A stretch of DNA of 51,519 nucleotides from Bacteroidaceae bacterium (GTDB lineage: Bacteria; Bacteroidota; Bacteroidia; Bacteroidales; Bacteroidaceae), in contig JAIKZS010000037.1 of NCBI GenBank assembly GCA_024682035.1, positions 1 through 51,519 on the forward strand. The letters are read 5' to 3'. The notes under the pieces are model-generated. The model searched no databases. It had not been told where the DNA came from and was given only the letters and a program-made list of their open reading frames with translations. Positions 1-51,519 of this stretch are shown piece by piece (position 1 is the stretch's first letter; each line of letters begins with the position of its first letter). The position numbers and the translations under genes are program-made.

Positions 1-1
1 T

Positions 2-325
2 TCGAAAGATAGCTACGAGACGACCGACATGGGTGAACGGATTGAGAAAGCTGATTATAAATATGGTGAAGACGGAGGTGTGATTGATTTTATTGCGGCA
101 CATCAAACAGAGAACCTGAAGGTGCAGTTCATGGGCGATCGCAACTTCAACACCAGTATGACAGTGGCCGACCGTAAAGCTGCTGCTAACATTTTGGAAT
201 TGGCTACCTTATTAAATAATATAGCCGAACTGAACAAGGCGAAAGAAGAGGCACAACTCAAGATTCGCTACATCGAGAAGCGCATAACCGACAAAGCAGC
301 TGAGGAGGCTGCTGCAGCTGAATAG
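2..325 (+). CDS. C-terminal part of an unidentified protein, truncated by window edge
   Basis: Frame stays open upstream of the ATG at 29 (SKDSYETTD-MGERIEK...); Ala/Glu-rich coiled C-terminus; no recognised family. Confidence 0.55.
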   Translation, partial: SKDSYETTDMGERIEKADYKYGEDGGVIDFIAAHQTENLKVQFMGDRNFNTSMTVADRKAAANILELATLLNNIAELNKAKEEAQLKIRYIEKRITDKAAEEAAAAE

Positions 326-355
326 GAATAATTTTTTCATTTTTATGCAAAAATA

Positions 356-387
356 TTTGGAAAATTCAAAACTAATTTGTAGCTTTG
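356..387 (+). promoter_or_regulatory. Bacteroidetes-type promoter (TTTG-N20-TAGCTTTG)
   Basis: TTTG 356-359, TAGCTTTG 380-387, spacer exactly 20. Confidence 0.6.
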
Positions 388-393
388 TAGGCT

Positions 394-515
394 GAATCTT
401 ACAGATTCTATCTAAATAAATAAATTGTTACATAAGAACAAAGAGTGAAAACAATGATTAGTCATTGTAAAGACAGTAAAAGACAGTACTGATAAAGTAT
501 TGTTTTTTATTTTGT
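394..515 (+). ncRNA. Candidate small RNA or structured 5' leader
   Basis: Starts ~7 nt after the promoter; hairpins GAATC-ttaca-GATTC (394-408), ACAATGA-ttag-TCATTGT (451-468), CAGTACT-gataa-AGTATTG (484-502) followed by a long T-rich tract. Confidence 0.45.
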
Positions 516-530
516 TTTTTAATTTTTTTT
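484..530 (+). terminator. Intrinsic terminator
   Basis: 7-bp stem (one G.T) followed by TTTTTTATTTTGTTTTTTAATTTTTTTT. Confidence 0.6.
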
Positions 531-735
531 GGGCCCCACAACTATGCCCATTTATCTCATTCTTCGTTCTTTGACTTATTGCTACAGTTATTATTTGTGA
601 TAGAATCTTCCCTTTGGAGACTCTATAAACGTTCTAATAGACTTGTGTTTTGGCACTTGTCTATCCTTTCTTTGTGCCCTTTTTTCTGGGGCATTTTATA
701 TATTTTGTTTTTTTATTGTGCTTAAAATTGTTTTT

Positions 736-2055
736 ATGCGTAACGAAATTTTGACAAGCAAAACGCTTCTAGCGAGTATCTGTGCTCCCATCGAGGAGCC
801 TATCGACAACATGCCTGCCAGCATTGCTGAGGTATCTTCTAATGATGACAGCAAGTTGGCTACTGAACCTAACGATGTTGCTCTGCCTGAAGATAACGAT
901 TTAAATGTCACTAATGACGGGGACTATGATGATGATGATTACGATGTGCTGGATGATGATTACGAAGAGTTGGACGATGATTCCGAAGAGTTGGACGATG
1001 ATTCCGAAGAGTTGGACGATGATTCCGAAGAGCTGGATGATGATTCCGAAGAGCTGGATGATGATTCCGAAAAGAAGGACGATGATTCCGAAAAGAAGGA
1101 CGATGATTCCGAAAAGCTGGACGATGATTCCGAAAAGCTGGACTTTAGTCCTGACATCAATGAGATGAACGATGAGTTTATAGGGAAATTTGAGTTTTTG
1201 TCTCCACTCGAAAACCCACGCGAAGAGCTCAATAAGCTGGTAGGCTGTGCCGGTATCAAACGACGCATCGACGAATTAATTGCACTCACAAAATACAACC
1301 AGCAAATGGAAAAGAACTTTCCTGGTTGTAAAACACATCATGTTTCACTGCATAGCATCTTCTTAGGGCGCCCAGGCACTGGCAAAACTACCGTTGCCAA
1401 AATTTTCGGTTCCTTGTTACACGAAGCTGGCGCTTTGTCGAAAGGGCATGTGGTGGTGTGCGATCGTGGCACTTTCTTGGGCAGCTTTTGGGGCGACGTG
1501 GAACGCGCTGTTCGTCATGTAGTTAGAAAGTCACGAGGTGGCGTACTAATGATCGATGAAGCCTATTTGCTGTGGAGTGATAACCCAAATGACCCATGTA
1601 GGCTTACCTTGCAGTTACTGATGAATATACTGGCCGATGAAACACAGCGTGACATTGCCGTAGTGCTCTGTGGCTACAAAGATCGCATGCAAAAGCTCAT
1701 TGCCACCAACCCTGGCCTCTATTCACGCTTCCCTAACAGGTTCGAGTTCGAAGATTTCACCGTGGAGGAGTTGCTGAACATCACCCAACTTCGTATCAAA
1801 GAATACCAGTACCAGTTCACAGAAGGGGCTTGGGAAAAATATCGTCAGCAAGTGGAACAAGACTTCATGGTGCACGACCCACAAACATGGGGTAATGCCC
1901 GTTATGTTGCCAACTTACTGGAACGTATTTATATCCAGCATGCCACCCGTTGTGTCAAGCAACAGCTGACTGACAAAAACCTGTTCCGTGTGCTCAATTC
2001 GGATGACATTGCTCCCATCGAAGTTCCTCATCAAAAGCGAAAAATTGGCTTTTAA
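736..2055 (+). CDS. CbxX/CfxQ-like AAA+ ATPase with N-terminal acidic repeat
   Basis: Walker A GRPGTGKTTVAKIFG, Walker B GGVLMIDEAY; track ORF begins at a TTG (643), first ATG is 736. Confidence 0.8.
   Translation: MRNEILTSKTLLASICAPIEEPIDNMPASIAEVSSNDDSKLATEPNDVALPEDNDLNVTNDGDYDDDDYDVLDDDYEELDDDSEELDDDSEELDDDSEELDDDSEELDDDSEKKDDDSEKKDDDSEKLDDDSEKLDFSPDINEMNDEFIGKFEFLSPLENPREELNKLVGCAGIKRRIDELIALTKYNQQMEKNFPGCKTHHVSLHSIFLGRPGTGKTTVAKIFGSLLHEAGALSKGHVVVCDRGTFLGSFWGDVERAVRHVVRKSRGGVLMIDEAYLLWSDNPNDPCRLTLQLLMNILADETQRDIAVVLCGYKDRMQKLIATNPGLYSRFPNRFEFEDFTVEELLNITQLRIKEYQYQFTEGAWEKYRQQVEQDFMVHDPQTWGNARYVANLLERIYIQHATRCVKQQLTDKNLFRVLNSDDIAPIEVPHQKRKIGF
952..1140 (+). repeat. 9 x 21-bp in-frame tandem repeat encoding DDD(S/Y)E(E/K)(L/K)
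   Basis: Read directly: DDDYEEL, 4x DDDSEEL, 2x DDDSEKK, 2x DDDSEKL. Confidence 0.95.
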
Positions 2056-2082
2056 GTGTAATTTTTTAAAGTAAAATTTAAA

Positions 2083-2137
2083 TCTTCTTCCGCTCTTCCG
2101 CTAAATTGTATATCTTAGCGGAAGAAGAAGCGGAAGA
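2083..2137. repeat. Inverted repeat built from GCGGAAGA direct repeats
   Basis: TCTTCTTCCGCTCTTCCGCTAA (2083-2104) against TTAGCGGAAGAAGAAGCGGAAGA (2115-2137). Confidence 0.75.
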
Positions 2138-2197
2138 AAAAAAAAGAAGATGAAGAAATAAAAAATAATATCGCTCTATTCAAGTTTCTATGAGTCT

Positions 2198-3304
2198 ATG
2201 AAAATCATTCATGTAGATATGGATCAGTTCTATGCTGCTGTTGAGCAACTTGACCAACCAGCGTTGAAAGGCAAACCGATAGTGGTGGGGCACGATGCGG
2301 AACGCGGAGTGGTATCTACCGCCAGTTATGAGGCCAGAAAGTTTGGGGTACACTCTGCACAATCTATCCAGGTGGCGAAACGACTGTGCCCACAACTCAT
2401 CATTGTTGAGCCTCATTTTCAACGTTATAAGGAGGTGTCGGCACAACTGCATGAGATTTTCCATGACTATACTGACTTGATTGAACCCATCTCGCTCGAC
2501 GAGGCTTTTTTAGATGTGACCGAGAATAAAAAGGGGATGGAGTTGGGGGTGGATATTGCCCGTGAAATCAAACAACGGATCTATGAAAGGACCGGACTGA
2601 CGGCTTCGGCTGGGGTGAGTTATTGCAAATTTTTGGCAAAGATTGCCTCTGACTGGCGAAAGCCTGATGGACTGACGGTGATTCACCCTGACCGTGCGCT
2701 TGACTTTATTGCTAAACTGAGGGTGGAGAAAATATGGGGTGTGGGGGAAAAGACGGCGGAGAAAATGCACAGCATGGGTATCTTCACAGGATTGGACCTC
2801 AGAAATACTTCATTGAGTTGGCTGACACAGGAATTTGGCAAAATGGGTCGGGTATTTTACGACTTTGCTCGTGGCATCGACCTTCGTCCTGTTATCGCTG
2901 AGTGGGAAAGGAAGTCGGTAAGCTGTGAACGGACTTTCGAAAAAGACATTAGCGACCAGTCGGCCGTCATCATCGAATTATACCACGCAGTGCTTGAATT
3001 GGAACGCCGCATCGCCAAAAACAATTTTGAGGGGCGCACACTAACGCTGAAGGTAAAATTTAATGATTTCCAACAAATTACACGAAGCACCACCGTTGCC
3101 CACGTGCTGCTTACTAAAGATGACATTTTGCCACTGGCCAAGCGATTGTTAAAAAACGTAGAGTTCGAGTCGCACCCCATTCGACTGATAGGCTTAGGTG
3201 TGTCGAACCAAAAGGGTGATTCGTCATTAGACAAACCAAGATGGATTGAGTTGGAGTTAGAATTTGAAGACTGGGAGGATGAGAGAAAGAATATAAACAA
3301 TTAA
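2198..3304 (+). CDS. dinB: DNA polymerase IV (Y-family)
   Basis: MKIIHVDMDQFYAAVEQ, SYEARKFGV, SLDEAFLDVT, ASAGVSYCKFLAKIASDWRKPDG motifs. Confidence 0.97.
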   Translation: MKIIHVDMDQFYAAVEQLDQPALKGKPIVVGHDAERGVVSTASYEARKFGVHSAQSIQVAKRLCPQLIIVEPHFQRYKEVSAQLHEIFHDYTDLIEPISLDEAFLDVTENKKGMELGVDIAREIKQRIYERTGLTASAGVSYCKFLAKIASDWRKPDGLTVIHPDRALDFIAKLRVEKIWGVGEKTAEKMHSMGIFTGLDLRNTSLSWLTQEFGKMGRVFYDFARGIDLRPVIAEWERKSVSCERTFEKDISDQSAVIIELYHAVLELERRIAKNNFEGRTLTLKVKFNDFQQITRSTTVAHVLLTKDDILPLAKRLLKNVEFESHPIRLIGLGVSNQKGDSSLDKPRWIELELEFEDWEDERKNINN

Positions 3305-3326
3305 GCAGCACCAAAATTGGTGCTGC
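3305..3326. terminator. Hairpin between convergent genes, probably bidirectional terminator
   Basis: GCAGCACCAA-AA-TTGGTGCTGC immediately after dinB stop. Confidence 0.6.
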
Positions 3327-3344
3327 CTATATGATATCTATAAA

Positions 3345-3743
3345 TCAAAACTTTACCTCTTTAGGTGCCGCATTGAATGAATAGAAAGTAGCTGTAGCTT
3401 CAGTGATATAGAGTACAGCCATGTTGCCATCGTCAGCCTTGTACATAGACTTCAATTCTGGATCAAGTTCGAGGAATTTTTCTTTTACTGACAAGGTATC
3501 ATCATTGACTGCCTTGCCACACAAACGCATCCACTCGGCACCAGATGCCTTCATGGCACAAATCTCGAATTTGCAGTTAGCTTCTAACTGCTGATAAACA
3601 TTCTTAACTTTGCCGGTCATGATGTACATGCGACCATCAATAATTTCAACGGCACCAAAAGGGCGTACACGTGGCTGATCGCCTTCGCAAGTAGCGAGGT
3701 AATAGGCACCACATTCTTTCAAATAATTTAATACTTCGTTCAT
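3345..3743 (-). CDS. Pyridoxamine 5'-phosphate oxidase family protein
   Basis: LKECGAYYLATCEGDQPRVRPFGAVEIIDGRMYIMTGKVKNVYQQL split-barrel flavin-binding pattern. Confidence 0.85.
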   Translation of the reverse strand: MNEVLNYLKECGAYYLATCEGDQPRVRPFGAVEIIDGRMYIMTGKVKNVYQQLEANCKFEICAMKASGAEWMRLCGKAVNDDTLSVKEKFLELDPELKSMYKADDGNMAVLYITEATATFYSFNAAPKEVKF

Positions 3744-3773
3744 TTCTTCTTAGTTTTATATGATTATTACTAT

Positions 3774-6700
3774 TTATTTTGAATTTGGAAAATATTCCAA
3801 CAGTCTGTGATAAACAGGGTGTTGATGCAATAACTGAGGCACACCCACCAGCAAGAGCTGCTTTCGCGCACGCGTCAGGGCCACATTCAACTTGCGGTCT
3901 ATCTGGTAACCATTCTCTTCAGTGAGATTACTGAGTTGTTGCAGTTGCCACACGCGGTTGACACAGAAACTATAGATAATGACATCGCGTTCGCTGCCTT
4001 GATACCGCTCAACGGTATCAATCGTAATACTGTTCAAGGCAGGAATGGATAATTTGGCCAATTCGCTCCTAATCAAGGCAATCTGACTGCGATAAGGAGT
4101 GATGATACCCAAGGTATGCTGGGCATCAAAATCATTTGTTTGCTGATAGATGGTAAGTGCCAAGTGAGCAGCGATTACTGCTTCGCTATGATTGATCTTG
4201 TGAGAATTAGCAAGAGGTTCTGGCACAGAGGGATAGAAAGCAGTGCGCTGCAAATGGTCCGAGGCCTCCAACTGGTGGGGCAAGCCAACGGGTTCTAATT
4301 TTCCTTCGTAAAAAGCCTCGTTGGCAAACTTAGCTACGGCAGGATGCATACGACCCTGACGAGTCAACATGTCAACAGACAGTCCGCCATTGTTTCTATA
4401 AAGGCGTTCAAAGAGGGAATCTTTGAGGTTGGTCAGACCAATGTCGCGCAAGAGAGGGCTCTTCACCTCGGAAGCGGTGGAGGGTTGTTGCACAACAGCC
4501 GGCAACTGCTTATGGTCGCCGATGAGGATAAACTTACTGATTGCATCCCTTCCTTCAGCATCTTGCATGCAAAGCAAACCCAAGAGCTGGGGTTCCAAAA
4601 TCTGGGTAGCCTCATCGATCAAGGCCACATCAAAATGCTTGACACTGAACAGAGAATTGTACATAGACATGGTAGAGACCGTACCCACAAAAATCTGACA
4701 ACTTTGTAAGCGTTGCAACACTTCACTCCGCAAATTAAAGGCTGCGACTTGTTGCTCCAGCAAATGAGGGCGGTAAGGTGCAGCACAAACAGTAGGCGAG
4801 CCGATGCGTATATAATCAGCCTCCAATTTTTCGAGCATCTTACAAATCTCATCCACTGCCCTATTGGTATAACTCAGCAACAAAATTTGTTGGTCGCGCT
4901 CCAAGAAGGCCGTCACCATGCTACGCAAAGCCATGGAAGTCTTACCTGTGCCAGGAGGCCCTACCAGCAAGAAATAGTCATTTGCTGCCAAAGCCTTCAG
5001 TGTGATGCGTTGGAAATCATCTTTTGCCTCATGGATAGCTTGACGGTAATGAGCATCTTGCTGAGGTGGACGCTGACCTAAGAGTAAGTCGCGACGTTGT
5101 TGCGATGCGCGCAGAAAAAGAGCCAGTCCTTGGTACATGGAACGATAAGAAGTATCCATGTAGTCATGTTCAAAGGCATAGAGGCTGTCAAGTGGCAATA
5201 CCTTATGATTACGTTGAGGTTGTCGAAGAACAATCTTCCAACTGCCATCAGGTCGGATTTCTTCCAAAGAACCTTTAAACAGCAACTGATTGGTTACATT
5301 GGCAGCAGCAGTATCACGACGATACAACACAACAGCATCACCCTCTCGGAAATTAAAAATAGAAAGTCCTGAGGCCATGTCTTGCTGTCCTGCCTCCCCC
5401 TGCTCTACTTGAGAAGATATATTGAAAGAGGTGGAAGCTTCTGCATCACATTCCTCAGCAGTAGAACTTATAGAGCGATGCGTTGTTTGCAGAATTAAAT
5501 AAGGTTTGCTTATCTCATCGGCATGATTCTCGAGGATATGCAGATTGGCCACAATATCACCCGTGTCCAACTTTTCGGCCATAGTACCGAGCCACAACAT
5601 GGCTTGTCCTCTACGCCCCTCGCAATCAGAAGCAATAGCCGTTTTGGAAGTAAACTGTTCACGCGTAATAAAATTGTAAAGCGTATAGAAATAGCTGCGC
5701 TCCAATGCCGTGAGTCGTTGCAAACAATGCTGGAAGGCTGCTATCTTAGGCTCCTGATACTTAGTCCAAAGTGTACTGGTGAGGTGTAGCTCGTTGAGCG
5801 TTAGCGGATTAATTTGTGCTAAGACCTCAGCAGTATAGTTTTCATCATCATGTTCTTGCACCAGATAATCGATCGCCACAATGCGATTACGCAGGTTGAT
5901 GATGCGATGCACCATGGTCCAGGAAGGACGGGCTGGATAGAGCATCGGATAACGAGTATAGAGCAGGTAAGCCTTGCTCTGCCGATGGTCGATGCCCATG
6001 GTATATTCCAGCATGGCTTGGTAGAGCAACATCTGCACCAGGTTATTCTCCCTGGGTAACACATGGCCTGGCATGGTATATTCATCGGCTTGGCCCGATT
6101 TCATCTCTATAAAAGAACGCATGTCGCGTTGCATGTAGTCAAGACGTCCTTGAATGCCCAATGCCTCGCAAATATAGGAAGGTTCCAGCACAGCATCGGT
6201 TTTGTCCAACTGATAGTTAGGCTCACGGAAGGTAGTAGTTACCGTTTTTTGAATGTTCTGAAAATGCAGCCGACAATTCTGGCTAAACTCACTTATTATT
6301 TTAGCGTCCTGCAAATCGGCACAAGCAGAGATATTAACAGGGTTCTGACGGAAAGTCTTCCTCATACTCTCCGTATAATCAGGGGCATCATTATTGATCC
6401 ATTCGTCGAGGAAGGTATTGGCGATGTTACCCAAAATAAGGTGGCGTGTATTTTCGGACGGAGTGAGTCGGGACAGAAGATAATTGGCCGGATGAGCGCC
6501 ATAATTCCTGTAGCACTCGGCCAAAGAGCTGGCATCCATCAGGAAGTCAGGCTCCAATACGATGAACTGGGGAACAAGCGCCCCCTCGTCATCAATCGTT
6601 ATATCCAGAAGATTGAGTTGAGCGCGTGGCCACAGCAACTCCACTGTATCATTAAACTCGGCATTGACATCAACCAGTGCATAGCGCACCCTTAAAGTTT

Positions 6701-6779
6701 CGCCAGTTTTCCATTCATCAGACTGCACATATAGATATTGCTCATCTTTGTGCAGGTATGTCACCCTTAAGCGTTTCAC
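3774..6779 (-). CDS. DNA2/NAM7-type SF1 helicase with N-terminal PD-(D/E)XK (Cas4/RecB-like) nuclease region
   Basis: GPPGTGKTSMAL Walker A, LIDEATQILEP, LIGDHKQLPAV, TIDTVERYQGSERDVIIYS, LNVALTRARKQLLLVG; nuclease-like GRLDYMQRDMRSFIEMKSG; GTG start overlapping tatC stop. Confidence 0.85.
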   Translation of the reverse strand: MKRLRVTYLHKDEQYLYVQSDEWKTGETLRVRYALVDVNAEFNDTVELLWPRAQLNLLDITIDDEGALVPQFIVLEPDFLMDASSLAECYRNYGAHPANYLLSRLTPSENTRHLILGNIANTFLDEWINNDAPDYTESMRKTFRQNPVNISACADLQDAKIISEFSQNCRLHFQNIQKTVTTTFREPNYQLDKTDAVLEPSYICEALGIQGRLDYMQRDMRSFIEMKSGQADEYTMPGHVLPRENNLVQMLLYQAMLEYTMGIDHRQSKAYLLYTRYPMLYPARPSWTMVHRIINLRNRIVAIDYLVQEHDDENYTAEVLAQINPLTLNELHLTSTLWTKYQEPKIAAFQHCLQRLTALERSYFYTLYNFITREQFTSKTAIASDCEGRRGQAMLWLGTMAEKLDTGDIVANLHILENHADEISKPYLILQTTHRSISSTAEECDAEASTSFNISSQVEQGEAGQQDMASGLSIFNFREGDAVVLYRRDTAAANVTNQLLFKGSLEEIRPDGSWKIVLRQPQRNHKVLPLDSLYAFEHDYMDTSYRSMYQGLALFLRASQQRRDLLLGQRPPQQDAHYRQAIHEAKDDFQRITLKALAANDYFLLVGPPGTGKTSMALRSMVTAFLERDQQILLLSYTNRAVDEICKMLEKLEADYIRIGSPTVCAAPYRPHLLEQQVAAFNLRSEVLQRLQSCQIFVGTVSTMSMYNSLFSVKHFDVALIDEATQILEPQLLGLLCMQDAEGRDAISKFILIGDHKQLPAVVQQPSTASEVKSPLLRDIGLTNLKDSLFERLYRNNGGLSVDMLTRQGRMHPAVAKFANEAFYEGKLEPVGLPHQLEASDHLQRTAFYPSVPEPLANSHKINHSEAVIAAHLALTIYQQTNDFDAQHTLGIITPYRSQIALIRSELAKLSIPALNSITIDTVERYQGSERDVIIYSFCVNRVWQLQQLSNLTEENGYQIDRKLNVALTRARKQLLLVGVPQLLHQHPVYHRLLEYFPNSK

Positions 6780-8800
6780 TGGTTGAATCGTCCATAGTCA
6801 TATCGAATGCCACTTACGTCAATAGCTGGACTTGCTGCTTCTGCCGCCACCTTCGCTGCTTGTTCTGCAGCTTGTTTAGCAGCCTCTTCGGCAGCTTTGG
6901 CAGTTTCCTCGGCAATGCGAGCAGCCTCTTGAGCAGCCTTTACAGCTTGTTCTGCAGCCTTACGAGCATTCTCAGCTGCCATACGAGCTTGTTCCACAAT
7001 GTCATTGGTAGATGAGCTCAATGGTACTGACGGACTAGATGGAATGGCATCTGCCAAGGATGCCACATCAGTGGGTGTGTTTTTCAAGACCTCAGCAGCT
7101 TCTTCTTCGGCAATCTGACGCTGGTTCTCAGCATAATAGTTGCTCAAATCAGGCATAGCCTCTGGGTCGTCATAATAAGGAGTCTGCAAAGCTTCAGGCT
7201 GGTTAACGGTTTCCTGCACGTAAGGTTCTTCCAAAGAAGATTCTGCAGCAGATTCCATTGTCTCCGACTGATGTTCAGCAAGGGTTTCATCTGCAGCAGA
7301 TGTTTCTGAAGTAGCCACTTCTTCAGAGCTTTCAGCAGTCGAACTATCAACAGGCGTTTCATCATCAGCCACCTCCGACGATGCTTCACCAGTTACAGTT
7401 TCCTCGGTCGAAGTGCCAGCAGTGGGTGTTTCCTCTGTTGGAGTTTCCCCAGCTTTTGACTCTTCCGCTGTTGTTTCGCCCGATTTTTCTTCCTCAGAAG
7501 CAGGCAATTCCTCCTCTTTTTGTTTCTCTTCCGGCATCTCTTCTTCATCATCATCAATCTCAGGTCCTTCCTCCCAATAAATTTCATCGTTGATGATGAC
7601 CATACGAGGTTCACGTTTCTTTTTCTTCACAGGCGTAGCCTCTTTGGCTTCTGCCAAGGCATCCTTTACAGATGAATCAGTATTGGCCGTAAGTTCCTTG
7701 GTAGTACCATCGGAAGCATCCGCTGTTGCTGCAGCAGCACCAGCCACACCTGTAGCAGCAGCCGCTTTGTCCAAACGCTCTTGCAAAGCTTTGTTTTTCT
7801 CTTCAATCTTAGCCTGAGCAGCAGCCTCACGCTGTTTGCGGAAAGTATCATGGATATCTTTATCCTCAGGCTTAACCTGTTTTGCCTCTGCATCAGGGGC
7901 ATCAGGATCGCCACCACCATCAGGTTTCTTCTCTAAGGCAGGTGCAGGTCCATCGGGTTCATCACCTCCATCAGAGCCACCATCGCTAGTGTCATCAGCA
8001 TCAGCATCATCTTCGTCCTTCTCCTCCTTTATCATTAAGATACTCAACTCGTAAAGTGCGTACAAAGGCAAGGCCACAGCTGTCAGAGTAAACGGATCAC
8101 CCGTTGGAGTAATGATAGCAGCGGCAATGACAATCACCACGATGGCATGACGGCGATATTCGCGCAATGTGCTACGAGTAATCAAACCGAAGAGGGAGAG
8201 TAACCATGTTACCAAAGGCAACTCGAAGGCAATCCCCATGGCTAACACCAACATCATAAAGTTGTCGATGTAGGAGTTAAGTGAGATGAGCGTGTCAATA
8301 TTTTCACTCAAATCATAGGTAGAGAGAAAGCGCAACGCCAACGGATAGACCATGAAATAGCCCACAGCCATACCGATGTAGAACATGACATTGCCCAAAA
8401 GCAACGCCTTACGCACGCCAGCAGCCTCGTTGGGATAAAGAGCAGGCCGAATGAAGAGCCAGATTTCCCAAAAGATATAAGGAACCAGGATGATAATTGA
8501 AAGAACGAATGACGTAGTGAGATGCACAAAGAAAGGTGCTGCCAGATTGATATTCTGCAACTTGATGTCAAAACGCTGGGTAAAGAAATCGCCCGTCAGG
8601 TTGAACACCTCACCTATCTTTCGTAGGAATCCATAGAAGACAAAATTGTCGTGGCACGGCCCCATGATAACAGGGTCGAAAATGTACGGCATAGCAATAA
8701 AGAAACCTATGGCCAATACAAACCACAATCCCACAATACGGGCCAATGCCCAGCGTAGCACATCTAAGTGCTCCCAAAACGTCAATTCTCTGTCTTCCAT
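6776..8800 (-). CDS. tatC: Sec-independent translocase TatC with ~400-aa cytoplasmic low-complexity C-terminal extension
   Basis: N-terminal ~265 aa: MEDRELTFWEHLDVLRWALARI..., GIAFELPLVTWLLSLFGLITRSTLREYRRHAIVVIVIAAAIITPTGDPFT; then acidic and Ala-rich tail. Confidence 0.93.
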   Translation of the reverse strand: MEDRELTFWEHLDVLRWALARIVGLWFVLAIGFFIAMPYIFDPVIMGPCHDNFVFYGFLRKIGEVFNLTGDFFTQRFDIKLQNINLAAPFFVHLTTSFVLSIIILVPYIFWEIWLFIRPALYPNEAAGVRKALLLGNVMFYIGMAVGYFMVYPLALRFLSTYDLSENIDTLISLNSYIDNFMMLVLAMGIAFELPLVTWLLSLFGLITRSTLREYRRHAIVVIVIAAAIITPTGDPFTLTAVALPLYALYELSILMIKEEKDEDDADADDTSDGGSDGGDEPDGPAPALEKKPDGGGDPDAPDAEAKQVKPEDKDIHDTFRKQREAAAQAKIEEKNKALQERLDKAAAATGVAGAAAATADASDGTTKELTANTDSSVKDALAEAKEATPVKKKKREPRMVIINDEIYWEEGPEIDDDEEEMPEEKQKEEELPASEEEKSGETTAEESKAGETPTEETPTAGTSTEETVTGEASSEVADDETPVDSSTAESSEEVATSETSAADETLAEHQSETMESAAESSLEEPYVQETVNQPEALQTPYYDDPEAMPDLSNYYAENQRQIAEEEAAEVLKNTPTDVASLADAIPSSPSVPLSSSTNDIVEQARMAAENARKAAEQAVKAAQEAARIAEETAKAAEEAAKQAAEQAAKVAAEAASPAIDVSGIRYDYGRFNQ

Positions 8801-8870
8801 AATTCAATAGATAATGATAAATGAGATTGAAGCAATCATTCCTCCGTTAGCTACACACTATTCTAGTAAC

Positions 8871-8940
8871 CAACTATCAACTCTCCACTCTCAACTATCA
8901 ACTATCAACTATCAATTATCAATTATCAATTATCAATTAA
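8871..8940. repeat. 7-bp tandem repeat array (CAACTAT/CAATTAT)n
   Basis: About ten consecutive heptamers between tatA stop and tatC start. Confidence 0.9.
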
Positions 8941-9158
8941 TTATCCTTAGCCTTTGTGTCCTTATCTTCCAGTTCCTTAGTAGCTTCATTGATTTCGCTC
9001 TTAGCCTCATTAACACCATCCTTGAAGCTCTTAACGCCCTTACCAAGACCCTTCATCAATTCAGGAATTTTCTTGCCACCAAACAGTAACAGGATGATCA
9101 ACGCGATAATGATCCATTCTGAGCCCGAAGGCATAAACATTAACAGTAAGTTTTCCAT
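8937..9158 (-). CDS. tatA: Sec-independent translocase TatA/E
   Basis: [35 protein letters not shown]. Confidence 0.95.
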
Positions 9159-9198
9159 AATTCAATTGTTTTAATATTGTTAATAATAATTTTTATCT

Positions 9199-11679
9199 TT
9201 AATCTTGAAAATAAATTCGTTTCACTCGTGTGCTCACACTGGTCAGGACCTCATAAGGAATGGTATCCAGCGTATCGCTTAACACCGTTACAGGCAGGTG
9301 GTCGCCAAAAATCTCCACCTTGTCACCTTCCTTGCAGTCAATGTCGGTAACATCAATCATGCACACATCCATGCAAATATTTCCTACATAAGGTGCTTTC
9401 TGACCATTCACCAAGCAATAGCAGTGCCCATTACCCAGGTGACGGTTCAAACCATCGGCATAACCGATAGGTATGGCAGCAATGCGTGACGGCCGAGTAA
9501 GATGCCCCTTACGGCTATAGCCCACCGTTTCGTCAGCTGGCACATCGTGCGTCTGTAAGATGGTAGTCTTCAGGGTACAAACATTGTGCATGACCGCATT
9601 CGTAATTGGGTTGATGCCATAGAGACCTAACCCTAAGCGCACCATATCCATCTGAATGTCAGGAAAACGCTCTATACCAGCTGAATTGCACAAATGACGC
9701 AGTATCTTATGCGGAAAGGCAGCTTGCAGCTCGGCAGATGCTTTCAGGAAAGTATTGATCTGTCGGCAGGAGAAAGCATCGAATTGCTCGGAATCACTAC
9801 CCACGAAATGTGAGAAGACCGACCTGACGATCAGGGCATTCTGACGCTTCAAGCGTTGTATCAAAGCTGGCATGTCAGAAGGGTCGAAACCCAAGCGATG
9901 CATGCCTGTATCCAGTTTAATATGAATAGGATAATTGGTGATGCCCTCTTTCTCGGCAGCATCAATCAATGCCTCCAACCAATGGAAACTATACACCTCT
10001 GGTTCCAGCTTATAGTCGAACATGGTCTTAAAGGCCGTCATCTCAGGATTCATAATCAGTATATTGGCATGAATACCAGCCTTGCGCAATTCGGCACCTT
10101 CATCAGCCACGGCCACTGCCAAGTAATCCACCCGATGATCCTGCAATGTGCGAGCCACCTCGATAGCCCCTGCTCCATAGGCCGAGGCCTTCACCATGCA
10201 CACCATTTTGGTGGTAGGTTTCAGCAGACTGCGATAGTAGTTGAGGTTGGCTACCAAAGCACTCAGGTTCACCTCTAAGATGGTTTCATGCACCTTCTTC
10301 TCAATCGCCTCTGTCAATTCATCGAAACCAAACTTACGTGCCCCCTTTATCAAAATCATCTCATGTTCCAAGTTCAGCTTCCTATCATTGATGGCCTTCA
10401 TCAAATCGGCCGTAGTATGGAAGAAAGATTTTTCCATATTAAATTCGTCGGCACAAGAAGCAATCTCCTCACCCACACCAATGATGCGATGAATGTCTTT
10501 GCTCTTTAGGAGTTGTGCCACCTGGCCATACAGCATATGCGCCTTCTTGCCAGTTTCTAATATATCGCTCAGTATCAGCGTACGCTTCAATTGCTTATCT
10601 TGCGAACGACGATACAAGAAATCCAAAGCCAGTTCCAGAGAAGTGAGATCAGAATTATAGCTGTCGTTGATGAGCATGCAACCATTCTTTCCCTCCTTCA
10701 CCTCCAGACGCATAGCCACAGGTTCGAGTTTCGCCATGCGCTCGGCAATCTGCTCGGGGGGTAACATTAAATAGCAGCAAACGCCTAAGCAATGCAATGA
10801 ATTCTCAATAGAGGCATCGTCAATGAATGGCAAAGTAAAACGGTTCTCCATGTCCAAATAACGATAAGTTATCAGCGTACTCTCATCACCTTTTTGCACC
10901 TTACTTATATATAAAGGCCTATCACCATCCTTACGACTCCACGCCATTGATCGGGTAGCCAACAAAGAGTTGTTTACACAATTATTGATAAAATCATCAT
11001 CGCCATTGTAAATCACCACATCGCTGTCACGGAATAGTGTCAACTTCTCCATACATTTCACCTGACGTGAGAAGAAATTCTCCTGATGCGCCCCACCAAT
11101 GTTGGTAATCACTCCGATGGTTGGCTGAATGATGTCACGCAGCGACTCCATTTCACCAGGTTGGGATATACCTGCTTCAAAGATGGCCAATTCGGTACCT
11201 TCGTGCAATTGCCATACAGACAAAGGCACACCAATCTGCGAGTTATAACTGCGAGGAGAGCGCACCACCACTCTATCTGGACTCAGCAATTGGTGCAACC
11301 ATTCCTTCACCACCGTTTTGCCGTTACTGCCAGTAACGCCCACCACAGGAATATGGAATTGTTTCCTAATGCTTTGTGCCAACTTTTGCAGGGCTTTTAG
11401 CGTATTGGGTACCAGTAAAATATTGGTATCCTTTAAATTGAGGGCTTCCACCCCACTGTATTCGGCGCGAGCCACCACAAAGTTTCTTACACCACGTTGA
11501 TATAGTTCATTGATATAATTTACACCACTGTTGCGCTTTGTCGTCAAGGCAAAGAACAGAGTTGCCTCAGGAAAACTGAGGGAGCGACTGTCTGTCAACA
11601 GCCAATCGATGGTAGCAGGGGTATCACCTACCCGCTGTGCGCCCATCTCTAATGCAATCTGTTCAATTTGGTAAGACAT
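9199..11679 (-). CDS. Bifunctional UDP-MurNAc-tripeptide:D-Ala-D-Ala ligase / alanine racemase
   Basis: MurF Mur-ligase P-loop VTGSNGKTVVKEWL and INDSYNSD; alanine racemase VKASAYGAGAIEVART, GMHRLGFD, NICMDVCMIDVT. Confidence 0.95.
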   Translation of the reverse strand: MSYQIEQIALEMGAQRVGDTPATIDWLLTDSRSLSFPEATLFFALTTKRNSGVNYINELYQRGVRNFVVARAEYSGVEALNLKDTNILLVPNTLKALQKLAQSIRKQFHIPVVGVTGSNGKTVVKEWLHQLLSPDRVVVRSPRSYNSQIGVPLSVWQLHEGTELAIFEAGISQPGEMESLRDIIQPTIGVITNIGGAHQENFFSRQVKCMEKLTLFRDSDVVIYNGDDDFINNCVNNSLLATRSMAWSRKDGDRPLYISKVQKGDESTLITYRYLDMENRFTLPFIDDASIENSLHCLGVCCYLMLPPEQIAERMAKLEPVAMRLEVKEGKNGCMLINDSYNSDLTSLELALDFLYRRSQDKQLKRTLILSDILETGKKAHMLYGQVAQLLKSKDIHRIIGVGEEIASCADEFNMEKSFFHTTADLMKAINDRKLNLEHEMILIKGARKFGFDELTEAIEKKVHETILEVNLSALVANLNYYRSLLKPTTKMVCMVKASAYGAGAIEVARTLQDHRVDYLAVAVADEGAELRKAGIHANILIMNPEMTAFKTMFDYKLEPEVYSFHWLEALIDAAEKEGITNYPIHIKLDTGMHRLGFDPSDMPALIQRLKRQNALIVRSVFSHFVGSDSEQFDAFSCRQINTFLKASAELQAAFPHKILRHLCNSAGIERFPDIQMDMVRLGLGLYGINPITNAVMHNVCTLKTTILQTHDVPADETVGYSRKGHLTRPSRIAAIPIGYADGLNRHLGNGHCYCLVNGQKAPYVGNICMDVCMIDVTDIDCKEGDKVEIFGDHLPVTVLSDTLDTIPYEVLTSVSTRVKRIYFQD

Positions 11680-12644
11680 GATTCTTTTTCTTTTTCGAAA
11701 TCAAAGTAAGGATATTTTTCTGAAAGTGTTTCTATTTTTAACACAATTTGATGCAAAAAACGTGCATACTCTTTCGATTCTGGATGCAAAGGACGGTGTT
11801 CCATCATTTTTTTTATTTCTTTAACACTTTCCATCGTTTCTATAGCCTCTTGGGTAAAATATGCCGTTGTGAATCGTTGCCAAATGTATTCGACGGCCAT
11901 TTCGGACGGATGCACCAGATCATCAGCATAAAAACGATAATCGCGCAATTCATCCATTAACAATTCATAGGCAGGAAAATATAACACCTGACTGGGAAAC
12001 AGCTGTTTAAGTTCATCGATGGCCAATAAGAGGGTTGCCTTACTGAGCTGGTTCTCATGCAGGCCGTCGCGAACGTGCCGAATAGGACTCACGGTAAACA
12101 AGATACGGCAACTTGGGTTGACCTCCCAGATGGCCGATAGCACTGACCTATAGGTACGCACGATCTCATCGACCGACAACCGTCGGCGACTGAACAGTTT
12201 TTCTGGCAATTTATGACAATTAGCCACCACCTTACCAGTCAGTTTCCTTTCATACACATAAGCCGAGCCAAAAGTGATCAACAAGCAAGAAATCTGTTGC
12301 AAAATCTCCTGACAATCATCCAATGATTGATGAATGTTTGCCATCAACTCTTGCTGAGTAGGGGCAGAAAAATCACCATGAAACGACAAACTGTGCCAAC
12401 ACCCTTCGTGATAAACAAAATCGTCGTTGGTAGGGAATTGATGTTTCAGCAACATACCCAGCGAAGAGGCAATGCTCAGGGGGTTGTATAATACCCCAAA
12501 TGGGTTCACTTTACATCGCAGTTTGACCCCTTGCAAGCGTTTACCCATTTCTGTAACAAAGCAAGAACCCATCATGAGCAGGGCATCAGCATAGCCAAGT
12601 TGGGGAGAAATTTTGCTTATATTAACGCTTGTAAAAAGGTTCAT
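11649..12644 (-). CDS. GSCFA domain-containing protein
   Basis: GSCFVTEMG motif, NPFGVLYNP, FTVSPIRHVRDG; 3' end overlaps murF-alr start by 31 bp. Confidence 0.88.
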   Translation of the reverse strand: MNLFTSVNISKISPQLGYADALLMMGSCFVTEMGKRLQGVKLRCKVNPFGVLYNPLSIASSLGMLLKHQFPTNDDFVYHEGCWHSLSFHGDFSAPTQQELMANIHQSLDDCQEILQQISCLLITFGSAYVYERKLTGKVVANCHKLPEKLFSRRRLSVDEIVRTYRSVLSAIWEVNPSCRILFTVSPIRHVRDGLHENQLSKATLLLAIDELKQLFPSQVLYFPAYELLMDELRDYRFYADDLVHPSEMAVEYIWQRFTTAYFTQEAIETMESVKEIKKMMEHRPLHPESKEYARFLHQIVLKIETLSEKYPYFDFEKEKESCLTKLNRLH

Positions 12645-12718
12645 GAATATATTTTTTCTTAAAGTTAGTGCAAAGATAACGTTTATTTATGTATTTTTGC
12701 ATCCAAAGTGGTTAAAAT

Positions 12719-14623
12719 ATGAACGAAGAACAAACTACATATAGCCTACTTGAACAAATAAATGATCCAGAGGACCTTCGAAAACTCCCTGTGAAACAGC
12801 TTCATGAAGTTTGCAAGGAATTACGAGAAGACATCATTAAGGAAGTATCACGTAACCCTGGACATTTTGGCTCGAGCTTAGGTACCGTAGAACTAACCGT
12901 TGCCTTACACTATGTATTCCAGACGCCTAATGATTTGATAGTATGGGATGTAGGACACCAGGCTTATGGACATAAAATACTGACAGGCAGGCGCGAAGCC
13001 TTTGCTACCAATCGTCAGTTCAAGGGCATTCGCCCCTTCCCCTCACCAGAAGAAAGCGTGTATGACACCTTTGCCTGTGGTCATGCTTCCAATTCTATTT
13101 CTGCAGCATTGGGCATGGCTGTTGCTGCCCGACTTCGAGGCGAGAACAACAAACATGTGATAGCCGTTATTGGCGATGGCAGCATGAGTGGAGGTTTGGC
13201 ATTTGAGGGCCTCAACAATGCTTCTTCAACCCCCAACGATTTGTTGATTATACTGAATGACAACAACATGTCAATCGATAATAGCGTGGGTGGCATGAAG
13301 CAATATTTGTTGAACCTCACCACTACTCCCAGCTATAACCAGCTTCGCTATACAGCCTCCGTTGCTATGGAGAAGATAGGTTTGCTGAACGACCAAAGTA
13401 GGAAGAAGCTGATTCGTTTGGGCAACAGTTTGAAGTCATTTGCTGCCAACCAGCAAAACATGTTTGAGGGTTTGAACATACGCTATTTCGGTCCTATTGA
13501 CGGACACAACGTTGAGGAAATCATCCGTGTGCTGAACAACATCAAGGACATGAAAGGTCCCAAGCTGTTACACCTGCACACCAAGAAAGGCAAAGGCTTT
13601 AAACCGGCAGAAGAAGATCCTGCTTTTTGGCATGCCACCAGCAAATTCAATCCTCTTACTGGCGAGCGCATACCAGAAGACACACTGAACCTGCCCCCCA
13701 AATACCAAGATGTATTTGGAGAAACATTGGTAGAGTTAGCAAAGCAAAACGATAAGATAGTGGGCATTACGCCTGCCATGTTGCAAGGCAGCAGCATGAA
13801 CAAACTCATGGAAGTGTTTCCTGACCGAACCTTCGATGTGGGCATTGCAGAAGGCCATGCTGTGACCTTTAGCGGTGGTTTGGCCAAAGAGGGCATGCTA
13901 CCATTTTGCAGCATCTACTCCTCTTTTATGCAACGTGCATACGACCATATTATACACGACGTGGCCTTCTTGAAGTTGCCCGTGGTGTTCTGTCTCGACC
14001 GAGCCGGTATTGTGGGCGAAGATGGACCTACGCACCATGGCATGATGGACATGGCAGCTTTGCGACCCATCCCTAACCTTACCATCGCTTCACCAATGAA
14101 TGAAGTGGAGTTGCGCCATTTGATGTATACAGCTCAGTTGCCCGGCAAAGGTCCGTTTGCGATTCGTTACCCCAGAGGCCGTGGTTTGAGTACCGATTGG
14201 CGACAGCCTATGCATGAGATACCAGTGGGCAAAGGCCGAAAGCTGAAAGAAGGTACTGATTTGGCCGTTATCACTATTGGTCCTATTGGAAACGTTGCTG
14301 CCAAAGCCATTGCCAGAGCAGAGAAAGACAAGGGGTTGAGCATAGCTCACTACGACCTGCGATTCCTTAAACCGCTGGATACTGGGATGTTGCATGAAAT
14401 TGGCCAGCAATTCAAACATATTATAACGGTAGAAGATGGCATCAGGAAAGGTGGCATGGGAAGTGCCGTACTTGAGTTTATGGCTGATCATGGCTATACC
14501 CCTTTGGTGAAGCGCATTGGCATACCAGATACTTTTATTGAGCATGGATCGCCAGAAGATTTATATCACTTGTGTGGCATGGATGAAGAAGGCATCTATA
14601 AGGAAATCATCATGAAAGAATGA
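12719..14623 (+). CDS. dxs: 1-deoxy-D-xylulose-5-phosphate synthase
   Basis: [62 protein letters not shown]. Confidence 0.97.
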
Positions 14624-14781
14624 AAACTTTCTGGAGCAGTGAGGGCAGAGTAAAGCTTGCTTGAACTATGCCGAGTCGCGACAGAATTGGGCGTAGCCAA
14701 TGAAGGATAAAGGAATACTTATTAATTCTAAATTTTTCATTTCCTTCAGCTCTTTTTTGACAAGAAGAAAAAAGTAATACG

Positions 14782-16122
14782 ATGAAGATAATAATTGCAG
14801 GAGCAGGAGCAGTGGGTACTCATTTGGCCAAACTGCTTTCGCGAGAAAAACAGGATATCTACCTCATGGATGAGAGTGAAGAGAAGCTCAATGTGTTGGG
14901 CAACAACTTCGACCTCATGACGGTAGTGGCGTCTCCCATATCTATTCAGGCTTTAAAAGATGTGGGCGCATCGGATGCCGACCTGTTTATTGCCGTTACT
15001 CCTGACGAAAGCACCAACTCCATGGCCTGTATGCTGGCGCGCAGTCTGGGTGCAAAGAAAACAGTGGCCCGCATTGACAAATATGAATACATAGAGTCTA
15101 AGAATCAAGAGTTTTTCAAACGCATGGGCATTGGCTCGCTCATTTATCCAGAACACCTGGCAGCTAAAGAAATCATTTCGTCCATCCGCATGAGTTGGGT
15201 GAGACAATGGTGGGAATTTAGCAATGGTGCTTTGATATTGGTAGGTGCAAAACTGCGTGAGAAAGCTGAGATTCTGAACATTCCGCTAAAAGTTCTGGGA
15301 TCGCCCGACCTCCCCTATCATATTGTAGCCATTAAGCGTGGCAATGAAACCATCATTCCAGGTGGTAACGACGAACTGAAACTACATGATATCGTTTACT
15401 TTACGACTACCCGAAAATATGTACCTTATGTGCGAAAGATTGCCGGCAAGGAAGACTATCCTGATGTGCGTAACGTCATGATTATGGGAGGTAGCCGTAT
15501 TGCCATCCGCACAGCTATGTATGTGCCTGATTACATGCAAGTAAAGATTATTGAGCAGAACATTGACCGTTGTCATTACCTCACCAACATGCTTAGCGAT
15601 AAGACGATGATCATCAATGGCGACGGACGCGATCTGGACCTGCTCATGCAGGAAGGCTTGCAAAACACCGATGCTTTCGTAGCTCTGACGGGCAACAGCG
15701 AAACCAACATCCTGGCCTGTTTAGCAGCCAAGCGTATGGGTGTGGAAAAAACTGTAGCAGAGGTAGAGAACATCGATTATATCAGCATGGCTGAGAGCTT
15801 GGACATTGGTACGGTCATCAACAAGAAACTTATTGCTGCTTCGCACATTTACCAGATGATGTTGGATGCGGATGTGAGCAATGTGAAATGCCTGACTTTT
15901 GCCGATGCCGACGTTGCTGAATTCAATGTCAAGGAAAATTCACGCGCCACCAAGCATTTTGTAAAAGATTTAGGTCTGCCTCGCGGAGCTACCATCGGTG
16001 GTATGGTACGCAACGGAGAGGGTATCTTGGTAAGAGGTAACACACGCATAGAACCAGGCGACCATGTAATGGTGTTCTGCCTGAAACAGACCATTCAGAA
16101 GATTGAAAAGTTCTTTAACTGA
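14782..16122 (+). CDS. trkA: Trk system potassium transporter NAD-binding subunit TrkA
   Basis: Two Rossmann domains (MKIIIAGAGAVGTHLAKLL..., MIMGGSRIAIRTA), TrkA-C domains. Confidence 0.95.
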   Translation: MKIIIAGAGAVGTHLAKLLSREKQDIYLMDESEEKLNVLGNNFDLMTVVASPISIQALKDVGASDADLFIAVTPDESTNSMACMLARSLGAKKTVARIDKYEYIESKNQEFFKRMGIGSLIYPEHLAAKEIISSIRMSWVRQWWEFSNGALILVGAKLREKAEILNIPLKVLGSPDLPYHIVAIKRGNETIIPGGNDELKLHDIVYFTTTRKYVPYVRKIAGKEDYPDVRNVMIMGGSRIAIRTAMYVPDYMQVKIIEQNIDRCHYLTNMLSDKTMIINGDGRDLDLLMQEGLQNTDAFVALTGNSETNILACLAAKRMGVEKTVAEVENIDYISMAESLDIGTVINKKLIAASHIYQMMLDADVSNVKCLTFADADVAEFNVKENSRATKHFVKDLGLPRGATIGGMVRNGEGILVRGNTRIEPGDHVMVFCLKQTIQKIEKFFN

Positions 16123-17573
16123 TGATTAACTACAAAGCCATCATAAGAGTCATAGGCAACTTGCTGTTACTGGAAACCATGATGTTACTCCTTTCAGCAG
16201 GCATATCGGCTTATTATCATGACGATGACTTACAGAGTTTACTCATCACTGCTGGCTTGACGGGTATCATCGGTTTGCTCATGACCATCTCATGCATGAA
16301 TAGTCCTAAAGTCTTTACCCGTCGCGATGGCTATATCATGGTAACCTGCTCTTGGTTTGCCTTTGCCTTGTTTGGCATGTTGCCTTTCTATATAGGAGGC
16401 CATATTCCTTCAGTGACCAACGCCTTTTTCGAGGCCATGTCGGGCATTACCAGTACAGGTGCCACCATTTTGGACGACATCGAGAGTATGCCTCACGGTT
16501 TACTATTCTGGCGTAGCATCACCCAATGGTTTGGTGGTTTGGGCATCATCTTGTTCACCATTGCCCTCCTACCTTTCTTGGGTGTTAGCGGACTGCAAAT
16601 GTTTGCTGCTGAGGTAAGTGGCCCTATGCACAATAAAATAACGCCTCGTATTGGCAGTACAGCCCGCTGGATTTGGGGCATTTATGTGGGCATCACCGCT
16701 CTGCTCTTTGTGTTGCTCTTGCTGGGAGGCATGGGAGGTTTCGACAGCATTTGTCATGCCCTCACCGCCACTGGCACGGGTGGTTTCTCTACCCATCAGG
16801 AGAGTATTGCCTACTACCATTCTGCTTACATTGAATACGTCATCATTCTCATTATGTTCATCTCTGGTGTGAACTACAGTCTGCTCATCCTCTTTATCAG
16901 TGGAAAATTTAAGAAAGCCTTGAAGGATAGCGAATTAAAATGGTACACCTTGTCGGTTGTTACATGCACGCTGATTTTTACGGTCATCCTCTGGGTATCT
17001 CAGGACATCGAGGGTGAAGATGCTTTCAGAAATGCCCTATTTCAGGTGGTATCCCTCCAAACCTCCACTGGTTTTAGTACCTGCGATTATATGCTTTGGC
17101 CTTCAGCCCTATGGGGCATGTTGTTGCTCATCATGCTGGTAGGCGCCTGTGCTGGCAGTACTTCGGGTGGTTTGAAATGCGTGCGCGTGCAAGTACTGTT
17201 CAAGGTCATGATGAATGAATTTAAGCATATCCTCCACCCTAATGCCGTACTGCCCATCAGAATGGACAAGCAGGTGGCGCCTCCATCATTGCTCAGCACC
17301 GTCATGGCGTTCTGTTTCATTTACATGATCATCATCTGTGGTAGCAGTATCTTCCTTTCGGCCATTGGTATTGATTTCATGGAAGCCATAGGTTGTTCTA
17401 TCTCAGCCATTAGCAACATGGGACCTGCTCTGGGTAGTTATGGCCCCTCTGGTTCTTGGAATAGCATGCCAGATGCTGGCAAATGGCTCATGAGTTTTCT
17501 CATGCTGCTGGGCCGTTTGGAAGTCTTCACCATTATCTTGCTTTTCACTCCCAATTTCTGGAAACGAAATTGA
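16122..17573 (+). CDS. trkH: TrkH family potassium uptake protein
   Basis: MSGITSTGATILDDIESMPHGLLFWRSITQWFGGLGI, TATGTGGFSTH; overlaps trkA stop. Confidence 0.95.
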   Translation: MINYKAIIRVIGNLLLLETMMLLLSAGISAYYHDDDLQSLLITAGLTGIIGLLMTISCMNSPKVFTRRDGYIMVTCSWFAFALFGMLPFYIGGHIPSVTNAFFEAMSGITSTGATILDDIESMPHGLLFWRSITQWFGGLGIILFTIALLPFLGVSGLQMFAAEVSGPMHNKITPRIGSTARWIWGIYVGITALLFVLLLLGGMGGFDSICHALTATGTGGFSTHQESIAYYHSAYIEYVIILIMFISGVNYSLLILFISGKFKKALKDSELKWYTLSVVTCTLIFTVILWVSQDIEGEDAFRNALFQVVSLQTSTGFSTCDYMLWPSALWGMLLLIMLVGACAGSTSGGLKCVRVQVLFKVMMNEFKHILHPNAVLPIRMDKQVAPPSLLSTVMAFCFIYMIIICGSSIFLSAIGIDFMEAIGCSISAISNMGPALGSYGPSGSWNSMPDAGKWLMSFLMLLGRLEVFTIILLFTPNFWKRN

Positions 17574-17646
17574 TAATAATTGTGCATTATTTGACACATT
17601 TTCCCCCATTTTCCATCATTTTTTATCATCTTTTAAAAATAAGTAT

Positions 17647-17654
17647 TATCTTTG
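17647..17654 (+). promoter_or_regulatory. Promoter -7 element TATCTTTG upstream of arabinose locus
   Basis: TAnnTTTG match; no TTTG -33 box at 19-21 nt spacing. Confidence 0.45.
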
Positions 17655-17681
17655 TGAGAAAATTATCTTATTACTAAATCG

Positions 17682-18824
17682 ATGAAAAAAAATATTTTTT
17701 TGGCGTTTTTTATGGCTATAGCTGTATGCGCCTGCAATCAACAAGAGACAAAACCTGTATTAACACAGTCAGGATTAGACCCACAAAAGTTTGAAACGAA
17801 TATTGACGGGAAACAAACCCATCTTTACACGCTTACTAACAAAAACAACATGGAAGTGTGCATCACCAATTTCGGTGGACGCATCGTTTCTGTTAATCTG
17901 GCCGACAAGAACGGCGTGGATCGTGATGTGGTACTTGCTTTTGACAACATAGACGATTACCTGAACAATGCCAGTGATTTTGGTGCCAGCATTGGTCGCT
18001 ATGCCAACCGCATTGCTGGAGCACAGTTTACACTGAACGACCAGGTATTCCAATTGAATGCCAACGATGGCGATAACTGTCTGCATGGTGGTCCACAAGG
18101 ATGGCAGTACAAAGTGTTCGATGGCAAGCAGCTGTCTGATAACAAAGTACAGCTTTCGCTCCTCTCCCCTGACGGTGACATGAAATTCCCAGGCAATGTA
18201 CAAGTACAGGTAACATTCACCCTGACGGATGACAATGCCATTGACATTCAATACAGTGCCACAACCGACAAGACTACTGTCATCAACATGACCAACCACT
18301 CTTACTTCAACCTGAGTGGCGATCCTTTAAAAGACAACTCAGACCATGTTTTGTATATCAATGCCGACAACTATACACCTGTCAATGCGAAACTTATTCC
18401 ACTCGGTAGCATCGACAGCGTAAAAGATACTCCTATGGACTTCACCACGGCTAAGCCTATTGGTCAGGACATTAACCAGACCGATTTTGAGCAAGTGAAG
18501 CTGGGTAACGGTTTCGACCACAACTGGGTACTGAATACCCAGGGCGATGTTACACAGTTGGCAGCTAAAGCCACCTGCCCGGCTACAGGCATCAGCGTAG
18601 AGGTTTACACCAACGAACCCGGCATCCAGGTATATACCGGCAACTTCCTGAATGGAAAAGTTAAGGGCAAGCATGGCATCGTGTACAACCGACGTGCAGC
18701 TGTTTGTCTGGAAACACAGCATTATCCTGATTCCCCCAACCAGCCTCAGTTCCCAAGTGTAGTGTTGGAACCCGGACAGACTTATCATAGTCAATGCATC
18801 TATAAGTTTACAGTTGAAAAATAA
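17682..18824 (+). CDS. galM: Aldose 1-epimerase, lipoprotein
   Basis: Lipobox-like FMAIAVCACNQQ; NRIAGAQFTLN, LHGGPQGW, NMTNHSYFNLSGD, VCLETQHYPDSPNQPQFPS. Confidence 0.95.
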   Translation: MKKNIFLAFFMAIAVCACNQQETKPVLTQSGLDPQKFETNIDGKQTHLYTLTNKNNMEVCITNFGGRIVSVNLADKNGVDRDVVLAFDNIDDYLNNASDFGASIGRYANRIAGAQFTLNDQVFQLNANDGDNCLHGGPQGWQYKVFDGKQLSDNKVQLSLLSPDGDMKFPGNVQVQVTFTLTDDNAIDIQYSATTDKTTVINMTNHSYFNLSGDPLKDNSDHVLYINADNYTPVNAKLIPLGSIDSVKDTPMDFTTAKPIGQDINQTDFEQVKLGNGFDHNWVLNTQGDVTQLAAKATCPATGISVEVYTNEPGIQVYTGNFLNGKVKGKHGIVYNRRAAVCLETQHYPDSPNQPQFPSVVLEPGQTYHSQCIYKFTVEK

Positions 18825-18872
18825 TAATTTATGGATAACGAGGTGACTCGTAATCATTAAAAGAAAGTATAT

Positions 18873-20555
18873 ATGGAACTACTCGACTGGATTGTCATTG
18901 CAGCGTTTTGTTGCGTATTAGTAGGTATAATTGTTTGGGTGTTGAAAAGCAAGCAGAACAGTTCTGCCGATTATTTCTTAGGAGGTCGCGATGCTACTTG
19001 GATAGCCATAGGCGCCTCTATCTTTGCATCCAACATTGGTTCAGAACACTTGATTGGTCTGGCAGGAACAGGAGCTTCCAGCGGTATGGCGATGGCCCAC
19101 TGGGAGATTCAAGGCTGGATGATTTTGATATTAGGTTGGGTGTTTGTGCCTTTCTATAGCCGAAGCATGGTTTACACTATGCCCGAATTTTTGGAAAAAC
19201 GTTATAATACGCAGTCACGTACCATCTTGTCGGTCATTTCCCTGGTTAGTTACGTATTGACCAAAGTAGCCGTTACGGTTTATGCCGGTGGACTGGTATT
19301 CCAGCAGGTATTTGGTATTGACACCCTTTGGGGCATCGACTTCTTCTGGATTGCAGCCATTGGTTTGGTTCTTGTAACAGCTGTTTACACCATATTTGGT
19401 GGAATGAAATCGGTGCTTTACACTTCCGTTTTACAAACACCTATTCTATTATTAGGATCCCTCATCATCTTGGTGCTGGGTTTGAAAGCTTTAGGCGGTT
19501 GGGATGAACTCATGGCCATTTGTAGTGCCGTTGAAATCAATGAATATGGCGACCACATGACAAACTTGATTCGTGACAACCGCGATCCTGAATATCCTTG
19601 GCTGGGTGCTCTGATTACCTCGGCCACCATTGGTTTCTGGTACTGGTGTACCGACCAATTCATCGTGCAGCGTGTACTTTCCGGCAAGAACGAGCAGGAA
19701 GCCCGTCGAGGCACCATCTTTGGCGCATACCTGAAGTTGTTGCCCGTATTCATCTTCTTAATTCCTGGTATGATTGCCTACGCTATCAACGTAAAGCAGG
19801 GAGGTGGCTTCCTGCCTTTAGATGCCAGTGGCAACACCTTGAGTGATGCAGCCTTCCCCACCCTTGTCACCAAATTGCTTCCTGCAGGCGTGAAAGGTTT
19901 GGTAGTTTGCGGCATCCTGGCAGCTTTGATGAGTTCGCTGGCCTCTCTGTTCAACTCATCTTCCATGCTGTTCACCATCGACTTCTACAAGCGCCTGCGT
20001 CCGCAGACATCAGAAAAAGCCCTGGTCCGCATCGGACAAATCGCTACTGTTGTCATCGTGCTGTTAGGCATCCTGTGGATACCAATCATGCGAAGTATTG
20101 GCAACGTACTCTATAACTATCTGCAAGATGTTCAATCGGTTTTGGCTCCTGGAATTGCGTCTGCCTTCCTCTTGGGTATAACCTGGAAGCGCGCTTCGGC
20201 CAAAGGTGGCATGTGGGGCCTCATCAGTGGCATCGTCATTGGTCTTACCCGCTTAGGTGCTAAGGTGTATTACACCAATGTGCCCGATGCTGCACAGACC
20301 TGGTTTAAGAGTGTATTCTACGATTTTAACTGGCTGTTCTTCAGTGGCTGTATGCTGATATTCTGCTTGCTGGTGGTTATTGTTGTAAGCTTATGTACTG
20401 AAAAACCTGACGAGAAGAAGATTCAAGGACTGGTATTCGGTACTGCTACCCCTGAGCAAAAAGCTGCATCAAGGGCCAGTTGGAACCATTGGGATGTTAT
20501 CCATACCGTCATCATCTTGTCATTGACCGTGGCCTTCTACATTTATTTCTGGTAA
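18873..20555 (+). CDS. Sodium:solute symporter family sugar transporter
   Basis: SADYFLGGRDATWIAIGASIFASNIGSEHLIGLAGTGASSG SSS signature; many TM segments. Confidence 0.93.
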   Translation: MELLDWIVIAAFCCVLVGIIVWVLKSKQNSSADYFLGGRDATWIAIGASIFASNIGSEHLIGLAGTGASSGMAMAHWEIQGWMILILGWVFVPFYSRSMVYTMPEFLEKRYNTQSRTILSVISLVSYVLTKVAVTVYAGGLVFQQVFGIDTLWGIDFFWIAAIGLVLVTAVYTIFGGMKSVLYTSVLQTPILLLGSLIILVLGLKALGGWDELMAICSAVEINEYGDHMTNLIRDNRDPEYPWLGALITSATIGFWYWCTDQFIVQRVLSGKNEQEARRGTIFGAYLKLLPVFIFLIPGMIAYAINVKQGGGFLPLDASGNTLSDAAFPTLVTKLLPAGVKGLVVCGILAALMSSLASLFNSSSMLFTIDFYKRLRPQTSEKALVRIGQIATVVIVLLGILWIPIMRSIGNVLYNYLQDVQSVLAPGIASAFLLGITWKRASAKGGMWGLISGIVIGLTRLGAKVYYTNVPDAAQTWFKSVFYDFNWLFFSGCMLIFCLLVVIVVSLCTEKPDEKKIQGLVFGTATPEQKAASRASWNHWDVIHTVIILSLTVAFYIYFW

Positions 20556-20584
20556 TAATAATCAACACAAATACGTGATATCAT

Positions 20585-21280
20585 ATGGAACAAGCAGAAC
20601 AATATATTAGAGAATTGACACAAGGTGTCACCAGATTTGTATTTTTAAACTGTTGTGTGGTATTCAGTTACTTCGATGATGCCATACAAGTACTATTAGT
20701 AAAGAAAGATGAAGGGCCTTTGGCTGGTTCATGGATACTTCCATACGGCTTTGTGATGCCTGAAGAGAAGATGGACGATTCTGCTCGCCGCATTCTAACA
20801 GAGAAAACGGGCATAAAAAACATTTTCATTGAGCAGGTCAGGACCTATAGTGAGGGCAGAATATATAATATGCAAGTCATGGCTGTCATGTATTATGCAC
20901 TCATCAACAAAAGCGACTATGATCTGCACGACCAGCAACTTGAGAATACCAAGTGGTTCCCCTTGGCAGAGGTACCACAAATGAAGTTTTCCCAAGATGA
21001 GATGATCCGGGCGGCAGTGGTTAGAATGAGGTACAGAACAATGGAAAAACCTGTTGGCCTACGCCTGCTCCCCTCATTGTTCACTATACCGCAACTGCAC
21101 AAACTGGTGGAAGCCATTGAGAATAAGAATCGCGACAAGCGCAATTTCCGAAAAATAGTCGATGAAGCCTATTATATTGAGAAGACCGACAAGATAGATA
21201 AGTTGCACTCTAAACGCGGTGCTGCTCTTTATCGGTTCAACCAAAAATTATACGATCATTATTTGAAACATAAATTTTAA
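20585..21280 (+). CDS. Nudix-domain transcriptional regulator (NrtR/AraR-type)
   Basis: Degenerate Nudix fold ([34 protein letters not shown]) plus C-terminal winged-helix-like [18 protein letters not shown]; next to araDAB. Confidence 0.85.
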
Positions 21281-21281
21281 T

Positions 21282-21974
21282 ATGCTTGAAGATTTAAAAC
21301 AAAAGGTTTTCAAAGCCAACCTCGATTTGGTAAAGCATGGTTTGGTACTTTTCACCTGGGGCAATGTTTCTGCTATTGACAGAAGTCAGAACCTGGTAGT
21401 CATCAAGCCCAGTGGTGTGAGTTATGACACCATGACACCAGACGACATGGTGGTCGTTGATTTAGAAGGTAATGTGATAGAAGGCGACTTACGTCCTTCG
21501 TCAGACACCCCTACCCATCTGGCGCTCTACAAGGCATTTACAGCCATTGGCGGAGTGGTGCATACCCATTCAACCTATGCCACAGCATGGGCTCAGGCTG
21601 GCAAAGACATTCCCAATATTGGCACCACACATGCTGACTATTTCCACGATGCCATTCCTTGTACGGCCGACATGACACGTGAGGAGGTAGAGGGCGATTA
21701 CGAACTGGAGACGGGCCATGTAATTGTGAAACGCTTCGAAGGCATCAATCCTGTACATACCCCTGGCGTACTGGTGAAAAACCACGGACCCTTTACTTGG
21801 GGCAAAGATGCCGACCAGGCTGTTTACCATGCCGTGGTACTCGAGGAGGTGGCCAAGATGGCAGCTATTGCTTTCTCCATCAACCCCAACCTGACTATGA
21901 GCGAACATTTGATAGAGAAGCATTTCAGCAGAAAACACGGTCCGAAAGCCTATTACGGACAAGTAAAGAAATAA
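21282..21974 (+). CDS. araD: L-ribulose-5-phosphate 4-epimerase
   Basis: [57 protein letters not shown]. Confidence 0.96.
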
Positions 21975-21997
21975 TAATATTAACCACGACCGCTGTC

Positions 21998-22021
21998 TGT
22001 AGGGCTACGGCATGCCCTACA
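21998..22021. repeat. REP-like hairpin TGTAGGGC-N8-GCCCTACA
   Basis: Perfect 8-bp stem, flanked by GACCG...CGGTC outer pairing. Confidence 0.65.
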
Positions 22022-22057
22022 AACAAAATAACAGGCACGGTCAATAAACGAAATATC

Positions 22058-23596
22058 ATGAAAGCATTTAAAGACTTAGAAATTTGGTGGGTAACAGGCG
22101 CACAGCTTCTATATGGAGGCGACGCAGTGGTGGCTGTTGATGGTCACTCAAAAGAAATGGTAGCTGGTTTGAACGAGAGTGGCAACATTCCCGTTAAAAT
22201 TGTTTACAAAGGCACAGCCAATAGCAGCAAAGAAGTAGAAGCCGTGATGAAAGCTGCCAATAACGACGACAAATGTGTGGGCATCATCACCTGGATGCAC
22301 ACTTTCTCACCTGCCAAGATGTGGATCAAGGGCTTGCAAGACCTGCAGAAGCCTTTGTTGCATTTCCACACCCAGTATAATGCCGAGATTCCTTGGAGTG
22401 ACATCGACATGGATTTCATGAACCTGAACCAGAGTGCCCATGGCGATATTGAGTTCGGACATATCTGTACACGTATGCGTATAGCCCGCAAAGTAGTTTG
22501 TGGTTATTGGAAAGACCCACAGGCTCAGCAGCAAATTGCTGTTTGGGCACGTGTAGCCGCTGGTGTGGCTGATGCCAAGAACGTGCGTTGCCTCATGTTC
22601 GGTATGAACATGAACAATGTGGCTGTGACCGATGGCGATCGCGTGGAGTTCGAACAACGTTTGGGTTACCATGTTGACTACTATCCTGTTAGTTCTTTAA
22701 TGGAATATTATAAAAAGGTGACCGACGCCGAGGCCGATGCTTTGGTTGAGGAGTACAAGCAACTCTATACCATTAAGATTGACGAAAGTGGCGAAGAGGT
22801 GTATTGGGAAAAAGTAAAGAACTCTGCCAAGGCAGAGATTGCGCTGCGTCGTGTATTAGAAGATGAAGGCGCTACCGCATTTACTACCAATTTTGACGAC
22901 CTGGGTGATGCCGACATCAACGATCCTAACTTCTGTGGCTTCGACCAGATTCCTGGTCTGGCTTCACAACGTCTTATGCAAGAAGGCTACGGCTTTGGTG
23001 CCGAGGGCGACTGGAAAACAGCTTGCCTCTATCGCACCTTGTGGGTTATCCAGCAAGGCATGCCAAAGGGCTGTTCGTTCCTGGAAGACTATACTCTTAA
23101 CTTTGCCGGCAACCAATCATCATGCTTGCAGAGCCACATGCTGGAAATTTGTCCGCTCATTGCCACCGACAAGCCAAAATTGGAAGTACACTTCCTGGGT
23201 ATCGGCATCCGCAAACAGCCAACAGCTCGCCTGGTATTTACCTCTAAGGTAGGTCATGGCATCAAGGCAACCATCGTTGACCTGGGCAATCGTTTCCGTC
23301 TTATCTCACAGGAAGTTGAGTGCATCGAGCCTCAACCTATGCCTCACTTGCCAGTGGCAAGCGCCCTCTGGGTACCTCAACCCACTTTCGAAATTGGCGC
23401 AGGTGCCTGGATCCTGGCTGGCGGTACCCACCACAGCGCGTTCTCATACGATATCAGTGAGGACTACTGGGAGGACTTTGCCGAAATGACTGGCATTGAG
23501 TATGTGAAGATTAACAAGGATACCAAAACCAGCGAGTTCAAGCAGCAACTCAGAAACAACGAGGTGTATTATATGTTGAACAAAGCGCTGAAATGA
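22058..23596 (+). CDS. araA: L-arabinose isomerase
   Basis: KDLEIWWVTGAQLLYGGDAV; WMHTFSPAKMWI; track ORF is over-extended upstream, ATG at 22058 is the natural start. Confidence 0.96.
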   Translation: MKAFKDLEIWWVTGAQLLYGGDAVVAVDGHSKEMVAGLNESGNIPVKIVYKGTANSSKEVEAVMKAANNDDKCVGIITWMHTFSPAKMWIKGLQDLQKPLLHFHTQYNAEIPWSDIDMDFMNLNQSAHGDIEFGHICTRMRIARKVVCGYWKDPQAQQQIAVWARVAAGVADAKNVRCLMFGMNMNNVAVTDGDRVEFEQRLGYHVDYYPVSSLMEYYKKVTDAEADALVEEYKQLYTIKIDESGEEVYWEKVKNSAKAEIALRRVLEDEGATAFTTNFDDLGDADINDPNFCGFDQIPGLASQRLMQEGYGFGAEGDWKTACLYRTLWVIQQGMPKGCSFLEDYTLNFAGNQSSCLQSHMLEICPLIATDKPKLEVHFLGIGIRKQPTARLVFTSKVGHGIKATIVDLGNRFRLISQEVECIEPQPMPHLPVASALWVPQPTFEIGAGAWILAGGTHHSAFSYDISEDYWEDFAEMTGIEYVKINKDTKTSEFKQQLRNNEVYYMLNKALK

Positions 23597-23625
23597 TAAC
23601 CCATTGATCATTGAACATTAAGCCT

Positions 23626-25218
23626 ATGACCGCAAAAGAAATTATACAAGAAGGCAAGGCCATATTGGGCATTGAGTTTGGCTCTACCCGCATCAAGGCC
23701 GTGCTGATTGACGAACAGAATCGTCCTATAGCCCAAGGCAGTCACACGTGGGAAAACCAACTGGAGAACGGTCTATGGACCTATAGCGACGAAGCCATCT
23801 GGCAGGGGTTACAAGCCTGTTATGCCGACCTGCGCCGTGATGTATCCAATAAATATGGCGTTGAAATTGAAACACTGGCAGCCATTGGCATCAGTGCCAT
23901 GATGCACGGCTATCTGCCTTTCGACAACATGGGTCACATGCTGGTGCCTTTCAGAACTTGGAGAAACACCAATACAGGAGCAGCTGCCAAGGCCCTCTCC
24001 GAATTGTTTGTATATAACATACCACTGCGCTGGAGCATCTCTCACCTCTACCAAGCTATCCTCAATGGCGAGGAGCATGTGAAAGACATCCATTTCATCA
24101 CCACTCTGGCTGGCTACATCCACTGGCAGCTTACTGGCAAGAAGGTGTTGGGCATTGGTGATGCATCGGGCATGATTCCCGTTGATCCCGAAACCAAGCA
24201 ATACCGTCAGGACATGGTGGAGAAATTCGACCAACTCATAGCTCCTAAACAATTGGGATGGAAGCTGTTAGATATTATGCCTGACATACTGGTAGCAGGT
24301 GCCGAAGCTGGTAACCTTACCACACATGGCGCCCTGCGCCTCGACCCCTCTGGTCACCTCAAAGCAGGCATACCATTCTGTCCGCCTGAAGGCGATGCCG
24401 GAACGGGCATGGCAGCTACCAATGCCGTGAAACAGCGCACAGGCAATGTGTCGGCAGGTACCTCATCGTTCTCCATGATTGTATTGGAAAAGGAACTGAC
24501 CAAACCCTACGAGGCTATTGACATGGTCACCACCCCCGACGGAAGTCTGGTGGGCATGGTGCATTGCAACAACTGTACATCTGAAATCAATGCCTGGGCA
24601 GGCCTCTTCAAAGAATTTCAAGATCTGTTCGGGCATCCGGTAGATATGGGAACCATCTTTGAAAGACTGTTCTCGAAAGCATTAGAAGGTGATGCCGATT
24701 GTGGTGGACTCATGGCTTACAATTATGTGTCGGGCGAACCCATCACAGGATTTACAGAAGGTCGTCCGTTGTTCATGCGATCAGCGACCGACCATTTCAA
24801 CCTGGCTAACTTCATGCGTGCCCAGCTTTATGCAGCCATCGCCGTACTGAAGATTGGCAACGACATCCTTTTCCAGCAAGAACATGTTAAGGTAGATCGT
24901 ATCACCGGTCACGGAGGCTATTTCAAGACAAAAGGTGTGGGCCAACGCATGCTGGCTGCTGCCTTGGGTTCACCCATCTCCGTCATGGAAACCGCTGGCG
25001 AAGGTGGAGCGTGGGGCATCGCCCTGTTGGCTTCTTATCTTGTGAACCGCAAATCAGATCAGTCGTTGCCTGATTTCCTTGACAAACAAGTATTTGCCAA
25101 TAATGCAGGCATTGAGGTGGCACCTACTGAATCCGACTTGGAAGGTTTCAACAAGTACATTGAACAATACAAGCGAGGCCTGCCAGTAGAAGCAGCAGCC
25201 GTAGAATACAAGGCCTGA
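23626..25218 (+). CDS. araB: FGGY-family carbohydrate kinase (probable L-ribulokinase)
   Basis: AILGIEFGSTRIKAVLIDEQN, GDAGTGMAATNAV, GHGGYFKTKGVGQRMLAAAL; in arabinose operon. Confidence 0.85.
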   Translation: MTAKEIIQEGKAILGIEFGSTRIKAVLIDEQNRPIAQGSHTWENQLENGLWTYSDEAIWQGLQACYADLRRDVSNKYGVEIETLAAIGISAMMHGYLPFDNMGHMLVPFRTWRNTNTGAAAKALSELFVYNIPLRWSISHLYQAILNGEEHVKDIHFITTLAGYIHWQLTGKKVLGIGDASGMIPVDPETKQYRQDMVEKFDQLIAPKQLGWKLLDIMPDILVAGAEAGNLTTHGALRLDPSGHLKAGIPFCPPEGDAGTGMAATNAVKQRTGNVSAGTSSFSMIVLEKELTKPYEAIDMVTTPDGSLVGMVHCNNCTSEINAWAGLFKEFQDLFGHPVDMGTIFERLFSKALEGDADCGGLMAYNYVSGEPITGFTEGRPLFMRSATDHFNLANFMRAQLYAAIAVLKIGNDILFQQEHVKVDRITGHGGYFKTKGVGQRMLAAALGSPISVMETAGEGGAWGIALLASYLVNRKSDQSLPDFLDKQVFANNAGIEVAPTESDLEGFNKYIEQYKRGLPVEAAAVEYKA

Positions 25219-25239
25219 GCCGTGTGCCTTGCCAGAACG

Positions 25240-25275
25240 AACCAGGCGCTTTACCTGGTTTACCTCTTGTTTTTT
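25240..25275 (+). terminator. Terminator-like hairpin inside arabinose operon
   Basis: AACCAGG-N7-CCTGGTT followed by tacctcttgtTTTTTT. Confidence 0.5.
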
Positions 25276-25325
25276 CCGGGCTTGTCTCGGGACCATTTAT
25301 GAACCATTGAAAAACAAATATAAAT

Positions 25326-26858
25326 ATGAGAAGATTATTTACATCGATATTGTTAGTGGGCGCATTGACAGTCAGTGCTCAAACCACCATGACGCTACAT
25401 GCGGACCAAGGCAAGCAGATCATTCCGAAGGAAATCTACGGACAATTTGCCGAGCATCTGGGCTCTTGCATCTATGGAGGCCTGTGGGTAGGCGAAGGTT
25501 CCAGCATCCCCAACACACAGGGCTATCGCACTGATGTGCTGAATGCGTTGAAAGAGCTGAAAGTACCTGTACTGCGTTGGCCAGGTGGTTGCTTTGCCGA
25601 CGAATATCATTGGATGGATGGTATTGGTCCGAAGGCCGATCGTCCTAAGATGGTGAACAACAACTGGGGTGGTACTATTGAAGACAACAGCTTTGGTACC
25701 AACGAGTTCCTGAACCTCTGCGAGTTGTTGGGCACAGAGCCTTACATTAGTGGCAACGTGGGCAGTGGAACGGTAGAAGAAATGGCAAAGTGGGTAGAAT
25801 ATGTCACCTCAGAAGGCGACTCACCCATGGCTCGCCTGCGCCGTCAGAACGGTCGTGACCATGCCTGGAAGGTAAAATACTGGGGCGTGGGCAACGAAAG
25901 CTGGGGATGTGGAGGCAACATGCGGCCTGAATATTATGCCGATGTATATCGCCGTTACTCCACCTATTGCCGCAACTACGACGGCAATCGTCTGTTCAAG
26001 ATTGCCAGCGGCGCAAGCGACTACGACTACAACTGGACCCGTGTGCTGATGGAGAATGTGGGCAACCGCATGGATGGTCTTTCCCTGCACTACTACACCG
26101 TAATGGATTGGAATGCGAAAGGTTCTGCCACCCAATTCAACGATGAGATTTACTATAAGACACTGGCCAAGTGCCGTGGCATAGAAGATGTCATCAAGCG
26201 ACATGTAGCCATCATGGATTCATTCGACCCCAACAAGCATGTGGCTTTGATGCTCGATGAATGGGGCACCTGGTGGGATGTAGAGCCTGGCACCAACCCT
26301 GGTCACCTGTTCCAGCAGAACACCCTGCGCGACGCCATCGTGGCATCGCTTACCTTCGACATCTTCCATAAATATACTGAACGCCTGAAGATGGCCAACA
26401 TAGCACAGGTAGTAAACGTACTGCAGTCTATGATCCTGACCAACGACAAGAAGATGACGCTGACCCCTACCTACCATGTGTTCCGCATGTACAATGTACA
26501 TCAAGATGCTACCTACCTGCCTCTTGACATCCAGACGGCCACCAAGGAAGTATCACCAAGCTTCGGTCCCCTGCCTATGGTCAGTGGCACCGCTTCACGC
26601 GACCAGCAAGGCAAGGTACATATTTCGCTGACCAATGTTGACCTGCAGAACGCTCAGGAAGTAAGCATCACCCTGCAAGGCATGAATGCCAAGAAGGCAG
26701 TTGGCGAAATCCTCACCTCGGGCAACATCAGCGACCATAACACGTTCGATGCCCCCAACCAGGTAAAGCCCATCGCCTTCAATGGTGCTACTATCAGTGG
26801 TAACGTATTGAAAATAAAGCTTCCGGCTAAATCAATCGTAACGTTGGAAATTCAGTAA
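25326..26858 (+). CDS. GH51 alpha-L-arabinofuranosidase, secreted
   Basis: Signal peptide; [67 protein letters not shown]. Confidence 0.95.
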
Positions 26859-26915
26859 GACAAGGCATTAGGTTCTATGCCCCTTTTGTACTACATAAAA
26901 AAAAAGTAAGCTAAT

Positions 26916-26946
26916 TTTGTGGTGCACCTAAGTTTTCTTAACTTTG
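26916..26946 (+). promoter_or_regulatory. Bacteroidetes-type promoter TTTG-N19-TAACTTTG
   Basis: TTTG 26916-26919, TAACTTTG 26939-26946, upstream of transketolase. Confidence 0.75.
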
Positions 26947-26965
26947 CAAAAAAATAGTATCAGAT

Positions 26966-28978
26966 ATGAACGACAACAACGTAATGAATCTGGCAGCTGA
27001 CAATATTCGCATCTTGGCTGCATCAATGGTTGAAAAAGCAAAATCAGGCCATCCAGGCGGTGCCATGGGTGGTGCAGACTTTATCAATGTGCTCTTTTCT
27101 GAGTTTCTGGTTGACGATCCCGATGATGGTGCTTGGATGTCTCGCGACCGATTCTATTTGGATCCCGGCCACATGTCACCCATGCTCTATGCCCAGCTTA
27201 TGCTGAAGGGTCGCTTCACCATGGACGAACTCCAGCAGTTCCGTCAGTGGGGCAGTCCTGCCCATGGTCATCCCGAGCGCAACCTGCAACGAGGCATCGA
27301 AAACACCTCTGGTCCTTTGGGCCAAGGTCACACCTATGCCGTTGGAGCAGCCATTGCAGCTAAATTCCTGCAGGCCCGTTTTGGTGAGGTCATGAACCAT
27401 ACCATCTATGCATACATTTCAGATGGTGGCATACAAGAAGAAATTTCGCAGGGTGCAGGTCGCGTGGCAGGCACATTGGGTTTAAACAACCTCATTATGT
27501 TCTACGATGCCAACGACGTTCAGTTATCAACTGATACAGAAGATGTAACCACAGAAGACACTGCTAAGAAATACGAAGCATGGGGTTGGAAGGTACTGAA
27601 AATTAATGGCAACGATGTCGATGCCATCCGTCAGGCCCTGACAGAGGCAAAGGCTGAGCAAGACCGTCCTACCCTCATCATTGGTCATACCATCATGGGC
27701 AAGGGCGCCCGTCGTGCCGACAATACCAGTTATGAGGCTTGCTGTGCTACCCACGGTGCTCCGTTAGGAGGCGATGCCTACATCAACACCATCAAGAACT
27801 TGGGTGGTGACCCTACCAACCCATTCGTAGTATTCCCAGAGGTAGAGCAACTTTACGCTCAACGTAAAGCCGAGCTGAAACAAATTGTTGCTGAAAAACG
27901 TGCCCAGCATGCAGCATGGGCTCAGACTAACCCAGAACTGGCTGCTAAGCTTGAATTCTATTTCTCAGGCAAGGCTCCTGTCATTGACTGGATGAAGGTA
28001 CAGCAAAAGAAAGACATAGCTACCCGTAATGCATCAGCCACTGTATTAGGAGTTTTGGCTGAGCAGGTAGGCAACATGGTAGTTGCATCGGCAGATTTGA
28101 GCAACTCCGACAAGACCGATGGTTTCCTGAAAAAGACGCACGCTTTCAAGAAGGGCGACTTTACAGGTGCTTTCTTCCAGGCTGGTGTTGCCGAACTCAC
28201 CATGACCTGCATCATGATGGGCATGTGGATGCATGGAGGTATAATACCTGCTTGCGCCACCTTCTTTGTTTTCTCCGACTATATGAAGCCAGCCATCCGT
28301 ATGGCAGCACTCATGCAAATACCTATCAAGTTCATCTGGACCCACGACGCATTCCGTGTGGGCGAAGACGGACCTACCCATCAGCCTGTGGAGCAAGAGG
28401 CTCAACTACGACTCATGGAGCGCCTCAAGAACCACAGCGGCAAGAACTCCATGTTGGTACTTCGTCCGGCCGATGCCGACGAAACCACGGTAGCATGGCG
28501 CATGGCCATGGAGAACACCGACTCTCCTACCGGTCTCATCTTCTCTCGTCAGAACATCGAAAGCTTACCAGCTAACAACGACTACGAGGAAGCCATGAAG
28601 GGTGCTTACGTAGTGGCAGGTTCCGACAAGTCACCTGATGTAGTATTGGTAGCATCGGGCTCTGAGGTATCTACCCTTGTAGCAGCAGCCAAGCTGTTGC
28701 GCATCGACGGTGTGAAGGTTCGTGTGGTATCTGCTCCTTCAGAAGGCAGGTTCCACGACCAGCCAATAGCCTACCAGGAATCCATCATCCCTGCCCGTCT
28801 GAAGAAATTCGGTCTCACGGCGGGCTTGCCAGTTACCATTGCCGGATTGGTAGGTAACAACGCTAAAATCTGGGGTGTTGAAAGCTTTGGCTTCTCGGCT
28901 CCTTACAAGGTGCTCGACGAAAAACTGGGCTTTACGGCCGAGAATATTTATCATCAGGTAAAAGTAATGATGCTATAA
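26966..28978 (+). CDS. tkt: Transketolase
   Basis: [50 protein letters not shown]. Confidence 0.96.
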   Translation: MNDNNVMNLAADNIRILAASMVEKAKSGHPGGAMGGADFINVLFSEFLVDDPDDGAWMSRDRFYLDPGHMSPMLYAQLMLKGRFTMDELQQFRQWGSPAHGHPERNLQRGIENTSGPLGQGHTYAVGAAIAAKFLQARFGEVMNHTIYAYISDGGIQEEISQGAGRVAGTLGLNNLIMFYDANDVQLSTDTEDVTTEDTAKKYEAWGWKVLKINGNDVDAIRQALTEAKAEQDRPTLIIGHTIMGKGARRADNTSYEACCATHGAPLGGDAYINTIKNLGGDPTNPFVVFPEVEQLYAQRKAELKQIVAEKRAQHAAWAQTNPELAAKLEFYFSGKAPVIDWMKVQQKKDIATRNASATVLGVLAEQVGNMVVASADLSNSDKTDGFLKKTHAFKKGDFTGAFFQAGVAELTMTCIMMGMWMHGGIIPACATFFVFSDYMKPAIRMAALMQIPIKFIWTHDAFRVGEDGPTHQPVEQEAQLRLMERLKNHSGKNSMLVLRPADADETTVAWRMAMENTDSPTGLIFSRQNIESLPANNDYEEAMKGAYVVAGSDKSPDVVLVASGSEVSTLVAAAKLLRIDGVKVRVVSAPSEGRFHDQPIAYQESIIPARLKKFGLTAGLPVTIAGLVGNNAKIWGVESFGFSAPYKVLDEKLGFTAENIYHQVKVMML

Positions 28979-29008
28979 ATAAGACAAAGAATCATTAAAC
29001 TCATAATT

Positions 29009-29452
29009 ATGAAGAAAATTGGTCTCTGTTCCGACCATGCCGGTTTCGACATGAAGGAACATGTAAAAGAGTGGTTAAAAGGCAGGGGTATGGAATATGT
29101 GGACTATGGTACCTACAACAGTGAAAGTTGCGACTACCCCGATTTTGCCCACAAACTCGGACAAGCCATTCAGAACGGTGAAGTAGATGAAGGCGTTGCC
29201 GTATGCGGTACTGGCAATGGCATCAGCATGACGCTCAACAAATATCCCAAGGTACGTGCCGGACTATGCTGGAACCGTGAAGTAGCCCGCTTGGTACGCC
29301 AGCACAACAATGCCAACGTGTTGGCTCTTCCTGGCAGGTTTGTTTCGCTTTACGATGCCGACAAGATTCTTGCTGAGTATTTCGATAAGGAGTTTGAAGG
29401 AGGTCGTCACCAACGCCGCATCGAGAAAATTCCTATCCCTACCCAATCATAA
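29009..29452 (+). CDS. rpiB: Ribose 5-phosphate isomerase B
   Basis: IGLCSDHAGFDMKEHVKEWL, CGTGNGISMTLNKYPKVRAGLCWN. Confidence 0.96.
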   Translation: MKKIGLCSDHAGFDMKEHVKEWLKGRGMEYVDYGTYNSESCDYPDFAHKLGQAIQNGEVDEGVAVCGTGNGISMTLNKYPKVRAGLCWNREVARLVRQHNNANVLALPGRFVSLYDADKILAEYFDKEFEGGRHQRRIEKIPIPTQS

Positions 29453-29456
29453 AGAA

Positions 29457-29487
29457 AAATAGCTCCCTTCGAAGGGAGCTATTTTTT
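29457..29487. terminator. Intrinsic terminator
   Basis: AAATAGCTCCCTTCGAAGGGAGCTATTTTTTT palindrome directly after rpiB. Confidence 0.9.
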
Positions 29488-29505
29488 TGTCAGGACAGTA
29501 TTTAT

Positions 29506-31020
29506 TTATCTGCCTTTTACCTCTATCTTGTCCATTTCACCCAATTCCATCATGGTAAGCGCCATCCACCTCACGGCATCGTGCGACAAGTCAAAGTCAA
29601 TATACTCCATGGTGTCGCCTGGCACATGATACGGAATCCTTACCGTGGAACCAAACGCAAACGGGGCAGCTGTAGGCACACCTTTTACAAAAAAGTTAGC
29701 CTCATCGGTACGAGGACGCGTCACTATCTCATCTCTTCCCACAGCCTCTCTGAACGGACGGTTCACACTGCGCTCCATAGTCGATTGGAAAAGGTTGAAC
29801 AGCGAGCCATGCTTCTTGGCAATTCTCACCCCCATGCCATAGCCAGCCGCCAGACAGTCAATGTTTATCAGCAACTTATGATTAGCCTGGTCCATAATAG
29901 GATGGTTTGCCATGAAATCACTACCAATCAAGCCAGTTTCCTCACCGCCAAACAATGTAAATATTAAAGTTCTGCGAGGCTTGTAGCCCGATGTAGCCAC
30001 CGCTTTGGCCGTGCCCATAATAATGATGCTGCCCGAGGCATTGTCTTGAGCCCCAGGGCACAAATAAGGTTGCAGTCCTATGTGATCAACATGCGCACCC
30101 AGTGTTACATACTCAGGTGCCAGCGTAGGGTCAGTACCTCGCAAGATGCCCACCACGTTGCATCCCTTTCCTTCCGGATGCCACTCGGTAATAGCCTTTA
30201 TGTCAGCCTTTTTATTAATAGCAAACGAATTAGGCTTCATGGTCTTGTTCATCTCCGCCTTTACCTTCGCATAGTCTTTGCCCGTACCTGAGAAAATATC
30301 TCTTGCCACACTATCACTCACATTGCAATACACAAAATTCTTATTGTAACCCGGGTTAGGATTACCTGCCGTGGAGATATACAGCATACCAGCAGCCCCA
30401 TGTTTAGTAGCATTGGTCATCTTAAAATTATGATACTGATAAGGCATCCACGCCTTCTGTAATTTTGGATCCTGCCCCTGATAAGGCACATCGCGTTCGC
30501 ATACCACAATTTTTCCTTTCACATCCACGCCTTTGTAAGAGTCATACCCCAGCTCAGGCGCCGTGATGCCGTAGCCCACATACACCAAGTCCAGTTGCTG
30601 CAAGAAACCCGTATCTGACGTACCACCTACCATATAATGATCAGGATAGTCATACTGCTTCGCAATCCACTGGTCACCCTGTGGCAAATACAAGGTAAAA
30701 TAACCTCCCTCTTTCGGCATCACATAAGGATGATCGAATTGCTGAAAGTAAGTGCCGTTGTCGCCACCAGGCTCCAATCCCCACTCCTTGAAGAGGTCAG
30801 CTGCATACTGTGCAGCCCTCAAAAAACCAATATCACCCGTCAGTCGCCCCCTACACTCGGCCGAGGTAAGAAACGTCATCCACTCCTGCAAATCTTTTGT
30901 GGAAGTAGCATACATCGCCTTCTGCTGAGGCGTAGGAACAATCTGGGCTCCCGGTTGGCCCAAAACAATCAGTTGCGCCGTAAAAGACACAATGATACTT
31001 AAAAGTACTTTTTTCAGCAT
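29506..31020 (-). CDS. M28 family metallopeptidase, secreted
   Basis: Signal peptide from MLKKVLLS; YVTLGAHVDHIGLQP, GAQDNASGSIIIMGTAKA, FTLFGGEETGLIGSDF. Confidence 0.92.
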   Translation of the reverse strand: MLKKVLLSIIVSFTAQLIVLGQPGAQIVPTPQQKAMYATSTKDLQEWMTFLTSAECRGRLTGDIGFLRAAQYAADLFKEWGLEPGGDNGTYFQQFDHPYVMPKEGGYFTLYLPQGDQWIAKQYDYPDHYMVGGTSDTGFLQQLDLVYVGYGITAPELGYDSYKGVDVKGKIVVCERDVPYQGQDPKLQKAWMPYQYHNFKMTNATKHGAAGMLYISTAGNPNPGYNKNFVYCNVSDSVARDIFSGTGKDYAKVKAEMNKTMKPNSFAINKKADIKAITEWHPEGKGCNVVGILRGTDPTLAPEYVTLGAHVDHIGLQPYLCPGAQDNASGSIIIMGTAKAVATSGYKPRRTLIFTLFGGEETGLIGSDFMANHPIMDQANHKLLINIDCLAAGYGMGVRIAKKHGSLFNLFQSTMERSVNRPFREAVGRDEIVTRPRTDEANFFVKGVPTAAPFAFGSTVRIPYHVPGDTMEYIDFDLSHDAVRWMALTMMELGEMDKIEVKGR

Positions 31021-31163
31021 ATAATCACTTATTTTATATTCGACTTGCCAAAAATACGCATTTTTTATACAAAATATGATTACTCTATTAATTTTTTTTA
31101 TACATTTGTACTGGTATAAAACCAACAAATAAACGTGTTTAATTTTTTAAAGGCTAAATAACC

Positions 31164-31982
31164 ATGAAGAAAATTTTCGTTTTAGGAATGGTTGCTATGG
31201 CTTGTAGCGTTACATTCGCCCAGCAACCTCAAGATGTTCGTAACGACAAGATTGGTGTTGGCATGACCCCTACTATGTCTGAGTATTGGTCACCCAAACC
31301 AAAAGTAGTAACCCCTGGCGACCAGGCAACTGCAGGTGCTCCATCTGATGCCATCGTATTGTTTGACGGTACAGAGAAGTCAATGACCGACAATTGGGTA
31401 ACTGTAAATGCCCGCACCAAGGAAGTTAATCCAGCTAAGTGGATTGTAAAGGACGGTGTTATGACTGTCAACAAGGACTACAAGAATGGTGGTGGTGACA
31501 TCCAGACCAAAGAAGAGTTTGGTAGCTACCAGTTGCACCTTGAATGGTGTGTTCCAGAGATGGATCCTAAGTTCACCAGTCAGATTCGTGGTAACAGTGG
31601 CGTGTATAACCAGAACATGTATGAAGTTCAGGTACTCGACTGCTACAACAACGACACCTATGTAAACGGTATGACCGGTTCTATCTACAAGCAGACTCCT
31701 CCATTGGCCAACGCAATGCGCAAGCCAGGTGAGTGGCAGTATTACGACATCATCTATTCAGCTCCAGTGTTCAACGCTGATGGCACCTATAAGGTACGTC
31801 CTTACATCACTGTTATCCATAACGGTGTTGTGCTGCAGAACCACACAGAGATCCTGGGTACCACTGAGTACATTGGTTTCCCACAAGTGAAGGCTCACGG
31901 CGATGGTCCTATCTTGCTGCAGTGCCATGGTGACCCAAGTCCAGGCATCAGCTTCCGTAACATCTGGATTCGCAAGATGTAA
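31164..31982 (+). CDS. DUF1080/3-keto-disaccharide hydrolase domain protein, secreted
   Basis: Signal peptide; IVLFDGTEKSMTDNWV, FGSYQLHLEWCVPEM, GNSGVYNQNMYEVQVLDCY, ISFRNIWIRKM. Confidence 0.88.
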   Translation: MKKIFVLGMVAMACSVTFAQQPQDVRNDKIGVGMTPTMSEYWSPKPKVVTPGDQATAGAPSDAIVLFDGTEKSMTDNWVTVNARTKEVNPAKWIVKDGVMTVNKDYKNGGGDIQTKEEFGSYQLHLEWCVPEMDPKFTSQIRGNSGVYNQNMYEVQVLDCYNNDTYVNGMTGSIYKQTPPLANAMRKPGEWQYYDIIYSAPVFNADGTYKVRPYITVIHNGVVLQNHTEILGTTEYIGFPQVKAHGDGPILLQCHGDPSPGISFRNIWIRKM

Positions 31983-32029
31983 TACCAAAACTGGTCAAAA
32001 ACACACCTTTACTATTCTGAAAGGTACAC

Positions 32030-32063
32030 AATGGCAAAAAAGTTGTTCTTTTTTGCCATTGTT
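32030..32063 (+). terminator. Intrinsic terminator
   Basis: AATGGCAAAAAAG-ttgtt-CTTTTTTGCCATT perfect stem. Confidence 0.75.
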
Positions 32064-32127
32064 TCATTTTTAATATATATCTTCGCATCAGAATTAATAA
32101 GAAAACAATTTAAAAAAACACTGAATT

Positions 32128-32505
32128 ATGAAGAAATTAGCATTTATGATGGTTTGTATGATGGCTATGCTGTTTGTATCAAACAACACATACGCTCAGG
32201 ACAAGAAGAATCCTTTTATCGGTACATGGGCAGCAACAGCCAGCACCCCTATTGGTGAAACTGAAATGAACATTATTTTCGAAGAGAAAGACGGTCAGAT
32301 TACCGGTTACATAACTGGTGAAGGTTTAGGCGAAGACAAGATCACTTGCGATGAAATCAATACCGAGAAGGCTGACGAGATTTCATTCACCTTCTTCACC
32401 GCTACGGCAGGCATGAACATTGACATGTACCTCACCCTCGACGGCGAGAATGCAGCCAAAGGCGCCCTGATGGGTCAGTTCCCTGTAGAAGCAAAACGCA
32501 AATAA
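32128..32505 (+). CDS. Small secreted protein of unknown function
   Basis: Signal peptide MKKLAFMMVCMMAMLFVSNNTYAQ; lipocalin-like pattern (FIGTWAATA...) only suggestive. Confidence 0.7.
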   Translation: MKKLAFMMVCMMAMLFVSNNTYAQDKKNPFIGTWAATASTPIGETEMNIIFEEKDGQITGYITGEGLGEDKITCDEINTEKADEISFTFFTATAGMNIDMYLTLDGENAAKGALMGQFPVEAKRK

Positions 32506-32531
32506 CACCGGCATAAAGATCTAACCTAAGT

Positions 32532-32570
32532 AAAGAAGGTCACACTTGTAGGTGTGCCCTTCTTTCTTTT
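32532..32570 (+). terminator. Intrinsic terminator
   Basis: AAAGAAGG-t-CACAC-N6-GTGTG-c-CCTTCTTT followed by CTTTTT. Confidence 0.75.
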
Positions 32571-32670
32571 TGCCCCTCACATTTAGGCTTTCTCATGCAT
32601 ATCCCCCATGAGGATTGAAAAACTTCTTTATCTCCTCACCTTTTGGCTGAAAGCATTTTACCCGTGACAG

Positions 32671-34311
32671 TTATTTCTCCGATGCCATAATCTGGCGAAT
32701 CCACTGGAACAGTTCGTCAAGCGCATAATCACCACCATGAGGGCGATTCCAAGCCAACAGGAAATTCACGTCTTTCCCCTCGTTCTGTAGTTTCAGCGCA
32801 AAGTTCAAAGGAACAGGAAATGCCGTGTCACGGTCACGAGACCCATGGCGAATATACCAATGCGGAGCCACATCCGTTTTACTATCGCCCACAAAATACA
32901 TAGGATTCAGCAAACGTGCGTTCTCACGCACCTCATCGCTCAGTGAGGTACCATTCTTCTGGCAACCATACTCCGTGAAATTCACACTACTTCCATTTCT
33001 GTCGCCAAACAATTCGTTCTCACCAGAAGCCTTCTGATCAACCACTCCTTGCGTATCGAAAGCAGGAGCTGTCTTCAGCGGTTGAGTAGAAACCACATAG
33101 TTCAAATACTTATCCATGTCAAGGTCAGTAATGTATTCACCCACACGATTAGCGCCCATGCCACCACGGCGAACCATCTGAGGCATCTGTCCGCCAGGCA
33201 TCTTCATGCCCTCTGCCATCGCACCGCCCATAGCAGGCTTCTCTCCCTCAGGCATCTTCATGCCAGTCGGTCTGTCCATTCCCATAGGTCTTCCCATGCC
33301 ACCAGTCATACCTCCGTTCACAGGAGCCATGTTACCCATGTCCTGCTGGTTAAATGAAAAGCCAATACTGTCAGGAATGTCAGCGCCAGCATTCTTAGCC
33401 AACTGTGCCGACCGAATGAGTTCGCGTTTAATAAAATCCAGATAGTTGTCGGCCGTCAACACCGTACCATTCTCCGTCTTCAGATTCAAACTATTCAGGT
33501 AGTCAGGAAATTGAGTCTTTAATTCATTGCTAACAGCCAGTACCTTAGCATCACCCTGCTGTCGGGATTCCGTACCGTTATACAACCATTCATAAGCCAT
33601 ATCGGCATGCTCAAGATCAATAATAGGACAATAGCAAACCGATGCAAACACATCATCTCGCTCCTTTGCAGCCCCCATGGACTCCAGCAACGGTTCATAA
33701 GCAGGATTGTTGCCCGTGGCTCCCATCAAGCTCGACATGGCCCCACCCGCACTTGTACCATCGGTAATGATATGTTCCGCATCGCCCATCATCACCTGAT
33801 CGAAATGGCGCAGGTAGCGAATAGCCGCCTTCAAATCCAATATTGCCTTCGGAGCCCTACCGGTATAAACCGTTTGCCCTTTTTTCACGCCTGTCGCTTT
33901 ATCATTCTTAGCAGCCAAAATGGTTGAATTGCGACCTCTAGAACCAGGAATAGCCACCACATAGCCCTCCTGCAAAGCCCGTCCCGAAGCATCACTTGCC
34001 GATGGTTGTTTGGCTGCTGAAGCCATATAACCTCCCACATAAGTACGTAAAAATATGGGGGATTGCTGAGTGGCCGTATTAGGTACATACACATTGATGG
34101 TCTGATAAGTAGAGTCCTCAACATTTGTCACATAGAACATGCCCTCGTGAGCTGTATATTCCACTTTTGATCCATCAGGCATCGCCATTACACGTTGCTC
34201 CCCTTTTGAAGCATCAAATACCAACTGTGGATCCACATCCACATCCTTTGCAGCCGAAACACCTAATCCAGCGTACATGGCCAGCGCGATAGTCAACATT
34301 TCTTTTCTCAT
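32671..34311 (-). CDS. Secreted alpha/beta hydrolase, tannase-like, with Met/Gly-rich insertion
   Basis: Signal peptide; INVYVPN..SPIFLRTYVGGYM, ITDGTSAGGAMSSLMGATGN nucleophile elbow, late HGGDY. Confidence 0.75.
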   Translation of the reverse strand: MRKEMLTIALAMYAGLGVSAAKDVDVDPQLVFDASKGEQRVMAMPDGSKVEYTAHEGMFYVTNVEDSTYQTINVYVPNTATQQSPIFLRTYVGGYMASAAKQPSASDASGRALQEGYVVAIPGSRGRNSTILAAKNDKATGVKKGQTVYTGRAPKAILDLKAAIRYLRHFDQVMMGDAEHIITDGTSAGGAMSSLMGATGNNPAYEPLLESMGAAKERDDVFASVCYCPIIDLEHADMAYEWLYNGTESRQQGDAKVLAVSNELKTQFPDYLNSLNLKTENGTVLTADNYLDFIKRELIRSAQLAKNAGADIPDSIGFSFNQQDMGNMAPVNGGMTGGMGRPMGMDRPTGMKMPEGEKPAMGGAMAEGMKMPGGQMPQMVRRGGMGANRVGEYITDLDMDKYLNYVVSTQPLKTAPAFDTQGVVDQKASGENELFGDRNGSSVNFTEYGCQKNGTSLSDEVRENARLLNPMYFVGDSKTDVAPHWYIRHGSRDRDTAFPVPLNFALKLQNEGKDVNFLLAWNRPHGGDYALDELFQWIRQIMASEK

Positions 34312-34412
34312 AGTTTATTCAGTTTTTATAGGCCCACTATTGCTAGTAACTGGACTTCTACGCTTATGCGATGCACGTTACTGATGTTTGGGTTTTATTA
34401 ATAATTCGCATA

Positions 34413-34420
34413 CAAAGATA
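34413..34420 (-). promoter_or_regulatory. Promoter -7 element (TATCTTTG on minus strand) for tannase-like gene
   Basis: CAAAGATA on plus strand ~100 bp upstream of the gene; -33 box weak. Confidence 0.4.
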
Positions 34421-34513
34421 GTAAAAAGCTTTCAAAAGAACAGAGCAACACTTAATTAATTTAATAAACAAAACATCTGCTGGCAGATAGTTTAACCCTT
34501 GTTTCATAGATAT

Positions 34514-34657
34514 TTAAGAAAAACAACTTATACCTTTACAAGCGATAATAGCACACTCTTTCTGCAATATTTTTATCATAATAATTAAGTTTTTGAATGA
34601 GATGTTAGTTTGCTGCCAGCTACTTCGGGTAGCAGCTCCCGTCGTTGTGATGAACAT
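34514..34657 (-). CDS. Putative 47-aa leader peptide or small ORF (MFITTTGAATRSSWQQTN...)
   Basis: ATG just downstream of a perfect promoter; short Ile-Thr-Thr-Thr run followed by GC hairpins. Confidence 0.35.
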   Translation of the reverse strand: MFITTTGAATRSSWQQTNISFKNLIIMIKILQKECAIIACKGISCFS

Positions 34658-34668
34658 GATTAACGCTG

Positions 34669-34700
34669 CAAAGATAGACTTCCTTTCAGTAGCCTCCAAA
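34669..34700 (-). promoter_or_regulatory. Bacteroidetes-type promoter TTTG-N20-TATCTTTG on minus strand
   Basis: Plus strand CAAAGATA 34669-34676 and CAAA 34697-34700. Confidence 0.65.
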
Positions 34701-34968
34701 CATTTTAGCTACTCATTTCGGCAAAAATAAAAATATTTCACCAATTAATAAGCTGATGCATAGTAGTTTATTTGGTAAAAACACCCTATTTCATACACCT
34801 CTCCAATAGCGTACACTTTCTTTGCCATTCAGCTGGGGACTTTCATATGAAAACGAGGCGGCAAAATGCCCCAAATGACTTTGCACGGTTCTAACCAGCA
34901 GCAAGAATACTGGAACGGTAGCGATACAATAGTTACAGCAGAAAAGAGGACGTTTGCTCCCGTAGCTA

Positions 34969-35305
34969 CCGGAGTGCGTGACGCGTGACAAGTGACATTT
35001 GGTTTTTGTACTTTGTCAGGAATAAGGAAGAGATAATAAGCTTATTTATATTAATAATATTATAATTATAATATTATTAATATAAATAAAATTTTTAATC
35101 TTAATATTTATTACTCATTACAGGAAACCATCTTCTTATTTTAAACTAAAATCCATATTTTTGCAACAAATCTTAAATTTCAAACTTTTCCAGGAAGCAT
35201 CATCCTATTCGGAGAAAAGGCACCTTACTGGTTATCCAAAACAGTGAAAGACATAATAACATTATCCAAGATGTCACTTGTCACACGTCACGCGTCACTC
35301 TCCGG
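34969..35305. mobile_element. MITE-like non-coding element with imperfect terminal inverted repeats and central palindrome
   Basis: Arms 34969-34998 and 35271-35305; 48-bp perfect palindrome 35042-35089; no internal ORF. Confidence 0.5.
35042..35089. repeat. 48-bp perfect A/T-only palindrome
   Basis: TTATTTATATTAATAATATTATAATTATAATATTATTAATATAAATAA equals its reverse complement. Confidence 0.97.
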
Positions 35306-35338
35306 TAAAAACGAGCAAAAGTTATCCCCTCCCCTTCA

Positions 35339-36757
35339 CTACTCCACCTGGTCCTTGGGGTAGTTCACCAGGTAGAGGGTGCCGGTGGCACGGGTAAAAG
35401 CGGTGTAGAGCCATTTGAAATAATCGGGGGTAAGGGCATCGTCGGGCATGTAGCCTTGATCGATGAAAACATTGGTCCACTGGCCGCCCTGGGCTTTATG
35501 ACAGGTAACGGCATAGGCGTATTTTATTTGCAGAGCGTTGTAATAGGCATCGTCTCGCAACTTTTTCAAGCGTTCACGCTTCTGGCTGATGTCGGCATAG
35601 TCTTCTAGTACCTTGTTAAACAGATGTTCGTTTTCTTCTCGGGTAAGGGCCGGGGCTTCACTGTGCAGGGTGTCGAGCAGTACGGTAGCTTCCACTTCAG
35701 CATCGTCATAATCAGGCAAGGTGAGCATCACATCGGCAAAACGGAAACCGTAGAGGCTGCGTTCGTTGCGTACCCTGCGCACAACAGCCATTTCGCCGTT
35801 GGCTATGAAATCGACCTGACGATGTTGCTGGGTCCAGTAATAATTGTTTTTCACGATCATGAGACGGTCTCCTCCTTCCAACTCCGACTCACGCCATAGT
35901 ATTTGTGAACGGATACCATTATTATATATATTGGCTCGCTTGTTGGAACGGCAAATGACGATGGTCTCATCAACACCGTCACGCTGGTAGCAGTCTTCGA
36001 GCTGGGCTATGAGGGCATCGCCACGCAGCGTCTGGATGTCGGCAAAGCCGGTGACCTTAATTTTAGGCAGTGCATGGAACTGACCGGTGACGATGAGGTG
36101 GCGCAGGGAGGTGGCATTCCACAAGATGCCGGAGTTGTAGGACTGGCGCACCACTTGGGTGAGGGTTGCTTCGAACACCTGCAACTGATAGCCACGCAGG
36201 GCATCGGCATAAAGGGCCGGACTGAGGTCCTCGCCTACGGGTGGCAACTGAGCTGTATCACCCATAAGCATGAGTTTGCAGTCTTCGCCACTATAAACAA
36301 AGTTAATGAGGTCGTCTAACAAGCATCCGGATCCGAACGGAGAACCTGCATTCCCCTGGTTAGATATCATAGAGGCCTCATCGACAATAAAGAGGGTGTG
36401 CTTGGCAAGATTGTCATTAAGAGAGAAACTGCCCATATCGGCCGTCAATGAGCGCTGACGATATATTTTTTTATGTATAGTATATGCTGGATGGCCAGCA
36501 TAGGAAGCAAAAACCTTGGCAGCTCTGCCGGTGGGAGCCAGTAAAACACACTTCCACTGAAGCTGGTCGAGCGTGCGGACCAGCGCACTGAATAATGAAG
36601 TTTTGCCCGTGCCTGCATAACCTTTTAAAAGAAACAGAACATGGCTTTCGGATAAAAACATAAAATCTGACAATGTTTTTATCAAATTTTCCTGCTCAAG
36701 TGTTGGTTTGTAAGGAAAATTTTCCTTAATTTGCTGCACCAAATGATTTTTTATCAT
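35339..36757 (-). CDS. RecD-like ATP-dependent DNA helicase
   Basis: LKGYAGTGKTSLFSAL, LAPTGRAAKV, FIVDEASMIS, LMGDTAQLPPVGEDLSPAL, YAYAVTCHKAQGGQW, YTAFTRATGTLYLVN. Confidence 0.9.
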   Translation of the reverse strand: MIKNHLVQQIKENFPYKPTLEQENLIKTLSDFMFLSESHVLFLLKGYAGTGKTSLFSALVRTLDQLQWKCVLLAPTGRAAKVFASYAGHPAYTIHKKIYRQRSLTADMGSFSLNDNLAKHTLFIVDEASMISNQGNAGSPFGSGCLLDDLINFVYSGEDCKLMLMGDTAQLPPVGEDLSPALYADALRGYQLQVFEATLTQVVRQSYNSGILWNATSLRHLIVTGQFHALPKIKVTGFADIQTLRGDALIAQLEDCYQRDGVDETIVICRSNKRANIYNNGIRSQILWRESELEGGDRLMIVKNNYYWTQQHRQVDFIANGEMAVVRRVRNERSLYGFRFADVMLTLPDYDDAEVEATVLLDTLHSEAPALTREENEHLFNKVLEDYADISQKRERLKKLRDDAYYNALQIKYAYAVTCHKAQGGQWTNVFIDQGYMPDDALTPDYFKWLYTAFTRATGTLYLVNYPKDQVE

Positions 36758-36851
36758 CTTTTATGAATAAAAATTGTTTGCAAAGGGCAAAATTAAAATA
36801 ATTTCTTGTAATTTTGCAGAACGGAATATAATAACTAAAAAAAATACTAAC

Positions 36852-37538
36852 ATGAAAACTGTATTAAACATTGTTTTGGCTGCCGTCGCAGTTTTTCTGC
36901 TTTACATTTGCTATGAAAGCGTGATGGGGCCTGTCAGATTCGAAGAAGAAAAAGGTATTAGAGACAAAGCTGTTCAGGCTCGTTTACTGGACATCCGTAA
37001 GGCGCAAACTGAGTATAGTAATACCCACGACCGTCAGTACACCAACAACTTTGACTCTTTGATTCATTTCGTTAAGAACCAGAAGCTCCCGCTGGTGTTC
37101 AAGAAGGGTGTGTTGTCTGATGCACAGCTTGAAAGCGGTCTGACAGAAGAAAAAGCAATGGCTATTATCAACAAGGCAAAGAAGACCGGTAAGTATGATG
37201 AAGTTAATAAGAATGGTTTGGAGAACTTCTCTCGTGACACTACTTGGGTAGCTGTTATTGATACTATCTTCCCTAAGGGCTTCAATGCTGACTCTTTGCG
37301 TTATGTGCCTTTTGGCAATGGCATTCAGTTTGAAATGGATACTTTGACCCAGATTGCTCGTTCTGGCGCTCCTATCTGTCTGTTGGAAGTAAAGACTCCA
37401 TACGAGGCATATCTTGGCGACCTTGACAAGCAGGAAATCATTAACCTGAAAGACCAGCAGGTACAGCTGAACAAGTACTGCGGTCTGAAGATTGGTGACC
37501 TGGAGACTGCTAATAACAATGCAGGTAACTGGGAGTAA
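36852..37538 (+). CDS. Uncharacterised single-TM-anchored protein
   Basis: N-terminal TM MKTVLNIVLAAVAVFLLYICY; track ORF over-extended, ATG at 36852; promoter-like TAATTTTG at 36809-36816. Confidence 0.7.
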   Translation: MKTVLNIVLAAVAVFLLYICYESVMGPVRFEEEKGIRDKAVQARLLDIRKAQTEYSNTHDRQYTNNFDSLIHFVKNQKLPLVFKKGVLSDAQLESGLTEEKAMAIINKAKKTGKYDEVNKNGLENFSRDTTWVAVIDTIFPKGFNADSLRYVPFGNGIQFEMDTLTQIARSGAPICLLEVKTPYEAYLGDLDKQEIINLKDQQVQLNKYCGLKIGDLETANNNAGNWE

Positions 37539-38286
37539 TTCTCATCAGTATATATTATCCATCCGCCTTTCAGCGGATGGATTTTATTTTGCCCTCCTTA
37601 ACCAAAAAGTTAAGGAGAATGATGATTCATCCACTTATAATTATAAGGTGGATGAATCATTATCGTTTACGGCCAACTTAAAGCAAGCTATTGAAGAACT
37701 GGAATGGCTGAGCTATAAATACAAAGCTGTGAACATTGAGCTGGCTACGCAGCGTTTCACACTGGTACCTCTTGACTTCTTTGAAGAAGAACATGCAGAA
37801 ACACTGTTCTACCAAAACTTCCAGAAGGTGGACAACGAGGTGGTGGAATATAATGTGCTGCAAAAGAACAATGCGGTGGTGGTGTATGGCATTGACAAGG
37901 TGCTGCTGGCACTGATATACCACACTTTTCCAGAAGCTCATCTGAAAGTACAGGCCGCAGCACTGATAGATAGACTGAGCCTGCTGAACCGCAAGACGGA
38001 ACAGAAGCAGATGCTGTGTGTTGTGGGCAAGGACTGCATGACAATTGTGGTGATGGAAGGGCACCACCTATTGTATGGCAACAGCTTTCATTGCACACAT
38101 ACTACTGACAGGATGTATTATGCGTTGTATGTTTGGAAATTGCTAGGACTTGACCAAACTGCTGACGAAATGTTGCTGGCTTGTAATACAACGGATAGCG
38201 AAGAAATAAAGATGGAGCTGGAGAAGTATATTAGCAACATTAAGCCTGTTGACAATTGCTTTGACTTAGAGACTGCTGAGCTATGA
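37519..38286 (+). CDS. DUF3822-like protein
   Basis: N-terminal LSIRLSADGFYFAL and overall pattern resemble DUF3822; overlaps previous gene by 20 nt; start inferred. Confidence 0.65.
   Translation: MQVTGSNSHQYILSIRLSADGFYFALLNQKVKENDDSSTYNYKVDESLSFTANLKQAIEELEWLSYKYKAVNIELATQRFTLVPLDFFEEEHAETLFYQNFQKVDNEVVEYNVLQKNNAVVVYGIDKVLLALIYHTFPEAHLKVQAAALIDRLSLLNRKTEQKQMLCVVGKDCMTIVVMEGHHLLYGNSFHCTHTTDRMYYALYVWKLLGLDQTADEMLLACNTTDSEEIKMELEKYISNIKPVDNCFDLETAEL
37557..37590 (+). terminator. Terminator-like hairpin located inside a coding region
   Basis: ATCCATCCGC-CTTTCA-GCGGATGGAT (perfect 10-bp stem) followed by TTTATTTT. Confidence 0.65.
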
Positions 38287-38846
38287 GGATTGTAAGTGGC
38301 AAATATAAAGGCAGACGTTTTGAGGTGCCACATTCATTCAAAGCACGCCCTACCACCGATTTCGCGAAAGAAAATCTTTTCAACATCCTTACGAATCTCA
38401 TAGATTTTGAGAATTCTGTGCTGGCACTCGACCTTTTTGCCGGTACGGGCAGCATTACGCTGGAACTGCTGTCAAGGGGATGTGAGCAAGTGGTGAGTGT
38501 GGAGAAAGACCGTGACCACTATGCTTTTATCTGCAAGATACTGAAGGAGCTGGGTGACAAGGCTTGTATGCCTGTGAAGGCAGATGTGTTCAAATATGTT
38601 GAACGCAGCAAGCAGTCGTTCGACCTGATTTTTGCCGACCCTCCTTATGCTTTGCCTAACCTTGACACACTACCCGATCTTATTTTAGGAAATCATTTGC
38701 TGAAAGAAAAAGGATTGTTCATTTTGGAACATGGCAAGGACTACAATTTCGAACAGCATCCACACTTCATGCAACATCGCAGTTATGGAGCTGTGAATTT
38801 CAGTTTCTTCCAACCAACCATCAGAGCAACGGAGACATCAATCTGA
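38283..38846 (+). CDS. rsmD: 16S rRNA (guanine(966)-N(2))-methyltransferase RsmD
   Basis: MRIVSGKYKGRRFEVP, RPTTDFAKENLFNIL, LDLFAGTGSITLELLSRG, DLIFADPPYA. Confidence 0.95.
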   Translation: MRIVSGKYKGRRFEVPHSFKARPTTDFAKENLFNILTNLIDFENSVLALDLFAGTGSITLELLSRGCEQVVSVEKDRDHYAFICKILKELGDKACMPVKADVFKYVERSKQSFDLIFADPPYALPNLDTLPDLILGNHLLKEKGLFILEHGKDYNFEQHPHFMQHRSYGAVNFSFFQPTIRATETSI

Positions 38847-40260
38847 CAAGACTCTCAATGATTTTACTTCTGCGGTGACGCTTTTCCCACTGCTTCAGAG
38901 AAATCTGCACACAATCGCGCTGATCGGCCAGGAAAATACTACGGGCCTCTTCTGCCACTTGCTGGTCGTAGATGAAGGCGTTGGCCTCAAAATTATGCTC
39001 AAAACTTCGGAAATCCATGTTGGTGGAACCTATGGTGGTAAGCCTATCGTCACTGACCATGAGTTTAGAGTGCAGGAAACCTTTCTGGTAGAAATAAACC
39101 TTTACACCAAACTTCAACATGTCGGACACATAGGAGCGTGATCCCCAATAGGTCATCTTGGTATCAGACTTCTCAGGTATCATGAGACGAATATCTACGC
39201 CCGACAAAGCTGCTGTTTGCAAGGCATTGAGCATAGACTCGGTAGGCAAAAAATAAGGCGTCTGTATATAAAAATAATGCTTGGCATTGCTAATAGCCTT
39301 GACAAGTCCCTTCACAATTTCCTGTCCGGGTTGAACAGGAGAGCTGGTTACCACTTGTATCATGGAAGGCCCCATGTTTCCTATTTCGGGGTAATAGCGG
39401 GCCGATGTGTACAAAGTGCGGTCGGTAAAGTACCAATCGAGCAAAAAGGCCGTTTGTAAGCCGTGTACCGCCTTTCCTTTTATTATCATGTGGGTGTCGC
39501 GCCAAATGCCCCAAGATACACCTTTCACATAGCGATCGGCCAGGTTCATGCCCCCAATGAAGCCAGTGCGACCATCAATGACCACCAGTTTACGGTGGTT
39601 GCGATAGTTAGCCTTATTGGTAAACAGTGGGAAGCGCACCTTCAGGAAGCTGCGTACTTCAATGCCTGCCCCCATCATGGTATCGAAAAACGTATTAGGT
39701 GTTTGCCAACTACCCACATCGTCGTATATTACGCGTATGGTTACACCCTGACGTGCTTTCTGCACCAGTACATCGCGCACTTGGCGTCCTACCTCATCGT
39801 CGGCAAAAATATACGACTGAAGGTGAATATGGTCTTCGGCCAACTGCAATTCGCTAAGCAGGGCCTTTATCCAGTCTGCTCCGGTGGTGAAAATCTTTGT
39901 ATAGTTATGGGAGTAAGGGAACGCATGGTTGGTGTTCTGAAACAGCGAAATCAAGCCCTGATAGTCGGCAGGCAGAGCCATGTCAATCTGCGAAAGATAT
40001 TCGGTCTCTGGATGTTTCAAAAGTTTATTATAAGTGCGTTTGCTGATGATTTGATCACGCCTTTGGGTTCTGCCAAAAAAGATATAGAAAAACAATCCTA
40101 CAACGGGCATAAAGACCAGCACCAATACCCAGGCGATGGTCTTTACAGGGTTGCGATTTTCCAGTACCACCACCCAGATGGTACTGATAATCACGGCTAA
40201 GTATATCAGATAGACTGACCACGAAGCAATTATTCTTACTATTTCAGCCCATTGAACCAT
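38821..40260 (-). CDS. cls: Cardiolipin synthase (two PLD domains)
   Basis: NYRNHRKLVVIDGRTGFIGGMNLADRY and HSKLMVSDDRLTTIGSTNMDFRSF HKD motifs; N-terminal TM segments. Confidence 0.95.
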   Translation of the reverse strand: MVQWAEIVRIIASWSVYLIYLAVIISTIWVVVLENRNPVKTIAWVLVLVFMPVVGLFFYIFFGRTQRRDQIISKRTYNKLLKHPETEYLSQIDMALPADYQGLISLFQNTNHAFPYSHNYTKIFTTGADWIKALLSELQLAEDHIHLQSYIFADDEVGRQVRDVLVQKARQGVTIRVIYDDVGSWQTPNTFFDTMMGAGIEVRSFLKVRFPLFTNKANYRNHRKLVVIDGRTGFIGGMNLADRYVKGVSWGIWRDTHMIIKGKAVHGLQTAFLLDWYFTDRTLYTSARYYPEIGNMGPSMIQVVTSSPVQPGQEIVKGLVKAISNAKHYFYIQTPYFLPTESMLNALQTAALSGVDIRLMIPEKSDTKMTYWGSRSYVSDMLKFGVKVYFYQKGFLHSKLMVSDDRLTTIGSTNMDFRSFEHNFEANAFIYDQQVAEEARSIFLADQRDCVQISLKQWEKRHRRSKIIESLVRLMSPLL

Positions 40261-40265
40261 AGTTT

Positions 40266-43199
40266 TTAAAAACGGCGTCCACCGCCACCTCCGAAGCCGC
40301 CACCGCCTCCGAAGCCGCCAGGACGACCTCCGCCAAAGCCTCCCGGAGGTCCTTGACGATTATTTTGTCTTGCATTATTACCACCAAAGATGTTCAGACG
40401 GTAGATGAAATGCACCATGACATAACTGTTGATGGCATTATATTGGTTGACAGAACGCCCATTGGCCGTCAGAGATCGCATGATGGTGCTCTGCTTTTTC
40501 AGGATATCGTAAGCCTCAACACTCAGCGAAGCTGCTCCTTTGAACAACGTCTGTGATAATTGTGCATTCCAAATGAGCTCGTTACGGTTCATGCTGCTAT
40601 CGCTATAACCACGACGTGCCTGATTGGTAATATTGGTAGAGAGCGTCATGTTCCAAGGCAAGGTAAACTGCGTATTGGCACCAAATGAGAAGGTGTAAGG
40701 CTGCTGGTTATTCTGAGTGTTTAATTTGTTGCGCTCAATGCTGTAATTGATGGCACCGTTAATGCCAAACTCGAACCAGTCGTTACGATATGCACCATTC
40801 AGTCTTTGTCCTAATGTAAGATTGGTGGTAGTATTCTTCTGTTCAACGTGCGTCTTACTGTCGGTCAAATAACCCACATTGTTGGTAAAGCCCAGTTGCG
40901 TAAAAGAATTAATAGTAAACTTCTGGTTTTTCAAAGCCGTATTATAGTTGAACATAGCATTCGCATTCCAGTTACCGTTGATATTCTTCGGCATAGTAGT
41001 CCAACCGCCCGTCTTCTCGTTATAGATACGACTATTACTGATACTGTTCTGTGATGCGTTAAAGAAAACGTTGGCAGAGATGCCTCGCTGCCTCTCGGCA
41101 TTATAGGTATTATAGAACATTGTGAGGGTGTGCGTGAACGACGGCTTCAAACCAGGATTACCCACTTGAATGTTCAAAGGATTGGAGTAATCGGCGATAG
41201 GCAACAGGTTCTCCATGCTGGGTTGTGAACTTCTGCCTCGGTACCTAATTCGGAGCTGACTTACCTTCGAGAATCGATATCTGAAATCCACATTAGGTGC
41301 AAAGTTAAACACATTACGGGTGGTGTCAATCATATAGTCACCACGCTTGTAGGAAAGTACGGTGTGTTGTGGCTGTAAGGTCACACCAGCACTGAGCTGA
41401 TATTTCTCACGATTGAAACGCAAAGTAATGGATGCATCATGGTTATAATAACGATATTCTGCATATTTACTCAAGCTATCAACCTCAGCATTCATATAAC
41501 CCATAGGCAGGTTGTCGCCTAATGCCCATGCGAAATCATTCAAGTTATAAGTTTTGCGATCATTCTTATTCAAACCATACTGGAACTCATAGCTAAATTG
41601 CAGGAAAGTGTTCTGGGCAATTGGTTCGCTATAGGTAAGCTGGGCTGAATAAGTAGTATTCTTGGTGGGTGATGCGATGAACTGATTGCGAATTAAAGTA
41701 GAGTCACCTCCCAATACACTGACCAGCTGATAGTAACGCGTAATTGACTGGATGTACTGATCATTATCATTGTCACCATAGCGGAACTGACCACGAAGGG
41801 TGATATTCCTACCATTGTCGCTCAGTTTGCGGTTCACCTGCAAAGTACTGTTGATGGAAAGCTGGTTTTGCTTGGTCATATTGGAACTTGCAGTAAGATT
41901 CCGACGGATGGCTTTCAGTGGGTCAGAATCATCGAGTATGTCAAAGCTCAGATACTCATTAGGGTTATCAACCACCTTATAAGGGTCACTACTGAAGGTT
42001 CCCGACTCAGAATCAGAACCGTTATTAGTTTTGCCGAACGTCAAAGTTGGACGGAACAAGATGTTGGTCTTGTCATTAGGCTTCCACTCCAAGCGTACAT
42101 TGCCGTTCCACTGATAGTTCTTATTGCGGCTCATAGAATTGCTGTTCATGAACGAGCTGGTACCGTCAGATAGGAAGTTTTCTTGTGAGCTAATATTCAC
42201 CACGTCATTATCACGCCAGTTATAACGGATGCTACCACCCAGTTCTAACTTGTCGGTTTCGGTAGCAAAACTAATACCCGCTGTCTTGGTGGCTGTAAGA
42301 CCGTTGCCGCCTCCAAAGCGCATGCCACCTCCTCCGCCACCACCGGAGAAGCCCCGGTCGTTGACATTGTTGGCACCGGTAATAAGTGAAATCTGTGAGG
42401 TACCATTAAAGTAGTTCATCATGGCACGACTAGTGTAGCGCTTTTCGGTACCGACCCCCAGGTCGATATTGCCAAATAAACCTTGGTTCATATTCTTCTT
42501 CACCGTCAAGTCGAGCACCGTCTCCTCCTCACCGTCTTCAATGCCCGTTACTCGAGCCATATCCGACTGTTTATCGTAAGTCTTCAAGTTCTCCACCATA
42601 TCTACTGGCAGGTTCTTGAGGCCCGTCTGCACGTCGCCACCAAAGAATTCCTTACCATTCACCATGAGCTTCTTGATATCCTTACCATTGATCTTGATGT
42701 TACCCGATTCATCGATTTCAGCCCCTGGCAACTTCTTCACGAGCTCTTCCAGCATGGCACCTTCGGGAGTACGGTAAGCACTGGCATTAAATAACAAGGT
42801 ATCTTCTACCACCTGCACCTGCGCAGCCATAGCAGTAACCACGGCCTCGCGCAAGGCAATTGCATCAAGCTCCATCTTCTGCGTACCCACATCAACATTG
42901 GGCCTGTTATTGGTGAGTGTCAAGTCCTTGAATAGGTTCTTGTAGCCAATGAAAGAAATTTTCATGACATATTTACCGGCCGACACTTTAGGCAATTCGA
43001 ACGAACCATCGTCGAGTGTTGCAGCCCCATTGACGTACGTACTATCGGGCATGGTAAGCATCTGAACAGTAGCTTGTACGATAGGATCACCAGAATCTTT
43101 ATCAAGTACTTTACCCTTGACTGTAATGTTTCGTGTTTGTGCAATAGCTGATGTAACTACCAGCATTGACATAAAGAAGTAGAATAATAGCCTTTTCAT
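40266..43199 (-). CDS. TonB-dependent-receptor-like outer membrane beta-barrel protein
   Basis: Signal peptide, carboxypeptidase-regulatory-like domain (VKGKVLDKDSGDPIVQATVQM), plug (INGKDIKKLMVNGKEFFGGD), barrel; Gly-rich C-terminus. Confidence 0.9.
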   Translation of the reverse strand: MKRLLFYFFMSMLVVTSAIAQTRNITVKGKVLDKDSGDPIVQATVQMLTMPDSTYVNGAATLDDGSFELPKVSAGKYVMKISFIGYKNLFKDLTLTNNRPNVDVGTQKMELDAIALREAVVTAMAAQVQVVEDTLLFNASAYRTPEGAMLEELVKKLPGAEIDESGNIKINGKDIKKLMVNGKEFFGGDVQTGLKNLPVDMVENLKTYDKQSDMARVTGIEDGEEETVLDLTVKKNMNQGLFGNIDLGVGTEKRYTSRAMMNYFNGTSQISLITGANNVNDRGFSGGGGGGGMRFGGGNGLTATKTAGISFATETDKLELGGSIRYNWRDNDVVNISSQENFLSDGTSSFMNSNSMSRNKNYQWNGNVRLEWKPNDKTNILFRPTLTFGKTNNGSDSESGTFSSDPYKVVDNPNEYLSFDILDDSDPLKAIRRNLTASSNMTKQNQLSINSTLQVNRKLSDNGRNITLRGQFRYGDNDNDQYIQSITRYYQLVSVLGGDSTLIRNQFIASPTKNTTYSAQLTYSEPIAQNTFLQFSYEFQYGLNKNDRKTYNLNDFAWALGDNLPMGYMNAEVDSLSKYAEYRYYNHDASITLRFNREKYQLSAGVTLQPQHTVLSYKRGDYMIDTTRNVFNFAPNVDFRYRFSKVSQLRIRYRGRSSQPSMENLLPIADYSNPLNIQVGNPGLKPSFTHTLTMFYNTYNAERQRGISANVFFNASQNSISNSRIYNEKTGGWTTMPKNINGNWNANAMFNYNTALKNQKFTINSFTQLGFTNNVGYLTDSKTHVEQKNTTTNLTLGQRLNGAYRNDWFEFGINGAINYSIERNKLNTQNNQQPYTFSFGANTQFTLPWNMTLSTNITNQARRGYSDSSMNRNELIWNAQLSQTLFKGAASLSVEAYDILKKQSTIMRSLTANGRSVNQYNAINSYVMVHFIYRLNIFGGNNARQNNRQGPPGGFGGGRPGGFGGGGGFGGGGGRRF

Positions 43200-43303
43200 T
43201 TAAATACTACAATTGTTAATAAATACGGCTTTATGACATCAGTTTGCCAAATAAGTTTAATGACACCACCCAATATTTAAAATATTTTAAGTTTTTTCGT
43301 CCA

Positions 43304-43311
43304 CAAAGATA
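43304..43311 (-). promoter_or_regulatory. Minus-strand promoter -7 element (TATCTTTG) for outer membrane protein gene
   Basis: CAAAGATA on plus strand; divergent with the aroB promoter. Confidence 0.4.
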
Positions 43312-43331
43312 CACCATTTATAGATAAGTTT

Positions 43332-43339
43332 TATCTTTG
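43332..43339 (+). promoter_or_regulatory. Promoter -7 element TATCTTTG for aroB
   Basis: TAnnTTTG 31 bp before ATG at 43370. Confidence 0.45.
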
Positions 43340-43369
43340 CAGTCTAAAAATATCATAAAACCACTGATT

Positions 43370-44431
43370 ATGGACAATACAGGAGTCATTCTTTGTCAGG
43401 ATTTTCAAAACGAGTTATCAGAAGCTGTTAATCTTTGTGCGCCTGATGTGTTGTTTGTGCTTACAGACGAAAACACAAAAGCTTTGTGCTTGCCTTTGTT
43501 ACAAGGCATGGAGATAATGGTTAAAGCCCACCTAATTACAATTGGTGCAGGCGATGTTAACAAAAATCTGGAAACGCTGACAAATGTATGGCAGGCTTTG
43601 AGCGATGGTGGAGCTACACGTCACTCACTTATGATTTGTCTGGGTGGTGGCATGGTGACTGACTTGGGTGGTTTTGCAGCTTCTACGTTCAAGCGAGGCA
43701 TCAAGTACATTAACATACCCACTACCCTTCTGGCAATGGTGGATGCAGCGGTAGGTGGCAAAACGGCCATCAACTTCAACGGATTGAAAAATGAGATTGG
43801 AGTTTTCCAACCTGCTTTCAGGGTTTTGCTGGAGACGGATTTTCTACGAACACTGGATGAACACAATTTATATTCAGGCTATGCTGAGATGTTGAAGCAT
43901 GGTTTGATTAGTAATTTCGAAACACTGAACCAACTACTGGCCTTTGACACGGCTGACATTGACTATGCGCTGTTGAAACAGTTGGTGGGCCAGTCAGTAA
44001 GCGTAAAAGAAGATATTGTGCAAAAAGATCCGAAAGAACAAGGCATTAGAAAAGCATTGAACTTGGGCCATACGGTTGGGCATGCCTTCGAATCACTGGC
44101 CTTGAGTCAGCAACGCCCCATTCTTCATGGATACGCGGTTGCCTGGGGCTTAGTGTGCGAACTATATCTGTCACATGTAAATGTGCATTTTCCTAAGGAA
44201 GTAATGAGAAAGGTCATTCACTTTATCCACGAAAACTATGGTACCTTTGTTTTTACCTGCGACGACTATCCACAATTATATAAGTTTATGCAGCACGACA
44301 AGAAAAATGTAGGTGGTGTCATTAACTTCACTTTACTAAATGATGTTGGCGAAGTGCGTCTGAATCAAACGGCAAGTCAGAGCCTTATTTACGAAACACT
44401 TGATTTTTATCGGGAATGCATGGGAATATAA
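43370..44431 (+). CDS. aroB: 3-dehydroquinate synthase
   Basis: GGGMVTDLGGFAASTFKRGIKYINIPTTLLAMVDAAVGGKTAINF, LNLGHTVGHAFE, DKKNVGG; track start lies within the promoter. Confidence 0.96.
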   Translation: MDNTGVILCQDFQNELSEAVNLCAPDVLFVLTDENTKALCLPLLQGMEIMVKAHLITIGAGDVNKNLETLTNVWQALSDGGATRHSLMICLGGGMVTDLGGFAASTFKRGIKYINIPTTLLAMVDAAVGGKTAINFNGLKNEIGVFQPAFRVLLETDFLRTLDEHNLYSGYAEMLKHGLISNFETLNQLLAFDTADIDYALLKQLVGQSVSVKEDIVQKDPKEQGIRKALNLGHTVGHAFESLALSQQRPILHGYAVAWGLVCELYLSHVNVHFPKEVMRKVIHFIHENYGTFVFTCDDYPQLYKFMQHDKKNVGGVINFTLLNDVGEVRLNQTASQSLIYETLDFYRECMGI

Positions 44432-44432
44432 A

Positions 44433-44467
44433 AAAATATCTCTAAATTTATGATTTAGAGATATTTT
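44433..44467. terminator. Bidirectional terminator between aroB and tRNA genes
   Basis: AAAATATCTCTAAAT-ttatg-ATTTAGAGATATTTT, 15-bp perfect stem. Confidence 0.85.
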
Positions 44468-44469
44468 CG

Positions 44470-44541
44470 TAGTGGAGCGGGGATTCGAACCCCGATTACA
44501 TGCGTGAGAGGCATGTGTCCTAGCCCTTAGACGATTCCACC
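44470..44541 (-). tRNA. tRNA-Glu (anticodon CTC)
   Basis: Minus-strand GGTGGAATCGTCTAAGGGCTAGGACACATGCCTCTCACGCATGTAATCGGGGTTCGAATCCCCGCTCCACTA folds as cloverleaf. Confidence 0.93.
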
Positions 44542-44566
44542 AAATTAAAACGAGAACCTATTTTTG

Positions 44567-44639
44567 TACACCCTCAGGGGCTCGAACCCTGGACACCCTG
44601 ATTAAGAGTCAGGTGCTCTACCAACTGAGCTAAGGGTGC
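44567..44639 (-). tRNA. tRNA-Lys (anticodon CTT)
   Basis: Minus-strand GCACCCTTAGCTCAGTTGGTAGAGCACCTGACTCTTAATCAGGGTGTCCAGGGTTCGAGCCCCTGAGGGTGTA folds as cloverleaf. Confidence 0.94.
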
Positions 44640-44728
44640 ATCAGTCTTAATTGCGGTTGCAAAGGTATGAGTTTTTTTGGTATCTACAAAACTTTCTTTT
44701 GATTTTTTTTATCATTTTGCGAAAAAGA

Positions 44729-45532
44729 TTACTCGAAAGTATAAAGCTCTGTGGGAGCAGAACGTTTCAATGTAATTAGCTCAACATCTCTACCTACCAG
44801 AATGCCAGCCTGTTTCAAGCGCAATTCTACCGTTTTATAAGCCAAATCAGGATGATTGTTATCTTTGCTGAGATGGCACAGCCATATATTGTGCAAATGA
44901 GGTTGCCAATGGGTAGCCAGAAAGTCAGCTGTATCGGCGTTACACATGTGGCCCCTTTTACTGGCTATGCGCCCTTTTAAATATGCTGGATAAGGGCCCA
45001 TTTTCAACATCTCAGCATCGTAGTTGGCTTCTATGATCAAATAGTTTGCCCGGAGAACATATTTTTCAACTGTAGGTGTTATCTCGCCTAAATCGGTAAT
45101 AAAGCAGAAGGTTTTACCATCCGCTTCAATGCAATAGCCTACATTATCAGTACCATCATGGGGCACCTCGAAAGATTCGATGGTAAAATCACGCAATTGC
45201 ATGGGTTGGTACTTCTCAAGCTTTTTAGCGCTAATACCCAATTTTTGCGTCATGCAATAACTATTATTGATGCCAATATGAGTCTGCGAGGTAGCATAAA
45301 TAGGCAAGAAAAGGTTTTCGCCCAACACGCCTATCGATTTAATATGATCTGCATGGTCGTGTGTCACAAATACAGCTACGATGTGCTCCATTGGAATGCC
45401 CACATCTTTTAACCGCTTTTTAATGGTGCGTATACCTATTCCTGCATCGATAAGTACACCGTATGTGTCAGTACCTAAATAGTAGCAATTACCACTACTA
45501 CCACTGGCCAGACTCATAAAACTTATTTTCAT
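44729..45532 (-). CDS. MBL-fold metallo-hydrolase (YycJ/WalJ-like)
   Basis: SLASGSSGNCYYLGTDTYGVLIDAGIGIRTIKKRL, VFVTHDHADHIKSIGVL, LCHLSKDNNHPDLA. Confidence 0.92.
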   Translation of the reverse strand: MKISFMSLASGSSGNCYYLGTDTYGVLIDAGIGIRTIKKRLKDVGIPMEHIVAVFVTHDHADHIKSIGVLGENLFLPIYATSQTHIGINNSYCMTQKLGISAKKLEKYQPMQLRDFTIESFEVPHDGTDNVGYCIEADGKTFCFITDLGEITPTVEKYVLRANYLIIEANYDAEMLKMGPYPAYLKGRIASKRGHMCNADTADFLATHWQPHLHNIWLCHLSKDNNHPDLAYKTVELRLKQAGILVGRDVELITLKRSAPTELYTFE

Positions 45533-45559
45533 TGTTTCAATTAATTATTATCCGCCACA

Positions 45560-45800
45560 AAAAAGCAGGTATCTCTATACATAAAGACACCTGCCCATAT
45601 AAGGAAGCCGCACTGAATTGTTGATGAAGATGAAACTCCGAATGACATGATTTGAGAGCCCAATCCCTTTGTAATCCACCGACTTATAGTTACCCTTTCA
45701 GGCGTGGCCCGCCATTGGGATACGGAGCTTGTCTCGGTATTTCTTTTATAATTGATGAGTTTCCCGATCGCATCAATGCGGCTTGTTATACTCATCATCT
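45560..45800 (-). ncRNA. Probable Bacteroidales-1 RNA (6S-like candidate)
   Basis: Own promoter TTTG-N20-TAAATTTG, ~240-nt non-coding interval, strong terminator; directly downstream of rplT, the described genomic position of Bacteroidales-1. Confidence 0.75.
45565..45594 (-). terminator. Intrinsic terminator of the ncRNA
   Basis: Minus strand GCAGGTGTCTTTATGTATAGAGATACCTGC followed by TTTTTT. Confidence 0.85.
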
Positions 45801-45805
45801 GTTTA

Positions 45806-45837
45806 CAAATTTAAGACTTTGGGAGCTAATATGCAAA
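45806..45837 (-). promoter_or_regulatory. Promoter TTTG-N20-TAAATTTG on minus strand
   Basis: TTTG at 45837-45834 and TAAATTTG at 45813-45806. Confidence 0.75.
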
Positions 45838-45891
45838 TAAACCTTGAAAAAAATTTCTGCGCCCATAATAACGATGTTTGACAAAACAAAA

Positions 45892-45918
45892 AGGCAAGCT
45901 CTTAAAAAGAGCTTGCCT
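45892..45918 (-). terminator. Intrinsic terminator after rplT
   Basis: AGGCAAGCTCTT-TTT-AAGAGCTTGCCT followed by TTTTGTTTT on minus strand. Confidence 0.9.
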
Positions 45919-45948
45919 ATACAACCCAATATTCTCTAGTTCAACTGG

Positions 45949-46299
45949 TTAAGCAGCTTTAGCCTTCTCCACAATAGCTTTGAAAGCCTCTGGATGGTAA
46001 ACTGCTAAGTCTGCCAACACCTTACGGTTGATTTCAATACCAGCTTTATGCAAAGCGCCCATCAGCTTTGAATAAGACATACCTTCCAAACGAGCGGCAG
46101 CATTGATACGCTGAATCCACAGGGCACGGAAATTACGCTTATTAGCTTTACGGTCACGGAATGCATATAACAGACCTTTCTCCCAAGTATTCTTGGCTAC
46201 GGTCCAAACGTTTTTTCTTGCACCAAAGTAACCTCTGGTTAACTTCAAAATTTTCTTTCTCTTTGCTCTAGAAGCAACATGATTTACTGATCTTGGCAT
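45949..46299 (-). CDS. rplT: 50S ribosomal protein L20
   Basis: [37 protein letters not shown]; start corrected from track. Confidence 0.98.
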
Positions 46300-46393
46300 A
46301 GTTTTTTGTTTTTTGAATGTTAGCGCCACAGCCTATCGCTATGGTCTTTACGGCTAAAGCATTCGGTTAATAACTAAATTTCTCTTGCACGAC

Positions 46394-46591
46394 TTATCTG
46401 ATAGCGAGCAGCTCTTTTACCTGACGAACGTTAGTACCGTCGAGGATGGTTGAGTAACACAAGTTTCTCTTCTGCTTCTTAGTCTTCTTAGTCAGGATAT
46501 GACTATGATAAGCATGCTGTCTTTTAATTTTACCTGTTCCGGTAAGAACGAATCTTTTTTTAGAACCGGAGTTAGTCTTAATCTTTGGCAT
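46394..46591 (-). CDS. rpmI: 50S ribosomal protein L35
   Basis: MPKIKTNSGSKKRFVLTGTGKIKRQHAYHSHILTKKTKKQKRNL. Confidence 0.98.
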   Translation of the reverse strand: MPKIKTNSGSKKRFVLTGTGKIKRQHAYHSHILTKKTKKQKRNLCYSTILDGTNVRQVKELLAIR

Positions 46592-46647
46592 CTTACTGTT
46601 TAAATTTATTTAATTAATATATATGGTAACGCACTATACCTATGGCG

Positions 46648-47259
46648 TTACTCATTTTCTGTTTCATTAGCCATAGTAGAAGCTACAGGCTTCTGGGGCT
46701 TTGGTTGCACGCTTTTAGAATCATTCTTCTTTTTAATGATTTCCTTTTTGGGAGCCAGTACAATGGTCATCTTCTTTTTTTCCAAAACTGGCATCATCTC
46801 AACCTTAGCATATTCTTCAAGGTCGTTGGCAAAACGTAACAAAAGTACCTCACCTTGTTCTTTGAAAAGAATGGAACGGCCTTTAAAATAAACATATGCA
46901 CGCACTTTGTTTCCGTCTTTCAGGAAAGAAATGGCGTGATTCTTTTTAAAATTGAAATCATGGTCATCTGTCTGGGGACCAAAACGAATTTCCTTAACTT
47001 CAGTCTTCACCTGCTTGGCTTTCATTTCCTTCTGGCGTTTCTTTTGCTGATAGAGGAATTTCGAATACTCTATTACTCGACAAACTGGTGGTTGGGCGGT
47101 AGGTGAAATCTCTACCAAATCGGCTTCATGCTCTTCGGCAATGCGTAAAGCCTGAGCGATAGGATATACTTTCGACTCTATGTTGTCACCAACAATGCGG
47201 ACTTCCTTGGCTCTGATTTGGCCGTTAATGCGATATTGATTCTTATTATCGTCTTTCAT
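46648..47259 (-). CDS. infC: Translation initiation factor IF-3
   Basis: [63 protein letters not shown]. Confidence 0.97.
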
Positions 47260-47302
47260 TCAATTAAAAAAACAACTATTTCTAAAAAAACGCGGGGCAA
47301 AG

Positions 47303-49258
47303 TTACCACTTATTTATCATATTTTGAACTTCTTCGCTAATTTTTTTAGCAAAATCTTCAAATTTCATTGTTCCTTGGTCACCAAATCCTTGTTTTCTTA
47401 TAGAAACCTCACCATTTTCAGCTTCTTTTTCACCAACAATCAGCATGTATGGAATGCGTTTCAGTTCATTATCGCGAATCTTGCGACCTATCTTTTCGTT
47501 TCGATCATCTACCAGAGCACGAATATCTAATCGCTTCAGATACTTTTGTACTTCAGTAGCATAGCCATTGAACTTCTCACTAATAGGCAAAATTGCCACC
47601 TGATCTGGAGTAAGCCATAATGGGAACTTACCAGCAGTATGTTCAATGAGCACTGCAACAAATCGTTCCATTGAACCAAATGGTGCTCGGTGAATCATCA
47701 CAGGACGGTGCTTAAGGTTATCAGCGCCTGTATATTCCAACTCAAAGCGCTCTGGCAGGTTGTAATCTACCTGAATGGTACCCAATTGCCAACGGCGTCC
47801 GATTGCATCTTTCACCATAAAGTCGAGCTTTGGACCATAGAAAGCAGCCTCTCCGTATTCTATCTTAGCAGGCAAACCCTTCTCTTGACAAGCCTCCACA
47901 ATGGCACGTTCTGCACGCTCCCAATTTTCATCAGAGCCCATATATTTCTCGTGATCATTAGGGTCACGCAAGGAAATCTGTGCTTCAAAGTTGTGGAAAT
48001 CCATTGATTTGAATACGATAGAGATAATGTCCATAACTCGCAAGAACTCATCTTTCACTTGATCAGGACGACAGAAGATGTGGGCATCATCTTGTGTAAA
48101 GCTGCGTACACGTGTTAATCCGTGCAGCTCACCACTCTGCTCATAGCGGCAAACTGTACCAAATTCAGCGATACGCAAAGGCAGGTCCTTGTAGGAACGA
48201 GGTGTATTTCTATAAATCATACAGTGGTGAGGGCAGTTCATTGGTTTCAGGAAGTATTCCTCACCTTCCTCTGGCGTATGGATTGGCTGGAATGAATCCT
48301 TGCCATAATGTGCATAGTGACCAGAAGTGATATACAATAATTTATTGCCGATAGGTGGGGTGATTACTTCTTGGTAGTCGTAGCGAGACTGGATACGACG
48401 CAGGAACTCCTGAAGACGTAGGCGTAATGCTGCTCCCTTTGGTAACCACATAGGAAGACCTTTACCTACTGTTTCTGAGAACATAAAGAGATCCATCTCT
48501 TTACCAATCTTACGATGATCGCGTTTCTTGGCTTCTTCCAACATAACCAAATATTCATCAAGCAGTTTCTTCTTGGGGAATGAAATACCATAGATACGGG
48601 TCATCTGTTCGCGATTGGCATCTCCACGCCAAAAAGCAGCTGATACACTGGTTAATTTAATCGCTTTTATAGCACCGGTATTCATCAAATGCGGACCACG
48701 GCACAAATCGGTAAATGCACCTTGTGTATAGGTAGAGATGGTTCCATCTTCAAGATCTTGCTCAATGTGTTCACACTTATACAGCTGACCATCAGCATTG
48801 AACTGCTTAAGAGCATCGGCTTTGGAAACCTCACGACGTACAAGTGCTTCTTTCTTTGAAGCTAATTCTTGCATTTTCTTTTCGATTGTTGGCAAATCAC
48901 CTTCCTTGATCACAACACCATCTTTAGGCATAACATCATAGAAGAAACCGTTTTCTATTGCCGGACCAAAACCGAATTGTATGCCAGGATAAAGCTCCTG
49001 TAAAGCTTCTGCCAACAAATGGGCACTGGTATGCCAGAAGGTATGTTTTCCTTCCTCATCATCCCACTTGTAAAGTACCACTTTGGCATCTTCATCAATA
49101 GGACGATTCAAATCATATGTTTCGCCATTAACGCCACAAGACAATACATCCTGTGCCAATCGAGAGCTGATGCTCTCAGCAATCTGAAAACCGGTAACTC
49201 CGCTTTCGTACTCACGTACAGAGCCATCGGGGAATGTAATCTTAATCATATATCTCAA
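47303..49258 (-). CDS. thrS: Threonyl-tRNA synthetase
   Basis: TGS domain, [54 protein letters not shown] at 49249 is an alternative start. Confidence 0.98.
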
Positions 49259-49287
49259 TAATCTTATTATTCAATGTAATTGAACGG

Positions 49288-49319
49288 CAAAGTTACGAAA
49301 AAAACGATTGTTGAACAAA
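49288..49319 (-). promoter_or_regulatory. Promoter TTTG-N20-TAACTTTG for the thrS-infC-rpmI-rplT operon
   Basis: Plus strand CAAAGTTA 49288-49295 and CAAA 49316-49319. Confidence 0.75.
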
Positions 49320-49428
49320 ATAAGATAGCTTATTTTTATGCCTCTTTAAAAGAACATATGCAAAAAACTAAGAAAATCTTTTATAAAACACTTTTTCCTG
49401 TAACAAAAGGAGGACTGATAGCTATAAT

Positions 49429-51471
49429 CTATTCAGTAAAACGCTTGATGACATTGTATGCAGAAGCGATTCCCAACTCACCTGCCTTACTCAAATCGGC
49501 GATTCCCTGACGATTATTACCTAAAAAAATATTAGTAAGACCACGGTTATAATAGGCTTCAGCAAAATCAGGCTTCATCTGAAGTGCTTTGTCGTAGTCC
49601 GATATTGCCGAACGATATTCTTTCATCTGAGTAAGTAAACAAGCACGGTTGTAATAGCCATATACAAAGTCGGGCACCAAGTCTATCACTTTATCGAGAT
49701 CCCTGCGTATAAGGGTATAGTCCATGGTTTCCACCTTATCTACCCTTAATTGGCCTAACGCCGGAGCTACAGGCTGTTGGGCCTGGTTTTCAGCCATTTG
49801 ATATTCAAATTGTTTAAAGCGTACAATAGCCCTCATAAAATAGGCAGGAAAGAATGATTCATCAACCAAAATACATTGAGTGAAATCATTCATTGCATTT
49901 GAGAAATCCTGCACAAGATAGAAATCTAATCCACGCATGAATCGCTTCATCGGATCATTTTCGTTGACCACAATATCGGCACTATGCTGATCGATAAGTG
50001 AAAAATGTAAGTTCACCTGATCGGCACTCAAAGGTGCTTCATTATTAGTAATCAACAAATCACGAGAGAATGTTTTATTGTGATTGAGTTCATCTACGTA
50101 ACGATAGAAATGCAACGTTCGCTTCAAATCTGTTGCTTTTTCATAGAAAGAAAAAACGAATAAGCCTTCGGGTTTAATGTTCACATTACGATCTTGCACC
50201 CTACCCCTGTTGTCATTCGCATAGGTACGATTCATCTCAGTATCGTCAGCGATGACCAATTTATGATAGTTTTCAACATTTTTATCACTTCGCTTACGAG
50301 TAGTAGTAGCTGCATCTTCTTCATCAGCTGTAGCAGTCGAAGTAATGGTATCTTGTGGCTGTTTATTGGATGACTGTTGATTAAGTCTATCAATCTGTGC
50401 TCGCATTATAGCAAATTCATCTTGTTGGGCCCCACGCGAATCACCTATTTTTTTCCTGGCCTCGGCACGCTGGTAATAACCTGCCGTAAATTCAGGATAG
50501 ACAGAGAGCACTCTGGAAAAGTCCATGATAGCCCCTCTATAGTCACCTGTTTGCGCCCTTAGTAGCCCTCGGTTATACGTAGCCATCATATCATCAGGAT
50601 CAATTCCCAGGACAAAGTCAAAATCCTCTATAGCCCTGTTATCGTCACCCACTTGCGCGCGCAGCAATCCACGGTTATAGTGACCCATAAAGTTACCTGG
50701 CTCAATGTCTAAAGCCAAATCATAGTCACTCATGGCACCACGCAAATTATTCTGATGGAAACGAGCCAAAGCTCTGTTAATATAGTACCCTGCATTTCTA
50801 ACACTCAGACGAATCGCCTGATTCAAATCTTCTTCAGCTTCTTGGTATTTCTCTTGCTTGAGTTTGACAAGGGCTCGGGCGCTCCAACCGCCAGGTTCAA
50901 ACTTCTCTAATTCAATGGCTTTATCATAATCTTTTAAGGCCTGAACAGTATCTTTCTCGTTAAGTAACACCTCGCCCCTCATCAGATAGGCCGTAGCATA
51001 GCGTGGTGATACCTCCAATAATCGATTAAGGTCATCTTTTGCCTTATCATAATCTTTTTGTTGTAAATGGCAAAGTGACAAATTATGCCAGAGTACAATA
51101 TTCTCAGGATCAATGCGTAAAGCAGTTGTATAGTCTTGAATAGCTTCTACATATTTTTGCTGGCGGATACGAGATAAGCCTCTAATCTGATAAGCACCAA
51201 CAACAAAAGGATTTCTCTCAATGGCTTGATTACAATCTTTTTCGGCTCCAACATAATCGTCTAGGTAGAATTTGGCCATTCCCCTGTAAAAATAGGGCTC
51301 ATAAAGATAAGGCTTTGCACTTACTACTTGATTAAAGTATTGGATAGATAACACATAATCTTCGAAATACAAAGCATTCCGAGCAATAGCCATTACTCGG
51401 TCAGTATTAATTTGTGCCAACATCATAGTCGGCAGAAAAATGAATAATAATAGTAGTTTGCGTATATTCAT
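49429..51471 (-). CDS. Tetratricopeptide repeat protein, secreted
   Basis: Signal peptide; many TPR units such as YDKAKDDLNRLLEVSPRYATAYLMRGEVLL. Confidence 0.9.
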   Translation of the reverse strand: MNIRKLLLLFIFLPTMMLAQINTDRVMAIARNALYFEDYVLSIQYFNQVVSAKPYLYEPYFYRGMAKFYLDDYVGAEKDCNQAIERNPFVVGAYQIRGLSRIRQQKYVEAIQDYTTALRIDPENIVLWHNLSLCHLQQKDYDKAKDDLNRLLEVSPRYATAYLMRGEVLLNEKDTVQALKDYDKAIELEKFEPGGWSARALVKLKQEKYQEAEEDLNQAIRLSVRNAGYYINRALARFHQNNLRGAMSDYDLALDIEPGNFMGHYNRGLLRAQVGDDNRAIEDFDFVLGIDPDDMMATYNRGLLRAQTGDYRGAIMDFSRVLSVYPEFTAGYYQRAEARKKIGDSRGAQQDEFAIMRAQIDRLNQQSSNKQPQDTITSTATADEEDAATTTRKRSDKNVENYHKLVIADDTEMNRTYANDNRGRVQDRNVNIKPEGLFVFSFYEKATDLKRTLHFYRYVDELNHNKTFSRDLLITNNEAPLSADQVNLHFSLIDQHSADIVVNENDPMKRFMRGLDFYLVQDFSNAMNDFTQCILVDESFFPAYFMRAIVRFKQFEYQMAENQAQQPVAPALGQLRVDKVETMDYTLIRRDLDKVIDLVPDFVYGYYNRACLLTQMKEYRSAISDYDKALQMKPDFAEAYYNRGLTNIFLGNNRQGIADLSKAGELGIASAYNVIKRFTE

Positions 51472-51519
51472 TATTAATTAAATCTTGACAGCTTTTACCC
51501 TGTAAAGGCAACGAACTTT

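What the first reader, a model, noticed from the sequence alone, without database searches (positions are those of the whole stretch)
37557..37660. Terminator embedded in the start of a coding region, followed by two more perfect hairpins
Seen: ATCCATCCGC-cttTCA-GCGGATGGAT then TTTATTTT (37557-37590), CTCCTTAAC-caaaaa-GTTAAGGAG (37594-37617), and ATGATTCATCCAC-N13-GTGGATGAATCAT (37622-37660, 13-bp stem). All lie inside the ORF encoding LSIRLSADGFYFALLNQKVKENDDSSTYNYKVDESLSF. The first is a textbook intrinsic terminator 18 nt after the upstream stop, yet encodes the family-typical SIRLSxDGF segment. Ribosomes moving through by translational coupling would melt it, so expression of the DUF3822-like gene and rsmD could depend on translation of the upstream gene (a built-in antitermination switch). 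Three tandem hairpins in 104 nt of coding DNA are hard to explain by codon choice alone.
Basis: partly seen in the sequence, partly recalled or inferred. Interest (0 to 1): 0.66.

Follow-up and report, generated by a model that had tools for sequence, protein, structure and literature searches.

The report
Conserved terminator inside a downstream gene
Across many gut and marine Bacteroidota, what looks like the transcription stop signal of one gene is written inside the first codons of the next gene; it is conserved as a base-paired RNA hairpin, even at the cost of amino-acid changes, and is absent where the upstream gene is absent.

Summary
In detail: three hairpins in 104 nt at the start of a DUF3822 gene (BT_3980 family). 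The first (37557-37582) has a 10-bp stem followed by TTTATTTT.

Hairpin 1 is not an accident of codon choice. In 113 Bacteroidales DUF3822 loci, sampled by protein and preceded by the same upstream gene (protein usually ending GNWE), the codons form 8.44 of 9 stem pairs; synonymous shuffles give 5.50±0.11. In 32 loci without the upstream gene none exceeds 7. Fifteen of those genomes, checked by profile, lack the gene entirely. Eight of ten pairs show two-sided compensatory change, some altering amino acids (Arg-Thr, Arg-Ala, Arg-Pro, Gln-Leu).

Best explanation: an intrinsic terminator of the upstream gene embedded in the downstream CDS, so that only read-through transcripts express DUF3822 and probably rsmD. 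Termination itself was not measured. The translation-coupled antitermination switch is possible but untested; published E. coli work suggests only a modest effect (~10%) at this position.

Hairpins 2 and 3 are confined to a six-species clade and less well kept.

The parts
36809..36816 (+). TAATTTTG, match to the Bacteroides -7 promoter motif TAnnTTTG, 35 nt before the start codon of the upstream (NWE) gene
   Evidence: the motif is common by chance (52 found, 40 expected in the window), so candidate only
36852..37538 (+). Upstream gene, 228-aa protein with one predicted membrane helix, ending NNNAGNWE ('NWE gene'; BT_3981 by inference); no Pfam or NCBIfam family
37519..38286 (+). DUF3822 gene (BT_3980 family, actin-like ATPase fold); start ATG 37519 overlaps the end of the NWE gene
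37557..37582 (+). Hairpin 1: conserved terminator stem-loop, 10-bp stem, 6-nt loop
37583..37590 (+). T-tract TTTATTTT after hairpin 1 (codons of the D-G-F-Y-F segment); T content kept above the synonymous expectation
37594..37617 (+). Hairpin 2, 9-bp stem, clade-specific, often with a mismatch in relatives
37619..37663 (+). Hairpin 3, 16-bp stem with one mismatch, 13-nt loop, clade-specific
38283..38846 (+). rsmD (Cons_hypoth95), 16S rRNA methyltransferase family, start overlaps the DUF3822 stop

Best explanation
Hairpin 1 plus its T-tract is the intrinsic (Rho-independent) terminator of the upstream NWE gene, placed inside codons ~13-24 of the downstream DUF3822 gene. RNA polymerase starts at the NWE promoter, the trailing ribosome stops at the NWE stop codon 18 nt before the stem, the hairpin forms, and a large share of transcripts ends around 37583-37592. 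The DUF3822 start codon lies before the hairpin, so every DUF3822 message must read through it; DUF3822 and, unless it has its own promoter, rsmD are expressed only from the read-through fraction. This would keep NWE output high relative to the downstream genes, with ribosome loading on DUF3822 a possible modulator. Shown: the hairpin, the T-tract, covariation beyond the protein code, and association with the upstream gene. Inferred: termination in vivo, its efficiency, the expression ratio, and any regulation.
For: Stem and T-tract match the terminator model. In 113 loci with the NWE gene, 8.44 of 9 codon-encoded pairs form against 5.50+-0.11 under synonymous shuffling, and T content after the stem is 7.44 of 9 against 5.92+-0.085; in 32 loci without the gene, 4.81 pairs (null 4.14) and none above seven. 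On 96 distinct sequences 92.6% of cells pair (27-45% with slid partners) and 8 of 10 pairs have two-sided changes; covariation score reached by 0 of 500 shuffles. Fifteen genomes without the adjacent gene lack it altogether by profile search, while 6 of 6 controls have it. L093 keeps the same peptide without the gene, with codons that break the stem. In L152 and L172 the embedded hairpin is lost and an ordinary hairpin plus T-tract stands 31-34 nt after the NWE stop. A terminator in the first 100 bp of a coding region works efficiently in E. coli (PMC4824070). No + strand TAnnTTTG between 36911 and 38127.
Against: No 3'-end or expression data were available. At least ten sampled loci with the NWE gene have neither hairpin 1 nor another recognised terminator nearby (e.g. 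L071, L076, L163, L169). The phylogenetically corrected test of joint loss is underpowered: four independent pairs on supported branches, about 2.5 concordant, none opposed. The stem is moderate (6 G-C pairs of 10).
Confidence: 0.77

Rival explanations
1. Translation-gated antitermination switch: a ribosome that starts DUF3822 by coupling from the upstream stop codon melts the hairpin, so DUF3822-rsmD expression senses translation capacity, as in the E. coli frd/ampC attenuator (recalled from memory).
For: DUF3822 starts before the hairpin and near or overlapping the upstream stop codon; an ATG lies upstream of the hairpin in 209 of 231 loci; rsmD is a ribosome-modification gene. The terminator has stayed inside the CDS over deep divergence.
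Against: In E. coli, translation of an ORF whose AUG lay 30 bp before a terminator lowered its efficiency by only ~10% (PMC4824070). No alternative antiterminator structure was found, though none was sought systematically. No regulation data.
Confidence: 0.22
2. The hairpin mainly protects the 3' end of the upstream mRNA from exonucleases, or makes a processed 3' end, rather than terminating transcription.
For: It would also explain loss together with the upstream gene and conservation of the stem.
Against: The T-tract is conserved beyond the amino-acid requirement, and the two replacement hairpins also carry T-tracts.
Confidence: 0.1
3. The hairpin is a by-product of the conserved peptide LSIRLSxDGFSF and ordinary codon usage.
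For: The peptide S-I-R..D-G is conserved and can encode complementary codons; synonymous shuffles already give 5.5 of 9 pairs.
Against: Observed pairing is about 27 standard deviations above the synonymous null; the same peptide without the upstream gene breaks the stem (L093); amino acids change in step with the partner codon.
Confidence: 0.02
4. The palindrome is a DNA site for a protein, not an RNA structure.
For: The core is a near-perfect palindrome.
Against: G-U pairs are accepted, the sequence itself varies (CCATCCG, CCATTCAG, CCATCTTGA, CCCTTCAA), the T-tract is on one side only, and the exact pattern is single-copy in all genus genomes but one.
Confidence: 0.04

Closest known systems
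Intrinsic (Rho-independent) transcription terminator
   Same: G+C-containing stem, short loop, T-tract, shortly after a stop codon
   Different: Lies within the first codons of the next gene in the same direction and constrains that protein's sequence; conserved with covariation across Bacteroidales and in Flavobacteriaceae
Synthetic terminator in the first 100 bp of a coding region (tR2 in plasmid W48, E. coli; PMC4824070)
   Same: Terminator about 30 bp after the AUG of the second ORF of an operon; terminated mRNA has a start codon without a stop
   Different: An artificial construct; here the layout is natural and deeply conserved
frd terminator / ampC attenuator of E. coli (from memory; not read here)
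   Same: Terminator of an upstream transcription unit that also limits read-through into the downstream gene, with possible ribosome control
   Different: There it lies in the leader before ampC; here it is inside the downstream CDS
ORF-internal RNA 3' ends mapped in E. coli (PMC7815308)
   Same: RNA 3' ends inside coding sequences, with regulatory potential
   Different: The passages read describe processing, Rho or single cases found by RNA-seq, and no covarying terminator kept in a downstream gene's first codons across a class

Membership tests
Intrinsic terminator | Stable stem-loop with G-C pairs | tested here: met
   10 bp, 6 G-C pairs, -16.6 kcal/mol
Intrinsic terminator | T-tract directly after the stem | tested here: met
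   TTTATTTT in the window; T content above the synonymous null across loci
Intrinsic terminator | Stem maintained by compensatory change | tested here: met
   8 of 10 pairs with two-sided changes
Intrinsic terminator | Follows an upstream gene and tracks its presence | tested here: met
   0 of 32 loci without the gene keep the stem; gene absent from 15 of 15 such genomes checked by profile
Intrinsic terminator | RNA 3' ends or release of RNA polymerase at the T-tract | not testable with these tools
   No RNA data held
Translation-controlled attenuator | Translation start upstream of and near the terminator | tested here: met
   ATG 38 nt before the stem in the window; an ATG upstream of the hairpin in 209 of 231 loci
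Translation-controlled attenuator | Mutually exclusive antiterminator structure or control codons | not tested
   The local folds show only the terminator hairpin, but no systematic search for alternative pairings or control codons was made
Translation-controlled attenuator | Read-through changes with translation | not testable with these tools
   Needs reporter experiments
Rfam RNA family or riboswitch | Match above a family's gathering score | tested here: not met
   Only sub-threshold chance matches

The most novel reading that the evidence does not exclude
A natural translation-sensing switch kept across Bacteroidia: when ribosomes load promptly on the PilM-like DUF3822 gene the in-gene terminator is suppressed, tying output of DUF3822 and the 16S rRNA methyltransferase RsmD to translation capacity.
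Probability: 0.22. Interest if true: 0.8.

Novelty: new variant of a known kind. Interest (0 to 1): 0.62.

Why it matters
Intrinsic terminators are usually pictured between genes and as fast-evolving. Here a terminator-like element is superimposed on a protein-coding sequence, conserved by compensatory changes in many Bacteroidales families and in Flavobacteriaceae, and some compensations change the protein (Arg-Thr, Arg-Ala, Arg-Pro, Gln-Leu pairs). It shows two codes negotiating over the same bases, offers natural gene-loss controls, and predicts a specific 3' end that existing or new Bacteroides RNA-end data could test. It also implies that terminated upstream mRNAs carry a start codon with no stop, a possible routine load for ribosome rescue.

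Tried and rejected
Rfam search gave no family above threshold. A single-protein search of genome contigs found nothing, probably because the peptide patterns were too specific; the DNA pattern worked. The fold search for the upstream protein found no PDB match, so I make no claim that it is a pilin or PilN despite its long N-terminal helix. The tree test for correlated loss was underpowered. No paper in the library mentions DUF3822 or BT_3980 or BT_3981; one lists BT_3979 as a putative methyltransferase. A pure codon-choice explanation was rejected and a DNA-palindrome explanation made unlikely. Hairpins 2 and 3 were considered part of the device and rejected because they are not kept outside six species.

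Full report
WHAT IS THERE. The window is contig 3 of a draft 2.0-Mb genome. At 36.8-38.8 kb three genes lie head to tail: an unnamed 228-aa gene whose protein ends in NNNAGNWE (36852-37538, here 'NWE gene'), a DUF3822 gene (37519-38286; PF12864) and rsmD (38283-38846; PF03602). The DUF3822 start overlaps the NWE end, and rsmD overlaps the DUF3822 end. DUF3822 is homologous to B. thetaiotaomicron BT_3980 (PDB 3HRG, actin-like ATPase fold); BT_3979 is listed as a putative methyltransferase (PMC8931616), so the NWE gene should be BT_3981 (inference).

OBSERVATION. The three hairpins are as described. Three of the 13 perfect hairpins (stem >=9) in 51.5 kb lie in these 104 nt; Markov sequences give 2-5 in the whole window. 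With the protein held fixed, synonymous shuffles put hairpin 1 at z = -4.7 and the hairpin 2+3 region at z = -5.8.

HAIRPIN 1 IN RELATIVES. Loci were gathered by protein similarity, not by hairpin, from the genus, family and order. In Bacteroides relatives whose proteins are only about 40-48% identical, the DNA TTATCCATCCGTCTTAGTACGGATGGATTTTCTTTTTC is nearly invariant, while neighbouring codons drift. The exact pattern TCCATCCGNCTNNNNNCGGATGGA is found in 107 of 160 genus genomes, in single copy except in G135; the reversed-pattern control gives none. In other families the stem persists with different bases: CCATTCAG/CTGGATGG, CCATCCTG/CAGGATGG, CCATCTTGA/TCAAGATGG, CCATCGGGC/GCCCGATGG, CCCTTCA/TGAAGGG.

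QUANTITATIVE TESTS. I aligned DUF3822 N-termini by protein and read the nine codon-encoded pairs between S-I-R and x-D-G. With the NWE gene upstream (113 loci) the mean is 8.44 of 9 pairs, against 5.50±0.11 when codons are redrawn synonymously; 89 loci have all nine. Without it (32 loci) the mean is 4.81 (null 4.14±0.19) and none exceeds seven. T content in the three codons after the stem is 7.44 of 9 (null 5.92±0.085) with the gene and 5.62 (null 5.28) without. On 96 distinct sequences, 92.6% of cells are paired (27-45% with slid partners), 8 of 10 pairs show two-sided changes, and the covariation score 0.368 is reached by 0 of 500 shuffles. Shuffles do not keep relatedness, so the slid-partner control and the synonymous null matter more. 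Pairing reaches through to amino acids: Arg CGT faces Thr ACG (28), Arg CGC faces Ala GCG (22), Gln CAG faces Leu CTG (11), Arg CGG faces Pro CCG (7).

LINK TO THE UPSTREAM GENE. Using an HMM for the NWE protein, a scan for perfect-stem terminators found one in 94 of 109 loci where the gene ends <160 nt upstream of the match, and in two more where it ends 185 and 368 nt upstream. Fifteen genomes lacking the adjacent gene have no copy anywhere by profile search, whereas six of six control genomes do (a single-sequence search of 20 genomes, agrees but had no positive control). L093 encodes LSIRLSTDGFSF without the gene, with codons that break the stem. In L152 and L172 the gene is present, the embedded hairpin is gone, and an ordinary hairpin plus T-tract stands 31-34 nt after the gene's stop codon. 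Absence of the gene is spread over many families; 21 changes of gene presence are counted on a quick tree, but only four independent pairs sit on supported branches (about 2.5 concordant, none opposed), so the phylogenetic test alone is not significant.

RANGE. Every one reads S-I-x..DGFSF in frame; 116 match a DUF3822 HMM (the other is truncated at its locus end), and 113 have the NWE homolog upstream (three of the other four lie at a locus end). They include Bacteroidales and Flavobacteriaceae such as Polaribacter, Tenacibaculum, Lutibacter and Leeuwenhoekiella, where the stem is CCAA/TTGG and the peptide SIQFSLDGFSF. In a thin sample of 396 genomes of the phylum the exact pattern occurs in 6, none outside Bacteroides and one other family of the class. 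I therefore claim Bacteroidales plus Flavobacteriaceae, not the whole phylum.

MECHANISM. Shown: terminator-like anatomy, RNA-level selection, T-tract selection, and association with the upstream gene. Inferred: that transcripts of the NWE gene end here and that DUF3822 (and probably rsmD) live on read-through. The + strand has no Bacteroides-type -7 motif (TAnnTTTG) between 36911 and 38127, while TAATTTTG stands 35 nt before the NWE start codon, consistent with one promoter for the NWE gene and DUF3822. In E. coli, terminators in the first 100 bp of a coding region work efficiently; one placed 30 bp after an AUG lost only ~10% of its efficiency through translation (PMC4824070). Terminated RNAs would carry the DUF3822 start codon without a stop, a situation that in that study lowered upstream expression.

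HAIRPINS 2 AND 3. Among six species (L003-L008), hairpin 2 is 88.9% paired and hairpin 3 is 90.6% paired with four two-sided changes. Synonymous-shuffle z-scores of the region are -5.8 in the window and -4.1, -1.6, -3.2, -2.1, -3.8 in the relatives; other loci with the gene average -0.44. They are above chance but clade-specific; my best guess is extra mRNA structure that helps hold the read-through message or slow the ribosome after the terminator, with low confidence.

VERDICT. A real, strongly conserved embedded terminator, undescribed as far as the searched library shows. The kind of element is known; its position inside the next gene and its depth of conservation are the novelty.

Noticed in passing
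L192, L233, L284, L292 (DUF3822 starts): In four flavobacterial-type loci the DUF3822 frame has no ATG, GTG or TTG between the preceding in-frame stop and the hairpin; in L292 it follows the NWE stop codon directly in frame. A non-standard start codon or stop-codon read-through are possibilities.
   Followed up: no
window 37519-38286 and 36852-37538: The closest folds to DUF3822 after 3HRG are PilM, FtsA and, lower, PulL-type proteins, and the NWE protein is a single-helix membrane protein with an alpha/beta domain, so the two could be a PilM-PilN-like pair. The NWE model has no PDB fold match.
   Followed up: partly
window 36787-36817: A 9-bp inverted repeat carries a TAnnTTTG match on each strand (36788-36795 minus, 36809-36816 plus) between the divergent helicase and NWE genes, like a symmetric pair of divergent promoters.
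   Followed up: no
window 38128-38135: TATGTTTG on the + strand inside DUF3822, about 150 nt before rsmD, could be a separate rsmD promoter.
   Followed up: no
window 35042-35089: A 22-bp perfect A+T-only palindrome with a 4-nt loop downstream of the helicase gene.
   Followed up: no
G135:C18:2869-2892 and G135:C29:65537-65560: The only genus genome with two copies of the hairpin pattern, on different contigs; possibly a mixed assembly.
   Followed up: no
A1 alignment (NWE proteins), C-terminus: The C-terminal GNW motif (GNWE in Bacteroidales, GNWP plus a tail in Flavobacteriaceae) is invariant, although the model gives this end very low confidence.
   Followed up: no
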